Shown here: in pieces, positions 1-64,000 of the stretch
How the letters are laid out: each line of letters opens with the position of its first letter
Position numbering within the stretch: the stretch's first letter is position 1
NCBI GenBank assembly: GCA_900696665.1
Contig: CAADGY010000217.1
Location: 124,001 to 188,000 of the forward strand
Reading direction: 5' to 3'
Source: an uncultured Acidobacteriota bacterium
GTDB taxonomy: Bacteria; Acidobacteriota; Terriglobia; Bryobacterales; Bryobacteraceae
DNA length: 64,000 bases
The notes under the pieces: generated by a model
What the model saw: only the letters and a program-made list of their open reading frames with translations
Databases searched by the model: none
Told to the model about the DNA's origin: nothing
Position numbers and translations under genes: made by a program

Positions 1-1616
1 GGTGATTCGTCCCACCAGACCCAGCGGTCTTCGCGGCCCAGGCGGCTCTGAATCGCCCACGAGTAGCGGCGGTAAGGTTTTGACAGCCGCACTTTCGTGA
101 CGTGATACTGCACGTCGAACCGGGACAGGCCCGGATGCAGCGTGTTGGCCGACAGAAACGGGATGCGGCCCATCTTGGGAAAGTGGCGGCGGTACAGTTC
201 GCTGTAGATTTTGTGCTTTACGCGGAGGTCATAGGGAATGCCGCCAGTCGCCTCGAAAAACGCACGGCTCAATCCGGGGTTGAAAGTCAACACATGCGCC
301 GAATAAACTTTTACCGGGTTCTGCCCGGTTCGGTTGCGCATACGATTGCGAACTATGAACTCCGAGGTTCCGAACCCATCGTCGGAATATCTACTCGACT
401 CCCGCCGGAATATATCCAGAAACGACTGATACAACTCGCGGGCAAAGGACTCCCGGAACAACAACCGTGCCGCCCGCCACAATTTGTGATCTTCCAGCCG
501 GCATTTCACGCGCATCAGTTCGGCGAAGTCGCCTCCATGGGCGCCGCCAGGCGGGGTGATGAGGGCGCCCGGCACCAGACCTTCCCAAATTGACGTCATA
601 TCGGGCTTCAAATAGGCCGAAAGCTGCGCAATATACAGATACAGGCTGGGAGTGGAAACTTCATTCAGCACGACATAATTGACGTACTCTTCTGTGCCAT
701 AGTAGCTGCGCACCGGCATGTGACATTCCGGGATAATTCCGAAGCGGCGAGCTACACGGCGCGCCAGGCGGCCATCCATGTTCAAGCTCTCGTCGGGATG
801 CTCCATCGTCACAATGCGCGTGGTAAACCCCATTTCCTTCACTACCGTGAGAATCAGGCGCGAATCGAAACCGCCGCTCAGTGGAACGGTTCCTTCGCGC
901 GAGTGCTCGCCGTAGGCGGCAATGGTGGCGCGCAGCGTGCCGGCAATCGCGTCTACATCCACTTGCTCGATGCGGTCCAGTTGTTTGGGTTCGGGATACC
1001 GCCAGTAGGAGGAATGCTCCAGGCGCCGCTGCGCCATGTCATAGACGTAAACGCTGCCGGGTGCGGCTCGGCGTATCCCGTTCACACTGGTGTGATCGCC
1101 CAGCCAGTGGCCGGTCGCGATGAAAGCGCCCCATCCGGCGGTATCAGGCTCGAGCGCCACCAGTCCCGTGGCCATGATGGCTTTGATATCGCTGGAGAAC
1201 AAAAGATAGCCATTGGACTCCGCCATGTACAGCGGCTGCAGCCCGATGAAATCTGTCACAATCGCCAGGCGTTTACCGGTCTCGTCCCACAGCACGGCGA
1301 CGAAGGCGCCGTCCAGTGAAGAGATTTCCTTCACCGCGGTGGAAAAATCCTGCGTGGCAATCCTGTCCAGACGCTGATCGAGGAGGCCCTCAACCGAAAT
1401 GGGCACACCCGCGAAAACAAGCAGGTTGCCGCCGTTCCGCCGCAAGAAACGGACCTGGGACGCCCGATGGGTTCCGGGCGTATATGCCACGCCGCCACAG
1501 GCTAGCTCGAAATATCTGGCTTCGTCAGATTCCCGGAACTTCTGGGCTCCGCCCATCCGGCGGATCAACTCGCGTGTCAAATCCGCATCCGGATGTAAGG
1601 CAATTGACAACTTCAT
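1..1616 (-). CDS. asparagine synthetase B-like protein (C-terminus cut by window edge)
   Basis: This is probably an ATP-dependent amide-forming enzyme of the asparagine synthetase / beta-lactam synthetase superfamily. Translation from the ATG at 1616 stays open to the window edge. A GATase-II-like half is visible around residues 100-150 (LDGAFVAVLWD, IGLQPLY, LLFSSDIKAIM). The PP-loop SGGFDSR is at about 247-253. The protein starts MKLSIALHP, so the catalytic N-terminal Cys of true glutamine-hydrolysing enzymes is absent and glutaminase activity is unlikely. It lies 11 nt after another AsnB-like gene on the same strand and downstream of a flippase, which suggests modification of a surface glycan. 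The substrate is unknown. The AsnB-fold call is firm; the function is inferred. Confidence 0.85.
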   Translation of the reverse strand, partial: MKLSIALHPDADLTRELIRRMGGAQKFRESDEARYFELACGGVAYTPGTHRASQVRFLRRNGGNLLVFAGVPISVEGLLDQRLDRIATQDFSTAVKEISSLDGAFVAVLWDETGKRLAIVTDFIGLQPLYMAESNGYLLFSSDIKAIMATGLVALEPDTAGWGAFIATGHWLGDHTSVNGIRRAAPGSVYVYDMAQRRLEHSSYWRYPEPKQLDRIEQVDVDAIAGTLRATIAAYGEHSREGTVPLSGGFDSRLILTVVKEMGFTTRIVTMEHPDESLNMDGRLARRVARRFGIIPECHMPVRSYYGTEEYVNYVVLNEVSTPSLYLYIAQLSAYLKPDMTSIWEGLVPGALITPPGGAHGGDFAELMRVKCRLEDHKLWRAARLLFRESFARELYQSFLDIFRRESSRYSDDGFGTSEFIVRNRMRNRTGQNPVKVYSAHVLTFNPGLSRAFFEATGGIPYDLRVKHKIYSELYRRHFPKMGRIPFLSANTLHPGLSRFDVQYHVTKVRLSKPYRRYSWAIQSRLGREDRWVWWDES

Positions 1617-1627
1617 GTAAGACCTCT

Positions 1628-3124
1628 TTAGCCGCCTCCCCCCTGAAGAAATGCACCCAAATTCACGAAGTAAAGAATACTCCTTATTCTGCCAAACATT
1701 TGAGCCGCATAGGAGGGCCTTGCCACTGCATAACCCAATCGAGGCAGCAGATATTTCAAATCCAGAAACCCGCTGCTCCGGCTGATGCATTCCAATGCGG
1801 CTTCTGCCATGATGCGGCTGAGACGCCAGGGGGCGCGGTAATTCGGTGTAATACTGCCGGCATAGGGCACATCGGCATATTGAGGATAGGCACGCGCAAT
1901 GACATCGGTGTGCAGGTTGTGGTCCAGTGTTTCTTCCGCCGGAAGACTGGACAAGAAATCGTACAGATCGGGATCCAGATACGGCGCATACACACACGGA
2001 ATTTCCGACTGTACCGCGTAGGGAGACAACGCGATTTCCCGCCGAGTTCTGTTCCAGAAATAGAAATTGGCCACCGGGTTCGGAGCGTTATAATATCGCT
2101 CCGCTTCGGCCGCGATTGCTTCGGCCGCCAGTTCCCCGGAAAACCGCGTGCGCCATTCCAGGGCGAGCATATGCTCCGGCCCCGGCCACATCACTGCTCG
2201 CGCGAAATCATGGCCGCGCCCGGCGCGAATCATCTCCTGCTGCCCGCGTTCCTGAAACGCCCCGGCGGAAAAAATCCCTCCCGCAATACCGTCATAGCTC
2301 GACTCAATGCCGCGCGATTGCATATAACGCGCCACGGGAAGAAACAGGAGATGCTCATCGCTCAGGCACCGTGTGATGTGGAAACGCTCACGCTCCGCGC
2401 GAACGTACGAGGGTGGCTGCCGCACCACGACATGCGCCGTTCCAGTGGCCCCGGCAATCTGCGCTGCCGCCCAGGTTTCTTGCGCGCGAAAAGCGGGAAA
2501 GGCTTCGGCGGTGACGCAGAATTGCGGCTTGTGCCCGCAAGCGAGCAGTTCCAGCAGGATGTGGCGGGAATCGCGGCCTCCACTTAACGGCATGGCGAAC
2601 CTGTCACTGGTGGGAGGATGTCTTCGGATGGACTGACGGAACAGGTCTATATACGCACTGGCGATTTCGTCCCTGCTATACCGGCTTGCCGGCGCAATGT
2701 GGCGATGCCCTTGCACGTGGAGCTGTCCGTCCCGCCAGCACAGGCGGCCATCGGGCGGCATGGCCTTGATGTGGCGGAATGGCGTGCTCTCCCCCAGAAA
2801 AAACCCGAGCCGCAGGAAGACGGCGAGAGCTGCATCGTCCAGCTCCCACATACCCGTCAGTTTCACGAGTTTTGGCAGTGAGGGAGATATTGCGATCCAG
2901 CCGCCGCCGGTGGTGTAGAAGAGTGGATAGAAGCCGTACCGGTCGTTTTCGGCTTCGAGCGCGCTCCCCGTCCAACGCCAGCGGGCGAAGATGCCGCCGG
3001 GCTTGTCACGGCCGGGCAAAGGAATTGTGTAGCCGAAGGATGCCTGTAAAAGTCCCTCTGAAACAAATTGGCCTTCGTTCGTGCGGCGGACGCGGAACCA
3101 GGATTCGGAGGAGCAGGCGCTCAT
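1628..3124 (-). CDS. asparagine synthetase B-like PP-loop protein
   Basis: The 498-residue product is a second AsnB-family protein. Residues 1-150 resemble a degenerate GATase-II domain (DRYGFYPLFY, WIAISPSLPKL) without a Cys at position 2. The ATP-pyrophosphatase P-loop SGGRDSRH is at about 181-188. The ATG overlaps the stop of the upstream flippase gene as ATGA, so the two are translationally coupled; the next AsnB-like gene follows 11 nt later. Two consecutive AsnB-like proteins of this shape suggest amidation or amide-bond chemistry on a sugar or lipid-linked intermediate. True asparagine biosynthesis is unlikely because the glutaminase nucleophile is missing. Known: family fold. Inferred: role in polysaccharide decoration. 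Confidence 0.85.
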   Translation of the reverse strand: MSACSSESWFRVRRTNEGQFVSEGLLQASFGYTIPLPGRDKPGGIFARWRWTGSALEAENDRYGFYPLFYTTGGGWIAISPSLPKLVKLTGMWELDDAALAVFLRLGFFLGESTPFRHIKAMPPDGRLCWRDGQLHVQGHRHIAPASRYSRDEIASAYIDLFRQSIRRHPPTSDRFAMPLSGGRDSRHILLELLACGHKPQFCVTAEAFPAFRAQETWAAAQIAGATGTAHVVVRQPPSYVRAERERFHITRCLSDEHLLFLPVARYMQSRGIESSYDGIAGGIFSAGAFQERGQQEMIRAGRGHDFARAVMWPGPEHMLALEWRTRFSGELAAEAIAAEAERYYNAPNPVANFYFWNRTRREIALSPYAVQSEIPCVYAPYLDPDLYDFLSSLPAEETLDHNLHTDVIARAYPQYADVPYAGSITPNYRAPWRLSRIMAEAALECISRSSGFLDLKYLLPRLGYAVARPSYAAQMFGRIRSILYFVNLGAFLQGGGG

Positions 3125-4683
3125 CCGGGGATCCCCGTCCCGGAACTCGCCAGTTCCCGCTCACCCCGCAGATATTTCCACGCCGACCAGATCGCACCGT
3201 ACAGGCGGGGCCGGTCTCCAGGCCGCATCACAAAAATAAACGCCAGTGCGGTACCAACGGCCCCGATAATAGCCGCGTCGAGGAGCAACGGCTTCCACGC
3301 CACAGGCAAAATAACCCGCTTTAACCAGAGACCGAAGATCCACATGCCCACCCCCAGTATTACCGGCCTGCCGATCCCTTCCAGAATGTAACGGCGGATA
3401 GAAACCCCTACCAGGCGGCGCATCAGCCAAGGCACCAGTACCGTGTGCGATAGGAACATGGGAATCGTTGTCGCTATTGCAATTCCTGCCACATCGTATT
3501 TTTGGATGAGCACGACTGCCAGGATCACATTGATAACGCTTTCGCAAGCAATCATAATGGCAAAACTTTTCTGCTTGGCCACCGCAAAAAGAAATTGCCA
3601 GGACATACTGTGCATGGTTCGGGGAATCTGCGATGCCAGCAGTAAATACAAGACAATATCGGTTCGAAACTGCCAAGGTCCTTCAGTGAACCGGGCTCCA
3701 ATCCACAATGACATGAACTCACGCCCGTAGGCGAACAAGAACGCCGAAGACATAGTCAAGATGAAAGAACTGTACCGGACGCCGGCGTAGTAAATCGAGA
3801 AAACCTGGTTGTATTCCTGGCGGGCCCAATGATGCACCAGGTTGGGCCGCAGGGCTTGCGTGATCGAGGAGCATGCGCTCGTGATCGTCCGGACGATGAG
3901 ACGGGCAAACGAATAGTTTGCAACCCACCTGGCGCCAAGAAAAAGAGTGATGAAGGTGACATCCTTGCGGGCGATGAGCATGCCTGAAATAGTGATCGTC
4001 GCGTTCTGAAGACCATACGAAGCCAGATGCCACAGGCTCTTCCAACTCGCCGCGCGCAGCGATATTTTGGCCTCCGGCACATACCGCCGGCTGTTCCGCA
4101 GAAGGGAGCTCCAGTAGATGAGTTTCCCCGCCAGTTGTGCCACCACCAGTCCCATCAGCCCGGGGTACCAGAGCAGGAAAAGGTACATCAGAAGAGAAGA
4201 GACCAGCCGGGCGACAATCTCGCTGGTACTCACCAGAAACTGGCGGCGGCTTCCAATCAGCACTGCCGCAAACAGCTCCATGGGCATTCCGATGCAAAAG
4301 ATCGTCAGAAAAAGCACTGCTGCGCTGATCACTTCCATCTGGCTCACATTGCCTCGCCCGAAGGTTGGATCGATAAACAGTACCGTCACGATGGTGGTGA
4401 TGAAGGCAAAACTGGAAATGGAAAGAAGGCCAAAAAACGCGGAGCTTACGTAACACTTTACATTCTGCTCCTGCTCATTAGCCAGGGATTTGCCAACGAA
4501 ATAGTTCACCGCGCCACGGACGCCGAAGTCCAGCAATCCGTAGTAGCTCAGCATCTCGCCGAACAGTGCCCAGATGCCATAGCGCATGTCTCCAAGCCGA
4601 TGCAGGATGTACGGCGACAAAAAGAACGCGATGATAATGCTCGATGCGAAACTCAGCAGGCTGAAGAAGACGTTCGCGACCAT
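3121..4683 (-). CDS. oligosaccharide flippase, Wzx/RfbX-type (MATE/MOP superfamily)
   Basis: The 520-residue integral membrane protein has about 12-14 hydrophobic segments, beginning right after the start (VFFSLLSFASSIIIAFFLSPYIL). Its N-terminal pattern (RLGDMRYGIWALFGEML, LDFGVRGAVNYFVG) is typical of polysaccharide biosynthesis transporters that flip lipid-linked repeat units across the inner membrane. The length fits the family. It is the first gene of a minus-strand operon with the two AsnB-like genes and overlaps the next start by four bases. With the Wzy-like gene encoded divergently 400 bp away, this is a Wzx/Wzy-dependent polysaccharide assembly layout. No clear Shine-Dalgarno sequence precedes the ATG. 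Confidence 0.88.
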   Translation of the reverse strand: MVANVFFSLLSFASSIIIAFFLSPYILHRLGDMRYGIWALFGEMLSYYGLLDFGVRGAVNYFVGKSLANEQEQNVKCYVSSAFFGLLSISSFAFITTIVTVLFIDPTFGRGNVSQMEVISAAVLFLTIFCIGMPMELFAAVLIGSRRQFLVSTSEIVARLVSSLLMYLFLLWYPGLMGLVVAQLAGKLIYWSSLLRNSRRYVPEAKISLRAASWKSLWHLASYGLQNATITISGMLIARKDVTFITLFLGARWVANYSFARLIVRTITSACSSITQALRPNLVHHWARQEYNQVFSIYYAGVRYSSFILTMSSAFLFAYGREFMSLWIGARFTEGPWQFRTDIVLYLLLASQIPRTMHSMSWQFLFAVAKQKSFAIMIACESVINVILAVVLIQKYDVAGIAIATTIPMFLSHTVLVPWLMRRLVGVSIRRYILEGIGRPVILGVGMWIFGLWLKRVILPVAWKPLLLDAAIIGAVGTALAFIFVMRPGDRPRLYGAIWSAWKYLRGERELASSGTGIPG

Positions 4684-5085
4684 ATCAGAGAAGGCACCAG
4701 AGGCATGGACTGTGCGCCCTCTTGACAGGACGCCTTCTCCTCAAAATTGAGTCAGACTGAACCAAGCACATGATTGGGGAAGGCTCTACGAACCTATTTC
4801 AGGTTACCATCCGCTCCTGTGCAGACACCCATTGAGGTACAGGAGAGATCGCGCTCCAGAGAGCACACGCCATTGTGAAAGGAACAACACTCTGTATTCC
4901 CGTCAAATTCGTGGCAATCAGCATGTGTGAGTGGCAGCCCGGCAAAACGGGCTGATTGTGCGCTCCTGAAAATGGTATCCATAGCGGGGAATATGTCTCT
5001 CTCTATGCGGTCTATCCAGGTACTACCGTGTATTGGACCCATTGCTTTATGCTGGAATTCGGAAGCTCAGTAAACCCGCACCGGC
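4684..5085. other. intergenic region between divergent flippase and Wzy-like genes
   Basis: The 402-bp gap must hold the promoters of the two divergent polysaccharide operons. A TTGACA hexamer lies at 4722-4727 on the plus strand, but no convincing -10 follows at the right distance. An 82-codon minus-strand frame at 4794-5042 encodes a Cys-containing peptide with no recognisable family and no ribosome-binding site, so I do not call it a gene. A near-palindrome CTCAAAATTGAG lies at 4740-4751. Confidence 0.4.
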
Positions 5086-6474
5086 GTGAAATATCCGAAT
5101 CGCACTTCCATTAATCCATTGCCGGCTACGGCACGGCCTGCCGCGGCCAGACCGGCGGGCCAAATCACTCCAGCCGCCCCCGCCGGACTTGCAGTCGGTG
5201 CGGGACTGCTCACCATTCTGTATGTGCTTATCGTGTATGGGCGGTTGCCGGAAATCCTGATCCCGATCCCGATGCTGGCCTTCGCCGTCGCGGTGCCGGC
5301 GCTGGGTCTGACGTTAATCACCGGTGGGCTGCTGCGCGCAGGGCAGACCAGTGCGGGCAAGATGCTGCTTGTACTCACCGCGTGGCTGATCTTGTGTATT
5401 CCTTTCAGCGAATGGCCGGGCGGGAGCTTCAATCTGATCGTACGGCAAATGTGGCTGAAGTCCGTCGCGTTGTACTTCATTATTGCCGGGAACATCGTGA
5501 CGTTTCATCAGTACCGCAAGCTGATTTATAGCATCGCGCTTTCGCTGCTTCTGATCGTGGCGGGCACGGCGGTTTGGGGCGCCGCCAGGATGGGGCGTCT
5601 TTCCGCGGGAGAGGGCCTTCTCGGCAATCCCAACGACTTTGCGGTGCATCTGTTGGTCGCCGCTCCTTTTCTTTACTTCATCCTGCAAACGCGGGGGCTG
5701 GCATCGTTCCGTGGCCTGCTTGCACTGGGCGTCCTGGCCGGAGTGCTGTTGCTGGTGCTCAAGACCGGTTCCCGGGCGGGACTGCTCACCATGGCCGCCT
5801 TTTTGGGCTATCAGTTCTTTCGCGGAACGCTCCGGACGAAAATTATGCTTTCGATGGCGGCTTTAGCCGGACTGGCGATACTACCCGCCGTCGTCCCCCA
5901 GGAAGCATGGGTGCGCTACCTGACGATTTTTTCCGACGTGGATCAATCGGAATATGACACCAGACAGGTGGAGTTCGCGCAAGGATCAAAAGAGGCGCGC
6001 ATCGAACTGCTTAAAGAAAGCATCTGGATTACGATTCATAACCCTGTGTTTGGTGTGGGGCCGGGTATGTTCTCTCAGGCTAGCGCGGAGAAAACGGAGG
6101 CGGCTGGGCAGCGTGCACGCTGGAGCCAGACCCACAACAGCTTCACGCAAATAGCCAGCGAATCGGGGATACTTGCGGGCGTGCTCTATGCCGCGTTAGT
6201 GTTGCTGGCCATCCGTCGTGGATGGAGCCTCAACCGGTTGGCGAGACGCAATCCTGGTGCAAAAGAATTCAGCATCGCGGCAGACGTTCTGGCGCAATCC
6301 ACCGTCTGCTTCGTCGTAGGAGCGTTTTTCGGAAATTACGCCTATATGATGTACATGCCATTGCTGGTCGGTTGTGCGGAAAGCCTGCATAAGATTGCCG
6401 TGCGAGAGTTGCCGGTGCAGGTTCCCTCGCCAGTGGCGTCGCGAATTTCACCGCGGCGTGTCGCGCCGCACTAA
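5086..6474 (+). CDS. O-antigen ligase/polymerase family membrane protein (Wzy/WaaL-like)
   Basis: The 462-residue membrane protein has about 11 hydrophobic segments. It carries family landmarks of the Wzy_C domain: LGNPNDFAVHLLVAAPFLYF (about 183-202), TGSRAGLLTMAAFLGYQF (about 230), a large periplasmic loop around 285-340, and THNSFTQIASESGILAG (about 347-363). It would polymerise or ligate lipid-linked glycan units on the periplasmic face. The start is GTG at 5086 with a poor ribosome-binding site; an internal start cannot be excluded, although the N-terminal 35 residues are Ala/Pro-rich cytosolic sequence. Its 3' end overlaps the convergent methyltransferase gene by 27 bp. Confidence 0.82.
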   Translation: MKYPNRTSINPLPATARPAAARPAGQITPAAPAGLAVGAGLLTILYVLIVYGRLPEILIPIPMLAFAVAVPALGLTLITGGLLRAGQTSAGKMLLVLTAWLILCIPFSEWPGGSFNLIVRQMWLKSVALYFIIAGNIVTFHQYRKLIYSIALSLLLIVAGTAVWGAARMGRLSAGEGLLGNPNDFAVHLLVAAPFLYFILQTRGLASFRGLLALGVLAGVLLLVLKTGSRAGLLTMAAFLGYQFFRGTLRTKIMLSMAALAGLAILPAVVPQEAWVRYLTIFSDVDQSEYDTRQVEFAQGSKEARIELLKESIWITIHNPVFGVGPGMFSQASAEKTEAAGQRARWSQTHNSFTQIASESGILAGVLYAALVLLAIRRGWSLNRLARRNPGAKEFSIAADVLAQSTVCFVVGAFFGNYAYMMYMPLLVGCAESLHKIAVRELPVQVPSPVASRISPRRVAPH

Positions 6475-7251
6475 GCTTTCCTGGGCCTCACTACGGCTTG
6501 CATCCGGCTTTCGGAGAACGGCAATAATGTTTGTCCTCAGATGGCGGAAGCGCTCCGAGGAGATCACTCGCAGGTATAGCAGTTCTGGAATAGCTAATGG
6601 ACCCAGAGCCGCAGTGACAGCCGATGAATTGATCTGCCGTAGATCCAGAACATCAAACCCGGAGGCCAATGCCATCTGCTGGACACAAACAACATCATTC
6701 AGGCGATAGTACGTAGGATATACATCTTCAGCCGGCCGGTTCTCCAGGATGTGGGCGAATTTTCTGTTAACCGCGTATGGCATGTGCCTTGCCAGCCGAA
6801 TCGACGGCGCAATTCGATTCGGTGTATGGAAGATAAACAAGCCACAGGGACGGAGCACACGCTGGATTTCCGCCAGCACATCCAACGGCTTCGTCAGGTG
6901 TTCTACTACCATGTTCGCCGTCACGACATCGAAATACCGGTCGATAAACGGTAGCCTCTGGGCATCTGCCGCCACGAGATCCCTTATGGTCCGGTGCGAC
7001 TTCATTTGCACGAAATCAAGATCTACTCCCACAGCGTGCAAACAACGATTCACCAACTCGCGTTCTTGTTCTAACATCCATCTGCCGAACAACTCGTGCC
7101 CACACCCAAGGTCAAGCCAGCGGCAAGAACGCTGAATGCAATTGTCCAATACTTCCCGGTATTCGTACTGAGAGTACCGGAGACTTGGCGCGATTATCTT
7201 CTGGAGCGTCCAATAGATACGGTACATGACGCACCGTGTCCGCCTGATCAT
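6448..7251 (-). CDS. class I SAM-dependent methyltransferase
   Basis: The 267-residue protein has a Methyltransf_11-like Rossmann fold. Motif I is WLDLGCGHELFGRWML (about 46-61), the acidic strand-2 end is AVGVDLD, motif II is AADAQRLPFIDRYFDVVTANMVVEHL, and a post-II FHTPNR follows. It likely O- or N-methylates a sugar, consistent with its position at the end of the minus-strand glycosyltransferase operon (about 100 nt after the GT at 7355-8578). A second in-frame ATG at codon 9 is an alternative start. The substrate is not determinable from sequence. Confidence 0.82.
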   Translation of the reverse strand: MIRRTRCVMYRIYWTLQKIIAPSLRYSQYEYREVLDNCIQRSCRWLDLGCGHELFGRWMLEQERELVNRCLHAVGVDLDFVQMKSHRTIRDLVAADAQRLPFIDRYFDVVTANMVVEHLTKPLDVLAEIQRVLRPCGLFIFHTPNRIAPSIRLARHMPYAVNRKFAHILENRPAEDVYPTYYRLNDVVCVQQMALASGFDVLDLRQINSSAVTAALGPLAIPELLYLRVISSERFRHLRTNIIAVLRKPDASRSEAQESLVRRDTPR

Positions 7252-7354
7252 CGCTTAATAAGAGTATTGCACCCGATTAGCGATTAGCAAGCCCTATCTG
7301 ATTGCCAGGGAATATGACCGTTTGCTGTGCTCCGGGGCAGCTACATAACGAGGG

Positions 7355-8578
7355 TTATCTATCCGCCGTCTCCTCGATCCATTTCGATAACGGTATCGCC
7401 TGAAGTGAAGCATCGTAAGTATCGAGGAACCAACTGCTCGGTTCATGGTATCCACTTGGAAAGGAAGCGGCCTTCAGCACTCCCATGTCCAGTTGTTCTT
7501 CGGAATCTTCCGGATGCAGGCAGACGTACGGAATGCCACTTTTCTCCAGAATATGTTCCGTAGGGGACTCCAATCGTGTACAGGCAATTACTGCACGCCC
7601 GGTACGCACGTAAAAATATACTTTCGCGGGCACCTGGAGACGGCTCCTGTCCATAAAATCCAGCATCAGGAGCACATCGGAATCACGCATGATCTGCTCA
7701 GACTTTTGCTTATCCGGCTGTGGTGGGTCGTGCGATACGCAGCCGGTCTCCATCAGGCGCTGGAATATCTCCTCCGAGAGGATCGACGGCGGCATATCAC
7801 CATAAAAAGCGATCCGCAACTGGTCCGGGGCGAGACGGCCTTTCCCGATCAGACGGTGCACTGCCCGCAACATGTACATCGGGTCGCGTCCCGCGTATAC
7901 GCTACCCACGTGAGTGATGAGCTTACCGTTGCGAGGCGGCAGGGCCGGTATGGTTTGAAAGTCTTCCGGATCAAAGCCGTTCGGCAGCACGCGGATCTTG
8001 TGCGCAAACTCGGGGTATCTTTCTTTCCACAGTGCCAGCACGGGATCGGTATTGGCGATCACCACATCGGCACCGCCTATGATCCTGCGCTCAAAGAAAG
8101 GATCGAAGTGACGGGAGCGGCTCACCTTCCGGCGGAGATTGTCCCTCATCGGGTCGCGGAAATCGGCGATCCAGCGGACGCCATATCGTTTTTTGAGCCA
8201 CCATGCGGCCAGGTGGGTGTGAATGGGTGGGGAAGTGGAGATCACGACAGGCTGGGGCGTTTCCTTCATCCACCGTGCGGCGTAACGGGTCGCTCCCGGA
8301 ACCCAGACAATGCCCGCATCGTAGAAAATCATCAGTCGCAGGGCAAGATCGGTGTAGATCGCCAGCTTTCGCGGATCACCCGGTATTTTGCCCGGTATCC
8401 GGAAAATGTTGCCCTGCTCCTCAGGTTTCGTGCCGGTTGTGGAGGAAAGCACCTGCACGGGATGCCCGAGCCGGCTCAGGTACTTGGAAAAACGGTAGGC
8501 TCGCCAAGCTCCAATCTCCGAATCGGGCGGGTAAACATAGGTAAGAATCAGAACAGGCTGGCGAGTCGTCATGTCCAA
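7355..8578 (-). CDS. glycosyltransferase family 4
   Basis: The 407-residue cytosolic GT-B glycosyltransferase begins with the GT4-like N-terminal motif LILTYVYPPDSEIGAWRAYRF. It contains RWIADFRDPMRDN and ADVVIANTDPVLALWKERYPE in the acceptor half, and LPNGFDPEDF plus a second Rossmann half (LITHVGSVYAGRDP). The C-terminal donor-site segment VYFYVRTGRAVIACTRLESPTEHIL replaces the classic EX7E loop. It resembles WcaI/WbuB-type enzymes and the product of 59340-60704. Upstream on the same strand are PP-loop, MurF-like and GT genes, separated from it by the toxin-antitoxin cassette on the opposite strand. The sugar donor is unknown. Confidence 0.85.
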   Translation of the reverse strand: MDMTTRQPVLILTYVYPPDSEIGAWRAYRFSKYLSRLGHPVQVLSSTTGTKPEEQGNIFRIPGKIPGDPRKLAIYTDLALRLMIFYDAGIVWVPGATRYAARWMKETPQPVVISTSPPIHTHLAAWWLKKRYGVRWIADFRDPMRDNLRRKVSRSRHFDPFFERRIIGGADVVIANTDPVLALWKERYPEFAHKIRVLPNGFDPEDFQTIPALPPRNGKLITHVGSVYAGRDPMYMLRAVHRLIGKGRLAPDQLRIAFYGDMPPSILSEEIFQRLMETGCVSHDPPQPDKQKSEQIMRDSDVLLMLDFMDRSRLQVPAKVYFYVRTGRAVIACTRLESPTEHILEKSGIPYVCLHPEDSEEQLDMGVLKAASFPSGYHEPSSWFLDTYDASLQAIPLSKWIEETADR

Positions 8579-8585
8579 CTGTCGA

Positions 8586-8610
8586 TGCTAGCATCCTCAC
8601 GGCTGTGCCC
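8586..8610. repeat. direct repeat, left copy flanking the Phd/PIN cassette
   Basis: This 25-bp sequence starting TGCTAGCATCCTC and ending GGCTGTGCCC recurs at 9309-9333 with one substitution, 723 bp away. The two copies bracket the toxin-antitoxin pair. This copy lies just upstream of the ATG of the minus-strand glycosyltransferase. Confidence 0.9.
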
Positions 8611-8649
8611 AACAGGGTACAATTTATCTATTTTGGTTAAGCTGGATAT

Positions 8650-8901
8650 GTGAAGTACGTATCAGCAACTGATGCCAAACAGCGGTTGGCTGCCTTGCTG
8701 GATGCGGCACAACGCGAACCCGTTGTCATCCGCCGGCAGAACCGTGATGTAGCGGTCCTGCTTTCGTCGCAGGAGTATAACCGTTTGCGCGCTCTGAATG
8801 CTGCCGAGTTCCAGCGCTTCTGCGATCAAATCGGCGAAGCCGTAGTTGCACGGGGGCTCACTGAAGACAAACTGGCTGAGATCCTCTCGGATGACCGGTA
8901 G
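8650..8901 (+). CDS. Phd/YefM-family antitoxin
   Basis: The 83-residue protein has the classic Phd/YefM N-terminus: VSATDAKQRLAALLDAAQREPVVIRRQNRDVAVLLSS-type spacing, with a YNRLRAL helix. The C-terminal 25 residues would wrap the toxin. The start is GTG at 8650. Its stop overlaps the PIN toxin start by 11 nt, the usual antitoxin-first order of type II systems, and autoregulation by the pair is expected from the family. It runs opposite to the surrounding polysaccharide genes and lies between two direct repeats, so it looks inserted. Confidence 0.88.
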   Translation: MKYVSATDAKQRLAALLDAAQREPVVIRRQNRDVAVLLSSQEYNRLRALNAAEFQRFCDQIGEAVVARGLTEDKLAEILSDDR

Positions 8902-9304
8902 TCAGCGCATCGTTGCCGACAGCAATGTTCTAATCAGCAGGCTTCTACTTCCGCACTCCATTCCTGGCCAAGCGGTCCGCAAGGCCGTCGATACAGGCCA
9001 GCTCCTCGTGTCGGATGCCATGCTGGAGGAGCTTGCCAGCGTTCTTTCACGTCCGAAGTTCGACCCATACATCACCATTGGCGACAGGCAGGAATTTTTG
9101 CGGCTTCTGGGCCGCGTAGCCGAGCGCATCCCGATCATTTACACCGTCCACGCCTGCCGCGATTCAAAGGACAACATGATTCTTGAGGTAGCAGTGAACG
9201 GCAGCGCAGACCTAATCGTCACCGGCGATGGGGATCTCCTCACCCTCGGTACATTCCACGCAATTCCCGTCATTACTCTGGCCAGCTACATACGAATGCA
9301 ATAA
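8891..9304 (+). CDS. PIN-domain toxin (type II TA ribonuclease)
   Basis: This is a probable Mg-dependent RNase toxin of the PIN family (COG1569-like). From the ATG at 8891 the 137-residue product reads VADSNVLISRLLLP at its N-terminus (first catalytic Asp), followed by LVSDAMLEELASVLSRPKF with a conserved acidic residue. It then has CRDSKDNMILEVAVNG and SADLIVTGDGDLL (later acidic residues). All four expected acidic positions appear intact, so it should be active. The chosen start overlaps the antitoxin stop by 11 nt; an upstream in-frame codon at 8846 lies inside the antitoxin and is rejected. Confidence 0.88.
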   Translation: MTGSQRIVADSNVLISRLLLPHSIPGQAVRKAVDTGQLLVSDAMLEELASVLSRPKFDPYITIGDRQEFLRLLGRVAERIPIIYTVHACRDSKDNMILEVAVNGSADLIVTGDGDLLTLGTFHAIPVITLASYIRMQ

Positions 9305-9308
9305 GCAG

Positions 9309-9333
9309 TGCTAGCATCCTCGCGGCTGTGCCC
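9309..9333. repeat. direct repeat, right copy flanking the Phd/PIN cassette
   Basis: This is the second copy of the 25-bp repeat found at 8586-8610 (24 of 25 positions identical). It starts 4 nt after the toxin stop codon and its last base is part of the stop codon of the convergent PP-loop gene. Confidence 0.9.
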
Positions 9334-10535
9334 TAGCGCGGCACGCGGTGAAAAGCATGCCGTGCGCGAACAAGAGCGGGCAGCAGCGCATGAAAGGGCG
9401 AGTTTTCCAGAAACAGGCGAAGCCCTGCGCCACGCCGCTGCTTCCGTACAACACGTTCCAACATGGCAATCAGTGCTGCATCCCCACCGTACTTCCGCGC
9501 AAAGTGGAGATTCTCTTCCGTTAAGGCAGGACGGTCTTGCAGGATGGTCCGCTCCCAATGATCCATGGATTTATTGGGGAACGTGCGTGCCTGCTCCAAA
9601 ACTCCGAGCACGCGTAGTGGAATCGCCGTTCGTACGCATTTGTAGCACTTTCCACAATTGAACGCCCCACCCCAATTGAGATGGCATACACGCAGATGCG
9701 CCAGAATCAGGTCGCGATCCCATTCCAGAATTTTGGCTACTTTAACGGGACGGGTTACCTCCGAGCCGTCGTGAATCACATGCGTTCGTTCGGTGGAATA
9801 CATCTCGTCCAACAGCGGTGTACTGCCGTGGGCGATCAGATGAGTATAGGAGTAGGACGATGGGATGCAGACGTAACCGAGAGTTGAGAAAAGCGCCAAC
9901 GCGATTGCTGCAAGGGAGCTGCCGTAGTAATGGTCTGCCCAGCGAATGCCGGACCCCACGGCCTGAAAGCACATCCGGATGTTCGATTCTCCGAAGACAT
10001 ATTGGACGCCCGCGGCCGCTGCAACCTGACGAACCCATTGCTCTGCTTTGTCGACGTCCTTGCTCTCCTCCAGCCTCGTTTCAATACCGCGCATGAAGAT
10101 GATATGAGTCAGTGGGGCCGGCAATGTCCCGAAGCCGTGCTTATGTTTGAGCAGACTATAAAAAGAATCCACACCGCCGGAGAAAAATGTACCTGCGTAT
10201 AGCTCCGGCATGCCTTCGCCAGTCGTCCGAGGCATTGTCCTGATGTCGACCCGGGAAAACTCGGGGAACCAGGCATGGAAAATATCGCAAATGCGCGGAA
10301 GACGGAAACATAGCTGAGGCGAGAGAGGAAGGTCGATTTCCAGACTTTCTCCGGAATGCATCGCAGGGATCAGCATCGCCGCCGCAAACGCATCCGCGGC
10401 CGCTGTTGTCTCCATGGGCCGGGGGACTTGAAGATCGAAGTAAAGCTCGAACCGCTCCCGGTTCTGCTTTTCGATGATGCCCGTCAGGCGAATGCCTTCC
10501 GGCCGGAGGGATGTCTTGACATCGAGAAGACGCAT
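9333..10535 (-). CDS. PP-loop ATPase with QueC-like Cys cluster
   Basis: The 400-residue protein belongs to the N-type ATP pyrophosphatase (HUP) superfamily. SGGVDSFYSLL at about 119-129 is the PP-loop. A Cys pattern Cx9Cx2Cx2C at about C284, C294, C297 and C300 (GKCYKC) matches the Zn site seen in QueC-type 7-cyano-7-deazaguanine synthases. The first 115 residues are not QueC-like. No other queuosine gene is nearby; neighbours are a MurF-like ligase 44 nt upstream and glycosyltransferases. An amide- or nitrile-forming step on a glycan precursor is the best inference. Its stop codon touches the right-hand direct repeat of the TA cassette. Confidence 0.75.
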   Translation of the reverse strand: MRLLDVKTSLRPEGIRLTGIIEKQNRERFELYFDLQVPRPMETTAAADAFAAAMLIPAMHSGESLEIDLPLSPQLCFRLPRICDIFHAWFPEFSRVDIRTMPRTTGEGMPELYAGTFFSGGVDSFYSLLKHKHGFGTLPAPLTHIIFMRGIETRLEESKDVDKAEQWVRQVAAAAGVQYVFGESNIRMCFQAVGSGIRWADHYYGSSLAAIALALFSTLGYVCIPSSYSYTHLIAHGSTPLLDEMYSTERTHVIHDGSEVTRPVKVAKILEWDRDLILAHLRVCHLNWGGAFNCGKCYKCVRTAIPLRVLGVLEQARTFPNKSMDHWERTILQDRPALTEENLHFARKYGGDAALIAMLERVVRKQRRGAGLRLFLENSPFHALLPALVRARHAFHRVPR

Positions 10536-10578
10536 GGGATCTCCAGATACGCAGATTGCAGGGAATTACTAACTGCCT

Positions 10579-11766
10579 TTATGTTTTTTCTTTCGTACTA
10601 AGACCGTTTTCGGCAATGTGCAGCAATTTATCAGCAACCTTGCGCATGCCTGACGAGGCGGATCCCTTTACAAAAAGACAATCCCCCGGCTGGATAAGTC
10701 CCTCGATCTGGTTTATGCAGGCATCACCGGTGTCAAACCAATAGTCAGGACTGTAATGCCTGGCAAGGTCTCCGACGCCGATCAAGAGATCTGCCAGGCT
10801 GCGCGCAAAGGCAGCGATCTCTTCGTGATATCGCGGCCCCTCTTCTCCGAGTTCAGCCATCGCCCCCAAAATGGCCACACGCCGTTGACCGTTTCTGGCG
10901 GTCTCAGCCAGTGTTTCCAGTCCAAACTTCATGGACAGGGGGTTGGCATTGTAAGTGTCATCGATGACCGTAAGGTCGGCAAACTCCACCCGGTTCAACC
11001 GTCTTTGCGGAAGTTGGAAAGATTGCAATGCGGACGTGATAACCTCTTCGGGAATACCCAGGTGCTGGCAAACAACACGGGCGATGTTCTGCGAGAGATC
11101 CGTTCCCCTTCCGGTGACCTTAACTACCGGGGCACGCGCCATCTGCTCCAACTGCTGCACGTAATTGTGATCCTGCCCCAAAATGACTAATCCCGACGGG
11201 GGAGCAGCCCGAACAACGGCGCTTTTCTCCCAAACTACCCCCTCGATGGTCTTCAGCCGTTCGAGATGCGCAGGGCCGATCGTGGTCACCACGGCAATAT
11301 GGGGCGGTACAAACCTGGCGATGCGGTGCAGATGTCCTTTCCAGTGCGTGCCATACTCAATCACCAGAATTTTCGGATACTTCCATCGGAAAGCCAGTGA
11401 CAGAGCCCGGTAGGGCAACAAACACATCGCCACAAACTTCCTGGAATTGGGCCCTTTCAACCAATCGTCATATTGCAAAACCGTGAGCGGCACGCCCATG
11501 TCATCGTTCATGTTCTTTGGGGTGCTCCCAGCAAAACCAACAATGGGCGCCGCACCTTCGTGCTTGAGGACGGCTGCGATCATCTCCTTCGTCGTTGTCT
11601 TGCCGACGGACCCGGTGATTCCAACAATAAGCGGCTTGCGTATCCGCAACACGAAACCTGCCCAGAAGGAAAGATAAGGCACGACCAAAGTGTCAGACAG
11701 TATTTTGTCCAATATGTACTTGTCTATTAATTTTTTGACTTTCAGTGTGTACTTATCAATGTTCAT
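10579..11766 (-). CDS. MurF-like Mur ligase (short, lacks N-terminal substrate domain)
   Basis: The 395-residue product has the Mur ligase central ATPase domain (VGITGSVGKTTTKEMIAAVL at about 48-67) and the Mur ligase C-terminal domain. Supporting motifs are VIEYGTHWKGH, VVTTIGPAHLE, a long VIDDTYNANPLSMKFGLETL and AILGAMAELGEEGPRYHEE, all MurF signatures. The usual MurF N-terminal UDP-MurNAc-binding domain is replaced by about 40 residues containing a hydrophobic stretch. It probably forms an ATP-dependent peptide/amide bond, but on a different substrate from cell-wall UDP-MurNAc-tripeptide. Its location between a GT gene (27 nt upstream) and a PP-loop gene supports a role in polysaccharide modification rather than housekeeping murein synthesis. 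Confidence 0.8.
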   Translation of the reverse strand: MNIDKYTLKVKKLIDKYILDKILSDTLVVPYLSFWAGFVLRIRKPLIVGITGSVGKTTTKEMIAAVLKHEGAAPIVGFAGSTPKNMNDDMGVPLTVLQYDDWLKGPNSRKFVAMCLLPYRALSLAFRWKYPKILVIEYGTHWKGHLHRIARFVPPHIAVVTTIGPAHLERLKTIEGVVWEKSAVVRAAPPSGLVILGQDHNYVQQLEQMARAPVVKVTGRGTDLSQNIARVVCQHLGIPEEVITSALQSFQLPQRRLNRVEFADLTVIDDTYNANPLSMKFGLETLAETARNGQRRVAILGAMAELGEEGPRYHEEIAAFARSLADLLIGVGDLARHYSPDYWFDTGDACINQIEGLIQPGDCLFVKGSASSGMRKVADKLLHIAENGLSTKEKT

Positions 11767-11793
11767 CTTTAGCCCCTCCAGTGCACCCTGAAT

Positions 11794-12936
11794 TCAGCTT
11801 ACGATTTTCTTGATTTCCTCGTAAATACCGCGTAATGCCGCAGCGCGAGCCGCCGGGGAGTAGTGCGTCCGGACGTGCGCCGCGGCCGCTTGTCCCAGTG
11901 AAGCCGTGCGCTCCGGTTCCTCCAACAAACGTTTTATGCCGTTCGCCAGTGCTTCGGGATCGTGTGGCGGCGCCAGCAGGGCGGTCCGGCCATCCCCGGC
12001 AATCTCCGGTACGCCGCCCACTGCCGCCGCGACAATGGGCAGACCCGCGGCCATTGCCTCCAGCAACACGTTCGGGGATCCTTCACTGTGCGACGGCAGC
12101 ACCAGCAAATCCGCGGCTCCGTAATAAGAGCGCACATCACTGGTGTGCCCGGCTAACACCACACGGTCCCCCAGTTCCCGGGCGACGCGTTCTAAATTCG
12201 CTCGCTCCGGTCCATCGCCCACCAGAACCAGGCGGAACGGCAACCCGGCTTGCCGGGACGACAGCAGACGCACCGCTTCCAGCAGATCTTTGTGGCCTTT
12301 CTCCGGAGACAGGCGTCCTACCGCCAGAATCAGCTTCTCCCCGGGCTTCACCAGTTTTTGCCGGATTGCGCGTGCCGCCTCCGATCGAAGCCCCTCGCTC
12401 CATTGGGGCGAAATCGCGTTGTGCAACACGCGTATGCGGCTGTGGGGTACGCCGGCGCTCCGTATCTGCTCTTCAAAAGCGCCGGTTACCGTCAGCACCA
12501 GCCGGGCTTTTTTCATTGCCCTCCGGCTCAGACGGTTATAGATCTCCATCTTCAGGTCTTCTTTCGTATAGCCGTGGTGAAACGCGATCCAGGGATAGCT
12601 TTTCCACAATCCCGACCACCGCAGCAGAAAATGTGACTTGGCGTTATGCGTTTGAATGATGTCCGGCTCCAAAAGGGCGGCGGTGCGGCCGATTGCACCA
12701 AAGACCCGCAGGTCGAACCGTGACGTTTCGGGAATGACTTCACAGCGTACGCCGGCATCCCGTACCGCTTCCAGAAAAGTATCCGATGCGCCGGCGGCCG
12801 CGCCGCGGCGGAACGTCGCGATGCACACTTCCACACCTCCGGCTCCCTGTTTCCGCACTTCGCGGCAGAACTCCAACAGGTTTTTGGCCGGTCCGGTCAG
12901 CGTATGCGCTTCGATCATCGAAAGAACCCGTATCAT
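11794..12936 (-). CDS. glycosyltransferase family 4
   Basis: The 380-residue GT-B enzyme has two Rossmann halves. Landmarks are IIQTHNAKSHFLLR, VLTVTGAFEEQIRSAGVP, VLHNAISP, LAVGRLSPEKGHKDLLEA, LVGDGPERANLERVARELG and the EX7E donor loop LPSHSEGSPNVLLEAMAAGLP. It is the first gene of a minus-strand operon (GT, MurF-like, PP-loop) that starts 33 bp from the divergent GT2 gene. It retains activated-sugar binding residues, so it is probably functional. Sugar specificity is unknown. Confidence 0.9.
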   Translation of the reverse strand: MIRVLSMIEAHTLTGPAKNLLEFCREVRKQGAGGVEVCIATFRRGAAAGASDTFLEAVRDAGVRCEVIPETSRFDLRVFGAIGRTAALLEPDIIQTHNAKSHFLLRWSGLWKSYPWIAFHHGYTKEDLKMEIYNRLSRRAMKKARLVLTVTGAFEEQIRSAGVPHSRIRVLHNAISPQWSEGLRSEAARAIRQKLVKPGEKLILAVGRLSPEKGHKDLLEAVRLLSSRQAGLPFRLVLVGDGPERANLERVARELGDRVVLAGHTSDVRSYYGAADLLVLPSHSEGSPNVLLEAMAAGLPIVAAAVGGVPEIAGDGRTALLAPPHDPEALANGIKRLLEEPERTASLGQAAAAHVRTHYSPAARAAALRGIYEEIKKIVS

Positions 12937-12969
12937 TGAAATTTCGGCACTAACGTCTTCGTATTTGCC

Positions 12970-13911
12970 ATGCGTGTTTCCGTCATCGTACCCCTGTATA
13001 ACAAGGCGCCTTACGTTCTCCGGTCATTGGACTCCATTCGCGCGCAGACGTTTACTTCTTTTGAAGTCATCGTCGTCGACGACGGATCCACCGATGGCGG
13101 AGACCGCCTGGTGGATGCCTATCCCGACGAACGGTTCCGCCTTGTGCGCCAGCAAAACGCCGGCCCGGGCGCCGCGCGCAATCGGGGTATCGGCTGCGCT
13201 CGAGGGGAGTTCCTCGCTTTCCTCGATGCCGATGACGTCTGGTTTCCCGGATACCTGGAACATAGCCTGGCGGCTTTAACGGAACAGGCGCCGGAAGCCG
13301 CCGCCGTGAGTTCCGGTTATATTGATTATCCCCAAGGTGTGTCCCGCGAGCCCATGTGGAGAGCTCGTGGCTTTCACGAAGGACTGCAGCGCGTCACGCC
13401 CCATACTCCGCCGCTCAAGTTCGTCCATATGGTGGCTTACATGTCTCCGTGTAACACCGTCGCCCGCGCGGAGGCAATCCGGCGCTGGGGTGGATTCTAT
13501 TCGAAAGAAGGCTGCCGCTACGGCGAGGACGCGATCCTGTGGCTGAAGTTTCTCCTGAACGAGACCGCATATTTTCACCTGCGGCCGCTGACGGCCTTTT
13601 ACCGGGACGCGGCAGGTCTGAGCAAAAACCTCAAAAGGATGCGGCCCCTCGAACCCTTTCTCTTGGACCCGGAAGAGGCAGCCCGGGTGTGCCCGTGCGA
13701 ACTCCGGGAACTGCTCCGGCGCTTCTATGCAATTCGCGCCTCCAAAACGGCCGCTATCCTGGGCTATTGGGGACAGCATCGTGAAGCCCGGAAACTTCTG
13801 CGCCGCTACGTTTCCCTCCGGGATTGTTTCAATCCATTCTTCGTCCCCGGCCTGGTAGGCTGTACACCGCTTGCCGGTCTGCTGGGCGCCGCCTGGCGGC
13901 GTCTTCGATGA
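12970..13911 (+). CDS. glycosyltransferase family 2
   Basis: The 313-residue GT-A enzyme begins VSVIVPLYNKAPYVLRSLDSI, followed by FEVIVVDDGSTDGGDRL (nucleotide-binding Asp) and RNRGIGCARGEFLAFLDADD (DXD metal site). A catalytic-type GEDAILWLKFLL segment lies at about 188-199. The C-terminal 100 residues have no clear membrane span. It is divergent from the GT at 11794-12936 and is followed by another GT whose start lies 1 nt after its stop, so both are one operon building the same glycan. Confidence 0.9.
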   Translation: MRVSVIVPLYNKAPYVLRSLDSIRAQTFTSFEVIVVDDGSTDGGDRLVDAYPDERFRLVRQQNAGPGAARNRGIGCARGEFLAFLDADDVWFPGYLEHSLAALTEQAPEAAAVSSGYIDYPQGVSREPMWRARGFHEGLQRVTPHTPPLKFVHMVAYMSPCNTVARAEAIRRWGGFYSKEGCRYGEDAILWLKFLLNETAYFHLRPLTAFYRDAAGLSKNLKRMRPLEPFLLDPEEAARVCPCELRELLRRFYAIRASKTAAILGYWGQHREARKLLRRYVSLRDCFNPFFVPGLVGCTPLAGLLGAAWRRLR

Positions 13912-13912
13912 G

Positions 13913-15070
13913 ATGATGCCCTCTCCCGTAAATATTCTGTTAATGGCGCGCACCCTTGGCGCGGGTGGAACCGAGCGTCAACTCACCGAGCTTGCCCGCA
14001 GCCTGCCTCCCAACCGTTTCTGCGCACATGCCGCCTGCTTTTATGACGATGGGTTCCGGGCGGAGGAGTTGCGCAGGGCGGGCATTCCCGTGCTTGCCCT
14101 TCCGGTTCGTTCCCTTCTGTCCGCGAGCGCCGTGCAGGGCGTGCGTCTTCTGCGCGCCTATATCCGGGAAAACGGTATCCGCCTGGTTCACACCTTCGAT
14201 CACCCCATGAATATTTACGGAGTGCCTGCGGCGCGGCTTTGCGGCGTGCCTGTGGTGTTGTCCAGCCAGCGCTCGTTCCGCACGCTGCGCACCGCGCGGG
14301 ACCACTGGCTGTTGCGCCTCTCGGATCAGCTTGTGCAGGGGATTGTCGTCAATGCCGCCGCGGTGCGCCGCCACCTGATCGAAGACGAACGGATTGCCGC
14401 CGGGCGGATTCACCTCTGCTATAACGGCATCGATACTGCGCATTTCCAGCCCCAGCCGCGCCCCGGGCCCTTCCGCCATCCCGGAGATTTCATCCTCATC
14501 GGCGCCGCCAGCGTATTGCGCCCCGAAAAAGGCCTCGACACGCTGCTGGAAGCTTTCGCCGGAATCCGGCCTCTGGCCCCCGGGCTGCGCCTGATCATCG
14601 TGGGGAGCGGCCCCGAAGAATCCCGCCTGCACGCCCTGGCCCGGGAACTGGCCCTTGACACCGTCTGCCATTTCGAACCCGCCGTTGCCGATGTCGCGCC
14701 CTGGTTGCGTTCGTTCGACATTTTCGTGCTGCCTTCCCGCTCCGAGGCTCTGTCCAACTCCCTCATGGAGGCGATGGCGTGCGGATGTGCGCCGGTGGCT
14801 TCCCGCACCGGTGGAAACCCGGAACTGGTGGAACACTCGCAAAACGGGCTGTTGTTTGAGCCCGGCGACGCCGGCAGCCTCGCCCGCCAGCTTGCCTTTC
14901 TCATCCAACATCCCGTGGAGCGGCAGCGTTTAGCTGCCGGGGCTGCCGCTTTTATTCACCATAACTTTTCCAGAGAAAGCGCGACGGCGCGGATGATGGA
15001 CATTTATAATTCCGTACTCGCTCACATTACCCACAAAGGGGTTAGTACTTACCTGCAAACGTTTCTGTAG
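13913..15070 (+). CDS. glycosyltransferase family 4
   Basis: The 385-residue GT4 protein reads ILLMARTLGAGGTERQLTEL near its N-terminus and VLSSQRSFRTL in the acceptor half. In the donor half it has LIGAASVLRPEKGLDTLLEA, LIIVGSGPEESRLHALAREL and the EX7E loop VLPSRSEALSNSLMEAMACG. I prefer the tandem ATG codons at 13913/13916 immediately after the GT2 stop to an in-frame codon at 13871 that would overlap the GT2 gene by 41 nt. The C-terminal codons overlap a possible regulatory motif (15030-15050). It is the second gene of the plus-strand operon. Confidence 0.88.
   Translation: MMPSPVNILLMARTLGAGGTERQLTELARSLPPNRFCAHAACFYDDGFRAEELRRAGIPVLALPVRSLLSASAVQGVRLLRAYIRENGIRLVHTFDHPMNIYGVPAARLCGVPVVLSSQRSFRTLRTARDHWLLRLSDQLVQGIVVNAAAVRRHLIEDERIAAGRIHLCYNGIDTAHFQPQPRPGPFRHPGDFILIGAASVLRPEKGLDTLLEAFAGIRPLAPGLRLIIVGSGPEESRLHALARELALDTVCHFEPAVADVAPWLRSFDIFVLPSRSEALSNSLMEAMACGCAPVASRTGGNPELVEHSQNGLLFEPGDAGSLARQLAFLIQHPVERQRLAAGAAAFIHHNFSRESATARMMDIYNSVLAHITHKGVSTYLQTFL
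15030..15050 (+). promoter_or_regulatory. CCC-N5-GGGG plus TTAGTACTT motif
   Basis: The inverted-repeat-like CCC-N5-GGGG is followed at once by TTAGTACTT, overlapping the 3' end of the GT4 gene and about 235 bp upstream of the beta-helix gene. A similar arrangement (run of C, short spacer, GGGG, then CTAGTACTA) lies at 55796-55826 before another large secreted-protein gene. A shared regulator-binding site is an inference from two occurrences. Confidence 0.3.
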
Positions 15071-15285
15071 TAACCCCCGTACTGATTTCTTATACTGGAA
15101 CCTCGACTACTGACCGGGGCGTGATTTCCGATCTGCTGGGAAGCGTTTGGGAACTCTGCAAGCCCAGGTTGTGACTACACGCCGGTGCCTGTATCCCGCC
15201 GCGTATAGGGCTTGTATCCTCTCGTGCTTTTTTTGTCCGGCTGTTCCTGGGAGAATCCAGTATGCATTATTCACCATTAATTCAT

Positions 15286-18144
15286 ATGAAAATCGCGCAA
15301 TTCTATTCCTGGGTTTCTTTGTTTATTGCAGTGCCGGTGATTCTTCCGGCACAGACCGGGTCCACCTATTTCGTAGCCCCGGCGGGAAGCGATTCGGCCG
15401 GCGATGGTTCTTCCGCCAGACCTTGGGCTACGCTTACGAAAGCCGCTGCCAGCGTTCCCGATAACGGCAGCACGGTCGTCGTTCGGAACGGCACGTATGA
15501 AGGGCTGGTGCGGATTTCGAGAAAGTTCACAAACCCCACCGTTTTCAGGGCTGAAAACCCATATCGAGCCAAGTTTCGCAACCGCTCTCAACTGGTTCTT
15601 ATGATCAGCGGCGCGGTGAATATCGAGCTTTCCGGCTTTGACTTCAGACGGAGCGGCTCCACCAGTTCGCCGCTCGCCATTCACATCGCAGCCTCCGAAA
15701 ATATCGTCCTGTACAACAACCTGATCCACGAAAGCTACAACAACGACCTGCTGAAAATTAACGAAAGCTCGCGCAATATTCTTATCATTGGAAACCGCTT
15801 TCGCAATCAGCAGGGCTCCGCCGGACAGCATATCGATGTTAACGGATGTACTAATGTGCTGATTCGCGAAAATATTTTCTACAACGACCAGGCAACCGCA
15901 GCCGGTGTCCGGATGACGGATACGCACGGTTTCATCGTGATCAAAAACTCGGGCGGTGTTCCGGAAAGCCGCCGGACCCACGTTACCGGCAATGTCTTCC
16001 TGAATTACATTGGCAACACCGGATCGAACTTCGTTCTTATCGGGGAAGACGGCAAGCCCTACCACGAAGCGCAGGAAGTCGTGGTCGAAAACAATCTCAT
16101 GATTGGTAATTCACCGGTCAAAATGCGCGCTCCTTTCGGAGTGAAAGGCGGGCGGGACATTGTATTCCGCAACAACACCGTCGCCGGAGATCTGCCTGCC
16201 AATGCTTTTGGAATGCGGCTAAACCGGGAAGTAAGAAACCCCGTCAACCGCGGCATCCGGTTTCTGAATAACATCTGGTCGGATCCTACCGGCACCATGA
16301 ACGATTTTTCCGACGGCTTGCCTTCGGAATCCACCGATCTGGAGTTACGCAATAACCTCTATTGGAATGGCGGCACGGCGATCCCTGTCGATAATGATGT
16401 GCTGAATTACGTGATGGACCCGCGGACCATCCTGGCCAACCCGCTGCTGCCATCGCAATCCGCCGCGGTTGTGCTGCCCTCCTGGCGGGGTGACCGGTTT
16501 TCGAGCGGAACCAAGAGTATTCGCGAGGAGTTCGAGCGCCTGGTCAAAACATATGGCAAGCCTGCAGCCGGCAGTCCGGTAATCGGCCGGTCGGAGGCGG
16601 CCGATACCCCTGAACACGACATCCTCGACGCGGCGCGCGGCGCGGCGCCCGATCTTGGCGCTGTCGAGGTGGGAGCGGCAACGCCCAAAATCCGCCTGGT
16701 ACTAGCTCAAAATCGCGTGATGGGAGGAGTTTCCCTTGCTTGGAACCGCGTGATATTGGCCGAACGGGTGTCCGGCGCCAACCAGGTACTGCTTCAGTCG
16801 AGCGCTCCGGCCGTCGCCGCCATACCCGCCGCCGTACCACTGAAAGCCGGAGACGATTCGGTCCGGTTCGAGATCGTTACCAAGTCTGTCAGCGTGCCCA
16901 CTCCAGTGACCATTTCCGCCTCGTACGGAAGTTCAAGGCACACGGTCACGCTGTTGGTGGTTCCTCAGGGTGTAGTGTCCGTGAACGCACGGAAGGAAAC
17001 TCTCAATGCAGGCGATTCCGAGCACCTGCTCATGATGGAAGGGCCCGCTTCGGCTCCCCTCACTATCCAGTTATCCAGTTCGAAACCTGATCTGGTGACG
17101 TTTCCCCAGCCTGTTGTAGTTGCGGCCGGCCAATCCTACGCACGTTTTCAAATGCGTTGCCAGGCCGCCGTGGCGACTACTGCGATAACAGTCACCGCCT
17201 CGTATGGCGCATCCAGCGCCAGCACCGTCCTGAACTCCAACGCCGCCCTTGGCGTAACGGAACTCACCTTCAACACGACAAAGCTGTTGAGCGGCAAAAG
17301 CCTCATTGCCACAGCGAAAATTTCAGAGCCCGCACCCGCGGGAGGCGCCGTACTGCAGGTCGCCACCACTGCCGCCGCTGTTTTCATTCCCGAAACCATC
17401 ACCGTTCCGGCCGGTGCGACCGCCGTTACCTTTTCCGTTGTGGGCAAGACCGTCGCGCAGGCAACATCGGTCGGACTCACGGTAACAGCCGCTACCGGAA
17501 TCGGCAAGACGAGCTGGTTCTCCGTCGAGCCGGACGTTGCGCCCGCAAACGCTGATAGCGGCAATTCCGATCCGGCAACGTTTCCCTATTCCCTCTACAT
17601 CAAACCCTGGGCGCCGGGAGGCGGCGTGGTTCCCGTGGCTTTGTTTTTAAACCGCAGTGGACATCAGGGTATAAGGGTGAGCCTGGCGTATTCGAATTCA
17701 ACCCTCGCACAGGGGCCTTCTTATATTGATATCCCAGCGGGACAAAGCCGCGGCGAATTTCCCATGCGCATCCAGGCGGTAGCCCACGAAACTCCTCTCA
17801 CCGTTACCGCTACGGCAAACGGCGTCTCGAAGTCGAGACAGGTTGCTATTACACAGCCATCGATTCTACGCATTTACCCCAAGACAAGCACCATCACCGG
17901 AGGGACCAGCCTCGCCGGCAACACCGTTCTGCTAAGCGGCGCCGCGGCATCCGGCACGAGTGTGAAACTGGCCAGCAGCAATACGGCGGCATTGCAGGTT
18001 CCCACATCCATTGCGTTGGCCGCCGGCGCCAATCGCTTCTCCTTCACCGCCACTACGAGGAAAGTATCCAAGGCTGTCCTGGTGACGGTTACGGTGACGT
18101 CCGGGCGCAGCAGCGAGACGGTTACGTTTCAAGTGGCTCCGTAA
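15286..18144 (+). CDS. secreted beta-helix protein with C-terminal Ig-like repeats (paralog 1)
   Basis: The 952-residue exported protein has a signal peptide (about 1-22, ending PAQT). A right-handed parallel beta-helix of the pectate-lyase/chondroitinase-B type follows to about residue 455: STYFVAPAGSD, GDGSSARPWATLTKA, ISRKF, NNLIHESYNNDLLKIN, GQHIDVNGCTN. Then come about five Ig-like modules of 90-100 residues with recurring SSxPxxxxxP and xVPAG patterns. The start at 15286 gives a standard signal peptide; the upstream ATG at 15262 adds eight residues. No catalytic residues can be assigned, so it may be a lyase, an adhesin or a structural surface protein. Paralogs are at 21159-23666 and 34471-37566. 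Confidence 0.85.
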   Translation: MKIAQFYSWVSLFIAVPVILPAQTGSTYFVAPAGSDSAGDGSSARPWATLTKAAASVPDNGSTVVVRNGTYEGLVRISRKFTNPTVFRAENPYRAKFRNRSQLVLMISGAVNIELSGFDFRRSGSTSSPLAIHIAASENIVLYNNLIHESYNNDLLKINESSRNILIIGNRFRNQQGSAGQHIDVNGCTNVLIRENIFYNDQATAAGVRMTDTHGFIVIKNSGGVPESRRTHVTGNVFLNYIGNTGSNFVLIGEDGKPYHEAQEVVVENNLMIGNSPVKMRAPFGVKGGRDIVFRNNTVAGDLPANAFGMRLNREVRNPVNRGIRFLNNIWSDPTGTMNDFSDGLPSESTDLELRNNLYWNGGTAIPVDNDVLNYVMDPRTILANPLLPSQSAAVVLPSWRGDRFSSGTKSIREEFERLVKTYGKPAAGSPVIGRSEAADTPEHDILDAARGAAPDLGAVEVGAATPKIRLVLAQNRVMGGVSLAWNRVILAERVSGANQVLLQSSAPAVAAIPAAVPLKAGDDSVRFEIVTKSVSVPTPVTISASYGSSRHTVTLLVVPQGVVSVNARKETLNAGDSEHLLMMEGPASAPLTIQLSSSKPDLVTFPQPVVVAAGQSYARFQMRCQAAVATTAITVTASYGASSASTVLNSNAALGVTELTFNTTKLLSGKSLIATAKISEPAPAGGAVLQVATTAAAVFIPETITVPAGATAVTFSVVGKTVAQATSVGLTVTAATGIGKTSWFSVEPDVAPANADSGNSDPATFPYSLYIKPWAPGGGVVPVALFLNRSGHQGIRVSLAYSNSTLAQGPSYIDIPAGQSRGEFPMRIQAVAHETPLTVTATANGVSKSRQVAITQPSILRIYPKTSTITGGTSLAGNTVLLSGAAASGTSVKLASSNTAALQVPTSIALAAGANRFSFTATTRKVSKAVLVTVTVTSGRSSETVTFQVAP

Positions 18145-18151
18145 ACGGCGG

Positions 18152-19210
18152 CTATTTCAGCGCCCGCGCTTCCAACCTTGCCAGCAGGTTGCCGACTTCA
18201 TCGTACAGTTCAAGATGCTCGCCCAGAATCTCCCACTTGCGGACCTGGTCGAGCACCTTGAAAAATGCCAGCTCAATATCCATTCCTTGCGAGCATGCCA
18301 TTTTTGTGGAGGCGATCTTGCCGAAAGTTAACTCGCCACCGTTCAACTTATAGGTGCCTGTCAGCTTGTTACAGCCGCCGAAGCCGGTCACCCGGTTCTG
18401 TTCAGTCCGGAAGACGAGGCTCGGCTCTCGCTGTTTCTCAGCAAGCACCACTGGCTTGCCTTCGAGGCGTGTCAACTTCCAATAGGTTTCCTGCAACGGC
18501 GAGGTGGCGCCGGGCGCCCCGCACGTTTCTCCCGGCCAGATGCCGATGTAGCGTTCAACAACCAGGGTGAGAACCGGTTGTCCGCCATTCATGCCCGGCC
18601 TCATCGCAGCTTGACCTTCGACTTCCACCAGAAGCTCTTCCCCAGGCTGCCGCCGGGTTTTGGTATATGCCGCTTCCAGTGCCCGGTATCTTCCCTCCAT
18701 AGCGACGGGCCAGCGCTGCCTGGTCTGGCATTCGGTAAATCCCGCGGCATCGGCCATATACTGGAACATTCCCCTCATCTTCAGGCGCGGCTCGATTCGT
18801 TCGAACGCCGCGGTCCTCCGCAGATCGTAATTGAGCTTCGAGTCAATCTCGCGGCCTTCGAGATTCAGTTGGCGTAAAACCTCACTGCTCTTAATAGCGA
18901 ACCGCGCGGCAAATTCTTTGCCGCCTGTTAGAACCAGCGTGGAACCGGATAAACTCCACCGGCCGATGTCATCGAAGGATTTGCCGGCGCCCCTTCCGGT
19001 ATAAGTATGGCGAAGAAAATACGACTGGTCCGGGAACAGGTTCAATGTGTAGCGGATGCCCGGACAATCGGCGCAAGGCAGTAGCCCGCTGAAACTCGCC
19101 GGTAAAGCGCCGAGCGCGGTCTCCTGCGCGTTGGCGGCCAATGCAAACAGGGCCGTCCCAGCGATCCCTGCCAGAACCAGGCGGCAGGAGGCAATCGTTT
19201 TCACTTTCAT
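18152..19210 (-). CDS. NlpE-N plus META domain envelope protein
   Basis: The 352-residue exported protein has a signal peptide (MKVKTIASCRLVLAGIAGTALFA region, ending ANAQ). It then has an NlpE N-terminal-like domain (LPCADCPGIRYTLNLF with the CxxC motif, then GRWSLSGSTLVLTGG). At the C-terminus is a META/HslJ domain: YWKLTRLEGKPV, VTGFGGCNKLTGTYKLNG, KMACSQG. Such proteins are periplasmic or outer-membrane stress and copper-related factors, but the combination here has no assigned role. The start at 19210 has AAGGAAG about 7 nt upstream; the longer frame from 19246 would lose the signal peptide. It is convergent with the beta-helix gene (7-bp gap). Confidence 0.85.
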   Translation of the reverse strand: MKVKTIASCRLVLAGIAGTALFALAANAQETALGALPASFSGLLPCADCPGIRYTLNLFPDQSYFLRHTYTGRGAGKSFDDIGRWSLSGSTLVLTGGKEFAARFAIKSSEVLRQLNLEGREIDSKLNYDLRRTAAFERIEPRLKMRGMFQYMADAAGFTECQTRQRWPVAMEGRYRALEAAYTKTRRQPGEELLVEVEGQAAMRPGMNGGQPVLTLVVERYIGIWPGETCGAPGATSPLQETYWKLTRLEGKPVVLAEKQREPSLVFRTEQNRVTGFGGCNKLTGTYKLNGGELTFGKIASTKMACSQGMDIELAFFKVLDQVRKWEILGEHLELYDEVGNLLARLEARALK

Positions 19211-19242
19211 GCGACACTTCCTTACAACACGGAATAACGTGC

Positions 19243-20973
19243 TCACTTCGGGTTAGACGCATCCGCCGGAATCTGGGTCAGAGAGAACTGCTGCTGGCTG
19301 TCCGCTTTTACCGTGATCTTCTTCCCGCTGCTCTCATGCGGCTTCAGAAACTCGGGATCCATATAGGAGGTGCGATCGACGTCCTCCCAGGCAAATAGCT
19401 TGTACTCACCCGGAGCGATTCCCTGCAAAGTAAACTGGCCGTTCTGATCGGCGGTCGTTATCCGGTAAAGATCATTGCGGTATTCTTTCATCGGATCCGG
19501 CAGTAGCGTAACGATACCGCCGGAAGAAGGCTGCTGGTTCGCACCCTGTACGATTCCACTAATCTGTCCCACCCCTGTACCGAGCGTGATTTGCACCGGA
19601 CCCGGAGCGCCTCCGCTCATGTCGATTCCATCGTCAAGAGCATCTCTGTCACCCACGCGGACAGACTTCAGCCACGTGCCCTGCGGAAGATTGAATACCG
19701 TGATCCGGTACTTGTCCGGACTGACGTTCTCAAGCGAAAACGAGCCGTCGGCCTTTGCCGAAACACCCGGGGAGTTGAACGGTACTCCTTCCATCGGCGA
19801 AAATTGCACGCGAGCCATTGCAAAACTGATGCTCTTTCCCTGCGCCTGTTCCAGTTGCCGGACGTCTCCATCGATACGAATATTTCCAGCTACCGTGAAA
19901 CCGCCTGTCAGCGTGAACACCACGTTGTCGACATTCTGTTGTCCCACGTCTACCGGTACTCTTCCCATCGGGGACTGCATACCCTGCATCGGCAACGCCA
20001 CCAGATAGTAGGAGCCAGGTTGCACGCTTCCGATCTCGAATGTGCCGTCTTCCTTGACCATTCCCCCGGCGCTGCCCCCAAATCCCATGAACATCATGCG
20101 TTCCCGAGGAAGCAGCATCAGCCGCAAACTGCGGATCGTCTGCGTTCCGCCGGCGACTTTGCCACGGATCCGGTATACCCGCGCTTTTTGCATCCGGATA
20201 TCCATGCCGGATACTTCCTGGCCTGCCACGACGTCGATCGGCTGGGCGCTGGCCTGATCGATCGCGCTCGGATAGTAGGTCGTTACGTATTCCTCTTCGG
20301 GTTTGCCAGACGTGTTCCGTGCCGGAGCCTCGCCGAACATCATTATCCGTCCCCGATAAATAGCGCTGAGCCAGTATCGTCCCGGAGGCAGATCGGCGAC
20401 GCGAAACTCCCCGGTGTCAATCGTCATCCCGCCACCCGCGGGCATCAGTTGCTGCCTGCCTTGAAAGAACCGCCTGCGCAGAACCTGGATCTGGACACGG
20501 GCGAGCGGCTCACTCTCCTCATCCAAAACTCGCCCCGTGATAATCGCCTGTGGAATCAGTTTGAAGTTGAGGTCTTTGATCTCCTGCCCGGGCGCCACCT
20601 GGATGGTAGCGCCGATCATCGAGTTCGGACGCGCGCCATATTCCTGCCGGACAAACCCCTGGCGTTCGGCCATCATCCGGTAACGGCCCGGGTCGACTTT
20701 TTCGAAGCGGAACTTGCCATCCGCGTCTGTTGTGGTGGCGTAAGGAGCGGCCGGCGCCGCCGGTCCTATCATTGCCATGGAACCGGTTCCCGGGCCAAAC
20801 GGGCGTAAAGTCAGATTGACTCGCCGGAGCGGTTCGCCCGTCCTGGCATTGATAACACGCCCATTCAGGCTGCCGGGCTTTTCCGCATTGGAGGGATTCG
20901 TTTGCGGCGAGAGCAGTTGCGCAGCAGCGGCCGAAATCACCATGAAGTGCGCAGGGAAAGAGAAAGCTGTCAT
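19243..20973 (-). CDS. secreted carboxypeptidase-regulatory-like repeat protein
   Basis: The 576-residue exported protein has a signal peptide (FMVISAAAAQLLSP) and several CarboxypepD_reg/SdrD-B-type beta-sandwich repeats. Examples are LNGRVINARTGEPLRRVNLTL, TTDADGKFRFEKVDPGRY, ITGRVLDEESEPLARV, FRVADLPPGRYW, GSFSLENVSPDKYRITV and GQFTLQGIAPGEYKLFAW. No plug/barrel or peptidase domain is present. Such stand-alone repeat proteins are common in Acidobacteriota and are probably surface or periplasmic. The ATG at 20973 is preceded by GGAGG at good spacing, so an upstream in-frame start at 21117 is rejected. It shares orientation with the NlpE-META gene, 32 nt apart. Confidence 0.85.
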   Translation of the reverse strand: MTAFSFPAHFMVISAAAAQLLSPQTNPSNAEKPGSLNGRVINARTGEPLRRVNLTLRPFGPGTGSMAMIGPAAPAAPYATTTDADGKFRFEKVDPGRYRMMAERQGFVRQEYGARPNSMIGATIQVAPGQEIKDLNFKLIPQAIITGRVLDEESEPLARVQIQVLRRRFFQGRQQLMPAGGGMTIDTGEFRVADLPPGRYWLSAIYRGRIMMFGEAPARNTSGKPEEEYVTTYYPSAIDQASAQPIDVVAGQEVSGMDIRMQKARVYRIRGKVAGGTQTIRSLRLMLLPRERMMFMGFGGSAGGMVKEDGTFEIGSVQPGSYYLVALPMQGMQSPMGRVPVDVGQQNVDNVVFTLTGGFTVAGNIRIDGDVRQLEQAQGKSISFAMARVQFSPMEGVPFNSPGVSAKADGSFSLENVSPDKYRITVFNLPQGTWLKSVRVGDRDALDDGIDMSGGAPGPVQITLGTGVGQISGIVQGANQQPSSGGIVTLLPDPMKEYRNDLYRITTADQNGQFTLQGIAPGEYKLFAWEDVDRTSYMDPEFLKPHESSGKKITVKADSQQQFSLTQIPADASNPK

Positions 20974-21158
20974 AAAGCCTCCGCGAAATGCTGTATTACG
21001 CGTGCACTTACTACCAAATATGCCTGCTGCCTGAAAAAGGTTGCCGGGATAATATGGTCCGTCGTGTCTGATTGCTCGCCCGCCTCGGACCGATGCATTC
21101 GAAGGCCCTGGCAACACGCCGGTCTGGTAGCCGGATCAGGCGTTTGCGACTTGAAAGG

Positions 21159-23666
21159 TCACCGGCCCGGGAACCGTGCCGTCTTCGTCACTCCGCCGCA
21201 TTCCGCTGAAACGGTTACGCTTTCCGGATCGAAGTCCGGGGATAACTTGATCGGGAACTGTACCCGAACGGTACCTTCCGGTATTTCAATCGAATCGGGC
21301 ACGGCGGCCATTGCCGGATTGGAGCTGGTGAGTTCACAGCGCACATCCGGCACTGCCGGGACCGTCACGTAGAGAATGCCTGCCGACGTATTCCCCCGCG
21401 GCTTTTGCAGGCTGAGCGACCGGGCTTCTACAGAACCCACCACCAGCCAGATTGTCCTCTGATTGGCTTCCGTGATAGCCCTGATTCCGATACCTTTCCG
21501 CCCGGGTATCGGCCGCGTTTGAATCGGGACCGTGACGCTCAGCTCGCCCGGGGGCACACGCACAGATTCGGGAACGATCAGTGCCGCCGGATTCTCACTC
21601 TCCAGGCGAATCAATGGCGAGGTCGGCTCACTTACGAAGATCGTAACCTCCGCCGGCGCTCCGTTGAAGGCATGAGTGCGGCTCAACTTGAGGGAGGTCA
21701 CCGCTTGCCCCGGCCTTATATCGACGTTTGCGGTTTGCCGCGTATTACCGATGGCGGCTGTTATGGTCACCGGCGTCTCTTCGGAGACGGGTTTCGAACG
21801 CAACACAAATCTTGCGAACGCACGGCCCGGAGCGGGTTGCACTTCCGGAAAAGAAACCAGGTCCGGTCGCGAACTCGACATCTCGATCTTCAGATCCGCG
21901 CTCCCGGGTCCTTCGAGCATCAGTAAGTGATTCGAGTCGCCGGCCCAGACCTCGAACGCCGACGGATTTACAGTCGCTATGCCCTGGGGCGCCAGCTCCA
22001 GAATAGCCTCCGTCTTTTTCTCGCCGGATGAAGCTGTGAGCGTTATATTCTTCTGTTCCTCGACGGCGGCAGTCTTGATGGGAAATACAACGGAATCGTC
22101 TCCGGCCGGGATCGATATCTTCGAAGGCGGTGATGCCAGGGAGGGCAGGGAACTGGACAGGCCGACCGTGACGCCTCCAGCCGGCGCAGGTCTCTCCAGC
22201 AATACCCGGCCCAGCGCTGTGGTTGTATCGCCCGTCACCCGCCCGGGCAACAGCCACATTCGAAGCGGTGGGCTGGCGCTATCCGGCTCGGCCGCCCCGA
22301 GCGCCGGACGCGCTCCGCGAGGCGCACCCAGAATGTCGGTACGGGGCGCGGCTTCGGGCTCCGCTTTGCCTGCCAGGGGGCTGTCCCCGCCGGGAATACC
22401 GTACTCTTTCACCAGCCGCTCAAATTCCCCGCGTATAGATTTTGTGCCGCTCAGGAAACTGTCGCCGGTCCACTCCGGCAGCACCACCGGGGATTTCCAC
22501 GGAAGCCGCGGATCCACGCGTAACGCGCGTGTGTCGCTTGCGGGCGAAACCACGCTCCCGCGCGGCAACTCCCGCCCGCCATTCCAGTACGCATTGTTTT
22601 CGAGCTTTACGCCGCTCGATTCCTCCGGCCGCCCGTCGGAGAACAGACCCATTGTCCCGGCCGGATCGGACCACACATTGTTGATGAAAGTTAAAGCGAG
22701 GTTCACGGGGTTGGCGCCCTCGCGGTTCAACCGCATCGCATAGGCTCGGCCCGGCAGATCGCCCGTCACGGTATTGTTCCGGAAAAGAATGTTGCGGCCG
22801 CCCTTCACTCCCAGCGGCGCACGGATCTTATCCGGACTGTTTCCGATGAAGAGGTTGTTCTCGATCAACACTTCCTGTGCTTCGTAAAAGGGCTTGGCGT
22901 CCTCGCCGATCATGACGAAGTTCGATCCCGAGCTTCCTTCGAAGTTCAGGAAGACGTTGCTCGAAATCTGGGTGCGCCGGCTCTCCGGCACACCGCCCGA
23001 GTTCTTCACCACAATGAAGCCGTGCGTCCCGGCAGCCGTGGCGCGATCCTGCCCGAAATGGTTGAAGAAGATGTTTTCGAGCACAAACACGTCATAACAG
23101 CCGTTGATGTCGATGTGCTGTCCGGCGGCGCCTTGTTGATTGTGAAACGTGTTGCCCAGGATCACGATGCCGTTCGATTCTTCATTGATCTTCAACAGGT
23201 CGTTGTTCCGGCTGTCGTGAAGGATATTGTTGCGGAGCGTGATGGCGCTGGAGCGCGCAATGTGAGCCAGCAGCGGTTGTTCCCGCGCCTCCGGCGGCGG
23301 AACGGCGCGCGAGATTTCGAACCCGGCCACCTCCACATTCGCCGCGCCAACAATTGTCAGTGTTACTCCTTTATCGTTCTCCAGGTGCGCTTTGTAGGGA
23401 TGCTCCGCGCGAACGACGACAGGCTGGCTGAACTTGCGTGAAATGCGCGTCACGCCCTGATAAGTGCCGTCCCGCACGATAACGGTAGCGCCTTCGTCCG
23501 GAATCCGCTGTAGCGCCCGCCCGATGGTGGCCCACGGCTTTTCAGACGACCCGTTGCTGGTCCTGTCGTCCCCGCCGGAGGCGACATAGTAGGTCTTCTG
23601 GCCGGCCGCCGGCGCAGAAATCGCAAGAAAACAAAGGATGAAGGGGATTAGAAAACGTACCGGCAT
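21159..23666 (-). CDS. secreted beta-helix protein with C-terminal Ig-like repeats (paralog 2)
   Basis: The 835-residue exported protein has a signal peptide (FLIPFILCFLAISAPAAGQ). Its right-handed beta-helix domain is closely similar to the 15286 product: KTYYVASGGDD, NGSSEKPWATIGRALQRIP, NNILHDSRNNDLLKIN, GQHIDINGCYDVFVLENIFF, VKNSGGVPESRRT. Four Ig-like modules follow from about residue 480. The reading frame is intact. It is probably an extracellular polysaccharide-binding or polysaccharide-cleaving protein; the shared helix core suggests one substrate class for all three paralogs. The number of C-terminal modules differs among paralogs (about five, four, six). Confidence 0.85.
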   Translation of the reverse strand: MPVRFLIPFILCFLAISAPAAGQKTYYVASGGDDRTSNGSSEKPWATIGRALQRIPDEGATVIVRDGTYQGVTRISRKFSQPVVVRAEHPYKAHLENDKGVTLTIVGAANVEVAGFEISRAVPPPEAREQPLLAHIARSSAITLRNNILHDSRNNDLLKINEESNGIVILGNTFHNQQGAAGQHIDINGCYDVFVLENIFFNHFGQDRATAAGTHGFIVVKNSGGVPESRRTQISSNVFLNFEGSSGSNFVMIGEDAKPFYEAQEVLIENNLFIGNSPDKIRAPLGVKGGRNILFRNNTVTGDLPGRAYAMRLNREGANPVNLALTFINNVWSDPAGTMGLFSDGRPEESSGVKLENNAYWNGGRELPRGSVVSPASDTRALRVDPRLPWKSPVVLPEWTGDSFLSGTKSIRGEFERLVKEYGIPGGDSPLAGKAEPEAAPRTDILGAPRGARPALGAAEPDSASPPLRMWLLPGRVTGDTTTALGRVLLERPAPAGGVTVGLSSSLPSLASPPSKISIPAGDDSVVFPIKTAAVEEQKNITLTASSGEKKTEAILELAPQGIATVNPSAFEVWAGDSNHLLMLEGPGSADLKIEMSSSRPDLVSFPEVQPAPGRAFARFVLRSKPVSEETPVTITAAIGNTRQTANVDIRPGQAVTSLKLSRTHAFNGAPAEVTIFVSEPTSPLIRLESENPAALIVPESVRVPPGELSVTVPIQTRPIPGRKGIGIRAITEANQRTIWLVVGSVEARSLSLQKPRGNTSAGILYVTVPAVPDVRCELTSSNPAMAAVPDSIEIPEGTVRVQFPIKLSPDFDPESVTVSAECGGVTKTARFPGR

Positions 23667-23702
23667 CTGCGGCTATTGTAAACGGTACGGATGACCTTAA
23701 TT

Positions 23703-24110
23703 GAGTACGGCCATTGCCACCTTGGACATAAATAAGCCAGGCAATCAGACCGCAAACCGGGAAGGTCAGGATCCAGGCTGTGACCACCGCATTGCCGGCC
23801 GCCGCCGCGCCGCAGCCACGCCAATGATAGCCGTGTTGATGGTGTGGGTTGTACTCAGTGGAATTCCGAGTCTCGCGGCCAGTTCGATGGTTGTGGCGGC
23901 TGTCGTCTCAGTGGACAGGTTTCAACCGGGTGAGTTGGATCCCCATGGTCTTCACAATGCGACGCCCGCCTATGGCGGTGCCGACGCCCATCGTGACCGT
24001 ACACAGCAGGATGACGCACAGCGGCACGGCAAACTCCGGAATCGCACCGCTCAGCAGCAGCACCAGGGTGAAGGTGCCAATGAACTTGCCGCAATCATAA
24101 CGGCATCGTC
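23703..24110 (-). pseudogene. inorganic phosphate transporter (PiT family) remnant
   Basis: On the minus strand three consecutive frames carry pieces of the PiT C-terminal half. The first is GTAIGGRRIVKTMGIQLTRL followed by KPVH and a stop. The second is ARLGIPLSTTHTINTAIIGV in another frame. The third is GNAVVTAWILTFPVCGLIAW in a further frame. The order and motifs (GGxRIxKTMG, GIPxSTTHT) match PiT permeases, so this is a decayed copy with at least two frameshifts. The first half of the gene is missing upstream of about 24110, right where the orphan-gene segment begins. Confidence 0.8.
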
Positions 24111-24127
24111 CCTTCCTTGCCTGCAAT

Positions 24128-24144
24128 GACCCGTCTTTCGGGTC
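24128..24144. repeat. 6-bp-stem hairpin GACCCG-N5-CGGGTC
   Basis: This is a perfect inverted repeat with a TCTTT loop between the PiT remnant and the orphan gene. There is no T-tract on the plus strand, so it is a weak terminator candidate or an element boundary. Its role is unknown. Confidence 0.4.
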
Positions 24145-24278
24145 TCCGGGCTGGCTGGCTAGAGGTAGCGAGGGAGCCTCATACCGCCAAGAAAAACCTA
24201 AGGAAAGCCTCGACGACACAAAGCCTGGAGCGCACCAGCGGCTGCTAACATTCGGGTTGCTGGAACCCGGAGGCTGTC

Positions 24279-25895
24279 ATGGCCGACTACGCGACCCTGC
24301 TGCGGGACCACGTGACGCTGGAATGCCGGTCGATCGATCGGATCTTCTTGCAAGCGTACGTACCGAAACTTCAATCCGTCGGGCAGGTTTGCATCTTCCT
24401 GCGTTGGCGACGAAAGTTCCGAATCCCCTCGTCTGCTGCCTTCGGCAAGATCGGCGACGGATACGTGAAGGCGGTTCACGAATACGCGAAAAAGAACGAA
24501 ATCCCCGTTGTGCATTTCCAGAAGGGACAGAACAAGGAAGAGGTTGCTCGGCCGTACCTGGAAGCGGCGGCGCGCGAGGGCAAAGACCGGGTCGTACTCA
24601 TCGGCATCGCGCAGGAGAAGGCATCCGCGTGGCGATCCTGGCCGAAGAAAGGGCAGGAGAAGGCCGCGCACCCGCACATGGACTGGAGCCGCGAAATGGT
24701 CTACATCAATCATTTCTACTTCTACCTTTGGGATTGCGAGTGGGGTGGGGCGTTCTGGAAAACCAACTCCTACGCGCCCTATCCGATCTGGCTGTGGCTG
24801 AACGGTCATGAATGGGCTAAGCGGCAGTTGGAGAAAGCCAGGATTGCCTACGAAGCGTTGGACAACGGGTTTCGTTCCTGTGCCAATCCCGCCGCGTTGC
24901 AGAAGGTCTGTGATCGCCTCGGCCCAGGTGCAGTCAAAAGCTTCTTTTGGCGGTGGGTCCGCCGGTTGCCGTCGCCATTCACTGACGATGACTTGCGCGC
25001 CGGGTACCTTTACGACTTGGCATTCCGTCAATTTGAGGTCTCCGACACGTGTGTATTCGAGCGACCACAGGCGGGTCGGATGTGGTTTGAGGGAGTGATC
25101 CGGGATCACCTGGACGTGGGCCGACCGACGCAAGTGGCCCTGGTATTCGACCGTCGGTTCAGTCGCCGCACCCCGGGCACGTATCGAACCCGGGTCTTGA
25201 CCGAGGGGGTCGATCCCACCTTATGCTGTTATTACAAGTCATCGCGGATCAAGCAGTACTTCAAAGAGGGACGGGCGCTCCGTACGGAGACCGTCATCTG
25301 CGACACGAATGACTTCGGAATCGGCCGCCGCGTCTGCGCGCAAAACTGGTATGCCCTCCGGGCAGTTGGCGAATCCGCCAACCGGCGTCTCTGTGAGGCC
25401 GAAGCCGCAGACGCTCAGCCCGCCCCCGATGTGGTCACCTTTTCCCAAGTGACCCGACCGTCCACTACCGACGACGGTCTGTACGCCGCAGGACTTCGAT
25501 TCGGCGAGGCGCGGGTGATGGCGGTTCTTGCTGCACTGGTCGGCTTCTGCTACCTCGTTGCGGGCTTCACGAACTGTCAACTCGTCGAGCGCGTCCGCGC
25601 GCTATTGCAGAGACCGTACACCTGCCGGCAGGCTACTTACGATCTGCGACGCCTCAAGCGCAAGGGGCTCATCGTCCGGGTTCCGCGCTCGCAACGGTAT
25701 CACCTGACAAGCCTCGGCCGGCGCGTAGCTGTGCTGTTCACCAAAACCTACGGCCGCGTTCTCGCGCCGGGCTTGAGCGCGGTGGACCCGCACCTGCCTG
25801 ACGAGTTGGCCGCGCGGAGCCCACTCGCTGCAGCATGGCGCCGCCTCGAGCGAACGCTCGACGATTTCATCGAGGCTCAATTGGTCGCTGCATGA
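24279..25895 (+). CDS. conserved hypothetical protein, orphan, possibly mobile
   Basis: The 538-residue soluble protein has no domain I can name. Visible features are a basic and aromatic-rich N-terminal two thirds with motifs DRIFLQAYVPKLQ, HFQKGQNKEEVARPYLE, LNGHEWAKRQ, YEALDNGFRSC and KSSRIKQYFKEGRALRTET. The C-terminal third ends in a helix-turn-helix-like stretch (YTCRQATYDLRRLKRKGLI, RYHLTSLGRRVAVLFTKTY), suggesting nucleic-acid binding. GGAGG precedes the ATG at good spacing. From memory, near-full-length relatives occur scattered in actinobacterial and acidobacterial genomes without a name; this is not verified. It adjoins a truncated PiT pseudogene, consistent with acquisition. Function is unknown. 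Confidence 0.8.
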   Translation: MADYATLLRDHVTLECRSIDRIFLQAYVPKLQSVGQVCIFLRWRRKFRIPSSAAFGKIGDGYVKAVHEYAKKNEIPVVHFQKGQNKEEVARPYLEAAAREGKDRVVLIGIAQEKASAWRSWPKKGQEKAAHPHMDWSREMVYINHFYFYLWDCEWGGAFWKTNSYAPYPIWLWLNGHEWAKRQLEKARIAYEALDNGFRSCANPAALQKVCDRLGPGAVKSFFWRWVRRLPSPFTDDDLRAGYLYDLAFRQFEVSDTCVFERPQAGRMWFEGVIRDHLDVGRPTQVALVFDRRFSRRTPGTYRTRVLTEGVDPTLCCYYKSSRIKQYFKEGRALRTETVICDTNDFGIGRRVCAQNWYALRAVGESANRRLCEAEAADAQPAPDVVTFSQVTRPSTTDDGLYAAGLRFGEARVMAVLAALVGFCYLVAGFTNCQLVERVRALLQRPYTCRQATYDLRRLKRKGLIVRVPRSQRYHLTSLGRRVAVLFTKTYGRVLAPGLSAVDPHLPDELAARSPLAAAWRRLERTLDDFIEAQLVAA

Positions 25896-25945
25896 ACTTG
25901 ACCGGATTGTGAACTTTTCGGCCGGCAAGACGGCCTAGAGGCCGT

Positions 25946-25968
25946 GGCTCAGAAACGAATACTGAGCC
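25946..25968. terminator. hairpin between convergent genes
   Basis: GGCTCAG and CTGAGCC form a 7-bp stem around a 9-nt loop between the convergent orphan gene and glycosidase-like gene. A smaller hairpin CGGCCT/AGGCCG lies just before it at 25931-25944. There is no U-tract, so intrinsic termination is uncertain. Confidence 0.35.
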
Positions 25969-26001
25969 GCGACCGCGAGGGAGTGGGTGTTGCCGGTCAG
26001 A

Positions 26002-28089
26002 TTAGTGTGTGACCACCGCCATCGTGTAAACACGTATGGTGGGAACGATAAACCTCCAGCGGTCCGGCCCGGAGGGAGTCGCCGCCGCCTGTGTGCGACT
26101 GGTGGCATCCGGTGAGAACAATTCCACTCCGCTGGGTTTTCTGCCATCCGGCAGCCGGAATGTCACCGAAACATTGCCGACGGCCGGGCCGTTCCGCGCC
26201 TGGTAGTTCAGCAGGTGAATCATCATGCGGCGTTGCGCCGCCTGCCGGACCACGTGTGCTACCAGATACACCGGCCCGTCGATCTCAACCGGAATGTCCT
26301 CGAAGGCGGCCCAGTGGACGGCGTTCGCAATCTGCTCCCAGTTAGCCGGCAGTTTCCAGAAGCGGGAACCCATGCGGAAGTAATCTCTCATCACCGGAAG
26401 GCGGCCATCGTATTGGATCTCTGGAAAGTACGCCACGCGGCCTTTTCCGAAGGTTGTCCGGAACTCCCGACCCTTCAATTCTTCGGGCCGTATGTCCTGC
26501 TGGTAGGGCCGCGCCGCGGGTTGCGCTGTCTCCAATCCCGGCAACCCGGACTTCGGACGCAACCGCCGCCATTCGTCGTACGCTCCGGCTTGCCCCGCAG
26601 CGACCAGGCCGCCGCCCTGTTCGACGAACTTCCGCACCGCCGCCAGTTGGCCGTCGGACAGGCAGAGCGAATCGGGCAGCACGAGCACACGATACTTAGA
26701 AAGATCGTTCAGGTGCTCGTCAAAAATCAGGTCAAATGGAATCCGCGTCTGGATGAGTGTCTGCTCCGCAAGAATCGAGCTGAGCTGTGCTCGGGAGTTG
26801 TGGTACGTAATCGAAGGAAAAGAACGCAGCACGGCAACGTTGCCCGCATCCTCCGTGCCCGTATACAGTTCGCGATGCTTCCTGTAAAAATCGATATACC
26901 GCAACATGTGCGGCACCAGCGGATCTACACCGGCAAAGCCGATGGTCTGGTTAAACGCCAGGCCTTCCGCCGTCGAAAGCGGATGATCCTCCGTATACGT
27001 GAAGAGCGTATTCCGAAAAGTCCGCGCCAGCTTATAACTGCGGATGGTTGAGACTAGGTGGCCGCTGGGCAGGTAGTTCGGACGGTTTTCCTCTTCGGTC
27101 CAGAACACCTCGGTATACTTGAGGAACCGTGCATGATCGAGTCCGGCCTCCCAAGCCCGGTTGCCTCCGGTGATTCCGTGCGGGTTCACCTCGACCACTA
27201 CTTCCGGGTTGAGGGACTTGGCAAAGGTTGCTATCTCCTTCAGCCAATCCGCCATCTGCTGGCAACGGAAATCGATCCACTCCTGGATGACCGGATCGTA
27301 AATGATCTCGAGCTTCTGTGGCGGGTTGCCCGTGTTCCACTCCGGCGGGTTGACATAATCGACGTTGTCGAATCCGAAGCGTTCTTTGCTCCGCTCCGGC
27401 GGGTATTTGCTCCGCAGAAAATCGCGGAAATCCCGCACGCACCGGTGGCACCGGCAGGACTCCGGTTCCGGATTCTGGTCGAAATTATCGAAGTGGAGGA
27501 GATCCGTCTTCACTTCTTCAATCGCGAACTGGACCACCTTTTTCAGGTAGTTCATATACTCGCTGCTGGAGAAGCAGGGCTTATACCGGAAGCCTTGTTG
27601 ATAGCCATAGGTCAACAGAATTGGGCGGCCGAGGCTGTCGCGCTGAATCCAGTCTTTCGCCCGCGGCTCCTCGACGAAGAACGTCTCGTACATCAGCGTA
27701 TTCCACTGAATGTAGGAGTCCACGCGCATGCCCAGGCCGTGTGCAATCTCCGCCGAGCGGCGCGCGTCTTCCATTTCGCTCTTCTCATGCGCCATACCGG
27801 CGCCTTTATACAGATGGGTATGGAAGACCTCGACGCCATTATCGCGAAGCCGACGAATCACCTCTTCGCTCTGTGCCCGTTCATAGTGGGCTCTCGCATC
27901 CAGAGGCTGGCCGCCCCGACGCACGATGAAGGAGTACGGTTCGTGCGACCCGCCTGCGTTGATAATGCCGTTGTCGATCCACCTGGCACGGGGAAGAGGT
28001 GCCGCGGCAGCCGCCGACTTGTTTCCCGTTCCCGCTGCGGCAGCAACGACCGCGAGGAAGTCTCTGCGACTCAAATCCATCCTATTCAC
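26002..28089 (-). CDS. Tat-exported glycosidase-like protein (GHL6/GH42-like)
   Basis: The 695-residue protein starts with a twin-arginine signal (LSRRDFLAVVAAAAG, residues about 6-20). A TIM-barrel glycoside-hydrolase-like domain related to hypothetical glycosyl hydrolase 6 follows: EVFHTHLYKGAGMAHEKSE, FRYKPCFSSSEYMNYLK, DLLHFDNFDQN, VVVEVNPHGITGGN, EVFWTEEENRPNY. A GH42-trimerisation/ThuA-like Rossmann domain (about 450-560, YRVLVLPDSLCLSDGQLAAVRKFVEQGG) and a C-terminal beta domain complete it. Substrate cleavage is inferred from the family; catalytic residues are not proven. The ATG overlaps the stop of the DUF4832-type gene (ATGA), so it is the last gene of the lacI-TonB receptor operon. 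Export as a folded protein is expected. Confidence 0.8.
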   Translation of the reverse strand: MNRMDLSRRDFLAVVAAAAGTGNKSAAAAAPLPRARWIDNGIINAGGSHEPYSFIVRRGGQPLDARAHYERAQSEEVIRRLRDNGVEVFHTHLYKGAGMAHEKSEMEDARRSAEIAHGLGMRVDSYIQWNTLMYETFFVEEPRAKDWIQRDSLGRPILLTYGYQQGFRYKPCFSSSEYMNYLKKVVQFAIEEVKTDLLHFDNFDQNPEPESCRCHRCVRDFRDFLRSKYPPERSKERFGFDNVDYVNPPEWNTGNPPQKLEIIYDPVIQEWIDFRCQQMADWLKEIATFAKSLNPEVVVEVNPHGITGGNRAWEAGLDHARFLKYTEVFWTEEENRPNYLPSGHLVSTIRSYKLARTFRNTLFTYTEDHPLSTAEGLAFNQTIGFAGVDPLVPHMLRYIDFYRKHRELYTGTEDAGNVAVLRSFPSITYHNSRAQLSSILAEQTLIQTRIPFDLIFDEHLNDLSKYRVLVLPDSLCLSDGQLAAVRKFVEQGGGLVAAGQAGAYDEWRRLRPKSGLPGLETAQPAARPYQQDIRPEELKGREFRTTFGKGRVAYFPEIQYDGRLPVMRDYFRMGSRFWKLPANWEQIANAVHWAAFEDIPVEIDGPVYLVAHVVRQAAQRRMMIHLLNYQARNGPAVGNVSVTFRLPDGRKPSGVELFSPDATSRTQAAATPSGPDRWRFIVPTIRVYTMAVVTH

Positions 28090-29429
28090 TCCACCACTAC
28101 AGAACTTAGGTGATACACGCGACCGCTCGCCGGCGCATCGACCGCGATAGCCACAACCGGAGTACCGCTTTCATCCACCAGTGCGGCTGCGATTCCGTAC
28201 GTTCCAGGATCGAGATCGGAGGGCGGCGTGATCGCTTCCGGCACTTCGTGATCGCCCGGTAGCCACACCCGTGGATCACTGTCAGCCAGTTTCTGATGCA
28301 GGACGCGCCCACTCGAGTCGAGCAGATACAGAGCCAGCGCATGTTTCCGATAGAGCCGCCCCACGCCGACATTCGCCCATTTCATCTCGAGCCGGAACGC
28401 CTCTCCACGCCGCACCCGTTCGGGATGCGAGATTTCCCGCACGGTGAACCGGTAGCCTGCAAGCCGCGCTAGCCTTTCGAACTTGGGCCGCTCTGCTTCG
28501 GGTACCTCGTCGAGGTTGTCGTAAACAAACGTGACGTGGTTCTCGAGCATAAATTCAATTGCCTGATCGACGGACCACCCCTGTTTCGTCATGAACCGGA
28601 AGGATTCGAACCACTCGAAAACGACGGGTGCGCGGCGCCAGACATCCGCCAGTCCGCGAACCTGCACGTACTTTTGGGAACGCCAGCTTTTTGCATCCCA
28701 TGGCGACCCCACGCCGTCACGCCGCACACCGGCACCACGCGCCAGCGCATATTCCAGTACCTTCGGATTCGCCGTCAGCATCACCCGCGGCGTCTGCCAG
28801 AAGGCATCACCATACAAATCCACCAGACGCACGAGGACATCGTCCGGCGCCGGATGCGGGGTATGCCACTCACCCCAAAGCCCGTACGAGCCGATATCGA
28901 CGAACTCGATTCCCGGATGCCCGTTGTAGCGGCGCCCCAACTCCCGGATGAAGTTCGAATGTTTCTCCAGAAACAGGGGGTCCGTGTAGTCCGGCTCAAT
29001 GCGCGCGAACCGCTTGTGTTGGGATACGGTGTCGAGCTTGGGAATGTACTCATGAGAACGGCAACCGAGGTCGAACAACCATTTCGGAGAGCAGTAATAA
29101 CCCCGGCTGTGCGGATTCGTCGTCATTACGCGAAACGCCAGACGTGCACCGCGGCTCCGGCATTTGGCAATCGCGGTGTCGATGAATTCCCAGTGGAACT
29201 GACCTTTCTGTGGCTCCAGTTCGTTCCAGTTCCAGCGGACATAGGCGATCGTGGACGGAAACCTCGGCTCGTCGAGGTCGCCGATCTCTGTCATCCAGCC
29301 AGCGCCGGGGTTGGCAAACAACGTATCTACCTCGGCAAATGTCTTCCGGACCCGCCGTTCCTCGTCGCGGGCCGTTAGCACTGCCGACGCCAAGCATAAC
29401 AGGAGCACACTGATCGCTTTCGAGTGCAT
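28086..29429 (-). CDS. secreted DUF4832/DUF4874-type beta-galactosidase-like protein
   Basis: The 447-residue protein has a signal peptide (AISVLLLCLASAVLTA). A TIM-barrel-like domain follows: LFANPGAGWMTEIGDLDEP, YVRWNWNELEPQKGQFHWEF, RLAFRVMTTNP, YNGHPGIEFVDIGSYGLWGEW. A C-terminal DUF4832-like Ig domain starts near residue 320 (VREISHPERVRRGEAFRLEM, VGVGRLYRKHALALYLLD). The sequence ELEPQKGQFHWEF is typical of GH42-like barrels. It likely acts on a glycan together with the downstream Tat-exported protein and the upstream TonB receptor, 54 nt away. Enzymatic activity is inferred only. Confidence 0.78.
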   Translation of the reverse strand: MHSKAISVLLLCLASAVLTARDEERRVRKTFAEVDTLFANPGAGWMTEIGDLDEPRFPSTIAYVRWNWNELEPQKGQFHWEFIDTAIAKCRSRGARLAFRVMTTNPHSRGYYCSPKWLFDLGCRSHEYIPKLDTVSQHKRFARIEPDYTDPLFLEKHSNFIRELGRRYNGHPGIEFVDIGSYGLWGEWHTPHPAPDDVLVRLVDLYGDAFWQTPRVMLTANPKVLEYALARGAGVRRDGVGSPWDAKSWRSQKYVQVRGLADVWRRAPVVFEWFESFRFMTKQGWSVDQAIEFMLENHVTFVYDNLDEVPEAERPKFERLARLAGYRFTVREISHPERVRRGEAFRLEMKWANVGVGRLYRKHALALYLLDSSGRVLHQKLADSDPRVWLPGDHEVPEAITPPSDLDPGTYGIAAALVDESGTPVVAIAVDAPASGRVYHLSSVVVE

Positions 29430-29483
29430 AAGCCAGTTGTGAAAGGCCGGCGGCCTACCCGCCGGCCGTGACTTTCGCAGCCT

Positions 29484-32400
29484 TTACCAGATCAACCGCA
29501 ATGTAAGCTGCGTCTGCCGCGCCGCCGAGCCCGAGTTTCTCGTGCTGAGAACGCCGTCCGCACCAACACTGTTGGGGTTATTCGGATGGTTCAGGATATT
29601 GAAGAAATCGGCGTTGAACCGTACGCTGAACCGCTCGGAAACGCGGATCTGTTTGAACAGCGATGCATCCAGTCCCCATTGCCGCACGCTGGACAGATAC
29701 TGGTTGCGCCAGGGATGCAGGTTGTCGTTGAATACGATGCGAGTAGTGGAGCCATTCTGCATGGGCACCCAAACCGTATTCGTTCCATAGAACGGATACA
29801 TCGGATCGCTGCTGTTCGGCTGTGCGGGCCAGGGAATCAGCGGCTCCCCGGCGGGCTTATACTCCGCCGGGACGCCCATAATCCCGTTCGGTTTGCCGGC
29901 TGCATTATAGCTGTTGATTTGGTTTGCCGGGATGTAACCGTTCCACCACAGGTAACCCGGATAACAGATGCCGCTGCGGCAATCTTCGATCGGGTATTTG
30001 TAGCCGTACACCTCAATGTTCTGTCCGGTGGTGGGATAGATATTTGTCGAAAGCGTGAAGAAGGTGCTCACGAGGGATCCCATGCCAGCCAATTGCCACC
30101 CACCGATGACGGCATCCAGCAGCCCTGAAGAATTTCTAGCGAGCCACTTGCCTTTTCCAATCGGCAGGTCCACCAGCCAATTCCAACGGACAGCGTGTTT
30201 CGGAATAGTCGTATCCCGCTGGTAAGTCAGAAACCGGCTTCTCTCCGCTTCGTCCTGCGGAACGGCGCCGGGCATGAAGATATTGGCGCCGTTGACCGGA
30301 GAATTCCACCCTTTTCCTCCGGCCCCCAGCGCATTGCTCATCACGTAAAAAAGCTGATAGGCGAATCCTTTGTTGTAGCGCCGTTCCATCTCCAACTGAA
30401 TGCCGTTGAAATTCGACCAGCCGCTCTTTGTATGCCGGTTCAGATCGCCGTAAACCTGCTGATCGTACGGCCGTGTGGCCACAGCGGAATACTCGCCACC
30501 CGGGAGCGCAATACCTCGCGTCGCGTACCAGATATAGGCGGGAGTCGTTTCGTTCAGCCGGAATTGTTGCTCGAGGTTTTCTACGTGATTGCCAACGTAG
30601 GAGACCTTAGCCACGGTGTTCGGTAGGATCTCGTGTTCGAACGTTAAGTTCCAGTCCTGCACACGTCCATCCGGCTGGTCCGGATCCAGGAAAGAGACGG
30701 TCGCAAAGCCACGCGACAGCAGGCTGGCGTTATCAATATTGATGGCATCGCGGCTGTTCACACCGGCAATCGTCGGGAACGTGGATCGCATTCCATAATT
30801 GGGAATGCCATCTGGCGCCATGGCTGCGCTGTTGATATTCGTCGCGAATTGGGCGTACATGGGGGCTGACAGCGCGGCGTTGCTTGCCCAAGATGCCAGT
30901 GGAACCATGAAGTAGCTGACGCGGTATCCTCCACGAATAATCCACGGACGCCCAGTGTCGCCGGCCTGGTAGGCAAAGCCGACCCGCGGACCGAAATCTT
31001 TCTTGTTCGTATGAATCAGAGACTGCGGCAAGCCGGCGTCTTTGTAAGTGATGAATTGCGCGCCTTGGGAACTCAGCCGGTCCACTACCGACGGCAAGGC
31101 AGCGCCGAGCCGGTACATGGTTTCGAGCTCGGTCCCGAGCACGATTGCACGCCGGTCCATGTCGAAGCCCACCATCACGTTGTTCTTTTCGCGGATCGGT
31201 GGGCGGAACTCGTACCGCATCCCCAGATTCAGAGTCAGCCTGCGGTTGACTTTGATGTTGTCCTGAAAGTACCCCGCATACTCGTGCGAGCGGAAATAGT
31301 AATTCGGACGCCCGAAGCGGACCCCGTAATTCATCAGGCCGAGATACATATTGGCGGCATCGCTTCCCGTTAGTGCCGTTGCCCGGGGATTGACCCGGCC
31401 TGTGTTCGGATCGTAAAGGGCTGTTCCCAGCGTGCTGAAATCGTGCAACCCGGAGGTGTAGGAAATGCCGCTGCCTGAAGTCAACTGGTCGTAACGTGTG
31501 TGGAAGCCGAACTGAAACTCGTGACGCCCGTAAATCTTCGTCGCGTTGTCCTGCAGGATGAAATAGTTATACGGAATACCGAATACCGGGTTTGCGTTGA
31601 AGCTATAGTTCGGAAGGCCCGTTCCGGTAATCTGTGGCCAACCCGGCATATTGAACGGGTTTGGCAGACCCATCAGGTCAGCGTACTTCGTTACTCCGTC
31701 GCCGTTGCCGCGATATTGCAGGTCACGCGTACCGCTCACCAGCAGCTCATTGAATAAAGCCGGCGAGAAAGTGTGCACCCAGGAAAGCGCCAGACTTTTG
31801 TTCGGCGCTCTTCGCAGAACGGCCCCCGGGACTTCGTTGAGCATGATCTGGCTGCTGTACTGATAAAGCTGCGTAGCGTTGCTGTGCGTATAACGCGCGT
31901 AAAAGTGGTCTACGTCTGAGAAGCGGTGATCGAAGCGCGTCGATGTGGTGTAGCCGCGGAACCAGTTCGGCGATTCGCCGATCCAGTTAACGTCCACCAG
32001 GGGATTGGTCGGCAACGTAGGCAGCGGCGTGATGTTATACAGGTACTTCGCCACGGGGCTCTGCCGGGCGGGATCGATGACATTCAGCCGCCCGTTGTAG
32101 GAGAATGGCTGCCGTTGCCAGCTTGTCGAATCGGTAGTCAACGGATCGTAGATTCGGATCAACCGGTTCTGTGCATCCACCAGGCCGCTGAAGTCGCCGT
32201 TGCGCATCGCCTGCGTCGGCACACGCCAGCTCAACGTCCTTGGCGCCGTGGAACGGTTCGCCTCATAGGCAAAGAACCAGAATGTCCGGTTCCTGCCGTC
32301 ATACAGCCGCGGCAGGAACACCGGTCCGCCAGCGGACACACCGAATTCGTTACGGATGTTCAGCGGCGCCTTGGAATACACGTCCTGGCGCTGGCGGGCT

Positions 32401-33155
32401 TTGCCGATCGCATTGTTTCGCGTCGTTTCGAATGCCGAGCCGTGAAACTCGTTGGTGCCGCTGCGGCTCGACATCAGCACGGTGGTGGGCCGTGTGTATT
32501 TGGCCGACGAGTTGTTCGCCTCCACACGGAATTCCTGAATTGCATCCAGACCCGGCGGCCGCTGCTGGTCGAACCCTTCCCACACTTCGTTCTGCTGTGT
32601 GCCGTCAAACACCAGAATGTGCGCACCCTGCCGTATGCCATACGCGCGGGAATTGGCCTCCATGCCCGGCACGGTCCACAGCAGGTTCTGGATGTTGCGA
32701 CCGTTGATCGGTAACTGCTCGATGCGCGAACGCTCGAGCACCCGGCCCAGCGAGGGGCTCTCCGCCTGGACCAGCGGAGTTACGTCCTGAACTTCAATGG
32801 TGGTGGCCGTCTGACCGATGGTCAATACCGGGTCTACTACGGCATTCTGTTGTACCTGCACCGTCAATAAACCCTCGAACCGCTCGAAGCCGGCCGCTTC
32901 GACGACCAGTCGGTACTGCCCCGGAACGACGCCGAGAAAGAGATACACCCCAGCATCGTTCGTCGTCGTGCGCGAAGTGACGTTGGTGGTGAGGCTCGTA
33001 AGCTCCACAGCCGCTTTGGGTAAGACGGCGTTCGATACGTCCCGAACGGTTCCTTTGACACTGCTGGTGCTGGCTTGCGGCAGCACCGGATTTGCGAAGA
33101 CAAGCATAAAGATGATTGTGATGAGTAACGGTAGAATTCGCCGACTGTTGTCCAT
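29484..33155 (-). CDS. Oar-like TonB-dependent outer-membrane receptor
   Basis: The 1223-residue protein has a signal peptide (LPLLITIIFMLVFANPVLPQ). A CarboxypepD_reg domain (about 25-110: VKGTVRDVSNAVLPKAAVEL, DAGVYLFLGVVPGQYRLVV) is followed by a plug (LPINGRNIQNLLWTVPGME, GLDAIQEFRVEANNSSAKY) and a long beta-barrel ending in an aromatic-terminated strand (QLTLRLIW). This layout is characteristic of Acidobacteriota. I choose codon 33155 because AGGAG lies about 7 nt upstream; an in-frame ATG at 33176 would overlap the lacI stop. It presumably imports a glycan fragment, coupled to two glycosidase-like genes downstream and the LacI-type regulator upstream. The ligand is not determinable. Confidence 0.9.
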   Translation of the reverse strand: MDNSRRILPLLITIIFMLVFANPVLPQASTSSVKGTVRDVSNAVLPKAAVELTSLTTNVTSRTTTNDAGVYLFLGVVPGQYRLVVEAAGFERFEGLLTVQVQQNAVVDPVLTIGQTATTIEVQDVTPLVQAESPSLGRVLERSRIEQLPINGRNIQNLLWTVPGMEANSRAYGIRQGAHILVFDGTQQNEVWEGFDQQRPPGLDAIQEFRVEANNSSAKYTRPTTVLMSSRSGTNEFHGSAFETTRNNAIGKARQRQDVYSKAPLNIRNEFGVSAGGPVFLPRLYDGRNRTFWFFAYEANRSTAPRTLSWRVPTQAMRNGDFSGLVDAQNRLIRIYDPLTTDSTSWQRQPFSYNGRLNVIDPARQSPVAKYLYNITPLPTLPTNPLVDVNWIGESPNWFRGYTTSTRFDHRFSDVDHFYARYTHSNATQLYQYSSQIMLNEVPGAVLRRAPNKSLALSWVHTFSPALFNELLVSGTRDLQYRGNGDGVTKYADLMGLPNPFNMPGWPQITGTGLPNYSFNANPVFGIPYNYFILQDNATKIYGRHEFQFGFHTRYDQLTSGSGISYTSGLHDFSTLGTALYDPNTGRVNPRATALTGSDAANMYLGLMNYGVRFGRPNYYFRSHEYAGYFQDNIKVNRRLTLNLGMRYEFRPPIREKNNVMVGFDMDRRAIVLGTELETMYRLGAALPSVVDRLSSQGAQFITYKDAGLPQSLIHTNKKDFGPRVGFAYQAGDTGRPWIIRGGYRVSYFMVPLASWASNAALSAPMYAQFATNINSAAMAPDGIPNYGMRSTFPTIAGVNSRDAINIDNASLLSRGFATVSFLDPDQPDGRVQDWNLTFEHEILPNTVAKVSYVGNHVENLEQQFRLNETTPAYIWYATRGIALPGGEYSAVATRPYDQQVYGDLNRHTKSGWSNFNGIQLEMERRYNKGFAYQLFYVMSNALGAGGKGWNSPVNGANIFMPGAVPQDEAERSRFLTYQRDTTIPKHAVRWNWLVDLPIGKGKWLARNSSGLLDAVIGGWQLAGMGSLVSTFFTLSTNIYPTTGQNIEVYGYKYPIEDCRSGICYPGYLWWNGYIPANQINSYNAAGKPNGIMGVPAEYKPAGEPLIPWPAQPNSSDPMYPFYGTNTVWVPMQNGSTTRIVFNDNLHPWRNQYLSSVRQWGLDASLFKQIRVSERFSVRFNADFFNILNHPNNPNSVGADGVLSTRNSGSAARQTQLTLRLIW

Positions 33156-33168
33156 CGGACGCTCCTGT

Positions 33169-34203
33169 TCAGACAAGCGCGCTGGCCGTGGCCGCTAAAA
33201 CGCGGCACGATTCGCGCCGGATTAGCTGCGTCGGGATCGTCAACTGCTGTCCCGGCAACTTGGGCTTTGCAATTCGGTTGATAACCAACTCAGCCAGATG
33301 ACGGCCGACTTCTTCTGGAAAAGACCGGATCGTGGTCAGCGGCGGATGGAGAATCGCACCTTCCGTATCATTTACACCAACCACACTAACTTCTTCCGGC
33401 ACCCGTACGCCAGAATCGCGCAATGCGCGGATTACGCCTTCCGCCGTGGGGTCGCTGGCTGCAAAAATCGCAGTTACCGGTTCCCGGCGCGAGATCAACA
33501 GCTTGGCACAGAGATACCCGGCCTGTCTTTCATCGGAATGCATACTGTGCCATCGCGGTGCGAGTCCGGCCTCTTCCATTACCGTCCGGTAGCCTCGCAA
33601 CAGGCGTGCGACCCAGGGCTGCTCGACGTCGCCGATAAACCATATGTCCCGATGCTCCAGAGATAGCAGGTAGCGGGTCAGCTCGCGAGCGCCTTCGAGA
33701 TCGTCCATGTAGACAACATCGTGCGCGGAAGGATCCCAATCACCGGCAAGATTGTTCCCCAGAACCGCATAGCTCATTCCGATCGCATCGAGCCGTGCGA
33801 GAAGTGCGGTGGTATTCACGCCAGCCAGGATCACCGCCCGGATCGCCCCACCCCGTTCAATCAGCCTCGGCAGTCGGATCTCCTTCGCCGGTTGATTCTT
33901 GTCGTATTGAAAGGTTTGAAGAACCAGTTCCCAACCCTGGGTGCGGCAAAAACTCTCTGCGCCTACGTAGATTCGTGAATGGATCGGATGCAACAGGTCG
34001 CGATTGGAAGGAAGAAACGCGATGGTCTGCGATTTCTCGCGCGGGTCGAGAATAGCACCCATCTTCGCCGCCGCCGCTCGCACCTTGGCTTCGACCTCAG
34101 AACTCACCCCACCTCGGCCGGATGCGACACGCGACACCGTTGCCAAGCTCACCCCGGCGTACTCCGCAACCTCCCGGAAGCTCGGCGACTGACGCTTTGA
34201 CAT
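33169..34203 (-). CDS. LacI-family transcriptional regulator
   Basis: The 344-residue repressor has an N-terminal LacI HTH (SFREVAEYAGVSLATVSRVA, about residues 7-26). A hinge and a periplasmic-binding-protein-like effector domain follow: EKSQTIAFLPSNRDLLHPIHS, LVLQTFQYDK, AVLGNNLAGDWDPSAHDVVY, HRDIWFIGD, AIFAASDPTAEGVIRALRDSG, VSVVGVNDTEGA, TTIRSFPEEVG. It is the first gene of the operon with the TonB receptor (14-nt gap). It probably senses a sugar and controls this operon and perhaps the divergent beta-helix gene. A candidate operator and promoter lie at 34213-34241. Confidence 0.92.
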   Translation of the reverse strand: MSKRQSPSFREVAEYAGVSLATVSRVASGRGGVSSEVEAKVRAAAAKMGAILDPREKSQTIAFLPSNRDLLHPIHSRIYVGAESFCRTQGWELVLQTFQYDKNQPAKEIRLPRLIERGGAIRAVILAGVNTTALLARLDAIGMSYAVLGNNLAGDWDPSAHDVVYMDDLEGARELTRYLLSLEHRDIWFIGDVEQPWVARLLRGYRTVMEEAGLAPRWHSMHSDERQAGYLCAKLLISRREPVTAIFAASDPTAEGVIRALRDSGVRVPEEVSVVGVNDTEGAILHPPLTTIRSFPEEVGRHLAELVINRIAKPKLPGQQLTIPTQLIRRESCRVLAATASALV

Positions 34204-34212
34204 TTTGAGTCA

Positions 34213-34241
34213 ATTCTCACAGATAGTTTCTGTCATGTCAA
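34213..34241 (-). promoter_or_regulatory. candidate promoter with embedded operator for the lacI-receptor operon
   Basis: On the minus strand TTGACA (34241-34236) is followed after 17 nt by TGTGAGAAT, an extended -10-like element with GAGAAT at 34218-34213. Between the hexamers is the inverted repeat ACAGA-N5-TCTGT (34219-34233), well placed for a repressor. AACGTT at 34245-34250 has the CpG centre typical of LacI-family operators. The assignment is by pattern only. Confidence 0.4.
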
Positions 34242-34470
34242 TGAAACGTTCACAATAGTTGGAAATTGTTTCTTATCTTCGCCGATATCTTTGCCTTTTG
34301 GTGATCTGCAAGACGACATCAAATACAGGCTTGTTGCGATCCTGCGAATCGACGAGACTGGCCCTTGGCCGGACGTGCTAGAATGTCAAAGATTCCTAAG
34401 CTGTAACCCCGCGTCCCAGAGTTTTTTTCCTGCGCCAGCCTCGCGAGCGCGGCTCCATCTGAAGGATTCT

Positions 34471-37400
34471 ATGAAGGCTCCGATTCTTTGCGCGCTCTTT
34501 CTCGTCCTGGCCGGGATCGTCACTCCCGCGGTTGCGGCAGATGTCTTCTACGTTGCCACCGACGGCAGCGATGCAACCGGAGACGGCTCGTCCGGGAGGC
34601 CCTGGGCCACGATTACCGCCGCCGTCGGAAGAGTACCCGAGACGGGAGGACTCGTGCTCGTACGGGACGGCGTCTACAGCGGACGGACCCGCATCAGCCG
34701 CAAGTTCACAAACTGGCTGGTGCTGCGCGCCGAGAACTCCTACTGTGCAAAGCTCCAGGCGGCACAGGAAGCGCCATTGCAAATCTACGACTCGGCTTTC
34801 GTGGAAGTCTCCGGATTCGACGTATCCCGGTCGACGCCCGATACGAGCGCTCCCCTGGCAGCGCAAATCGCCCGGTCCGAAAACATTATTCTCCGCAATA
34901 ACATTCTTCACGACAGCCGCAATAACGACCTGTTGAAGGTGAACGAGTCGCCGCGAAATATCCTCATCATCGGGAACGTCTTCTACAATCCTCAAGGCGG
35001 GGCGGGGCAGCATATCGACCTGAACGGCTGTACGAACGCCGTCGTACGGGACAACATCTTCTTCAACGACTACGCGGGCAGCGGGGCCGAGGACCGCAAA
35101 AACAGCAGCGCCTACATCGTCATCAAAAATTCCGGCAATGTAGCGGAGAGCCGCCACTTTCATATCACCAGCAACATTTTCATGAACTGGGAAGGCAGTG
35201 TAGGCAAGAACTTCCTTCTGCTGGGCGAAGATGGCAAGCCGTTCCATGAGACGCAGGATGTGCTCATCGAGAACAATCTCATGATCGGCAACTCCCAGAA
35301 CCAGATGCGTTCGGCCTTCGGCGCCAAAGGCGTGAAAGATGTCGTTTTCCGGAACAACACCATCGTAGGCGATTTGCCTTCTTCGGCTTTTGCGATGCGG
35401 CTGAACCGCGAAGCGTCAAACCTGGTCAACCGCAACCTCCGCTTCTTCAATAACGTGTGGTCCGACCCCACGGGGACGATGAGAAATTTTTCCGACGGCC
35501 GGCCGGATGAGTCGGATGAACTCGAGATCCGCAATAACCTGTATTGGAACGGCGGAAACGATTTGCCGCCCGGTTCCGTGCTCAGCCCGTCCGACGATCC
35601 GGAAGCCCTGTTTGAGGACCCACGGCTTGCATCCACGGAGGGGCTTGTACTGCCCCGCTGGAATGAGACCGCTTTCCTCAGCGGGACCACGACAATCCGC
35701 CAGGAGTTCGAGCGGCTGGCCGCGCTTTATGGAACGCCGGCGCCGTCTAGTCCTGTCTACGGACGCTCTTTGCCGGAAGAAACCCCATGGACCGACATAT
35801 TCGACCGGGTCCGCTACAACCGTTATGATCTTGGCGCCGTGCAGGTGGATGCGCCAGGCGGCCCTCTGCGCCTGCTGCTTATCTCAAATAAGCTGCCGGG
35901 CGGCCTCTCTTCCCACCTGAACCAGGTGATTCTGGAATACCCGGCGGGGCCGGAAGGCGAGGTGGTGGAACTGGCCAGCACCTATCCGGAGCGGGCTTCC
36001 GTGCCGGAGCGGATCTATATTGCGCCGGGCGCGCATGCCGCCAGTTTCACCATTCGAACCACCCGCGTGGATGGATTGACTTCCCTGTGGATCACCGCCA
36101 CCTGGAACGGAATCACCCGCCCCGCTGAGTTGCTTCTCGTTCCGGAAGGAGCTCGCAGTATCGATCTCAGTCCCGATTCTCTGGTCTCGGGCACATCGAG
36201 CACGCGCAACCTGGTATTGATCGACGGCGTCGCGCCAGAGGGAGGGCTTGTTGCTTCACTAACCAGTTCGAATCCCGACTTAGTCAAGGTCCCCGAGACG
36301 GTCTCCATCGCCGCTGGGCGTTCCTATTCCGATTTCTTTCCGGTTGCCACGAAATTCACTCCGGAGCAAACCGCCGTCAAAATTACCGCCACGTCGGGCG
36401 CTGGGCAGGCTAGCGCAATCCTGCGCGTACTGCCCTCACCCTTCCGCATTGCTCTCTGGTCCGATTCACTGGCTGCCGGTTCCACGCAGGAGCGGAACAG
36501 AATCTTTATCGACCGTGCCGCTCCCCCCGGGGGCGCCACCATCCGCCTTTCGAGCTCGAACCCGGATGTGTTAATTGTGCCGGAAACCGTCGTAGTGCCT
36601 GAAGGGCAGAACATCGCCGAATTTCCCCTGCGGACCGGACCGGTGGCCACGCGCACGGTAGGGAGAATCACCGCCGTGCTGGACAACAACCAGACAGCGG
36701 TGGACTGCGCCGTGAGCCCAGTGGTTCCAAGCTCCATCCTGGGTTCGTCTTCGATCAGCGCCGGCGCCACTACCACTTTCCGGATTTTGCTGAACAGCAC
36801 CGCCTATGAGCCTGTCACCATCCAACTGGCCGCTGAAGGAATGGAAGCGGCCCTCCCCGAAGAAGTAACTATTCCGGCTGGTGAAAATACCGGTTCCTTC
36901 CCGGTGACACCCGCGCTGGTCGCGGCTCCCACAAAATTGCGCCTCCTCGCTACCTATTTGAACAGAACCATTTCGTTGGAAGTAAATGTCACACCCGGCA
37001 GGCTCTATACGTTCACAGTTCCAGCTACACTCTGGAGCGGTGAATCCAGTGATGCACTCGTCACGCTGGCAGGGCGGGCTCCAGTGGGGGGGCTGGATAT
37101 TCGGCTGTCTACGAATGCTCCGGACTTGCTGGCTCTGCCCCAGAGTGTTCAGGTTCCAGAAGGCGCAACTAGCGTCCGATTCCGTTTCCGCGCAAATCTG
37201 TTTGTGGAATCGCGCGCCGGTGTGACGATAACCGCTTCCGCCGGCGAGATTTCCCTGGAACGTAGTTTAAATCTCAACGCCGCTGAACTGACACTGAGCT
37301 TCTTACAGGCCGCAGCGTTTACTAGCGGCGGCGATCTGACACTGGATATCCGGTTCAAAGGAAGGCTCCCTTCCGGCTCGATGCTTCAACTGAAAAGTTC

Positions 37401-37566
37401 CGATCCGGATCTGATCGCCGTACCCGAAAGGATATCGGTCCCGGATGGCGCGTCGTTTGTGCGCGTCACGGTCAAAACGAAGGCTGTAACCACGGACAAG
37501 GAGGTAACGGTCACGGCTTCCTACCCCGGCGGAAGCCACTCCCGCGCGATTACGCTGAAACCTTGA
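34471..37566 (+). CDS. secreted beta-helix protein with C-terminal Ig-like repeats (paralog 3)
   Basis: The 1031-residue exported protein has a signal peptide (ILCALFLVLAGIVTPAVAA). Its beta-helix domain is nearly superimposable on its two paralogs: FYVATDGSDATGDGSSGRPW, NNILHDSRNNDLLKVN, GQHIDLNGCTNAVVRDNIFF, VIKNSGNVAESRHFH, AFGAKGVKDVVFRNNT. Six Ig-like modules follow from about residue 480, ending AITLKP. The ATG at 34471 has GAAGGA five nt upstream, so an earlier in-frame start at 34291 is rejected. It is divergent from the lacI-receptor operon, suggesting shared control. Its stop is 19 nt before the kinase-like gene. Whether the helix is catalytic cannot be told. Confidence 0.88.
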   Translation: MKAPILCALFLVLAGIVTPAVAADVFYVATDGSDATGDGSSGRPWATITAAVGRVPETGGLVLVRDGVYSGRTRISRKFTNWLVLRAENSYCAKLQAAQEAPLQIYDSAFVEVSGFDVSRSTPDTSAPLAAQIARSENIILRNNILHDSRNNDLLKVNESPRNILIIGNVFYNPQGGAGQHIDLNGCTNAVVRDNIFFNDYAGSGAEDRKNSSAYIVIKNSGNVAESRHFHITSNIFMNWEGSVGKNFLLLGEDGKPFHETQDVLIENNLMIGNSQNQMRSAFGAKGVKDVVFRNNTIVGDLPSSAFAMRLNREASNLVNRNLRFFNNVWSDPTGTMRNFSDGRPDESDELEIRNNLYWNGGNDLPPGSVLSPSDDPEALFEDPRLASTEGLVLPRWNETAFLSGTTTIRQEFERLAALYGTPAPSSPVYGRSLPEETPWTDIFDRVRYNRYDLGAVQVDAPGGPLRLLLISNKLPGGLSSHLNQVILEYPAGPEGEVVELASTYPERASVPERIYIAPGAHAASFTIRTTRVDGLTSLWITATWNGITRPAELLLVPEGARSIDLSPDSLVSGTSSTRNLVLIDGVAPEGGLVASLTSSNPDLVKVPETVSIAAGRSYSDFFPVATKFTPEQTAVKITATSGAGQASAILRVLPSPFRIALWSDSLAAGSTQERNRIFIDRAAPPGGATIRLSSSNPDVLIVPETVVVPEGQNIAEFPLRTGPVATRTVGRITAVLDNNQTAVDCAVSPVVPSSILGSSSISAGATTTFRILLNSTAYEPVTIQLAAEGMEAALPEEVTIPAGENTGSFPVTPALVAAPTKLRLLATYLNRTISLEVNVTPGRLYTFTVPATLWSGESSDALVTLAGRAPVGGLDIRLSTNAPDLLALPQSVQVPEGATSVRFRFRANLFVESRAGVTITASAGEISLERSLNLNAAELTLSFLQAAAFTSGGDLTLDIRFKGRLPSGSMLQLKSSDPDLIAVPERISVPDGASFVRVTVKTKAVTTDKEVTVTASYPGGSHSRAITLKP

Positions 37567-37585
37567 GAGGGAATACAACACGTTT

Positions 37586-38275
37586 TTGAGAGTTGTAACG
37601 CAAGAGACGCCCTGCGGACCGGACTGCCTGTTAGGCGATGCATCCAGATTCACCGGCGTCATTGCGCGGGAGGGCGGCGGATTTCTCTTCCGCACGGCGG
37701 CCAATACGCTCGTCAAGCGCAAAAAGATTCGCAGCCAATACCGCCGTTTCCTCGGCGTGAACTTCTATTTCAATCCGGCCACGCAGCAGACCGCATTCGA
37801 TTTGCTAAGACAATACCGGCCACCCGGCATCGTGATTCCGCTGGAGGAGTGCTCCTGTTCCTACGAGGTTCCGTTTATCGAAGGACAGCCGCTCCGTACC
37901 GCTGCGAACCCTCTTCGTTCTGTAGTTGCGGCGGAAGCGGTCCTCCTCCGGTTGCACGCCCTCGGAATTCAGCACGGCGATTCAGGGCATCAGAACTTTA
38001 TCCTGTCGGGGTCGGATGTCTGCCTCATTGATCTGGACGACATCGTGTACACTGGGCGCGGCCGGGCCGGATGGGAACTCGCCACCTTCCTTCGTGCGAC
38101 CATGGTGCCCGTCCTCGGGCCGCGCCGGACGCTTGTTGAAACCTGCCGCCAGTGTTTCCGCCCTCCCTACATCGGCATCCGCATCGTGGCCGGCTGGCTG
38201 GGAGTGAACTGGCACCGTGGCCGCCGCTTTTTGAAGGGCCTCGCCAACCCGGAACACACCGTCCGTCATCTATAG
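37586..38275 (+). CDS. Kdo/WaaP-like lipopolysaccharide kinase family protein
   Basis: The 229-residue protein has a small protein-kinase-like fold related to bacterial LPS kinases. LHALGIQHGDSGHQNFIL (about 123-140) carries the HGDxxxxN catalytic loop with Asp132 and Asn137, and VCLIDLDDIVYT gives the metal-binding Asp. An N-terminal lysine candidate is in ANTLVKRKKI. It may phosphorylate a surface glycan or lipid. The start is TTG at 37586, 19 nt after the beta-helix gene, so co-expression is likely; a different start cannot be excluded. Its end overlaps the convergent radical SAM gene by 10 bp. Confidence 0.75.
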   Translation: MRVVTQETPCGPDCLLGDASRFTGVIAREGGGFLFRTAANTLVKRKKIRSQYRRFLGVNFYFNPATQQTAFDLLRQYRPPGIVIPLEECSCSYEVPFIEGQPLRTAANPLRSVVAAEAVLLRLHALGIQHGDSGHQNFILSGSDVCLIDLDDIVYTGRGRAGWELATFLRATMVPVLGPRRTLVETCRQCFRPPYIGIRIVAGWLGVNWHRGRRFLKGLANPEHTVRHL

Positions 38276-39363
38276 CGCCGCAGGCTGGGAAGATGCTTCT
38301 GAATACGAGTTTCCCGCTCGCAGTGGCAATTCGGACAATCGAGCTGAAACGCCTTCCGCGCCGCCTCCTTGTGGGCCGCCTGGTACGCAATATCGCGCAG
38401 CGGCCGATCATGAACGTTCCCAAGCGGGAAGTGCGCATAGCAGAGTTGGACCGAGCCATCCGCACCGATCCACAAAAAGTCATACATATCGCAGGGAACC
38501 CGCATGCCGCTGCCGCGCAACAGCCAATCGGGAATGGAACGTATACTGGCAGGCGATTCCCTGTACAAGTCCGGCCGCCGCGCATGGATTTCCAATAGCT
38601 CTTCGGCCACCGCTTGAATTCGCGCGGCATCCTCCGGCCGGAACTCCAGGGACTGATCGGAGCCATAGGTAAAGTACGGCAGCGAGTAGTGAATCAGATC
38701 AACGCTGAAGAAGGCCTGCAGCCGTTCCGCGAATTCCCACGCGCTCCGCAGTGCCGGGATTTCAGCCGTGCGGCGCGAGAGGAGAAAGCAGAGCTTAATA
38801 TCGGCGCTCATGCCGTACCGGTCCCGGATATACTCCAGCCCCCTTTCAAGCAGTGCGAACGCACCTTTCCGCTGGACGTAGGAATCATAATCGGCACCGG
38901 TTCCATACAACCCGATCGTCAATTGCCGCAGGCCAGCTTCATAAAGTTCGTCGATACGCTGCCGCAACAGAATGCCGTTCGTCGTCACCCACGGTTTGAT
39001 GCCGGCGCTCCAGGCATGCCGCACCATCGCGGGCAGATCGGGGTGCAGCAACGGTTCACCACCGTACAGGCGAACGGCATACACACCGAGTCCGCTCGCA
39101 TCGTTCAGGACCTGCTTGATGAGTGGCAACGTCATCTGACAGCCCGTCATGAAGTCCCGCCCGTACCGGCACCCGTCGCACGACAGGTTGCAATGCGCTG
39201 TAATGGCCAGGGCCATGGTGCGTGTGCGCGGCTGAATCAAGATAGGGAATTGCGCGGCAAGGGTATGCTTTCCCAACGCCGCCGTGCGGATTGCTCCACC
39301 CAGCACCCGCTTCAGGCGTGGCTGGCGTCTGACCCATGCTCGCAAAACCGGTGAAAAGCTCAC
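38266..39363 (-). CDS. radical SAM/SPASM domain protein
   Basis: The 365-residue protein has the radical SAM cluster CNLSCDGC (Cys58, 62, 65 from the chosen start), GGEPLLHP at strand beta-2, and a partial TIM barrel. A C-terminal SPASM/twitch cluster follows (VPCDMYDFLWIGADGSVQLCYAHFPLGNVHD, then CPNCHC). It would perform a radical modification of a peptide or small molecule, or act in glycan or cofactor modification; no precursor peptide was found beside it. I chose GTG at 39363 because AAAGAGG lies about 7 nt upstream; the frame is open upstream to ATG 39495, which lacks a ribosome-binding site. Confidence 0.82.
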   Translation of the reverse strand: MSFSPVLRAWVRRQPRLKRVLGGAIRTAALGKHTLAAQFPILIQPRTRTMALAITAHCNLSCDGCRYGRDFMTGCQMTLPLIKQVLNDASGLGVYAVRLYGGEPLLHPDLPAMVRHAWSAGIKPWVTTNGILLRQRIDELYEAGLRQLTIGLYGTGADYDSYVQRKGAFALLERGLEYIRDRYGMSADIKLCFLLSRRTAEIPALRSAWEFAERLQAFFSVDLIHYSLPYFTYGSDQSLEFRPEDAARIQAVAEELLEIHARRPDLYRESPASIRSIPDWLLRGSGMRVPCDMYDFLWIGADGSVQLCYAHFPLGNVHDRPLRDIAYQAAHKEAARKAFQLDCPNCHCERETRIQKHLPSLRRYR

Positions 39364-39847
39364 AAATTGGACCTCTTTAGCGTTGTATTCAGCATACAGG
39401 ACTAAAAAGAACGATACGTTGCGGGGCTGAACTGGGGCGGCATCCGAAGCAACGCGGAGCAGGACACTCATGTCCTCTCCCGCTAACCAATGCACAGAGA
39501 ATGAACTCGCTCATGCATTCGAGGTTTACTTTTCAGATAGATTTGCTTACGAGCAACGCGACGATACTCCTCCGGAACATATTCGCCCGCTCAAACGGAA
39601 CGCCGCGACCTCATGTCATCACCGGCACAGCGCGTGGAATCGGTCGTCACATTCAGCGGCTCAGCCTTTCAGGCAGGTGCGGGCGCTGAACCGCTGCTTG
39701 TTCTGAGCCCAAAGAAAGTATGTTTCATCCGCCCGCGAGATGGACAGCCCGTTTTCGATGAGAGTACGCCGCACATCTCCGTCTCTGGTTGGCTTCAGCG
39801 AGCCGCCGCAGCCAGAGACGGCGGAAAGAGTTCTGATGGCAAACCGG
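39364..39847. other. gene-poor interval, no supported gene
   Basis: No frame here has a recognisable domain or convincing ribosome-binding site on either strand. It lies between the radical SAM gene and a series of pseudogenes and is probably decayed sequence. Confidence 0.4.
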
Positions 39848-40439
39848 TCAGCGCTGCTTTGAGATCTCTTCGATCACTCCGGCTGCGCCTTTCTCCTTAA
39901 GCACACGCCGGACATGGCCATGCGCCGCGCGCCAGCCCTCAACAACGCCCCTAAGCCGCAACGACCCGTGTTTCGTGTCGGGCCCCCAGCCTGTGCCGTC
40001 CTCAAAAAGCACGAAATCAACGGAAACCTTTCGAGTTGCGCCAGGCATGCCTTGCCGGCCGGCCGCACGCGTTTCCAGTTTCCAGGTCTCACCCGGAACG
40101 TACGCCTGTCGCGGGTGATCGGAAGCCAATCCGACAAGCTTGGAGCTCAACGACTCGTTCAGGAGTACACCGTTTGGTCCGAAGTCGCGACGGTGTCCCG
40201 GACTCAGTGAGAAGTCGATAGCGGCGATTCATTGACTCACAAGCCCGTAGATCCCTCGCTTTTGATCCTCGAACGTTATGCACAACCAACGAAGCGCTCG
40301 AGAGGCTCTGTTTACCGGACAGAGAGAGATCGAACTGTGATCTCGAAGGTTTGGACACAATCTGTTGGCTGTATGAGTTGGTGAGGAGTGTACTGGAAAG
40401 GAGTAGGAACGGGAACTTCTTTATCGCCATCATGATCAA
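39848..40439 (-). pseudogene. frameshifted secreted protein of unknown function
   Basis: On the minus strand, ATG-initiated sequence encodes a signal-peptide-like start (FPFLLLSSTLLTNSYSQ) and SLSSASLVVHN. The coherent continuation is in a second frame: ITFEDQKRGIYGLVSQ, then a TGA, then IAAIDFSLSPGHRRDFGPNG, followed by SVDFVLFEDGTGWGPDTKHG and a terminal EEISKQR. A frameshift near 40275 and a nonsense codon near 40231 (perhaps from TGG) are inferred. The second segment looks like a real protein with natural composition, so this is a gene recently lost rather than noise. Function unknown. Confidence 0.6.
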
Positions 40440-40549
40440 AGAGTTCCTCTCCGCCCTCTGCTTACCGCTTCGGGAGGGAACCTTCGCGGCCTCAGCAGGG
40501 CACCGTTTGGCGCACCATGATTATACTTTTTCACACGGCCGCCGCCAGT

Positions 40550-41112
40550 TCAACGCGGCAAAGTTGTGTTTGTTGGCTTGGGTGGGGCATCGGCCGGTTG
40601 AATCGTTAACGTGAACGGCCGGCCGTCGATTCTTGCACCCCAATAGTAGCCGAATATTCCGGCTCCCGCTCCCACAGAGAGAATAACGGCAACGTCACCG
40701 GCGCTGGGCTCGCTTTCAGAATACCCACCGCGGCCAATGACGGCCCGTAGTGGCAAGCATTCCTCCCAATGTGCAGACAGTGGCCAACAGCGCACGCGCA
40801 GGCCCTTTTCGTCTTCGTACCGTCACACTACTGAACAACTCCCTTGGGATCTGTTGACGTCCTACAGGAATGAGCGTCTTATCCGAGGTTCTGCCGTCCT
40901 TCGGCAGCGTTCTCTGAGAACGCCAGCGCCCGTGCACGAATAGATACGCCGTTTGTTAGTACGGTCTCAAATTTCTGGCCCCCAAGAAGGTTCGGGAGAT
41001 CATCCCAGGAGGCACGACGCGGAGCCTCCGCTGCGGAGCCCGGAAGCGCTGTAGACAAAAAGGCCAACAACCACAATCCTGATAATGTGCGAAAGCCTGC
41101 CAAAATACTCAT
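40550..41112 (-). pseudogene. frameshifted exported protein with LSm-like and glycine-zipper segments
   Basis: The minus-strand frame starts with a signal peptide (LSGLWLLAFLSTALPGSAA) and SWDDLPNLLGGQKFETVLTNG, the start of a small beta-barrel often seen in acidobacterial secreted proteins. Coding potential then moves to a second frame (SDKTLIPVGRQQIPRELFSS, VTVRRRKGPARALLATV) and a third (AVILSVGAGAGIFGYYWGAR). The joined order gives a plausible single protein ending in a Gly-rich membrane-like segment. At least two frameshifts, near 40900 and 40755, break it. Confidence 0.6.
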
Positions 41113-41157
41113 GGAATCGTGATATTCAGATCAATCGGCTGCTCTTCCGAGAGCACT

Positions 41158-41403
41158 GTTTCTTGTTTTGGAAGGACTACGTCGATATTCACGCGCTGGT
41201 ATCGCATGGAATTGGAATTCCAACGGCCTTAGCGGCCGCGCGGGCGATCGATGCCAAGTTTCTGCCGGAGATCAGTCTCCGTGCCTTACAGTTTTTTGGC
41301 GATGGCACACTAGTCCGCGTGCCGGTTGGGATGCAACGCGACCTGACGCGCTGGACGCAGTCCGGTGGATTTGGCTAAGCTGCCGCATTTTGCCTCGCAG
41401 TGA
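41158..41403 (+). pseudogene. AbiEii/AbiGii-type nucleotidyltransferase toxin, C-terminal remnant
   Basis: The frame encodes FWKDYVDIHALVSHGIGIPT, ALAAARAIDAKFLPEISLRA and LQFFGDGTLVRVP, which match the C-terminal part of nucleotidyl-transferase AbiEii/AbiGii toxins. The nucleotidyltransferase core expected upstream is missing. The final residues (VDLAKLPHFASQ, stop at 41401-41403) are in another frame, so there is also a frameshift. It is a dead toxin fragment; its probable partner follows at 41430. Confidence 0.6.
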
Positions 41404-41429
41404 GGCCTGACGCCGGGAGAGTTGAACCG

Positions 41430-41766
41430 ATGAACACTCTTTAAAGTTCCTTACCCGGCCGAGCTGGTGCGGATCGCGCGCAAAGTGGTTTGGTACGACA
41501 CGCCGGAAGAAACGCTGGTGGATCTGAAGACCTTTTTAGCGCACCTGATGGTATACGGGCCGCCAGCGGATGTGGATGCGGTCCGGCGGCACGTACCCAT
41601 GGAAGAATTCCGGAAGGTGTTGGAAGATGCCCCGGCTGGAGTGTTTACGGCTGAAGCTTGGATCAGATGGCACAAGCGGTTCGGGTTGGAAGTTCCCCCT
41701 TTGCCGCGGCGGCGGTTTCCTGATGGCTCACTAGGCCCCGATCCGGGCACCTTTTTGGGCAGATGA
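41430..41766 (+). pseudogene. partner protein of AbiEii-type toxin, frameshifted near its start
   Basis: The ATG at 41430 follows a GGGAGAG ribosome-binding site but meets a stop after four codons (MNTL). Removing one T from the TTTAAA at about 41440 gives a continuous frame MNTLKVPYPAELVRIARKVV. It continues as VWYDTPEETLVDLKTFLAHL, MVYGPPADVDAVRRHVPMEE and ends LPRRRFPDGSLGPDPGTF. The uninterrupted part (GTG 41467 onward, 99 codons) is intact, so a shortened protein could still be made. It resembles the small protein habitually paired with AbiEii-type toxins; the family name is uncertain. Confidence 0.55.
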
Positions 41767-41809
41767 ACCGGATCTCAACAGATTCTGTTGAGTTATAATC
41801 AGAAGTGGA

Positions 41810-42235
41810 ATGAGCCGGCTGCCAGTCCATCGAAAGCGCCCGCGTGTGGCGCGCCCGTGGGTCCCGCCCGTTACCCGGATCCACCTGCGTCCGGAGGCGG
41901 ACGATCTGTCCGACGTGCACCCGTTGCTGGCGCGAATCACAGGCGCCCTGGGCACGAACGCTGCCGCCCGGCTTCTCGGCGCGGACCGGGCCCAGGTCTC
42001 GCGATGGGGCGCGGGAAAAGAACCCGTGGGCGCGGAGATGTCGCGCCGCATCGTCGATTTGCACGACGTGTTGACCAGGATTTTGCGGATTTATCACCGG
42101 GATGCGGCGGCCATGTGGCTCTCCGGGTCGGAGCCGTTGCTCGGCGGCGCGCGTCCGATCGACGTCCTGGCGCTCGAAGGAGCCGCCCCCGTAGTTCGCG
42201 CAATCGAAGCGATTGCGGAAGGCGTGCACGCCTGA
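41810..42235 (+). CDS. MbcA/ParS/Xre-type antitoxin of a RES toxin-antitoxin pair
   Basis: The 141-residue protein has a central Xre-like helix-turn-helix segment (LGTNAAARLLGADRAQVSRW, about 48-67). A toxin-binding MbcA/ParS/Xre domain follows, with RRIVDLHDVLTRILRIYH and AAMWLSGSEPLLGGARPIDVLALEG, the typical P(x)xxL signature of these antitoxins. It is followed after 3 nt by the RES gene. It should neutralise the toxin and autorepress the operon by family analogy. The N-terminal 25 residues are basic and may be over-called; a later start is possible. Confidence 0.85.
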   Translation: MSRLPVHRKRPRVARPWVPPVTRIHLRPEADDLSDVHPLLARITGALGTNAAARLLGADRAQVSRWGAGKEPVGAEMSRRIVDLHDVLTRILRIYHRDAAAMWLSGSEPLLGGARPIDVLALEGAAPVVRAIEAIAEGVHA

Positions 42236-42238
42236 TCA

Positions 42239-42823
42239 GTGGTGGCAACCCTCTATCGCGTCTTTCCCTGGCAACCGGACTCCGCCCCGTCTGAGCCCGG
42301 CGGCGCGCTCTATATTCCTCCACAGGGCGCCGGGCGGATCGATAACCCGGGTATGTATGCGGTGTTGTACCTGAGCGACACCGCCGAGGGCGCTATTGCC
42401 GAAGCCTTCGGCCGGTTTCCCGAGTGGACGCCGGCCATCCTGGCAGGCAGTCCGGCACTGCCCCGCAGCACTCGCGCCATCGCGCAGTATCGATTCCGTG
42501 GAGAGCTTCCGCTTTGCGACCTGGACGATGCCGCGCGCCTACTCGCCCTCGAACTCCGGCCCTCGCAGGTTGTCACCCGGGATTACACGCAAACCCGCGC
42601 CTGGGCGAGAACCATCTTTGAGCAGAGCCGGTGGGCCGGCATTCGCTGGTGGTCCTACTACCGGCCTGAATGGGGTAGCATCGGGCTTTGGAACATGGCG
42701 GCTTTGACGCTGGAAAACGTCCGCCCCCTGCGCCTGGACGATGTGGACCTGATCGCCGCCGGCCGGACGATTGTGCGCCGCGTGACGGCTTCCGCCGCGC
42801 GTAAACCCGGCGCTTCCCGATAG
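42239..42823 (+). CDS. RES-domain toxin (NAD+-consuming)
   Basis: The 194-residue RES-family protein is the toxin of the MbcA-RES type II pair; characterised members degrade NAD+. It shows TLYRVFPWQPDSAP, GGALYIPPQGAGRIDNPGMY (R/N-type RES signature), YLSDTAEGAIAEAFGRFPEW, and RWAGIRWWSYYRPEWGSIGL near the C-terminus. The start is GTG at 42239, 3 nt after the antitoxin stop. The frame is intact, so an active toxin is likely. It lies next to decayed toxin-antitoxin remnants in an accessory block. Confidence 0.88.
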   Translation: MVATLYRVFPWQPDSAPSEPGGALYIPPQGAGRIDNPGMYAVLYLSDTAEGAIAEAFGRFPEWTPAILAGSPALPRSTRAIAQYRFRGELPLCDLDDAARLLALELRPSQVVTRDYTQTRAWARTIFEQSRWAGIRWWSYYRPEWGSIGLWNMAALTLENVRPLRLDDVDLIAAGRTIVRRVTASAARKPGASR

Positions 42824-42948
42824 CCGGGACCGGCGCCTGATTGGCCAAAGCTTCGTCACGCGGCAAAATTCCGCCGTTCATCTTTCGTGTAACTTGCTGA
42901 AACGAAGTAGCTGTCCGTTGGATCGGCAGGTGCATAACATTACCGAAG

Positions 42949-44481
42949 ATGGCTGCCCACACATACCCATTGATCCGGCCCCGGTTTTATCCGGCCGCGC
43001 CGGCTGTTCCGAACCACGAGTCGCAGGCAGAAAATCTGCACCGCACCGGTAAGGCATTGTGGGCCGCGGGGCTATACGAGCGGGCGCTTGCTTCGATCGG
43101 AAGAGCCATTGTTCTCGACTCGCACGTGCCCGCCTACCACCACAGCCTGGGACAAACGCTTCATCGCCTGGCACGGTTCTCCGATGCCGCCCTGTGCTAC
43201 CAGGAAGCCCTGCGCCTCGAACCGTCCTCAGCCGGCGTGCTGAACGATTTGGGCGCGGCATTGATTGAATGCCGCCGCTTTCCGGAAGCGATCTCCGCGC
43301 TGTTGGACGCTATCGCCATCCAGCCCGGTTTTCCCGAAGCCTTCAACAATCTCGGCAGCGCGCTGCGGGAACAGGGCCAGTACGACGAGGCGATCGCCTG
43401 CTATGGTGAAGCACTGCGGCTACGGCCCGGATACGCACAGGCGCACAATAATCTCGGCACAGCGTTCGAAAAAAACGGCCGCCTGGAAGAGGCTCTTGCC
43501 GAATACGGCTGGGCGGTTCGCCTCGATCCAGATTATGCTCAGGCCCGCTTCAACCGCGCCGCAGCCAGACTTCTCAAAGGCGACTTCGAGCGTGGATGGA
43601 AAGAATTCGAATGGCGCTTTCAGGCCGCCGGACGTGCTTCGCGGCAATCTACAGCACCCCTATGGGACGGATCACCGCTCCAGGGCAGGCGCATTCTTCT
43701 CCATGCTGAACAAGGGTTGGGCGACACCCTTCAGTTTGTCCGTTATGCGGGTATGGTGAAACAACGCGGCGGGGTGGTTATCCTCCAATGCCAGCCGCGG
43801 CTGGTGGAGCTCCTGCGCACCGTGCATGGGATTGATGAAATCGCCGCCGGCGGCATGCCCGCGCATGACTGCCACGTACCTCTCCTGAGCTTGCCGCTGC
43901 TGTTTCATACGCTTCCTGAAACCATACCCGCACCGGTTCCCTACATCCGGCCCGATCCCACGCTGGCGGCAAAATGGGCTGAGCGCATGGGCCGGAAACA
44001 TTCGCTGCGGGCTGGCCTGGTTTGGGCAGGCAACCCAAATCAGCTCAACGACCGCTATCGTTCCATGTCCCTGCCGCAACTCGCTCCGCTTGCTTCTATC
44101 GAAGGCGTTCAGCTCTTCAGCCTGCAAAAAGGCGAGAAAGCGCGGGAGCTTTTAGAGAACAAAGCCGGATGGCGCATCGCGCGGATTGAACGGGAAGACG
44201 AGGGGATTGCCGGCACGGCCGCCATTATTGAAAACCTCGACCTGGTCATCACCGTCGATACCATGGTTGCGCACCTGGCGGGCGCGCTCGCGAAGCCGGT
44301 CTGGACGATGCTGCCGTTTGCTCCCGATTGGCGCTGGCTCCTCGACCGCAACGACTCGCCTTGGTATCCCACCATGCGGCTGTTCCGCCAACCCCGGCCG
44401 GGGGATTGGGAATCCGTAGTCCGCGAGGTATCGGAAGCGCTGCGCGAACGGGTGGCGGCCCGGAATCCGCGGCCCGCTTAG
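42949..44481 (+). CDS. TPR protein with C-terminal glycosyltransferase-like domain
   Basis: The 510-residue cytosolic protein has about six TPR repeats in its first half (SLGQTLHRLARFSDAALCYQ, FPEAFNNLGSALREQGQYDE, YAQAHNNLGTAFEKNGRLEE). A GT9/OGT-like C-terminal domain carries LHAEQGLGDTLQFVRYAGMV, LRAGLVWAGNPNQLNDRYRS, LVITVDTMVAHLAGALAKPV and DSPWYPTMRLFRQPRPGDWE. It is a shorter paralog of the 47440-49566 product. Proximity to fliC/fliD suggests flagellin O-glycosylation, though that is inference. It is convergent with the small frame at 44478-44699, overlapping four bases. Confidence 0.85.
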   Translation: MAAHTYPLIRPRFYPAAPAVPNHESQAENLHRTGKALWAAGLYERALASIGRAIVLDSHVPAYHHSLGQTLHRLARFSDAALCYQEALRLEPSSAGVLNDLGAALIECRRFPEAISALLDAIAIQPGFPEAFNNLGSALREQGQYDEAIACYGEALRLRPGYAQAHNNLGTAFEKNGRLEEALAEYGWAVRLDPDYAQARFNRAAARLLKGDFERGWKEFEWRFQAAGRASRQSTAPLWDGSPLQGRRILLHAEQGLGDTLQFVRYAGMVKQRGGVVILQCQPRLVELLRTVHGIDEIAAGGMPAHDCHVPLLSLPLLFHTLPETIPAPVPYIRPDPTLAAKWAERMGRKHSLRAGLVWAGNPNQLNDRYRSMSLPQLAPLASIEGVQLFSLQKGEKARELLENKAGWRIARIEREDEGIAGTAAIIENLDLVITVDTMVAHLAGALAKPVWTMLPFAPDWRWLLDRNDSPWYPTMRLFRQPRPGDWESVVREVSEALRERVAARNPRPA

Positions 44482-44699
44482 TCTTGCGGCCGGCCTTTCG
44501 CCTGTTCCATCGCAATCTGATTCACGTGAACGAGGGCCCTCGATCCGGATGCACCTTCGATCGCCTTTAAGGCAATCTCCTGCACCTGCCGCTTTGCTTC
44601 CTCCAGCGCCTTTTCGAGCGACCGAATATGCTCCGCCTGGCGTTTGGCTTCGGCCAGGGCCGATTCTCTTTCCGCGATGAGGCGCTTCGGTGTCGTCAG
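44478..44699 (-). CDS. small coiled-coil protein, possible CTG start
   Basis: On the minus strand a frame of 73 codons reads TTPKRLIAERESALAEAKRQ then AEHIRSLEKALEEAKRQVQE and ends QAKGRPQD-stop. It has heptad-like Leu/Ala spacing typical of a coiled coil. No ATG, GTG or TTG exists in frame; a CTG at 44699-44697 overlaps the glycosyltransferase stop as CTGA, like the common ATGA coupling. Alternatively it is the broken-off C-terminus of that glycosyltransferase after a frameshift. The amino-acid composition argues it was selected. Function unknown. Confidence 0.45.
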   Translation of the reverse strand: MTTPKRLIAERESALAEAKRQAEHIRSLEKALEEAKRQVQEIALKAIEGASGSRALVHVNQIAMEQAKGRPQD

Positions 44700-45841
44700 T
44701 TGCGAAGAAGTTCCAGAAATTGACGCGCGGTCTCAGCCCAGGTGAAGCGCTGCAAATCTTCGCCGGCCTGACGGCCAATGGCTTTCAGCTTTTCTCGATT
44801 CCGGTAAGCCCATTCGAGTTGCTCAACAGTCTCCTCGAGGTTCGGGTCGTCCCACACCGCTACCAGCGACTCCCCATTGCGGATGTGCAGGCGCCCCATG
44901 GTTCGGATCGGGATCGCGTTTTTCCCGGTAAGGATATCCTTATGTCCGGTGGACCAGGATGCTATTACAGGCTTTCCACAGGCCATGTATTCCATCAGCA
45001 CCAGATTGGTGCCGCCTTCACAACGGTTCGGGAACAGGCCCACGTCCGTCTGACGGTAGAATTGCGCCATGAGCGCGTTCGGCCTTGGCGGCAGCGCAAT
45101 GACCCGGCTGATGTCGATGCCATTGTCGTTCAAGACCTGGTTCATGGCGGCAAAGTAGTCCGTGGAGGACGGCGCAAAGCGGATATAGGGAGACGACCGC
45201 ATCGTGTCCAGGCTGAAACTCCACGGGTTGTACCAGGAGTGAACCAGCATCACGTCCGGGTGCCGGTCTTGCAGGACTTTGTAGGCGCGGATGGCGAGAT
45301 CCTGTCCTTTGCGAAACTCGAATTTTCCGCCTGAGAAGACAACAAACCGGTCGGAGAAGAGATCTTTGTCATACGGCGTGGGGTGAAAGATCTGCGGATC
45401 GATGCCCTGGATAATGGTGGAGATATTCTCCAGGCCGTGTGCTTCGAGGACATCCTTACACCAGCTCGATCCGGTGACGACAACATCGAACTGGGACCGG
45501 GCATTCCCGATCGATCCGGCCGGCAGGATATTCTCTTCGAAAAAGGTATACCCGATTTGCGGCTGGCCGCGGAGATCCGGGCGGCACGGCATCAGATCTT
45601 TGCCCGTGATGCCCTGCAGCAGCGGAGCGGCGCCGGTGAACTCGGAAGCGGGCGGAAGGAGTGTTTGTAGAAACCGGTCCTCCATCTCGTTGCCGACCGT
45701 CTGGAAAGGATCCGTAATCAGGCGAATGGTAGCGAGGCGCGCCATCTCCCGCGCGATATACCGGCCGCAGATTCCCCAGCCGTGCGTCGAACCTACGGGT
45801 AGAGCCAGGTAAAAGGTATCGCGGCCGTTCCGCCCGGTCAT
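44696..45841 (-). CDS. glycosyltransferase family 4 in the flagellar island
   Basis: The 381-residue GT-B enzyme has IGYTFFEENILP, VVTGSSWCKDVLEAHGLE, IIQGIDPQIFHP, FVVFSGGKFEFRKGQDLAIR (donor-domain start) and FPNRCEGGTNLVLMEYMACG (EX7E-type loop). It lies directly downstream of fliC and its terminator on the same strand, so it is a likely flagellin or filament glycosylation enzyme along with the TPR-glycosyltransferases. No clear Shine-Dalgarno sequence is visible before the ATG. The CTGA at its 3' end may couple a small coiled-coil frame. Confidence 0.85.
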   Translation of the reverse strand: MTGRNGRDTFYLALPVGSTHGWGICGRYIAREMARLATIRLITDPFQTVGNEMEDRFLQTLLPPASEFTGAAPLLQGITGKDLMPCRPDLRGQPQIGYTFFEENILPAGSIGNARSQFDVVVTGSSWCKDVLEAHGLENISTIIQGIDPQIFHPTPYDKDLFSDRFVVFSGGKFEFRKGQDLAIRAYKVLQDRHPDVMLVHSWYNPWSFSLDTMRSSPYIRFAPSSTDYFAAMNQVLNDNGIDISRVIALPPRPNALMAQFYRQTDVGLFPNRCEGGTNLVLMEYMACGKPVIASWSTGHKDILTGKNAIPIRTMGRLHIRNGESLVAVWDDPNLEETVEQLEWAYRNREKLKAIGRQAGEDLQRFTWAETARQFLELLRN

Positions 45842-45878
45842 AGAGGAGGTAGTGCCCGGCCGCTGGGGAGCTTCTCAG

Positions 45879-45913
45879 AAAAAACCCCGGCCCGCAACGA
45901 TTGCGGACCGGGG
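45879..45913 (-). terminator. rho-independent terminator of fliC
   Basis: The minus-strand transcript forms a 13-bp GC-rich stem (45885-45897 with 45901-45913, one G-U pair) and a 3-nt loop, followed by six U residues (45884-45879). It lies 28 bp after the fliC stop and is the strongest terminator in the window for this strand. Confidence 0.93.
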
Positions 45914-45940
45914 CCAAGTTGAAGTTGGACTCGTGAGGAC

Positions 45941-47419
45941 TTAGCCACGAAGCAGGCTGAGGACCGCTTGCGGAGCGGCGTTCGCCTGAGCCATGGCGGC
46001 AATGGAGGCCTGCTGCATCACCTGGGCCTTGGTCAGGTTCGCGGCTTCCTCGGCCACGTCGGCATCGCGGATGCGGGACTCGGCAGCCGAGAAACCGGAG
46101 ATCTGCGATTGCGCCAGCGCGATGGCATATTGCAACTTGTTCTGCCCGGTACCTACCCGGCCCTGGACGGTGCCAAGTTGCTCGACCGCCGCCGTGATTT
46201 TCTTGATGGCGGCTTCGGCAGCCGAACCATCTCCGCTGCTGGCAGCAGTATAGGCAACGGCGCCTGTGGAAGTGCCGGCTTTGAAACCGACGCCAGCGCC
46301 CACATTGGCCACAACGCTCGCACTGAATTCCTCAGCGCTCTGCAACGAGATCCGGGTGCCGGCGGCGTTCGTGATCGCGTAAACACCGGAGCCGCCCAAC
46401 TGCTGGTTGATGTACGACACGGCAGCGCCAATCGTGGCCGCGTTGGCCTGGGTAAGAGCTAGCGTATACGTACCCTTCTGCGTGGTCACGAGAGCGGTTT
46501 CGCTCTCACCTGCTCCCATTCCAACGAAATCCGCCTCGGCCATGACGCTGTTCAGACTCGTGTTGGCGTCGGCAGATACCGAGTCGGTCGCAATGGAGTC
46601 CGCCGCCGCGGCAACACTGACGCTGAAGGCCACGCCGCTGTTCAGGCGGAGCTTGCCGTCGCCGCCAATGGAAGCCGCAATCCCATAATCGGAAAGCTGT
46701 TCGTTCAGCTTTTGAACGGCTTCCTGGCCGCTGGCGGCGTCATGGGTATAGGTGATGGCAACCGTCGAATTCTGATTGTTGTGGTACATGTGGAACGTCA
46801 GGGTCGCATCCCCGCTGAAGGTCCCCGCCACGTTGTCCAGCCGTACGTTGTTGCCGGTGAGGGAAACACCGCCTGCCGCAATGTTGGTGCCGCTCAATCC
46901 GAGTTTGTCGTAGGTCACGACATTGCTGTCCCCGCTGAGATCGACAGACACTTTGGAGTTGGCCTGCGTCTCGCCGCCGCCGCCGGTGTAGACGTCGATG
47001 ACTTTGTTGAACGTGCCGTTGCTGTCGAGTCCGATGTTGGCCGCCTGGCGGTCGATTTCGTTCAATAGAGCCTGGTATTCGTTGTTCAACGTCTCGCGCT
47101 TCCCGGTGAATGTGACGGAAGCCGACTGCGTTGCCAGCGTCTTCAGCCGGTCCAGCATCTTCGAGATATTGTTCAGGCCGCCGTCGATGATCTGCAATTG
47201 GCTCAACCCGTCGTTTGCGTTCCGTACACCCTGCATCAACTCGGCTGTGTCGGAGCGAAACTTGTTCGCAACCGCCAGGCCGGCTGCATCGTCGCCGGAG
47301 GAGTTAATGCGGTAACCGGAGGTCAACCGCTGGATCGTACGCCCTTGGAAATCGCTGTTCACCCGCAGGTTTTCCTGCGCGATCAGCGCGTTTACGTTGG
47401 TGTTGATTGAGATCGCCAT
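45941..47419 (-). CDS. fliC: flagellin
   Basis: The 492-residue filament protein has conserved D0/D1 termini. The N-terminus is AISINTNVNALIAQENLRVN with LTSGYRINSSGDDAAGLAVA; the C-terminus is VQGRVGTGQNKLQYAIALAQ, DADVAEEAANLTKAQVMQQA and ends QAVLSLLRG. The central 250 residues are a variable Thr/Ser/Ala-rich surface domain, the usual place for O-glycans. The ATG at 47419 gives the canonical flagellin N-terminus; an upstream in-frame start at 47473 is rejected. It follows the TPR-glycosyltransferase by 20 nt, in one operon from a sigma-28-like promoter, and ends at a strong terminator. Confidence 0.97.
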   Translation of the reverse strand: MAISINTNVNALIAQENLRVNSDFQGRTIQRLTSGYRINSSGDDAAGLAVANKFRSDTAELMQGVRNANDGLSQLQIIDGGLNNISKMLDRLKTLATQSASVTFTGKRETLNNEYQALLNEIDRQAANIGLDSNGTFNKVIDVYTGGGGETQANSKVSVDLSGDSNVVTYDKLGLSGTNIAAGGVSLTGNNVRLDNVAGTFSGDATLTFHMYHNNQNSTVAITYTHDAASGQEAVQKLNEQLSDYGIAASIGGDGKLRLNSGVAFSVSVAAAADSIATDSVSADANTSLNSVMAEADFVGMGAGESETALVTTQKGTYTLALTQANAATIGAAVSYINQQLGGSGVYAITNAAGTRISLQSAEEFSASVVANVGAGVGFKAGTSTGAVAYTAASSGDGSAAEAAIKKITAAVEQLGTVQGRVGTGQNKLQYAIALAQSQISGFSAAESRIRDADVAEEAANLTKAQVMQQASIAAMAQANAAPQAVLSLLRG

Positions 47420-47439
47420 ATAAGGTTCAGTCCTTTTGT

Positions 47440-49566
47440 TCAGTGTTGCTGGCTTCCTGCCAGCCGCGGCCATCCTTTGCCGTCACAGAACTCATCGGTG
47501 CAGATATTGGATCTTTGAACCAAAGTTTGAAGTTGTTTTGCTACCTCTGTTATTACGCTTGTCCAGTCGCCCCAGGCCGGCTGCCGGAACAGGCGCATCG
47601 ACGGATACCATGGTGTGCGGTCTCCTTCGATGCCCCAGCGCCAGTCGGGGTTGTAACAGAGCAGGGTCCACACCGGGACACCGAGCGCACCCGCCAGGTG
47701 CGCTGTCATCGTGTCGGCTGTGATCACCAGGTCCAGATTGCGCATGGCCGCGGCGGTATCGCGGATGTCCGGCTGGCGGCCGCTCAGATCGACCATGGGC
47801 AGGCCGGCCCTTTGCGCCTCACTTGCTTCGACGCCCATTTGCAGGTTGAACAGTGTAATACCCGGAAGACCCAGAAGCGCCAGGGATTTGAGGGGCACGG
47901 AACGATGACGGTTGTTGGTGTTCTGCACATTTCCTGTCCACACCAGTCCAACCTTCAATCCGGGATAGCCGGCGATGAACTCGTGCCACTGTGCCAGGCG
48001 GGCGCTATCCACCGAGAGATAAGGTGCCGCTCCGGCAGGCGCGCCGGCGCCTGTTTCGAGCACTCTGGGCAGGCTTAGCAGCGCCACGTGAAAATCGAAG
48101 TGGGGGATATCGCCGCCTTTAGCGATTATCCGGCCGGCGGCAATCCGGCTCTCCGCAAACAAGGCGGCCAGCCCCGGCTGGCATTCGAGCACGATCTTCG
48201 CACCACGCTCGCGCACCGCGTCCAGATACCGGACAAATTGAATGCTGTCCCCCAACCCCTGCTCGGCATAAACGAGGACGGTTTCTCCCTTGAGCTCCCG
48301 CCCGTCCCATTCAGGCTGCAGAAAAGTGCGTCCGGGCACGTCGTTGCGCTTCCAGCGCCATTCATATTCCCGCCAGCCGCGCTTAAAATCGCCGGTCAGC
48401 AGTAGAACAATAGCCCGGCCGAATCGCGCACTCACGTCATCCGGAGCCAACTCCACCGCTTGATTGAGCCACTGAAGCGCCCCTTTATAGTCATGGCGGC
48501 ACAGGGCGGCATAGCCAAGATTGCAATACGCCTCAACAAAGCCTGGAGTCGCCTCTAACGCCTCCTCCAATGCTTCCGCGGCCTCTTTGAAGCGGCCCTG
48601 TTCACATAGCACCCGGCCTAATGCGCTATAGGCCGCGCCATAACCCGGCTTGAGCCGCAAGGCTTCCCGATAACAGGATTCCGCTTCTTCAAAGCGATGC
48701 CTTCTCACCAGCACCAGCCCGAGATTGACCTGGGCTTGCGGTAAGGCCGCCTTCAGGCGGACGGCACGCCGGCAGTGAACTTCGGCCTGCTCGATTTCTC
48801 CTTTTTCAAGAAGAATGGCACCCAGATTAGAATGTGCCTCCGGACAATTGGGCTGGATGGAAAGCGCCTGCCGGCAGAATTGTTCCGCTTCGTCGAGTCT
48901 CGACTGGACCCGCAGCACGGCCCCCAGGTTTGAGAGTGCCTGCACGAGGCCGCGTTTGCTCTCGATGGCCTTCCGGTAGTGCCGCTCTGCCGTTTGATGG
49001 TCGCAACGGTCGTAGTAGAGGTTCCCGAGGTTCATGTGCGCCTCAGCCCCATCCGGATTCAGTTCCAGCGCTTTTCTAAAGGAGGCTTCCGCACCGCCAG
49101 CATCCCCGAGCGAGCGCAAAGCATTTCCCAGGCATGTGTAGGTGACAGCGCAACCAGGTTTGAGTTCGATCGACTTCCGGTACCAGAAGATGGAGTCCGC
49201 GGGCCGGTCCAGCTCTTGCAGCGCATTGCCCAGGTTGGTGTAGGAGTCCGCAAAATCCGGGCGGCAGCGGATCGCCTGTTCATAGCAGTACACCGCTTTC
49301 TCGGGCCTGCCCATCGCCAGCATCACGTTTCCCAGGTTGTTATGAAACATGGGAATACCGGGCTCCAGGCGGATTGCTTTGGCGATGTGCGAAGCGGCCG
49401 CGACATGCTGCCCCGCTTCGTAGAACAGCATTCCGAGCAGATGCCACGCATCGGCATTTTCGGGATTCCCGGTGAGAATGCCGCGATAGAGCGCTTCCGC
49501 CTCCAGCCGGCGGCCCTGCTTTTGTTGTTCCAGGGCGGTTGTGAGTTGATCGAGTGTGGTGGTCAT
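47440..49566 (-). CDS. TPR-containing glycosyltransferase-like protein, probable flagellin modifier
   Basis: The 708-residue protein has about 12 consecutive TPR units across residues 1-412 (EAEALYRGILTGNPENADAW, HNNLGNVMLAMGRPEKAVYC and repeats every 34 residues). A C-terminal GT9/OGT-like domain follows: VLVYAEQGLGDSIQFVRYLD, KVGLVWTGNVQNTNNRHRSV, LVITADTMTAHLAGALGVPV, TPWYPSMRLFRQPAWGDWTS. This domain pairing is known for protein O-glycosylation enzymes. Directly upstream of fliC in the same transcript, it most probably glycosylates flagellin. A smaller paralog is at 42949-44481. Confidence 0.87.
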   Translation of the reverse strand: MTTTLDQLTTALEQQKQGRRLEAEALYRGILTGNPENADAWHLLGMLFYEAGQHVAAASHIAKAIRLEPGIPMFHNNLGNVMLAMGRPEKAVYCYEQAIRCRPDFADSYTNLGNALQELDRPADSIFWYRKSIELKPGCAVTYTCLGNALRSLGDAGGAEASFRKALELNPDGAEAHMNLGNLYYDRCDHQTAERHYRKAIESKRGLVQALSNLGAVLRVQSRLDEAEQFCRQALSIQPNCPEAHSNLGAILLEKGEIEQAEVHCRRAVRLKAALPQAQVNLGLVLVRRHRFEEAESCYREALRLKPGYGAAYSALGRVLCEQGRFKEAAEALEEALEATPGFVEAYCNLGYAALCRHDYKGALQWLNQAVELAPDDVSARFGRAIVLLLTGDFKRGWREYEWRWKRNDVPGRTFLQPEWDGRELKGETVLVYAEQGLGDSIQFVRYLDAVRERGAKIVLECQPGLAALFAESRIAAGRIIAKGGDIPHFDFHVALLSLPRVLETGAGAPAGAAPYLSVDSARLAQWHEFIAGYPGLKVGLVWTGNVQNTNNRHRSVPLKSLALLGLPGITLFNLQMGVEASEAQRAGLPMVDLSGRQPDIRDTAAAMRNLDLVITADTMTAHLAGALGVPVWTLLCYNPDWRWGIEGDRTPWYPSMRLFRQPAWGDWTSVITEVAKQLQTLVQRSNICTDEFCDGKGWPRLAGSQQH

Positions 49567-49595
49567 CTGAGGACAGGCAATACGCCTCTTCAGAA

Positions 49596-49622
49596 CTATC
49601 GGCGAAAGAACGCAAAATCTTG
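49596..49622 (-). promoter_or_regulatory. candidate sigma-28 promoter of the TPR-glycosyltransferase/fliC operon
   Basis: On the minus strand CAAG (49622-49619), 15 nt, then GCCGATAG (49603-49596), close to the sigma-28 consensus TAAA-N15-GCCGATAA. It lies 30 nt before the ATG of the TPR-glycosyltransferase. The -35 half is weak but the -10 is strong. Confidence 0.6.
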
Positions 49623-49642
49623 TGGTTTGGGGGTGAAACGGC

Positions 49643-49954
49643 TTACGCGTCGAATTCCCAGGAGGAGCCGGCGGGCGCTGCCGCGGCGTGGTATGGTGAA
49701 CGGCTGTGGTTCAATTCCTCCCATTGCGCCGCATGGTGCGCCCGGGCAGCGCGGGCGGCTTTTAATGCCCACTCGAGCAGTTGCCGGGAACAGATCTCCA
49801 GGGTGTGCGCCTCGGGGGAATCCGGGGTGAGCGCCCGTGCCGCTTCTTCCAGTTCCGTCTGGTAGGTGGCCGCTAGATTCCGGGCGTCCGCGTAACAGCC
49901 CTCGGCGACCGCTTTTCGTAAACGCGCCGCGGTGGCGGCGGGCTTCTTCTTCAT
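49643..49954 (-). CDS. small helical protein coupled to fliD (possible FliT/FliS-type chaperone)
   Basis: The 103-residue, Ala- and charge-rich, all-helical protein has no motif I can assign: KKKPAATAARLRKAVAEGCY, ADARNLAATYQTELEEAARA. Its ATG overlaps the fliD stop (TGATG), so it is translationally coupled. Genes in this position after fliD are usually fliS or fliT export chaperones; sequence similarity to them is not evident, so that role is positional inference only. It ends 20 bp upstream of the sigma-28-like element of the next operon. Confidence 0.75.
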   Translation of the reverse strand: MKKKPAATAARLRKAVAEGCYADARNLAATYQTELEEAARALTPDSPEAHTLEICSRQLLEWALKAARAARAHHAAQWEELNHSRSPYHAAAAPAGSSWEFDA

Positions 49955-51348
49955 CAGCTCATGCCCCGGCTGGCTACCCGCATGGACTCGAACATGTTGG
50001 TGAAGTAGGTTACCTGCTGTTCCAGCATCGCAATCAATGCGTCGGCTTCAGCCATCTGTGCTTGTAGCCGTGTTTCCAGGTTCCCAATGCGTTCCTGTTC
50101 CGCGGCGATTCGTGCATCCTGGGACTTGAGAGTGTCCGATAAGGAAGAAATGGTGAGTTCGAGCGCGCTGTCATTCGAGCTCTGGAGACCGTTCACAGCC
50201 GTGGCGGCTGATTGAAGGAAGCCTCCTTCCGTGGTGCTGCCGAAAAAGGCGAGCATCTTCTCAAACTGGTCCTTTGTATTTGCGGAAAAAGTCGCTGAAT
50301 TGAGGCTCAGCCTGCCCTTGTCGTCAAACTCCAAACCGAGATCCGCGAGCGAGGAGATTTCTCCTGTTCCTGAAGAATAGGAAGCGGCGCTGCGGAGCGT
50401 GTCCGCGACTGTCGCAATGATACTGTGCCCTTTCAGCACGCCGTTACCCTGTCCGCGGTGCAAATCCAGTTCAGTGACCGCGGCGTTGTAGGCATTGACA
50501 AACGACGATAACGCGTTGCTGACGGAGCTCGTATCGCGGGATATGGTGATGGTGACCGGATCCGCCGTGTTCTCCTGCTGTTTCAGCAGGTCTATGGTAA
50601 GGCCGGACGCTATGTTTACAGTCCGGGAGTCGCTGGTCGCTGTCGTAGAGGAACCATTAACGATGTATTGGGCCGGAGATCCCGCTGTCAGTTGGTCAAG
50701 AAGGTCGTTTGTGCCGTCGGTGAGTTGGATCTGGTCTGTGGAGAGTTTTTTCAACTGAATCGAGATTCTATAATCCGGCGTGCTGCCGCCAACATTCACA
50801 ACAGAAGCCTGAACATCGCCGCCGGCTTGCAGGTTGATCTGCTCCACCAGCGCATTCAGGTTGTTTTTACCGGTAAGATCGATATCGTAAGTTGTCTTGA
50901 CCGCGCTCTCCGCATCCAGGATCTTCAGTTGATAGGTGCTGGAAGCGGTGAGATTTTCCTTCGAGGCGTCTTTTACCTGGAGGGTAACCGGATCGGCATC
51001 GGCCCAGTTTTTACCCATCGTGTTGGTATAAGCGCCCAGCTCCTTTACCTGAACCGTGTACGTGCCGGCCAGAACGCCTTCCCCCAGACTGGCTTTCACG
51101 ATAGAGGTATCCGAAACTGAGTTTTTGTACGAGTTCAGCCCCAGGGATGCGCCCAACGTGGAAATGGCCGATTGCACCTGGTCGACCTTGGTTTTAAGGC
51201 TGCTCACTGCCGAGGATTGGCTGTTGAGCACACCCCGCTCGCTCTGCATCTGGCTAAGCGGCAGTGAAGCGATGGCCACAGCGCGATCGATCACGGATTG
51301 GAAATCCGATGCATAGCGGCTGGAGCCAGTGAATATGGTTGAACTCAT
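49954..51348 (-). CDS. fliD: flagellar hook-associated protein 2 (filament cap)
   Basis: The 464-residue FliD caps the filament and assembles flagellin. Visible features are the N-terminal helical region (FTGSSRYASDFQSVIDRAVA, LPLSQMQSERGVLNSQSSAV), the FliD_N/FliD_C region (YNAAVTELDLHRGQGNGVLK, SLADLGLEFDDKGRLSLNSA) and a C-terminal coiled coil (RIAAEQERIGNLETRLQAQM). I use the ATG at 51348 because GGGGGAGG lies just upstream; a second ATG at 51366 would be inside that ribosome-binding region. A sigma-28-like promoter lies 17 nt upstream. It is followed by a coupled small gene. Confidence 0.95.
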   Translation of the reverse strand: MSSTIFTGSSRYASDFQSVIDRAVAIASLPLSQMQSERGVLNSQSSAVSSLKTKVDQVQSAISTLGASLGLNSYKNSVSDTSIVKASLGEGVLAGTYTVQVKELGAYTNTMGKNWADADPVTLQVKDASKENLTASSTYQLKILDAESAVKTTYDIDLTGKNNLNALVEQINLQAGGDVQASVVNVGGSTPDYRISIQLKKLSTDQIQLTDGTNDLLDQLTAGSPAQYIVNGSSTTATSDSRTVNIASGLTIDLLKQQENTADPVTITISRDTSSVSNALSSFVNAYNAAVTELDLHRGQGNGVLKGHSIIATVADTLRSAASYSSGTGEISSLADLGLEFDDKGRLSLNSATFSANTKDQFEKMLAFFGSTTEGGFLQSAATAVNGLQSSNDSALELTISSLSDTLKSQDARIAAEQERIGNLETRLQAQMAEADALIAMLEQQVTYFTNMFESMRVASRGMS

Positions 51349-51364
51349 ACGCCTCCCCCATGAC

Positions 51365-51392
51365 ATATCGGCAGAGCAGGCGTTGAACTTTA
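51365..51392 (-). promoter_or_regulatory. candidate sigma-28 promoter of fliD
   Basis: On the minus strand TAAAGTT (51392-51386), then GCCGATAT (51372-51365), the TAAA and GCCGATAT being 16 nt apart, against the consensus TAAA-N15-GCCGATAA. It lies between the repA stop and the fliD ribosome-binding site, so fliD has its own flagellar-class promoter and does not depend on repA read-through. Confidence 0.75.
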
Positions 51393-51405
51393 AGGAATGC
51401 TCAGA

Positions 51406-52914
51406 TCAGACCGCGAAGAGAGTAATTTGCGGGCTTCGGCAGCAGAACGTTTCGAAGCTAGGAAGCGGCACGGTCTTCTTCAAGTCCGCGCGCACTGAAC
51501 GCTCCGCGATCTCCGTAAGGGTATCATCGGGCAACTTGGGCCAGGTGCTTTTTATATCCTTGATTTTGCGTCTGACGAGCGAATTGAAGTTTGCCTCATC
51601 CATTTCCGTCTTCAGAAAGCGATCGATCTCCTCTTCACAGAAGCGCTCATAGGACTGTTCCAGTTCTGCGCGGTGCAGGTTGATTCTTCGCCTTTCTTCT
51701 GTGCTCGCCTCGCGCATAAGCCGTTTGGCGGAAGTTTCAAAACTGTCCGGTGGAAGAATATTCTCGCGCAGCAGGTAGGTGTAGAATCCCGGAGGATTCT
51801 GGATGGCGCTTTTGGAGCGGGCGATCAGCCAGTCGCCATATTCGAGTTGGTCCATAACAGGCTGTTCTTGTGGAAGGGCCGCCAGCAGCCGGCGCGCTTG
51901 TTTCTGATTCAGCCCGCGGCTGGTCAGCGCGGCAAGCAGAGGTGGGGAAGAATCTTCGGATGCGCCTTCGGCCTCCCCGGCAAGAACAGCCCGTGGCTTG
52001 TGATCCCGGAAAAACTTCTCACCATGCTCGGCGACAATCTTGTAGTCGCGCCCGTCGCTGGTCGGTTCGATCCGCACACTCGACAAATAACCATGAAATT
52101 GCAACTCGGCCAGGGACGGTTCCAGTTGCTTCTTGATCAGTGAGAGGTGTTTTTGCCGCCGGATATCGAGAATTGTACAGAGGTCTTCGTAGCGTTTCTC
52201 GAAGCGCCGTTCACTCCGCGACGCATAGAGCCATACCTGCAGCAGCGGCACCAGGGCTTTAGCGATATGGTTTTTTAATTTGCGGTACGTTTCAAAATCG
52301 ATTGGCAGGACGTAGTTGTTGTTGATGTTTTCCAGTTGCCACTCGGAAAGCCAGACGTAGTTCCGGTCGGCCACTGAACCATCCGGCATCTGCATACCGA
52401 ATGCCGCGACACGGTCGAAGACGTGAAAGGTATCGGTAGCCCAGGCCCTTCTCCGGGAAAAATAAACAACTCCTTTGGAGCTGATACCGGTCAGGGTCAT
52501 GCGTTGCAGCCATTCGAAAACATCCTGGTAGTTGTTACCGGCGTTCTTGATCCCGAGAACGTTCAGCAATTGTGTGGATGTGAAGCCGATGGGATTGGAA
52601 ACCTGCCCCTGTTGTAAGCGCAGGTCATTGACAATTTTTTGAAACGCCAGATACTTGTCCTGGTCGGCGGTGCTGGGCAGCCCGTACTTGGCGGAAGGCA
52701 GAATCGTGGCCTCCGCGTCAATTGTCTTCCCATTAATCTCACGTTTGAAGCGGACGGTTTTCTCACTTACTTCCACCTTCCCGCGGGATTTAGAAGGGGT
52801 GAAGAACCCGAGTGTGCTCAGGTTTTTCTCCACTTTGACGAACTCGCGCTGCCTGGTTACCCCGGAGCCGGATTCACCAGCGGGCCGGGTGTGTTTCGTC
52901 CTACCTGCTGTCAT
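51406..52914 (-). CDS. repA: replication initiator protein A (RPA/RepA-type)
   Basis: The 502-residue protein belongs to the plasmid replication initiator RepA family (PF10134-type winged-helix initiators). Visible segments are FFTPSKSRGKVEVSEKTVRF, SAKYGLPSTADQDKYLAFQK, FTSTQLLNVLGIKNAGNNYQ, WATDTFHVFDRVAAFGMQMP, WLSEWQLENINNNYVLPIDF, HIAKALVPLLQVWLYASRSE and RRFEKRYEDLCTILDIRRQK. The C-terminal 170 residues are accessory and charged. Upstream are an AT-rich stretch and GTACGG repeats as expected for an iteron-controlled theta origin. It is unusual to find it directly followed by fliD. It may be a chromosomal or chromid initiator, or a relic of an integrated plasmid. Confidence 0.88.
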   Translation of the reverse strand: MTAGRTKHTRPAGESGSGVTRQREFVKVEKNLSTLGFFTPSKSRGKVEVSEKTVRFKREINGKTIDAEATILPSAKYGLPSTADQDKYLAFQKIVNDLRLQQGQVSNPIGFTSTQLLNVLGIKNAGNNYQDVFEWLQRMTLTGISSKGVVYFSRRRAWATDTFHVFDRVAAFGMQMPDGSVADRNYVWLSEWQLENINNNYVLPIDFETYRKLKNHIAKALVPLLQVWLYASRSERRFEKRYEDLCTILDIRRQKHLSLIKKQLEPSLAELQFHGYLSSVRIEPTSDGRDYKIVAEHGEKFFRDHKPRAVLAGEAEGASEDSSPPLLAALTSRGLNQKQARRLLAALPQEQPVMDQLEYGDWLIARSKSAIQNPPGFYTYLLRENILPPDSFETSAKRLMREASTEERRRINLHRAELEQSYERFCEEEIDRFLKTEMDEANFNSLVRRKIKDIKSTWPKLPDDTLTEIAERSVRADLKKTVPLPSFETFCCRSPQITLFAV

Positions 52915-52952
52915 TTCGATTTAGGTGCTCTTTCCGCTATGGCGTCTGTCAC

Positions 52953-52981
52953 AGAATAACGCTCCAACAACAACAGCACAA
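52953..52981 (-). promoter_or_regulatory. candidate repA promoter
   Basis: On the minus strand TTGTGC (52981-52976) is followed after 17 nt by TATTCT (52958-52953), about 40 nt before the repA ATG. The inverted repeat AACAAC-N10-GTTGTT (52969-52990) overlaps the -35, a plausible autoregulatory site. Confidence 0.4.
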
Positions 52982-53070
52982 TATGTTGTTAAATAAGCAT
53001 CAGAATTGTATCTAAGTGTTGTTAGAGATTTTGTAAGTATAACAATCCTAGGTAGTTACTATCAGTTTTG

Positions 53071-53417
53071 TTGGATTGAGGTACGGCCAAATTTTCTTTG
53101 AGGTACGGTAGTATTTGTTCTCGGGTACGGCGCCGCTTGAATTGCGGTACGGTCTTTTTGAATTGAGGTACGCCCCGCGGCTGGCACCCGTACAAGACGA
53201 TCTAGGGAACACCCGAAGCCCGGTGGACCGTACTTCAAATCAAATTCGGCCGGGTAGCCCAGGGCATGTACAGGATCAAAATTTGGATTGAAGTACGGTG
53301 CAACAGCCGGTTTGGATTGAAGTACGGTCAAGATGAGAGAGGAACAAAGACTTTAGATTGTGCATTGTGAAGGACCCTGGCAGACTGAATGACCTGATTG
53401 TTGGATTGAAGTACGGT
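53071..53417. repeat. iteron-like repeat array
   Basis: Three identical 17-bp copies of TTGGATTGAAGTACGGT occur at 53283-53299, 53312-53328 and 53401-53417. A fourth, TTGGATTGAGGTACGG, lies at 53071-53086. Related GTACGG or GTACGC cores lie at 53103, 53125, 53147 and 53168 on the plus strand. Minus-strand copies end at 53188-53193 and 53228-53233 (GATTTGAAGTACGGTCC). Spacing varies (29 bp and 89 bp between identical copies). The cores diverge towards the AT-rich end. Confidence 0.85.
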
Positions 53418-53431
53418 CCCGGCAGTGTAAT

Positions 53432-53453
53432 CAGAGCAGGTATACCCGCTCTG
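53432..53453. repeat. 22-bp near-perfect palindrome
   Basis: The left arm CAGAGCAGGTA and right arm TACCCGCTCTG pair at 10 of 11 positions around a TATA centre. It lies 14 bp after the last iteron-like repeat. Such size and symmetry suit a dimeric DNA-binding protein. Confidence 0.7.
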
Positions 53454-53802
53454 TCCGTTTCTCCCACCGGCCTATCTTGAAGGAAGTCTCCCACAGAAGC
53501 TCCGTTGCATTTTGTCCGAAACTTCCGCAATTCCGGGGTGTTGGCTTTGCTGGAGGGCGGATCTGTACTTGCGGGAAAACTAGGAGGAAAAGTACTTGTT
53601 TTGTAGCCACTGCAAGCGTTAGTCGGACCTGTGATCCCTTGCAGCCAAAGGAATTATTTCATTGGCGATGCGTTTGCAAGTCCTCCGGCTGATCACATGG
53701 TACAGCGAACCGTAGACTATGCTGTTTTGGAGATGGTGTCGGTCCTGTTTCAGGTCGCGGTCGCAGTGCTGAAACGGATTCGAGGAACCGAGCGGCCGGA
53801 GT

Positions 53803-54729
53803 ATGCTTAATATCCTCAGCGTAGACGTCGAGGATTACTTTCACCCGAGCGAGGTGCAGCATACGGTCGATCCCCAATGCTGGTCCGGTCTGGAATCCCG
53901 GATCGATGTGGGGGTACACCGGATTCTGGAACTGCTTCAGCAGCATAATGTACGAGCTACCTTTTTCGTCCTGGGCTGGATTGCCAAGCACCACCCGGAA
54001 ATTGTGCGGGAGATTGCCACGGCCGGCCACGAAATCGGTTGTCATAGCTATGCGCATCAATTGGTCTACCAGTTGAGTCCGGATCAATTCAAGGAAGATT
54101 TGCAGCGGGCCAAGACAGCGATTGAAGATGCCTGCGGCTTTTCGCCGCGGGTTTACCGGGCGCCCAGCTATTCCATAACACAGCAATCCATCTGGGCTTT
54201 AGAGATCCTGGCCGAACAGGGATTCACCCATGACTCGAGCATCTACCCGGTTTTCCACGACCGCTACGGGATTCCCGGGTTCTGCCGCAACGCCACAATC
54301 ATACAAACCCGCTCCGGGCCCATTCTGGAAGTACCGATTGCTACTGTGCGCCTTGCGGGGGGGCATGTTGCTCCGGTTGGCGGGGGCGCATACCTTCGCC
54401 TGCTGCCTTACCGGTATACTGCCGCCGGAATCCGCCGCTTGAACCGCACCGAAAAAATAGCGGCCTGCATCTATTTCCATCCTTGGGAACTCGACCCCGA
54501 TCAGCCGCGATTAGCCTCCGGATTCATTTCCAATGTCCGTACCTATCACGGTCTTCAGTCCATGACCGGAAAGATCGAGCGGCTGCTGTCCGATTTTCAG
54601 TTCTCGACTCTGACGGCTGTCCACCCGGTGCCCGCTCTGGAGCCGGTGGAACATTGTGCGCTTGCTTCCTCCGCCCGCGCGCAGGAATACACCGCTCCAC
54701 AGGGGCGGGCGTTACACGCCCAGGCCTGA
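53803..54729 (+). CDS. XrtA-system polysaccharide deacetylase
   Basis: The 308-residue protein has a NodB-homology deacetylase domain. LSVDVEDYFHPSEVQ gives the metal-binding Asp, ATFFVLGWIAKHHPEIV, GHEIGCHSYAHQLVYQL has the HxxxxH metal pair, RVYRAPSYSITQQSIWALE carries the Arg motif, and CIYFHPWELDP gives the C-terminal His. The length and the short C-terminal extension fit exosortase-A-associated deacetylases (DUF3473-type). It would remove N-acetyl groups from exopolysaccharide. It stands alone in its orientation, between the replication origin region and the convergent sugar epimerase gene. Confidence 0.9.
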   Translation: MLNILSVDVEDYFHPSEVQHTVDPQCWSGLESRIDVGVHRILELLQQHNVRATFFVLGWIAKHHPEIVREIATAGHEIGCHSYAHQLVYQLSPDQFKEDLQRAKTAIEDACGFSPRVYRAPSYSITQQSIWALEILAEQGFTHDSSIYPVFHDRYGIPGFCRNATIIQTRSGPILEVPIATVRLAGGHVAPVGGGAYLRLLPYRYTAAGIRRLNRTEKIAACIYFHPWELDPDQPRLASGFISNVRTYHGLQSMTGKIERLLSDFQFSTLTAVHPVPALEPVEHCALASSARAQEYTAPQGRALHAQA

Positions 54730-54768
54730 TCCACCAAAGCACCAAAACCGGCTCAAGAGACCAGTGGC

Positions 54769-55722
54769 TTATTTCCCTGCGCGGGAGCGGTGCCACTCGG
54801 CAAAGATTCTGATTCCCTCCTCAAATGGCGTAGAAGGTGAATAGCCAAGGAGCCGCCGCGCCTTGCCGATGTCGGCATACGTGATGGGCACATCGCCGGG
54901 CTGATCCGGCAGACGCTGTATGGTTGCTGTTTGGCCGAGGGCCTGCTCAATAGCGCGAATCATCGACGTGAGCGTGACGGGACACGAATTTCCGAGGTTG
55001 AACACCTCGTAAGCACAATCGTACGCAATGGCGCCAAGAATACCTTCCACCGTATCCTCAACGAATGTGTAATCCCGCCCTGCCGAACCGTCGCCAAAAA
55101 CAGGAATAGGCCGGCCTTCACTGATCATCTCCGTGAACTTGCGGATCGCAAGATCCGGCCTTTGCCGCGGACCGTACACCGTGAAGAAACGCAAACAAAC
55201 TACCGGGAGATGGTAGAGGTGAGAATAGGTGAAACAGATCTTCTCGCCTGCCAGTTTTGTCGCTGCGTAAGGAGAGATGGGAAGGTTCACCTGGTCTTCT
55301 TCACTAAAAGGTACGCGGTTTGCGATGCCGTAGATGGAGCTGGACGAAGCAAAAACAAATTTAGGGACTCCCAACTTACGCGCACCCTCTAACATCACCA
55401 ATGTCCCTCTTACATTGACGCTTTCATAAAGTAAAGGATCCGCAATCGATGGCCTTACTCCCGCCCGGGCGGCGAGATGAACGATAACTTCGGGGCGGGT
55501 GTCGGCAAGGATCGAATGGACCCGCTCCTGATCCCGGATATCGCACTCGTAAAATCCAAAAGATCCGGCGGCCCGAATACAGACAAGATTTTCCTGCTTT
55601 AACGCGGGCGCATAAAAATCATCCAGATCGTCAATTACGAATACCTGGTGACCCTCTCCAATTAATCTTTCACAGAGATGTGAGCCGATGAAGCCGGCGC
55701 CGCCGGTGACGAGGATCCTCAT
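54769..55722 (-). CDS. NAD-dependent sugar epimerase/dehydratase (UDP-glucuronate 4-epimerase-like)
   Basis: The 317-residue extended SDR protein has GGAGFIGSHLCERLIGEG (GxxGxxG NAD site at about 7-13), VIDDLDDFYAPALK, HLAARAGVRPS, VFASSSSIYG, ISPYAATKLAGE (catalytic Tyr-x3-Lys) and FFTVYGPRQRPDLAI. These are features of UDP-glucuronate 4-epimerases and relatives. It supplies a nucleotide sugar for the exopolysaccharide. It is divergent from the large secreted protein gene at 55952 and convergent with the deacetylase. The exact substrate is uncertain. Confidence 0.9.
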   Translation of the reverse strand: MRILVTGGAGFIGSHLCERLIGEGHQVFVIDDLDDFYAPALKQENLVCIRAAGSFGFYECDIRDQERVHSILADTRPEVIVHLAARAGVRPSIADPLLYESVNVRGTLVMLEGARKLGVPKFVFASSSSIYGIANRVPFSEEDQVNLPISPYAATKLAGEKICFTYSHLYHLPVVCLRFFTVYGPRQRPDLAIRKFTEMISEGRPIPVFGDGSAGRDYTFVEDTVEGILGAIAYDCAYEVFNLGNSCPVTLTSMIRAIEQALGQTATIQRLPDQPGDVPITYADIGKARRLLGYSPSTPFEEGIRIFAEWHRSRAGK

Positions 55723-55795
55723 AAGCGAAGTTTATAAGCGAGTTTCCGGCTGGGCAGGCTTAGCAGGGTAACTTTTCCGTAAGCTGGCGGAAAAA

Positions 55796-55885
55796 CCCCC
55801 ATCTGCGGGGATTGCGTCTAGTACTAGTACTACGGTACTAATATATGGGACTGCCGATGCGAATTTTGGAGATCTGCTAGTACTA
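55796..55885 (+). promoter_or_regulatory. C-run/GGGG element and CTAGTACTA repeats
   Basis: CCCCC-ATCTG-CGGGG (55796-55810) is followed by the 10-bp palindrome CTAGTACTAG (55818-55827). A further ACTACGGTACTA continues it, and a second CTAGTACTA lies at 55877-55885. This is 70-155 bp upstream of the secreted-protein start at 55952. A related arrangement occurs at 15030-15050. The site is probably bound by a transcription factor, which is unidentified. Confidence 0.45.
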
Positions 55886-55951
55886 AACATAACGAACCCT
55901 CATGTCAGAACGGTGTTTCCAACATCCGAACCGATATTTTTGGAACCTCGA

Positions 55952-58900
55952 ATGCTCAAAATAATCTATCTTCTCCTCTTTATTTGGACCCTTCCCATTT
56001 TTAGTCAATCTTTGGCGCTATCGTCCAGTTCGGCGGAGCCGGGTGGGACGGTAAACCTTCAACTGGCGTTAAACTCTCCGGCTGGAAAGGAACCCTCCAG
56101 TTTGCAATGGACGTTCTCTTATCCGGCTTCGGGGTTATCGAATGTTTCTGTGCAGAGTGGTCCTACGGCGACTCAGGCCGGTAAATCGGTCTCCTGCGCC
56201 GGCAGTGCCGGAACTTATAACTGTCTGATTGCCGGCTTAAATGGAACGAAGATACCGAATGGTATTGTAGCGACGGCCACAGCAGTTGTTCAACAGTCGG
56301 CCACTATCGGAGTAACGAATACATTGGGATCAGCGGCGGACAGCACAGCGCTGGCTATGTCGGGAGCCGGAGGCACAGTAACCGTGACCGCTGCTGCTCC
56401 CGGCGCCGCGACATTGACGGGTTTGAGTTGCAGTCCTGCTTCGATTGCGTCTTCCCAGAAGACAACCTGTACGGTAACGCTGAGTAAAGCGGCTCCGTCG
56501 GGCGGCGCGGGGGTAACACTCACAAACACCAGCCCCGCCTTGCTCATCGTACCTTCGAGCGTCACCGTCCGGGCGGGATCGTCGAGCGCCACCTTTTCCG
56601 CGACGGCCCGGACGATATCCACGAATCAGATGGCGGCGATCGTCGCGTCGTGGAACGGAGTCTCCAAAACACAAACCCTTCAACTTACGCCTTCGGCTAC
56701 TGCGTCGAAACCCGTCATTTCCTCCTTCACCGCAACTCCTGCGAGCATTAACAGCGGCGGCACCAGCACGCTGTCCTGGAGCGTGAGCGGAGCGACCAGC
56801 CTTTCGATCAACCAGGGTGTGGGGACAGTGACCGGCGCGGCCTCAGAGAATGTTACGCCCACTGCAACCACCACTTACACGCTGACCGCCACAAATACGG
56901 CGGGTTCTACAACGGCCACGGCGACGGTGACGGTGAAAGCGGCGGCACCGGAGCCGGATGAAGGCCAGAGCGGTGCGGCCGGTCTCGTCGGATTTTGGAA
57001 GCTCAATGAAACCTCCGGCACGGTGGCCATGGATGCATCTGGCAATGGAAACTCCGGCGCTTTGATAAATAACCCACAGTGGACAGCCGGTAAGGTGGGA
57101 AATGCGCTTCAGTTTAACGGCAACAACTATGTATCGGTGCCAAGCTCGCCAGGGCTCGAAATCAACGGGAATGCGATCAGTTTCGGAGCATGGTATTACC
57201 ACACGAGTACAACCAATGGCTTCATCTTGGGTAAGACGGTCTCCGATTACACTTACATGATGTCGGTGGAAAAGGGTTCCCAGCAGTTCCAGGTTCAGCT
57301 AGTGACCGGAGGAACCCGAAAGATTCTGGGGGTCCCCTCTCAATCGAAGCCCGGTGAGTTAACGAAGTACAACAATACGTGGGTTCACCTGTTTGTGGTT
57401 TACAACGGGTCAACGATTAAAGTCTATGTCAACGGCGCCGAGCAGCTTTCGCAAGCGGCGAGCGGCGCGGTGCGGAGCAACACCAATGCGTTTGCAATCG
57501 GAGCGCGAGGCGGTGATGGGAGTTGGACGCGCTTTAACAGCAAGATCGATGAAGTGCGCGTCTACAACCGGGCATTAACAGCCCAGGAAGTGTCTGCCAT
57601 CTATGAAGGCACGGACACCGGTGCTCCGGCCAGCCCGGTGATTTCCTCCTTCAAGGCTTCTCCGGCAAGCATCACCAGCGGAGCGTCGAGCACGCTGTCC
57701 TGGAGCGTGAGCGGAGCGACCAGCCTGTCGATCAACCAAGGCGTAGGGACGGTGACCGGCACCACGTCGAAGAGCGTGAAGCCCACCGCGACCACGACTT
57801 ATACGCTGACGGCCACGAATGCGGCTGGTTCAGTGACAAAGACCGCGACCGTGACGGTGAGCGCAGCGCCGCCACCACCCGAGCCACCGGTGATTTCCTC
57901 CTTCACTGCTTCTCCGGCAAGCATCACCAGCGGAGCGTCGAGCATGCTGTCCTGGAGCGTGAGCGGAGCGACCAGCCTGTCGATCAACCAAGGCGTAGGG
58001 ACGGTGACCGGCACCACGTCGAAGAGCGTGAAGCCCACCGCGACCACGACTTATACGCTGACAGCCACGAATGCGGCTGGTTCAGTGACAAAGACCGCGA
58101 CCGTGACGGTGAGCGCAGCGCAGCCTCCCTCCGGCAGCACCATTACCGTGTATCCGGCGATTACTTATCAAACTATGGTCGGCTGGGAAGCCACCGATCA
58201 ATCCGGACAAACGGAATGCTCCGGATTCAACTCCTATAAGAGCACGTTGCTCAACCAGGCTGTGAATGACCTCGGGATTAACCGGATCCGTCTGGAAGTT
58301 CGCGCTAAGAGTGACGGCTGGACGTTTGACCTTGCCGATCTCGATTCCCGCATCAACCAGATCATTCTGCCCATTCGCCAGCACTTGTCAAATCGCGGAG
58401 AGAAGCTGTTCCTTAATGTGTGCTTCGTTGGAGATAGTAACTTACACACGGATAAAAACCGATACGCCCAGCAGGTGCTCGCCACCTATAACCATCTCAA
58501 AACCACCTTTGGGTTTGTCCCGGACGGATGGGAAGTTGTATTGGAACCCACATGGATTAGCGAGTGGTGGACTCCTTATCAGTTGGCGGACGCGATTGTG
58601 GCGACAGGCAATCTGCTCAAGTCAAACGGATATACTCCGTACCTGATTGGTCCATCCACTCCCGGCGGCGCGAGCAATGCACTTTCCTGGTTTGATACGC
58701 TTACCCAGAATTCCAATGTGTTTCCACATCTGAAGGAATTCTCCTATCATCGCTACGCGGAAACCGACTCATATCTGGCCACCATTGCCGCCCGCGGCAA
58801 GCAGTTCAATGTGAATACGTCGCAGCTTGAACATATTGGCGCGGACTATCATGAGTTGCACAATGACCTGAAACGGGGGAACGTATCCGCCTGGCAGCAG

Positions 58901-59287
58901 TTCACGCTAGCCTACTGCACCAGCGACAACGGAGCTCAATACTATGTCGTCAACGGCGGCAGCATTTCCATGGGGTCACGGACCAAGTTCCTGCGCCAAT
59001 ACTTCAAGTTCATTCGTTCGGGTGCTGTCAGGGTGGATGCACAAACCGGCAACTCGAAGTTTGACCCGGTAGCATTCAAGAATACCAACGGAAAATTCGT
59101 GGTTGTAGTGAAGGCTACAGGCTCGGGTTCGTTTAACGTGACCGGACTGCCGGCCGGAAGTTACGGAATCAAGTACACCACCGATTCCGCATACGATGTC
59201 GATCTGGCAGACGTGAGCATCACCTCAGGCGGCGCCGTAAACGCCAGTATTCCAGGCGCCGGGGTGCTAACTGTTTACCAGAAGTAA
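55952..59287 (+). CDS. large secreted protein: cohesin-like, Ig-like repeats, LamG and GH-A-type glycosidase-like domain
   Basis: The 1111-residue exported protein has a signal peptide (IIYLLLFIWTLPIFSQS). A cohesin-like beta domain (about 20-150) is followed by an Ig module like those of the beta-helix paralogs (about 160-250) and a PKD/Ig repeat (about 254-331). A LamG-like domain (about 345-549: LVGFWKLNETSGTVAMDASG, VSFGAWYY-type core, KIDEVRVYNRALTAQEVSAI) and two nearly identical Ig repeats follow. Residues about 730-1111 resemble a GH30-like clan-A glycosidase with Glu865 (VLEPTW) and Glu960 (LEHIGAD) as candidate catalytic residues. A start at 55913 is possible but would mask the signal peptide. 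Confidence 0.85.
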   Translation: MLKIIYLLLFIWTLPIFSQSLALSSSSAEPGGTVNLQLALNSPAGKEPSSLQWTFSYPASGLSNVSVQSGPTATQAGKSVSCAGSAGTYNCLIAGLNGTKIPNGIVATATAVVQQSATIGVTNTLGSAADSTALAMSGAGGTVTVTAAAPGAATLTGLSCSPASIASSQKTTCTVTLSKAAPSGGAGVTLTNTSPALLIVPSSVTVRAGSSSATFSATARTISTNQMAAIVASWNGVSKTQTLQLTPSATASKPVISSFTATPASINSGGTSTLSWSVSGATSLSINQGVGTVTGAASENVTPTATTTYTLTATNTAGSTTATATVTVKAAAPEPDEGQSGAAGLVGFWKLNETSGTVAMDASGNGNSGALINNPQWTAGKVGNALQFNGNNYVSVPSSPGLEINGNAISFGAWYYHTSTTNGFILGKTVSDYTYMMSVEKGSQQFQVQLVTGGTRKILGVPSQSKPGELTKYNNTWVHLFVVYNGSTIKVYVNGAEQLSQAASGAVRSNTNAFAIGARGGDGSWTRFNSKIDEVRVYNRALTAQEVSAIYEGTDTGAPASPVISSFKASPASITSGASSTLSWSVSGATSLSINQGVGTVTGTTSKSVKPTATTTYTLTATNAAGSVTKTATVTVSAAPPPPEPPVISSFTASPASITSGASSMLSWSVSGATSLSINQGVGTVTGTTSKSVKPTATTTYTLTATNAAGSVTKTATVTVSAAQPPSGSTITVYPAITYQTMVGWEATDQSGQTECSGFNSYKSTLLNQAVNDLGINRIRLEVRAKSDGWTFDLADLDSRINQIILPIRQHLSNRGEKLFLNVCFVGDSNLHTDKNRYAQQVLATYNHLKTTFGFVPDGWEVVLEPTWISEWWTPYQLADAIVATGNLLKSNGYTPYLIGPSTPGGASNALSWFDTLTQNSNVFPHLKEFSYHRYAETDSYLATIAARGKQFNVNTSQLEHIGADYHELHNDLKRGNVSAWQQFTLAYCTSDNGAQYYVVNGGSISMGSRTKFLRQYFKFIRSGAVRVDAQTGNSKFDPVAFKNTNGKFVVVVKATGSGSFNVTGLPAGSYGIKYTTDSAYDVDLADVSITSGGAVNASIPGAGVLTVYQK
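57635..58120 (+). repeat. 252-bp tandem coding repeat (Ig-like domains)
   Basis: Copies at 57635-57868 and 57887-58120 (period 252 bp, 84 residues) differ at only a few bases (for example Lys/Thr and Thr/Met codons). A third, more diverged copy lies at about 56715-56945. The near-identity at synonymous sites indicates recent duplication or gene conversion within the gene. Confidence 0.88.
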
Positions 59288-59310
59288 ATCCGGCCAGTCG
59301 ATCATTTCTT

Positions 59311-59340
59311 AGAGAGGCGCCTTCGGGCGCCTCTCTTTTT
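59311..59340 (+). terminator. rho-independent terminator
   Basis: AGAGAGGCGCC (59311-59321), loop TTCG, GGCGCCTCTCT (59326-59336) and a T-run to 59340 form an 11-bp stem with a stable UUCG tetraloop. It ends the transcript of the secreted-protein gene and abuts the stop of the convergent glycosyltransferase. Confidence 0.93.
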
Positions 59341-60704
59341 CAGGCAATATGGTGTTGCATCGCCCTATCCGCCATTGCGGAAGACAGCGTGTGCTGATCT
59401 AAGTCGAAGAGGCCGTGAATGGCGCGGGCATACTCGGCGGTCAGGTAGGGGCGTTCGTATTTCTTTATCTTTTCTGAATCGGTGTGCAGGCAGTTTGTAT
59501 TGGTGCGAAAGCGGTGAAATGCACGTTCGATCATGGATTGAATTCCAATAGGATCACCCGGTTCAGCGCACCAGCCCGCACCGGTTTTCTGGAGAATCCG
59601 GCTCACCTCGCTGTTTTTCGGTGTGATGGCGAGAATCGGTTTGCGCGTTGCCAGGTACTCGTACAACTTGCCGGGGAGACTGATTTCGTTGGTCATGGTG
59701 ACAAGCAGGTAATCTGTTTCTTCGACCCGATTGAGAGCCTCTGCCTGTGGCATGAAGCCGGTAATTTCAATGGAACTGCGCCGGTTCTCCAGTACGGCGC
59801 GCTCAGCTTCCGAAATACGTCCGATAAACCGCGTTGTGATGGCACTGCGGATCTGATCCGGCATGGTGTCCAAAGCATCCAGATAAAATCGGGGCGAAGC
59901 CGTCTTATAAGCCGTTCCCATATGTGTGACAAGCATCTGGCTGCCGCCATGCGGCCGTGACCGGAAACCGGCGAACATGTCCGGATCGTAGCCGTTCCCG
60001 ATCAGCAGGAATTTGCTATCGGGCTGATCGGGGTAGCGGCTGCGAATGGTCCTCCGCGACGACTCGGCCACAGCAACCACGAGATCCGACCTGCTAACCG
60101 TCTCCTGCTCGATGCGTTCCGCCACCCGTCGTGTATGGTCGTTGTTCTGAAATTCGAAATCTTTGAGGTAGAAACTCAGCCATTCGTCACGGAAATCCGC
60201 AATCAGCTTCAAGCGAGGAAATTCCTGTTTGAGTGCGTTGCCAACCAGCAATGCGGAGAAGGGGGGCACGGTGACAAGAACTGCATCGATGTGATGGCGG
60301 CGGATGATCCGGCGGGCAACGCGTAAAGCAAAAGGCACCCATAATATTTCCGGCTCCGGGCAAAGAAGCCTTCGGACCGCGCTTTTTAAGACTGTCTTCA
60401 GCGGGGAAGGGCGTCTGCTGGAGTCCTTCGTATCCGGACCGCCGCTGGAAAAGCGGCTCCAGAGTTTTTGCCGCAGGATAAACGGGATCTCCGGGGTGAA
60501 AGCCGAATGGCGCAAGACACAGGAGGGCACCTGACGTAAAAGGTCCGGATCCGATACCGGAACCGCTGCATTTCGCGCCTGCAAAATGTGCACTTCGAAC
60601 TTATGGTCCGGCAAGTACTTGGCAAGACTTAAAGCTCTTTGCACGGCGATGCCGCCGGCCGGGGGAAACAGGTACGAGACGATAAGAATTTTTCGTGATG
60701 ACAC
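59340..60704 (-). CDS. glycosyltransferase family 4
   Basis: The 454-residue GT-B enzyme begins ILIVSYLFPPAGGIAVQRAL, the GT4-like N-terminal motif. It contains LKLIADFRDEWLSFYLKDFE, RSDLVVAVAESSRRTIRSRY, LLIGNGYDPDMF, LVTHMGTAYKTASPRFYLDA and a donor-site SLPGKLYEYLATRKPILAIT. It resembles the 7355-8578 protein. The TIGR03087-like gene lies 6 nt upstream on the same strand, so the two form an operon for exopolysaccharide assembly. Sugar specificity is unknown. Confidence 0.88.
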   Translation of the reverse strand: MSSRKILIVSYLFPPAGGIAVQRALSLAKYLPDHKFEVHILQARNAAVPVSDPDLLRQVPSCVLRHSAFTPEIPFILRQKLWSRFSSGGPDTKDSSRRPSPLKTVLKSAVRRLLCPEPEILWVPFALRVARRIIRRHHIDAVLVTVPPFSALLVGNALKQEFPRLKLIADFRDEWLSFYLKDFEFQNNDHTRRVAERIEQETVSRSDLVVAVAESSRRTIRSRYPDQPDSKFLLIGNGYDPDMFAGFRSRPHGGSQMLVTHMGTAYKTASPRFYLDALDTMPDQIRSAITTRFIGRISEAERAVLENRRSSIEITGFMPQAEALNRVEETDYLLVTMTNEISLPGKLYEYLATRKPILAITPKNSEVSRILQKTGAGWCAEPGDPIGIQSMIERAFHRFRTNTNCLHTDSEKIKKYERPYLTAEYARAIHGLFDLDQHTLSSAMADRAMQHHIA

Positions 60705-60710
60705 AGGATC

Positions 60711-62003
60711 TTATCCAGCCGCGGCTGCCTGCCGCCCGTTTATCACGCCGTCCAGATGTTGTGCGAATACCTGAAGATTCGTGTGCCAGCAGAAACGCCG
60801 CTGTGCGGCAAGCCGGATCTCCGGGCCGGCGGCTATACAGGGCATTTTCAAGGCGTCCATATAAGCCTGCGCCGTGTCACAACGAGATACTCCCACTGGC
60901 AACTGTGGTCCAAATGTTTCACAAACAGCCGCCGAGGCACAGACGTGCTTTCCCATCGCGAGAGCCTCCAATACCTTGTTTTGGATGCCACGAGCGATAC
61001 GCAGTGGAGCTACGCAGGCCTGTGCCGCCGCGATGAAAGGACGGACATCCGGCACATCGCCGGTCACCAGGACACCGGGCTGATTACCCAATGCACGGAC
61101 AGAATCCAACGGATTCCGCCCGACAATGAAGAATTCAAGATCCGGATCGGCTTCACGAAGGCGGCTGAAAACTTCACCGGAAAACCATGTGACGGCATCC
61201 ACGTTGGGGTAGTAGTCCATGGCTCCCACAAACACAATGAGCCTCCGGTTCCGGAGTTCGCCGGTGGGGATCACTACGGCCGGATCGAAGTAGGCAAAGT
61301 CTACGCCGTTCTCCATCGCGCGGGAAGGAACATCCCGGGCAAAACTGCGAAACAGTTCCTGTTCCCGATCGGTGGCAAAGAAGGTGCACTGGGCAATCTG
61401 AGCCAGGTCCGTTTCGATACGGCGAAATCTGCGTGCCTCCATCCGGTACAAAAATGCCGGCTGCCGCATGCGGGCATAATCAAACCACTTTTCCGAATCA
61501 ACGTCCACCATGTCCAGCAATAAAGGAATATGCGTGGGAGCATACTGTGCCATCGCCGAAGAGAAAGCCACCGTAGCGGCAATTGGGCCCGTGCATTTGG
61601 ATTCGATCTGTTGTCGCATCCGGCGGCTGGCATAAAAGGAATTCACCAGGCTCTTGCCTCGTACAAACTCAGCCGCGGCGGTTATGAGGGCGGACTTGGA
61701 GGGGAGCAGTTCGACATAAACAGACCGGCAACAATCCGTCAGGGCTTGCGCATGTTCCATTTCCTCGCTGGTGCGGGCAAAACAGAATAGATGAACTCCA
61801 TATCGGTCTGCCAGCAGCCGTAAAAGGTGGAAAGCCCGAATTCGTTCCCCTTTATCTGGCGGATTGGGAACACAGTGCGAGAGAAACAGGATTTCTATAT
61901 CAGGTTGGTAGGCGGAGCAGGATTCGAACCGTGCGGCCTCCTCTGTGTATTTAGAGGCGCTCTGCCATTGAGCTATCCGCCTGTCAGGTTTAACCAAAAA
62001 CAT
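60711..62003 (-). CDS. exosortase-associated sugar transferase (TIGR03087-like)
   Basis: The glycosyltransferase body, from ILFLSHCVPNPPDKGERIRA onward, matches the PEP-CTERM/EpsH1-associated family: LLLDMVDVDSEKWFDYARMR, RRLIVFVGAMDYYPNVDAVT, RIARGIQNKVLEALAMGKHV. The expected start is just before ILFLSH (codon 61892), but no ATG, GTG or TTG lies there. The only conventional starts (ATG 62003, TTG 61997) precede a tRNA gene that the frame reads straight through (residues about 8-34 are tRNA-derived). The true start is therefore unresolved: an ATA/ATC codon, or translation through a defunct tRNA. Operonic with the 59340 GT. Confidence 0.8.
   Translation of the reverse strand: MFLVKPDRRIAQWQSASKYTEEAARFESCSAYQPDIEILFLSHCVPNPPDKGERIRAFHLLRLLADRYGVHLFCFARTSEEMEHAQALTDCCRSVYVELLPSKSALITAAAEFVRGKSLVNSFYASRRMRQQIESKCTGPIAATVAFSSAMAQYAPTHIPLLLDMVDVDSEKWFDYARMRQPAFLYRMEARRFRRIETDLAQIAQCTFFATDREQELFRSFARDVPSRAMENGVDFAYFDPAVVIPTGELRNRRLIVFVGAMDYYPNVDAVTWFSGEVFSRLREADPDLEFFIVGRNPLDSVRALGNQPGVLVTGDVPDVRPFIAAAQACVAPLRIARGIQNKVLEALAMGKHVCASAAVCETFGPQLPVGVSRCDTAQAYMDALKMPCIAAGPEIRLAAQRRFCWHTNLQVFAQHLDGVINGRQAAAAG
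61906..61982 (-). tRNA. tRNA with atypical anticodon loop (possibly a tRNA pseudogene)
   Basis: The minus-strand sequence folds as a cloverleaf: acceptor AGGCGGA/TCCGCCT with discriminator A and encoded CCA, D-stem GCTC/GAGC, anticodon stem CCTCT/AGAGG, and T-loop TTCGAAT. Two features are abnormal. The anticodon loop has 8 nt (AAATACAC) and no U33. The T-stem 5' strand is GCACGG against CCTGC, i.e. one inserted C relative to a perfect stem. The anticodon therefore cannot be assigned. It is either a decayed tRNA or an unusual one. Confidence 0.65.
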
Positions 62004-62015
62004 CCGCTCTCTCGG

Positions 62016-63161
62016 TTAAGGGACCAGGCGAATGAGCGCCGGTCCTAGAGTTCGCGTCAGAGATAGCGGTAATTGCTGCCATATCTTGATTGCCAACTGA
62101 AATCGCGGGTTGCCCGGTCCATAATGTGGCAGCCGCTTACGTTTAACAAGCAACATTTCATATGGCAATTCTCTTTCCAGCATTCCCCAGTGGGCCTTGA
62201 AATCGTACGATCCACCACTCTGCTTTTTACTTCGGCCAAAATCGAAAATCCTATAGTTATTTTGCCCTCCCCATCGCATCAGGTCGAAGTACATGAAGTT
62301 GTTTGGCGCTATCGGGCTGGCCGACGGGTCTGAAGCGCCATAGTACGGCAACACCTGGTCCCGGAAGTAGAAAGTAAGGACGGCCGCTACGGTATTCCCG
62401 TTAAAACGCACCTCCCGGATATCGGCCATGCCTCTGAAATGTTGGAGCAATTGGGTGAAGTGCTTGGCTGGAAACATCGGTGTTCCAAGCCGCCGGAGAT
62501 TTCTACTGTAAAGATCGTAGAAGTCGGCAGACCACTCGTTCTGAGTGTGTACATACATCGGGTGCTCTAGCGACTTCCGCACCATCCGGCGCGTTTTACG
62601 CGGGATTTTTTCGAGGAGCGCCGTCTCGCTGTGCGATATGTCCGCCGTGAACGTCACATACCGGATAACTTTCTCAAACCCAAGGGATTGCTCTGGATAA
62701 GCGTTCCGCAATTCAACGTAGGCAACGCCTAGCTCCTGAGCCATTTGTCTGATATATCCGGCCATGGACGCCCGCACTTCATCGGAGTCCGCCAGGACAC
62801 CGCCATAGACGGCGAAAGGAGAAGAGAGCAGCGCCTTCTTAACAAGAAAATTCCTGATTAGAAAAAGTGGAAGAACTCCCCGGACCTCTCCGTCTCCATC
62901 CGTGGCGATGAGATACATCGGTTCAAAGCCGAATGTTGCCTCAATGCTGTCTTTCCACGCGATCAGATGAAACGGGCTGCCATGGGGATGAGCGAACACA
63001 AAACGATCCCATGAGAGGCGATCTGTCTCTCGATAAGGGCGAACCGCCACAGCAGCAGATGGCACTACTGCTGTGATTTGACTGGGTTGCAGGGATTGAA
63101 AAGGGGAACCCTGAATAGGCTTCTGCATCGAGAACAGCCAATACTGCAAGTGTGCTGCCAT
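62016..63161 (-). CDS. FemAB-like protein, XrtA/PEP-CTERM-associated
   Basis: The 381-residue GNAT-like protein of the FemAB/DUF482 type is the family associated with exosortase exopolysaccharide loci (TIGR03019-like). Landmarks are WDRFVFAHPHGSPFHLIAWK, KALLSSPFAVYGGVLADSDE, IPRKTRRMVRKSLEHPMYVH, LGTPMFPAKHFTQLL, FYFRDQVLPYYGASDP and FDFGRSKKQSGGSYDFKAHW. It probably transfers an acyl or aminoacyl group to a sugar; the family activity is not firmly established. The start is uncertain: an in-frame ATG 11 codons downstream (63128) is as good. It lies between WecB and the tRNA/glycosyltransferase, all minus strand. Confidence 0.85.
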   Translation of the reverse strand: MAAHLQYWLFSMQKPIQGSPFQSLQPSQITAVVPSAAVAVRPYRETDRLSWDRFVFAHPHGSPFHLIAWKDSIEATFGFEPMYLIATDGDGEVRGVLPLFLIRNFLVKKALLSSPFAVYGGVLADSDEVRASMAGYIRQMAQELGVAYVELRNAYPEQSLGFEKVIRYVTFTADISHSETALLEKIPRKTRRMVRKSLEHPMYVHTQNEWSADFYDLYSRNLRRLGTPMFPAKHFTQLLQHFRGMADIREVRFNGNTVAAVLTFYFRDQVLPYYGASDPSASPIAPNNFMYFDLMRWGGQNNYRIFDFGRSKKQSGGSYDFKAHWGMLERELPYEMLLVKRKRLPHYGPGNPRFQLAIKIWQQLPLSLTRTLGPALIRLVP

Positions 63162-63263
63162 TGGAGCTGCATCACTGAATCAGGAATTCCTTAGTTCGAT
63201 ACTTCCCAAACAGTAGGGGATGTTCCTCCGATTTCGGATTGCCGGAGGAATCACGCCAGTGGA

Positions 63264-64000
63264 TCACGTGAAGGTCGTGGGAGAGGCTCGCTCTTCGGCG
63301 GATGGCAGACAGCCGGTTCCAAAATACTCCTCGAGAGCGGCAACGCAGCGTTCGGCGGCATTTCCGTCCCAATAGGGCGGCACGCGGCCGCTCCCCGGCC
63401 GCTCGCGCAATTCACGCCAGGCGTGCAGGATGGTGGATTTGTTGGTGCCAGCCAATATGTTTGTACCTTGTTCGATAGTCGACGGGCGTTCTGTATTGTC
63501 CCGCAGGGTGAGGCATGGAATTCCCAACGCGGTCGTCTCTTCCTGGATGCCTCCGGAGTCTGTCAGCACGAGAGAGCTTTTCGCCATCAGGCAAAGGAAA
63601 TCCAAATAGCCCAGTGGTTCGAGCAGACGAATGCGCGCATAAGAACCGGCCGGGTCGAGGGCCGCTCGCGTGCGAGGGTGCACCGGGAAATAGAGTGGGA
63701 TCTCCTCGGAAATTGTTCCAAGCGCTTCCAGTAGCTGCTGGAACTGGTCCGGTGAGTCAACGTTGGCGGGCCTATGAAGCGTGATCAAGCCGAACTTTTC
63801 CTCTCCAATACCGAGGCGATCCATTACATCCGAACGCAGAGCTCTGTCCAGGTGCAGATGCAGGCAGTCGATCATAAGATTTCCGACCAGCCGGATGCGT
63901 GTTGCCGGAACTCCTTCCCGTAAAAGATTGCGCTGTCCGCTCTCTTCTGTTACCAGCAGGAGATCGGAAATGGCATCGGTAACGATACGATTGATCTCTT
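63264..64000 (-). CDS. wecB: UDP-N-acetylglucosamine 2-epimerase, non-hydrolysing (N-terminus beyond window)
   Basis: The visible C-terminal 244 residues match WecB/MnaA: IRLVGNLMIDCLHLHLDRAL, FGLITLHRPANVDSPDQFQQ, PLYFPVHPRTRAAL, IRLLEPLGYLDFLCLMAKSS, VLTDSGGIQEETTALGIPCL and LRDNTERPSTIEQGTN. These include the catalytic and UDP-binding motifs (HRPxNVD, DSGGIQEE, TERP). The enzyme interconverts UDP-GlcNAc and UDP-ManNAc for exopolysaccharide synthesis. The frame remains open to the window end, so the gene starts upstream. It precedes the FemAB-like gene on the same strand (102-bp gap). Confidence 0.93.
   Translation of the reverse strand, partial: EINRIVTDAISDLLLVTEESGQRNLLREGVPATRIRLVGNLMIDCLHLHLDRALRSDVMDRLGIGEEKFGLITLHRPANVDSPDQFQQLLEALGTISEEIPLYFPVHPRTRAALDPAGSYARIRLLEPLGYLDFLCLMAKSSLVLTDSGGIQEETTALGIPCLTLRDNTERPSTIEQGTNILAGTNKSTILHAWRELRERPGSGRVPPYWDGNAAERCVAALEEYFGTGCLPSAEERASPTTFT

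What the first reader, a model, noticed from the sequence alone, without database searches (positions are those of the whole stretch)
52915..53460. Iteron-type replication origin and RepA beside flagellar genes
Ten GTACG-centred motifs, three of them identical 17-mers, lie between an AT-rich stretch and a palindrome, immediately upstream of an RPA-type initiator gene. The next genes are fliD and fliC with their own promoters. Either the window is on a chromid or megaplasmid carrying motility and exopolysaccharide genes, or a plasmid replicon has integrated between the flagellar and exopolysaccharide blocks. A live secondary origin in an acidobacterial chromosome would be notable.
Basis: partly seen in the sequence, partly recalled or inferred. 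Interest (0 to 1): 0.78.

Follow-up and report, generated by a model that had tools for sequence, protein, structure and literature searches.

The report
Acidobacterial plasmid carrying the flagellin genes
The stretch is the replication start of a 192-kb plasmid that appears to be circular, from an uncultured acidobacterium; the plasmid carries sugar-coat genes and the only flagellar filament genes found in that genome assembly, so swimming may depend on a plasmid.

Summary
Ten GTACG-centred iterons, three with an identical 17-mer, lie between an AT-rich stretch and a palindrome, directly upstream of an RPA-family (PF10134) initiator gene. The same layout precedes 53 of 54 related Rep genes, each clade with its own iteron word; the closest relative (70% identical Rep) has the same word. 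The modelled Rep has the tandem winged-helix fold of RepE, pi and RctB. The contig also carries ParA, a partner ORF inside a palindrome array, a tyrosine recombinase, toxin-antitoxin and exopolysaccharide/exosortase genes, and no rRNA. It holds the only fliC and fliD found in the 92%-complete assembly; flgK, flgL and flhA are on other contigs, and in a relative fliC and fliD sit on a 6.7-Mb contig. The replicon is an ordinary new member of a known kind; the split between plasmid filament genes and a motor coded elsewhere is the interesting part. A secondary chromosomal origin is not supported.

The parts
51406..52914 (-). rep: RPA-family (PF10134) replication initiator, 502 aa; residues 28-303 modelled as a tandem winged helix, followed by a helical C-terminal part
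   Evidence: Pfam 34.3 bits vs cut-off 27; AlphaFold model pLDDT 84.5; VIA-align Z 15.3 RctB, 13.1 RepE-iteron complex, 12.8 pi-iteron complex; related genes on closed Acidobacteriota plasmids
53070..53417 (+). iteron array: ten GTACG-centred units, eight in one direction, two inverted (53189, 53229); proximal five at 21-22 bp phase, three distal units share an identical 17-mer
   Evidence: same word in the 70%-identical relative L053
52970..53069 (.). AT-rich stretch between iterons and rep, likely unwinding element and rep promoter region (inferred)
   Evidence: GC 27.5% at 52980-53059; equivalent AT-rich stretch in L053, L057, L061, L100; sigma-70-like match 53065-53036(-), not above chance
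53432..53453 (.). palindrome CAGAGCAGGTATACCCGCTCTG containing a one-mismatch copy (CAGGTATACCCG, 53437-53448) of the 12-bp palindrome clustered at the par genes
51365..51392 (-). sigma-28 (FliA)-type promoter TAAA-N16-GCCGATAT before fliD, inside the rep-fliD gap
   Evidence: 11 of 12 consensus positions; 4 such hits in 192 kb, 0-2 in shuffles
49954..51366 (-). fliD, flagellar filament cap (start probably the ATG at 51348, as the promoter overlaps the first ATG); the only fliD found in the assembly
   Evidence: PF07195 2.7e-33; single copy; sequence
49643..49954 (-). 103-aa ORF between fliD and the TPR gene; no family match; position suggests a flagellar chaperone (inferred)
47440..49566 (-). 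TPR-repeat protein between fliD and fliC; a related protein lies near fliC/fliD in relative G010
   Evidence: Pfam TPR
45941..47473 (-). fliC, flagellin; the only full flagellin found in the assembly
   Evidence: PF00669 and PF00700; the other Flagellin_N match in the assembly is FlgL on C29
53803..54729 (+). polysaccharide deacetylase (DUF3473 type), start of the exopolysaccharide genes on the other side of the origin
54769..55722 (-). NAD-dependent sugar-nucleotide epimerase/dehydratase
8650..9304 (+). Phd/YefM antitoxin and PIN toxin pair on the same contig
42239..42823 (+). RES-domain toxin-like protein on the same contig

Best explanation
The region is the replication origin of a low-copy plasmid of about 192,238 bp, apparently circular, in a Bryobacteraceae-like acidobacterium. 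Rep, an RPA-family tandem winged-helix protein, binds the phased iterons (inferred), melts the adjacent AT-rich stretch and loads the host replisome (inferred), and probably limits copy number through the same iterons, as in RepE/F, pi/R6K and TrfA/RK2 (inferred from established biology). A separate ParA plus partner-ORF module 75 kb away, with a cluster of CAGGTATACCTG palindromes and one variant copy at the origin, partitions the plasmid (inferred). The plasmid carries exopolysaccharide/exosortase genes and the fliD-TPR-fliC filament genes. fliD has a sigma-28-type promoter, so the plasmid filament genes are probably driven by the chromosomal flagellar regulon to complete a motor encoded on other contigs (inferred).
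For: Iterons, AT-rich stretch and RPA gene verified. The architecture is conserved in 53 of 54 RPA loci, each clade with its own iteron word and mostly 21-22 bp phase; L053 (70% Rep identity) has the same word. RPA genes of this type lie on closed Acidobacteriota plasmids pACIX901, pACPOL2 and pACPOL4, with repeats upstream. Fold match to RepE, pi and RctB. Apparent circularity: C217:1-169 equals 192239-192407 at 99% (2 mismatches), found nowhere else in the assembly, and the ends join into one uninterrupted minus-strand frame of more than 1000 codons. ParA (PF13614 1.4e-34), recombinase (PF00589 1.5e-31) and partner ORF are homologous to modules lying beside RPA in L054, L057, L062 and L100. 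No rRNA on the contig. Detrended GC-skew minimum at 173,129, 2-4 kb from rep and iterons (range p=0.018). fliC and fliD only on C217; flgK/flgL on C29 and flhA on C195.
Against: The end overlap has 2 mismatches rather than being exact and lies in an Ig-like repeat, so a repeat-caused break at both ends is not strictly excluded. No read coverage or long reads were available. No DnaA box at up to one mismatch in the origin region. The partition module is 75 kb from rep, unlike in relatives. The MAG is 92% complete, so a chromosomal fliC/fliD could be missing. T. roseus shows that RPA replicons can sit on a chromosome-sized record.
Confidence: 0.87

Rival explanations
1. An RPA plasmid has integrated into the chromosome between flagellar and exopolysaccharide blocks, leaving a second origin there.
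For: Terriglobus roseus has an RPA gene with 13 iterons, flanked by tyrosine recombinases and a ParA gene, on its closed 5.2-Mb record. In G011 and G015 the flagellin lies near exosortase genes, so flagellar and exopolysaccharide genes can be neighbours elsewhere. C217 GC and tetranucleotides are close to the rest of the bin.
Against: The ends of C217 overlap each other and nothing else in the assembly, and close one reading frame. No rRNA and no recognisable housekeeping gene among 157 called ORFs (read by eye). Only one tRNA-like gene, missed by ARAGORN.
Confidence: 0.07
2. It is a separate plasmid but belongs to another bacterium and was mis-binned, so the 'only flagellin' claim says nothing about this host.
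For: Plasmids are often mis-binned; another ParA contig in this bin (C15) looks foreign (tetranucleotide correlation 0.857); the nearest Rep is in a bin labelled Omnitrophota (L053).
Against: C217 GC 58.4% against 59.0% for the bin; tetranucleotide correlation 0.88-0.96 per 20 kb, against 0.93-0.98 for other contigs of the bin and 0.79-0.93 for relatives. FliC is about 49-59% identical to flagellins of the same family. Without it the bin has flgKL and flhA but no filament gene.
Confidence: 0.13
3. The origin is a silent relic and the replicon is driven by another initiator.
For: The par genes are separated from rep by 75 kb, so the backbone has been rearranged; no DnaA box found.
Against: Rep is intact at 502 aa, with the iterons and AT-rich stretch conserved against L053; it is the only protein in the assembly that matches this Rep.
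Confidence: 0.04

Closest known systems
Acidobacteriota RPA plasmids pACIX901 (Granulicella tundricola), pACPOL2 and pACPOL4 (Acidisarcina polymorpha)
   Same: PF10134 Rep about 31% identical over nearly full length; repeat array and AT-rich stretch immediately upstream; ParA gene close to rep in two of the three
   Different: Different iteron words; ParA lies close to rep in pACIX901 and pACPOL2 but 75 kb away here; no flagellar genes seen around their rep genes
L053 contig (bin labelled Omnitrophota, 5.6 kb)
   Same: Rep about 70% identical; same iteron word CGTACTTCAATCCAA, nine copies
   Different: Short fragment; cargo and host unknown
Phaeobacter inhibens RepA-I exopolysaccharide/rhamnose plasmids (pPGA1_65, pInhi_D69)
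   Same: PF10134 initiator (pPGA1_65 Rep, 8e-102); pInhi_D69 carries a rhamnose operon and is dominated by polysaccharide genes (PMC4062626); loss of the rmlCBDA operon abolishes motility (PMC11974857)
   Different: Alphaproteobacterial and smaller; no flagellin or cap gene is reported in the passages read for these RepA-I plasmids; rhamnose-type genes on C217 are only partly identified
Iteron plasmids F (RepE), R6K (pi), RK2 (TrfA) and Vibrio chromosome 2 (RctB)
   Same: Tandem winged-helix initiator (Z 12.8-15.3) next to phased iterons and an AT-rich stretch
   Different: About 10% sequence identity; no DnaA box found; extra helical C-terminal part of about 200 residues

Membership tests
RPA-type (PF10134) iteron plasmid replicon | Initiator of the RPA family | tested here: met
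   34.3 bits vs cut-off 27; no NCBIfam match
RPA-type (PF10134) iteron plasmid replicon | Array of directly repeated, helically phased iterons beside rep | tested here: met
RPA-type (PF10134) iteron plasmid replicon | AT-rich unwinding region between iterons and rep | tested here: met
   GC 27.5%; melting itself not testable
RPA-type (PF10134) iteron plasmid replicon | Tandem winged-helix initiator fold shared with RepE and pi | tested here: met
   predicted model, residues 28-303, Z 13.1 and 12.8
RPA-type (PF10134) iteron plasmid replicon | DnaA box at the origin (common, not universal) | tested here: inconclusive
   none at up to one mismatch to TTWTNCACA in the region; the acidobacterial consensus was not checked
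RPA-type (PF10134) iteron plasmid replicon | Rep binds the iterons and supports autonomous replication | not testable with these tools
   needs a bench test
Separate circular plasmid | Closed circle | tested here: met
   169-bp, 99% end overlap unique in the assembly and in-frame junction; no reads to confirm
Separate circular plasmid | Partition module | tested here: met
   ParA and partner ORF homologous to modules beside RPA in relatives; palindrome array
Separate circular plasmid | No rRNA genes | tested here: met
   Rfam over the whole contig: one tRNA-like match only
Separate circular plasmid | Mobilisation or conjugation genes (not required) | not tested
   none recognised by eye; no systematic search
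Chromid | Plasmid-type replication system | tested here: met
Chromid | GC within about 1% of the chromosome | tested here: met
   58.4% vs 59.0% in about 199 kb of other contigs
Chromid | Core genes that are chromosomal in relatives | tested here: inconclusive
   fliC/fliD are on a 6.7-Mb contig in G008 but are not essential genes; none other recognised
Chromosomally integrated replicon | Flanked by chromosomal genes | tested here: not met
   both contig ends overlap each other and nothing else in the assembly

The most novel reading that the evidence does not exclude
In this acidobacterium the flagellar filament and cap genes exist only on an RPA plasmid together with exopolysaccharide genes, while the hook-filament junction and export genes are on the chromosome. 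Losing the plasmid would leave a motor without a filament, making the plasmid a swim-or-stick switch that arose independently of the roseobacter 'biofilm plasmids', which also use an RPA initiator.
Probability: 0.4. Interest if true: 0.62.

Novelty: new member of a known kind. Interest (0 to 1): 0.42.

Why it matters
It ties a large family of acidobacterial iteron plasmids, found here in 55 loci of species-representative genomes with clade-specific iteron words, to exopolysaccharide and motility cargo. Splitting one organelle between a plasmid (filament and cap) and other contigs (export and junction genes) would be a clear case of plasmid-dependent motility in a phylum where few plasmids have been studied.

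Tried and rejected
Chromosomal second origin: rejected because of the end overlap. GC skew: the minimum lies near rep, but the range is only modestly above block shuffles (p=0.018) and the maximum is not opposite, so it is used only as weak support. DnaA boxes: none. Sigma-70 promoters: not above chance. A sigma-28 promoter for fliC and for the TPR gene: only 9/12, at background. A first script looked for exact end overlaps and missed the inexact 169-bp one; DNA searches found it. Sequence search against solved structures found nothing credible; the fold search did. Palindrome arrays like CAGGTATACCTG were sought in relatives: a different one (CTCTATAGAG) in L030, none in L054, L057, L062 or L100. 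Whether fliC/fliD lie on plasmids in G011 and G015, where flagellin is near exosortase genes, was not resolved.

Full report
What is there. The intergenic stretch 52915-53460 contains exactly the ten GTACG-centred motifs reported, three with the identical 17-mer TTGGATTGAAGTACGGT. The five motifs nearest rep are spaced 21-22 bp, that is, two helical turns. Two motifs (53189, 53229) are inverted. An AT-rich stretch (GC 27.5%) separates them from rep, and a 22-bp palindrome lies at the far end (53432-53453). GTACGG alone is frequent on the contig (124 copies), so the extended word and its phasing carry the signal; the array scores 7.4 against 1.9-2.7 in shuffled copies of the same stretch. The 502-aa gene 51406-52914(-) passes the PF10134 RPA cut-off.

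Relatives. A scan of genome contigs found 55 loci with a related Rep, nearly all labelled Acidobacteriota. Of 54 with enough upstream sequence, 53 have an array of five or more repeats in front of rep, mostly at 20-24 bp spacing, against a top shuffle score of 3.5; the exception is L059. Each clade has its own word (for example GTGTAGTTCCGTGGA, GAGAGGTGCGCTGGC, CGTACTTCAACGTAA), and the nearest Rep (L053, about 70% identical) has the same word as the window. Closed plasmids pACIX901, pACPOL2 and pACPOL4 have the same layout. Of the window's genome and 60 relatives, only 8 have the gene, as expected of an accessory replicon. The predicted structure (pLDDT 84.5) has a tandem winged helix at residues 28-303 that matches RctB (Z 15.3), RepE on iteron DNA (Z 13.1) and pi on iteron DNA (Z 12.8). 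That the protein works as an iteron-binding initiator is therefore well supported by analogy; binding itself was not tested.

Plasmid or chromosome. The window is bases 124001-188000 of contig C217, 192,407 bp, in a 6.04-Mb, 443-contig assembly. The first 169 bases of C217 match its last 169 with two mismatches, and no other place in the assembly matches either end. Both ends lie in the same minus-strand gene; joined, they give one uninterrupted frame (1126 codons including some before the start), with a signal-peptide-like start and a single stop. The protein domains at the ends also occur nowhere else in the assembly. The simplest reading is a circle of 192,238 bp. The caveat is that the overlap is not exact and lies in a repeat-type domain. 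The contig has no rRNA and one tRNA-like gene. Detrended GC skew has its minimum at 173,129, next to rep, but the signal is weak.

Backbone. C217:99976-100764 encodes ParA (PF13614). A partner ORF follows (99297-100004), with no Pfam match but 40-44% identical to ORFs near RPA in L054, L057, L062 and L100. The tyrosine recombinase at 97543-98424 is 70-78% identical to ones beside RPA in L054 and L062. Exact CAGGTATACCTG palindromes occur at 99283, 99719 and 92176, with near copies at 99764 and 99851 and one at the origin palindrome; about 0.01 exact copies would be expected by chance in 192 kb (simple estimate from 4^12). These are plausible partition sites (inferred). Toxin-antitoxin-like genes lie at window 8650-9304, window 42239-42823, C217:83725-84359 and C217:97025. 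In relatives the par genes are close to rep; here they are 75 kb apart, so the backbone has been rearranged.

Cargo. Glycosyltransferases, sugar-nucleotide enzymes (RmlA- and RmlC-like, dehydratases), exosortase (PF09721) and other exopolysaccharide genes dominate C217 (the bulk of the gene content was read by eye from translations, not searched). Several other RPA loci also carry such genes near rep. Next to rep lie fliD, a 103-aa ORF, a TPR gene and fliC. A sigma-28-type promoter (11 of 12 positions) sits in the 40-bp rep-fliD gap. In the whole assembly the only FliD match and the only full flagellin are on C217, while flgK and flgL are on C29 (flgK by eye) and flhA on C195. In relative G008 fliC and fliD are on a 6.7-Mb contig. 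So, within the limits of a 92%-complete assembly, the filament is plasmid-coded and the rest of the flagellum is not. None of the 55 RPA loci has a fliC or fliD match within the up to 6 kb fetched on each side.

Compared with what is known. The replicon is a new member of the RPA-type iteron plasmids. Plasmid-borne flagellin is known as an extra copy (flaE on pRL11 of Rhizobium leguminosarum, PMC2936354), and whole flagellar clusters occur on Rhodobacterales plasmids (PMC11974857). RepA-I plasmids of Phaeobacter carry a rhamnose operon and polysaccharide genes (PMC4062626), and the pPGA1_65 Rep is PF10134. I found no paper on this arrangement in Acidobacteriota in the library searched, which lacks most subscription journals.

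Verdict. Observation confirmed; first alternative supported (0.87); chromosomal second origin unlikely (0.07). The chromid label is only partly met: plasmid-type origin and matching GC, but no essential gene shown.

Noticed in passing
window 61909-61982 (-): tRNA-like gene (Rfam 52.4 bits) missed by ARAGORN; by eye an 8-nt anticodon loop and a bulged T arm; it overlaps the start of a called glycosyltransferase ORF.
   Followed up: partly
L092 (Terriglobus roseus NC_018014, 3765442-3778917): RPA gene with 13 iterons, tyrosine recombinases, a ParA-like and a TraD/VirD4-like gene (by eye) on a closed 5.2-Mb record: an apparently integrated RPA replicon, possibly a second origin.
   Followed up: partly
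G000:C15 (L036, L037): Another ParA contig (78 kb) in the same bin with GCCGTTATCGGC-type repeats, a Rep-like gene and divergent composition (correlation 0.857): a further plasmid or a contaminant.
   Followed up: no
L043 (G011:C355), L045 (G015:C212): Flagellin genes near exosortase genes on contigs of relatives, similar in content to C217 but with no RPA match in those assemblies.
   Followed up: no
L030 (G007:C7), 12427-12731: Four CTCTATAGAG palindromes upstream of an RPA gene next to what looks like a ParA gene: a different likely partition-site array.
   Followed up: no
L053: Contig in a bin labelled Omnitrophota with a Rep 70% identical and the same iteron word; probably a mis-binned acidobacterial plasmid fragment.
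   Followed up: no
C217 ends (L013:1-1022, L020:3548-4405): Large apparently secreted protein in which two domains 63% identical to each other flank an Ig-like domain; it spans the circle junction.
   Followed up: partly
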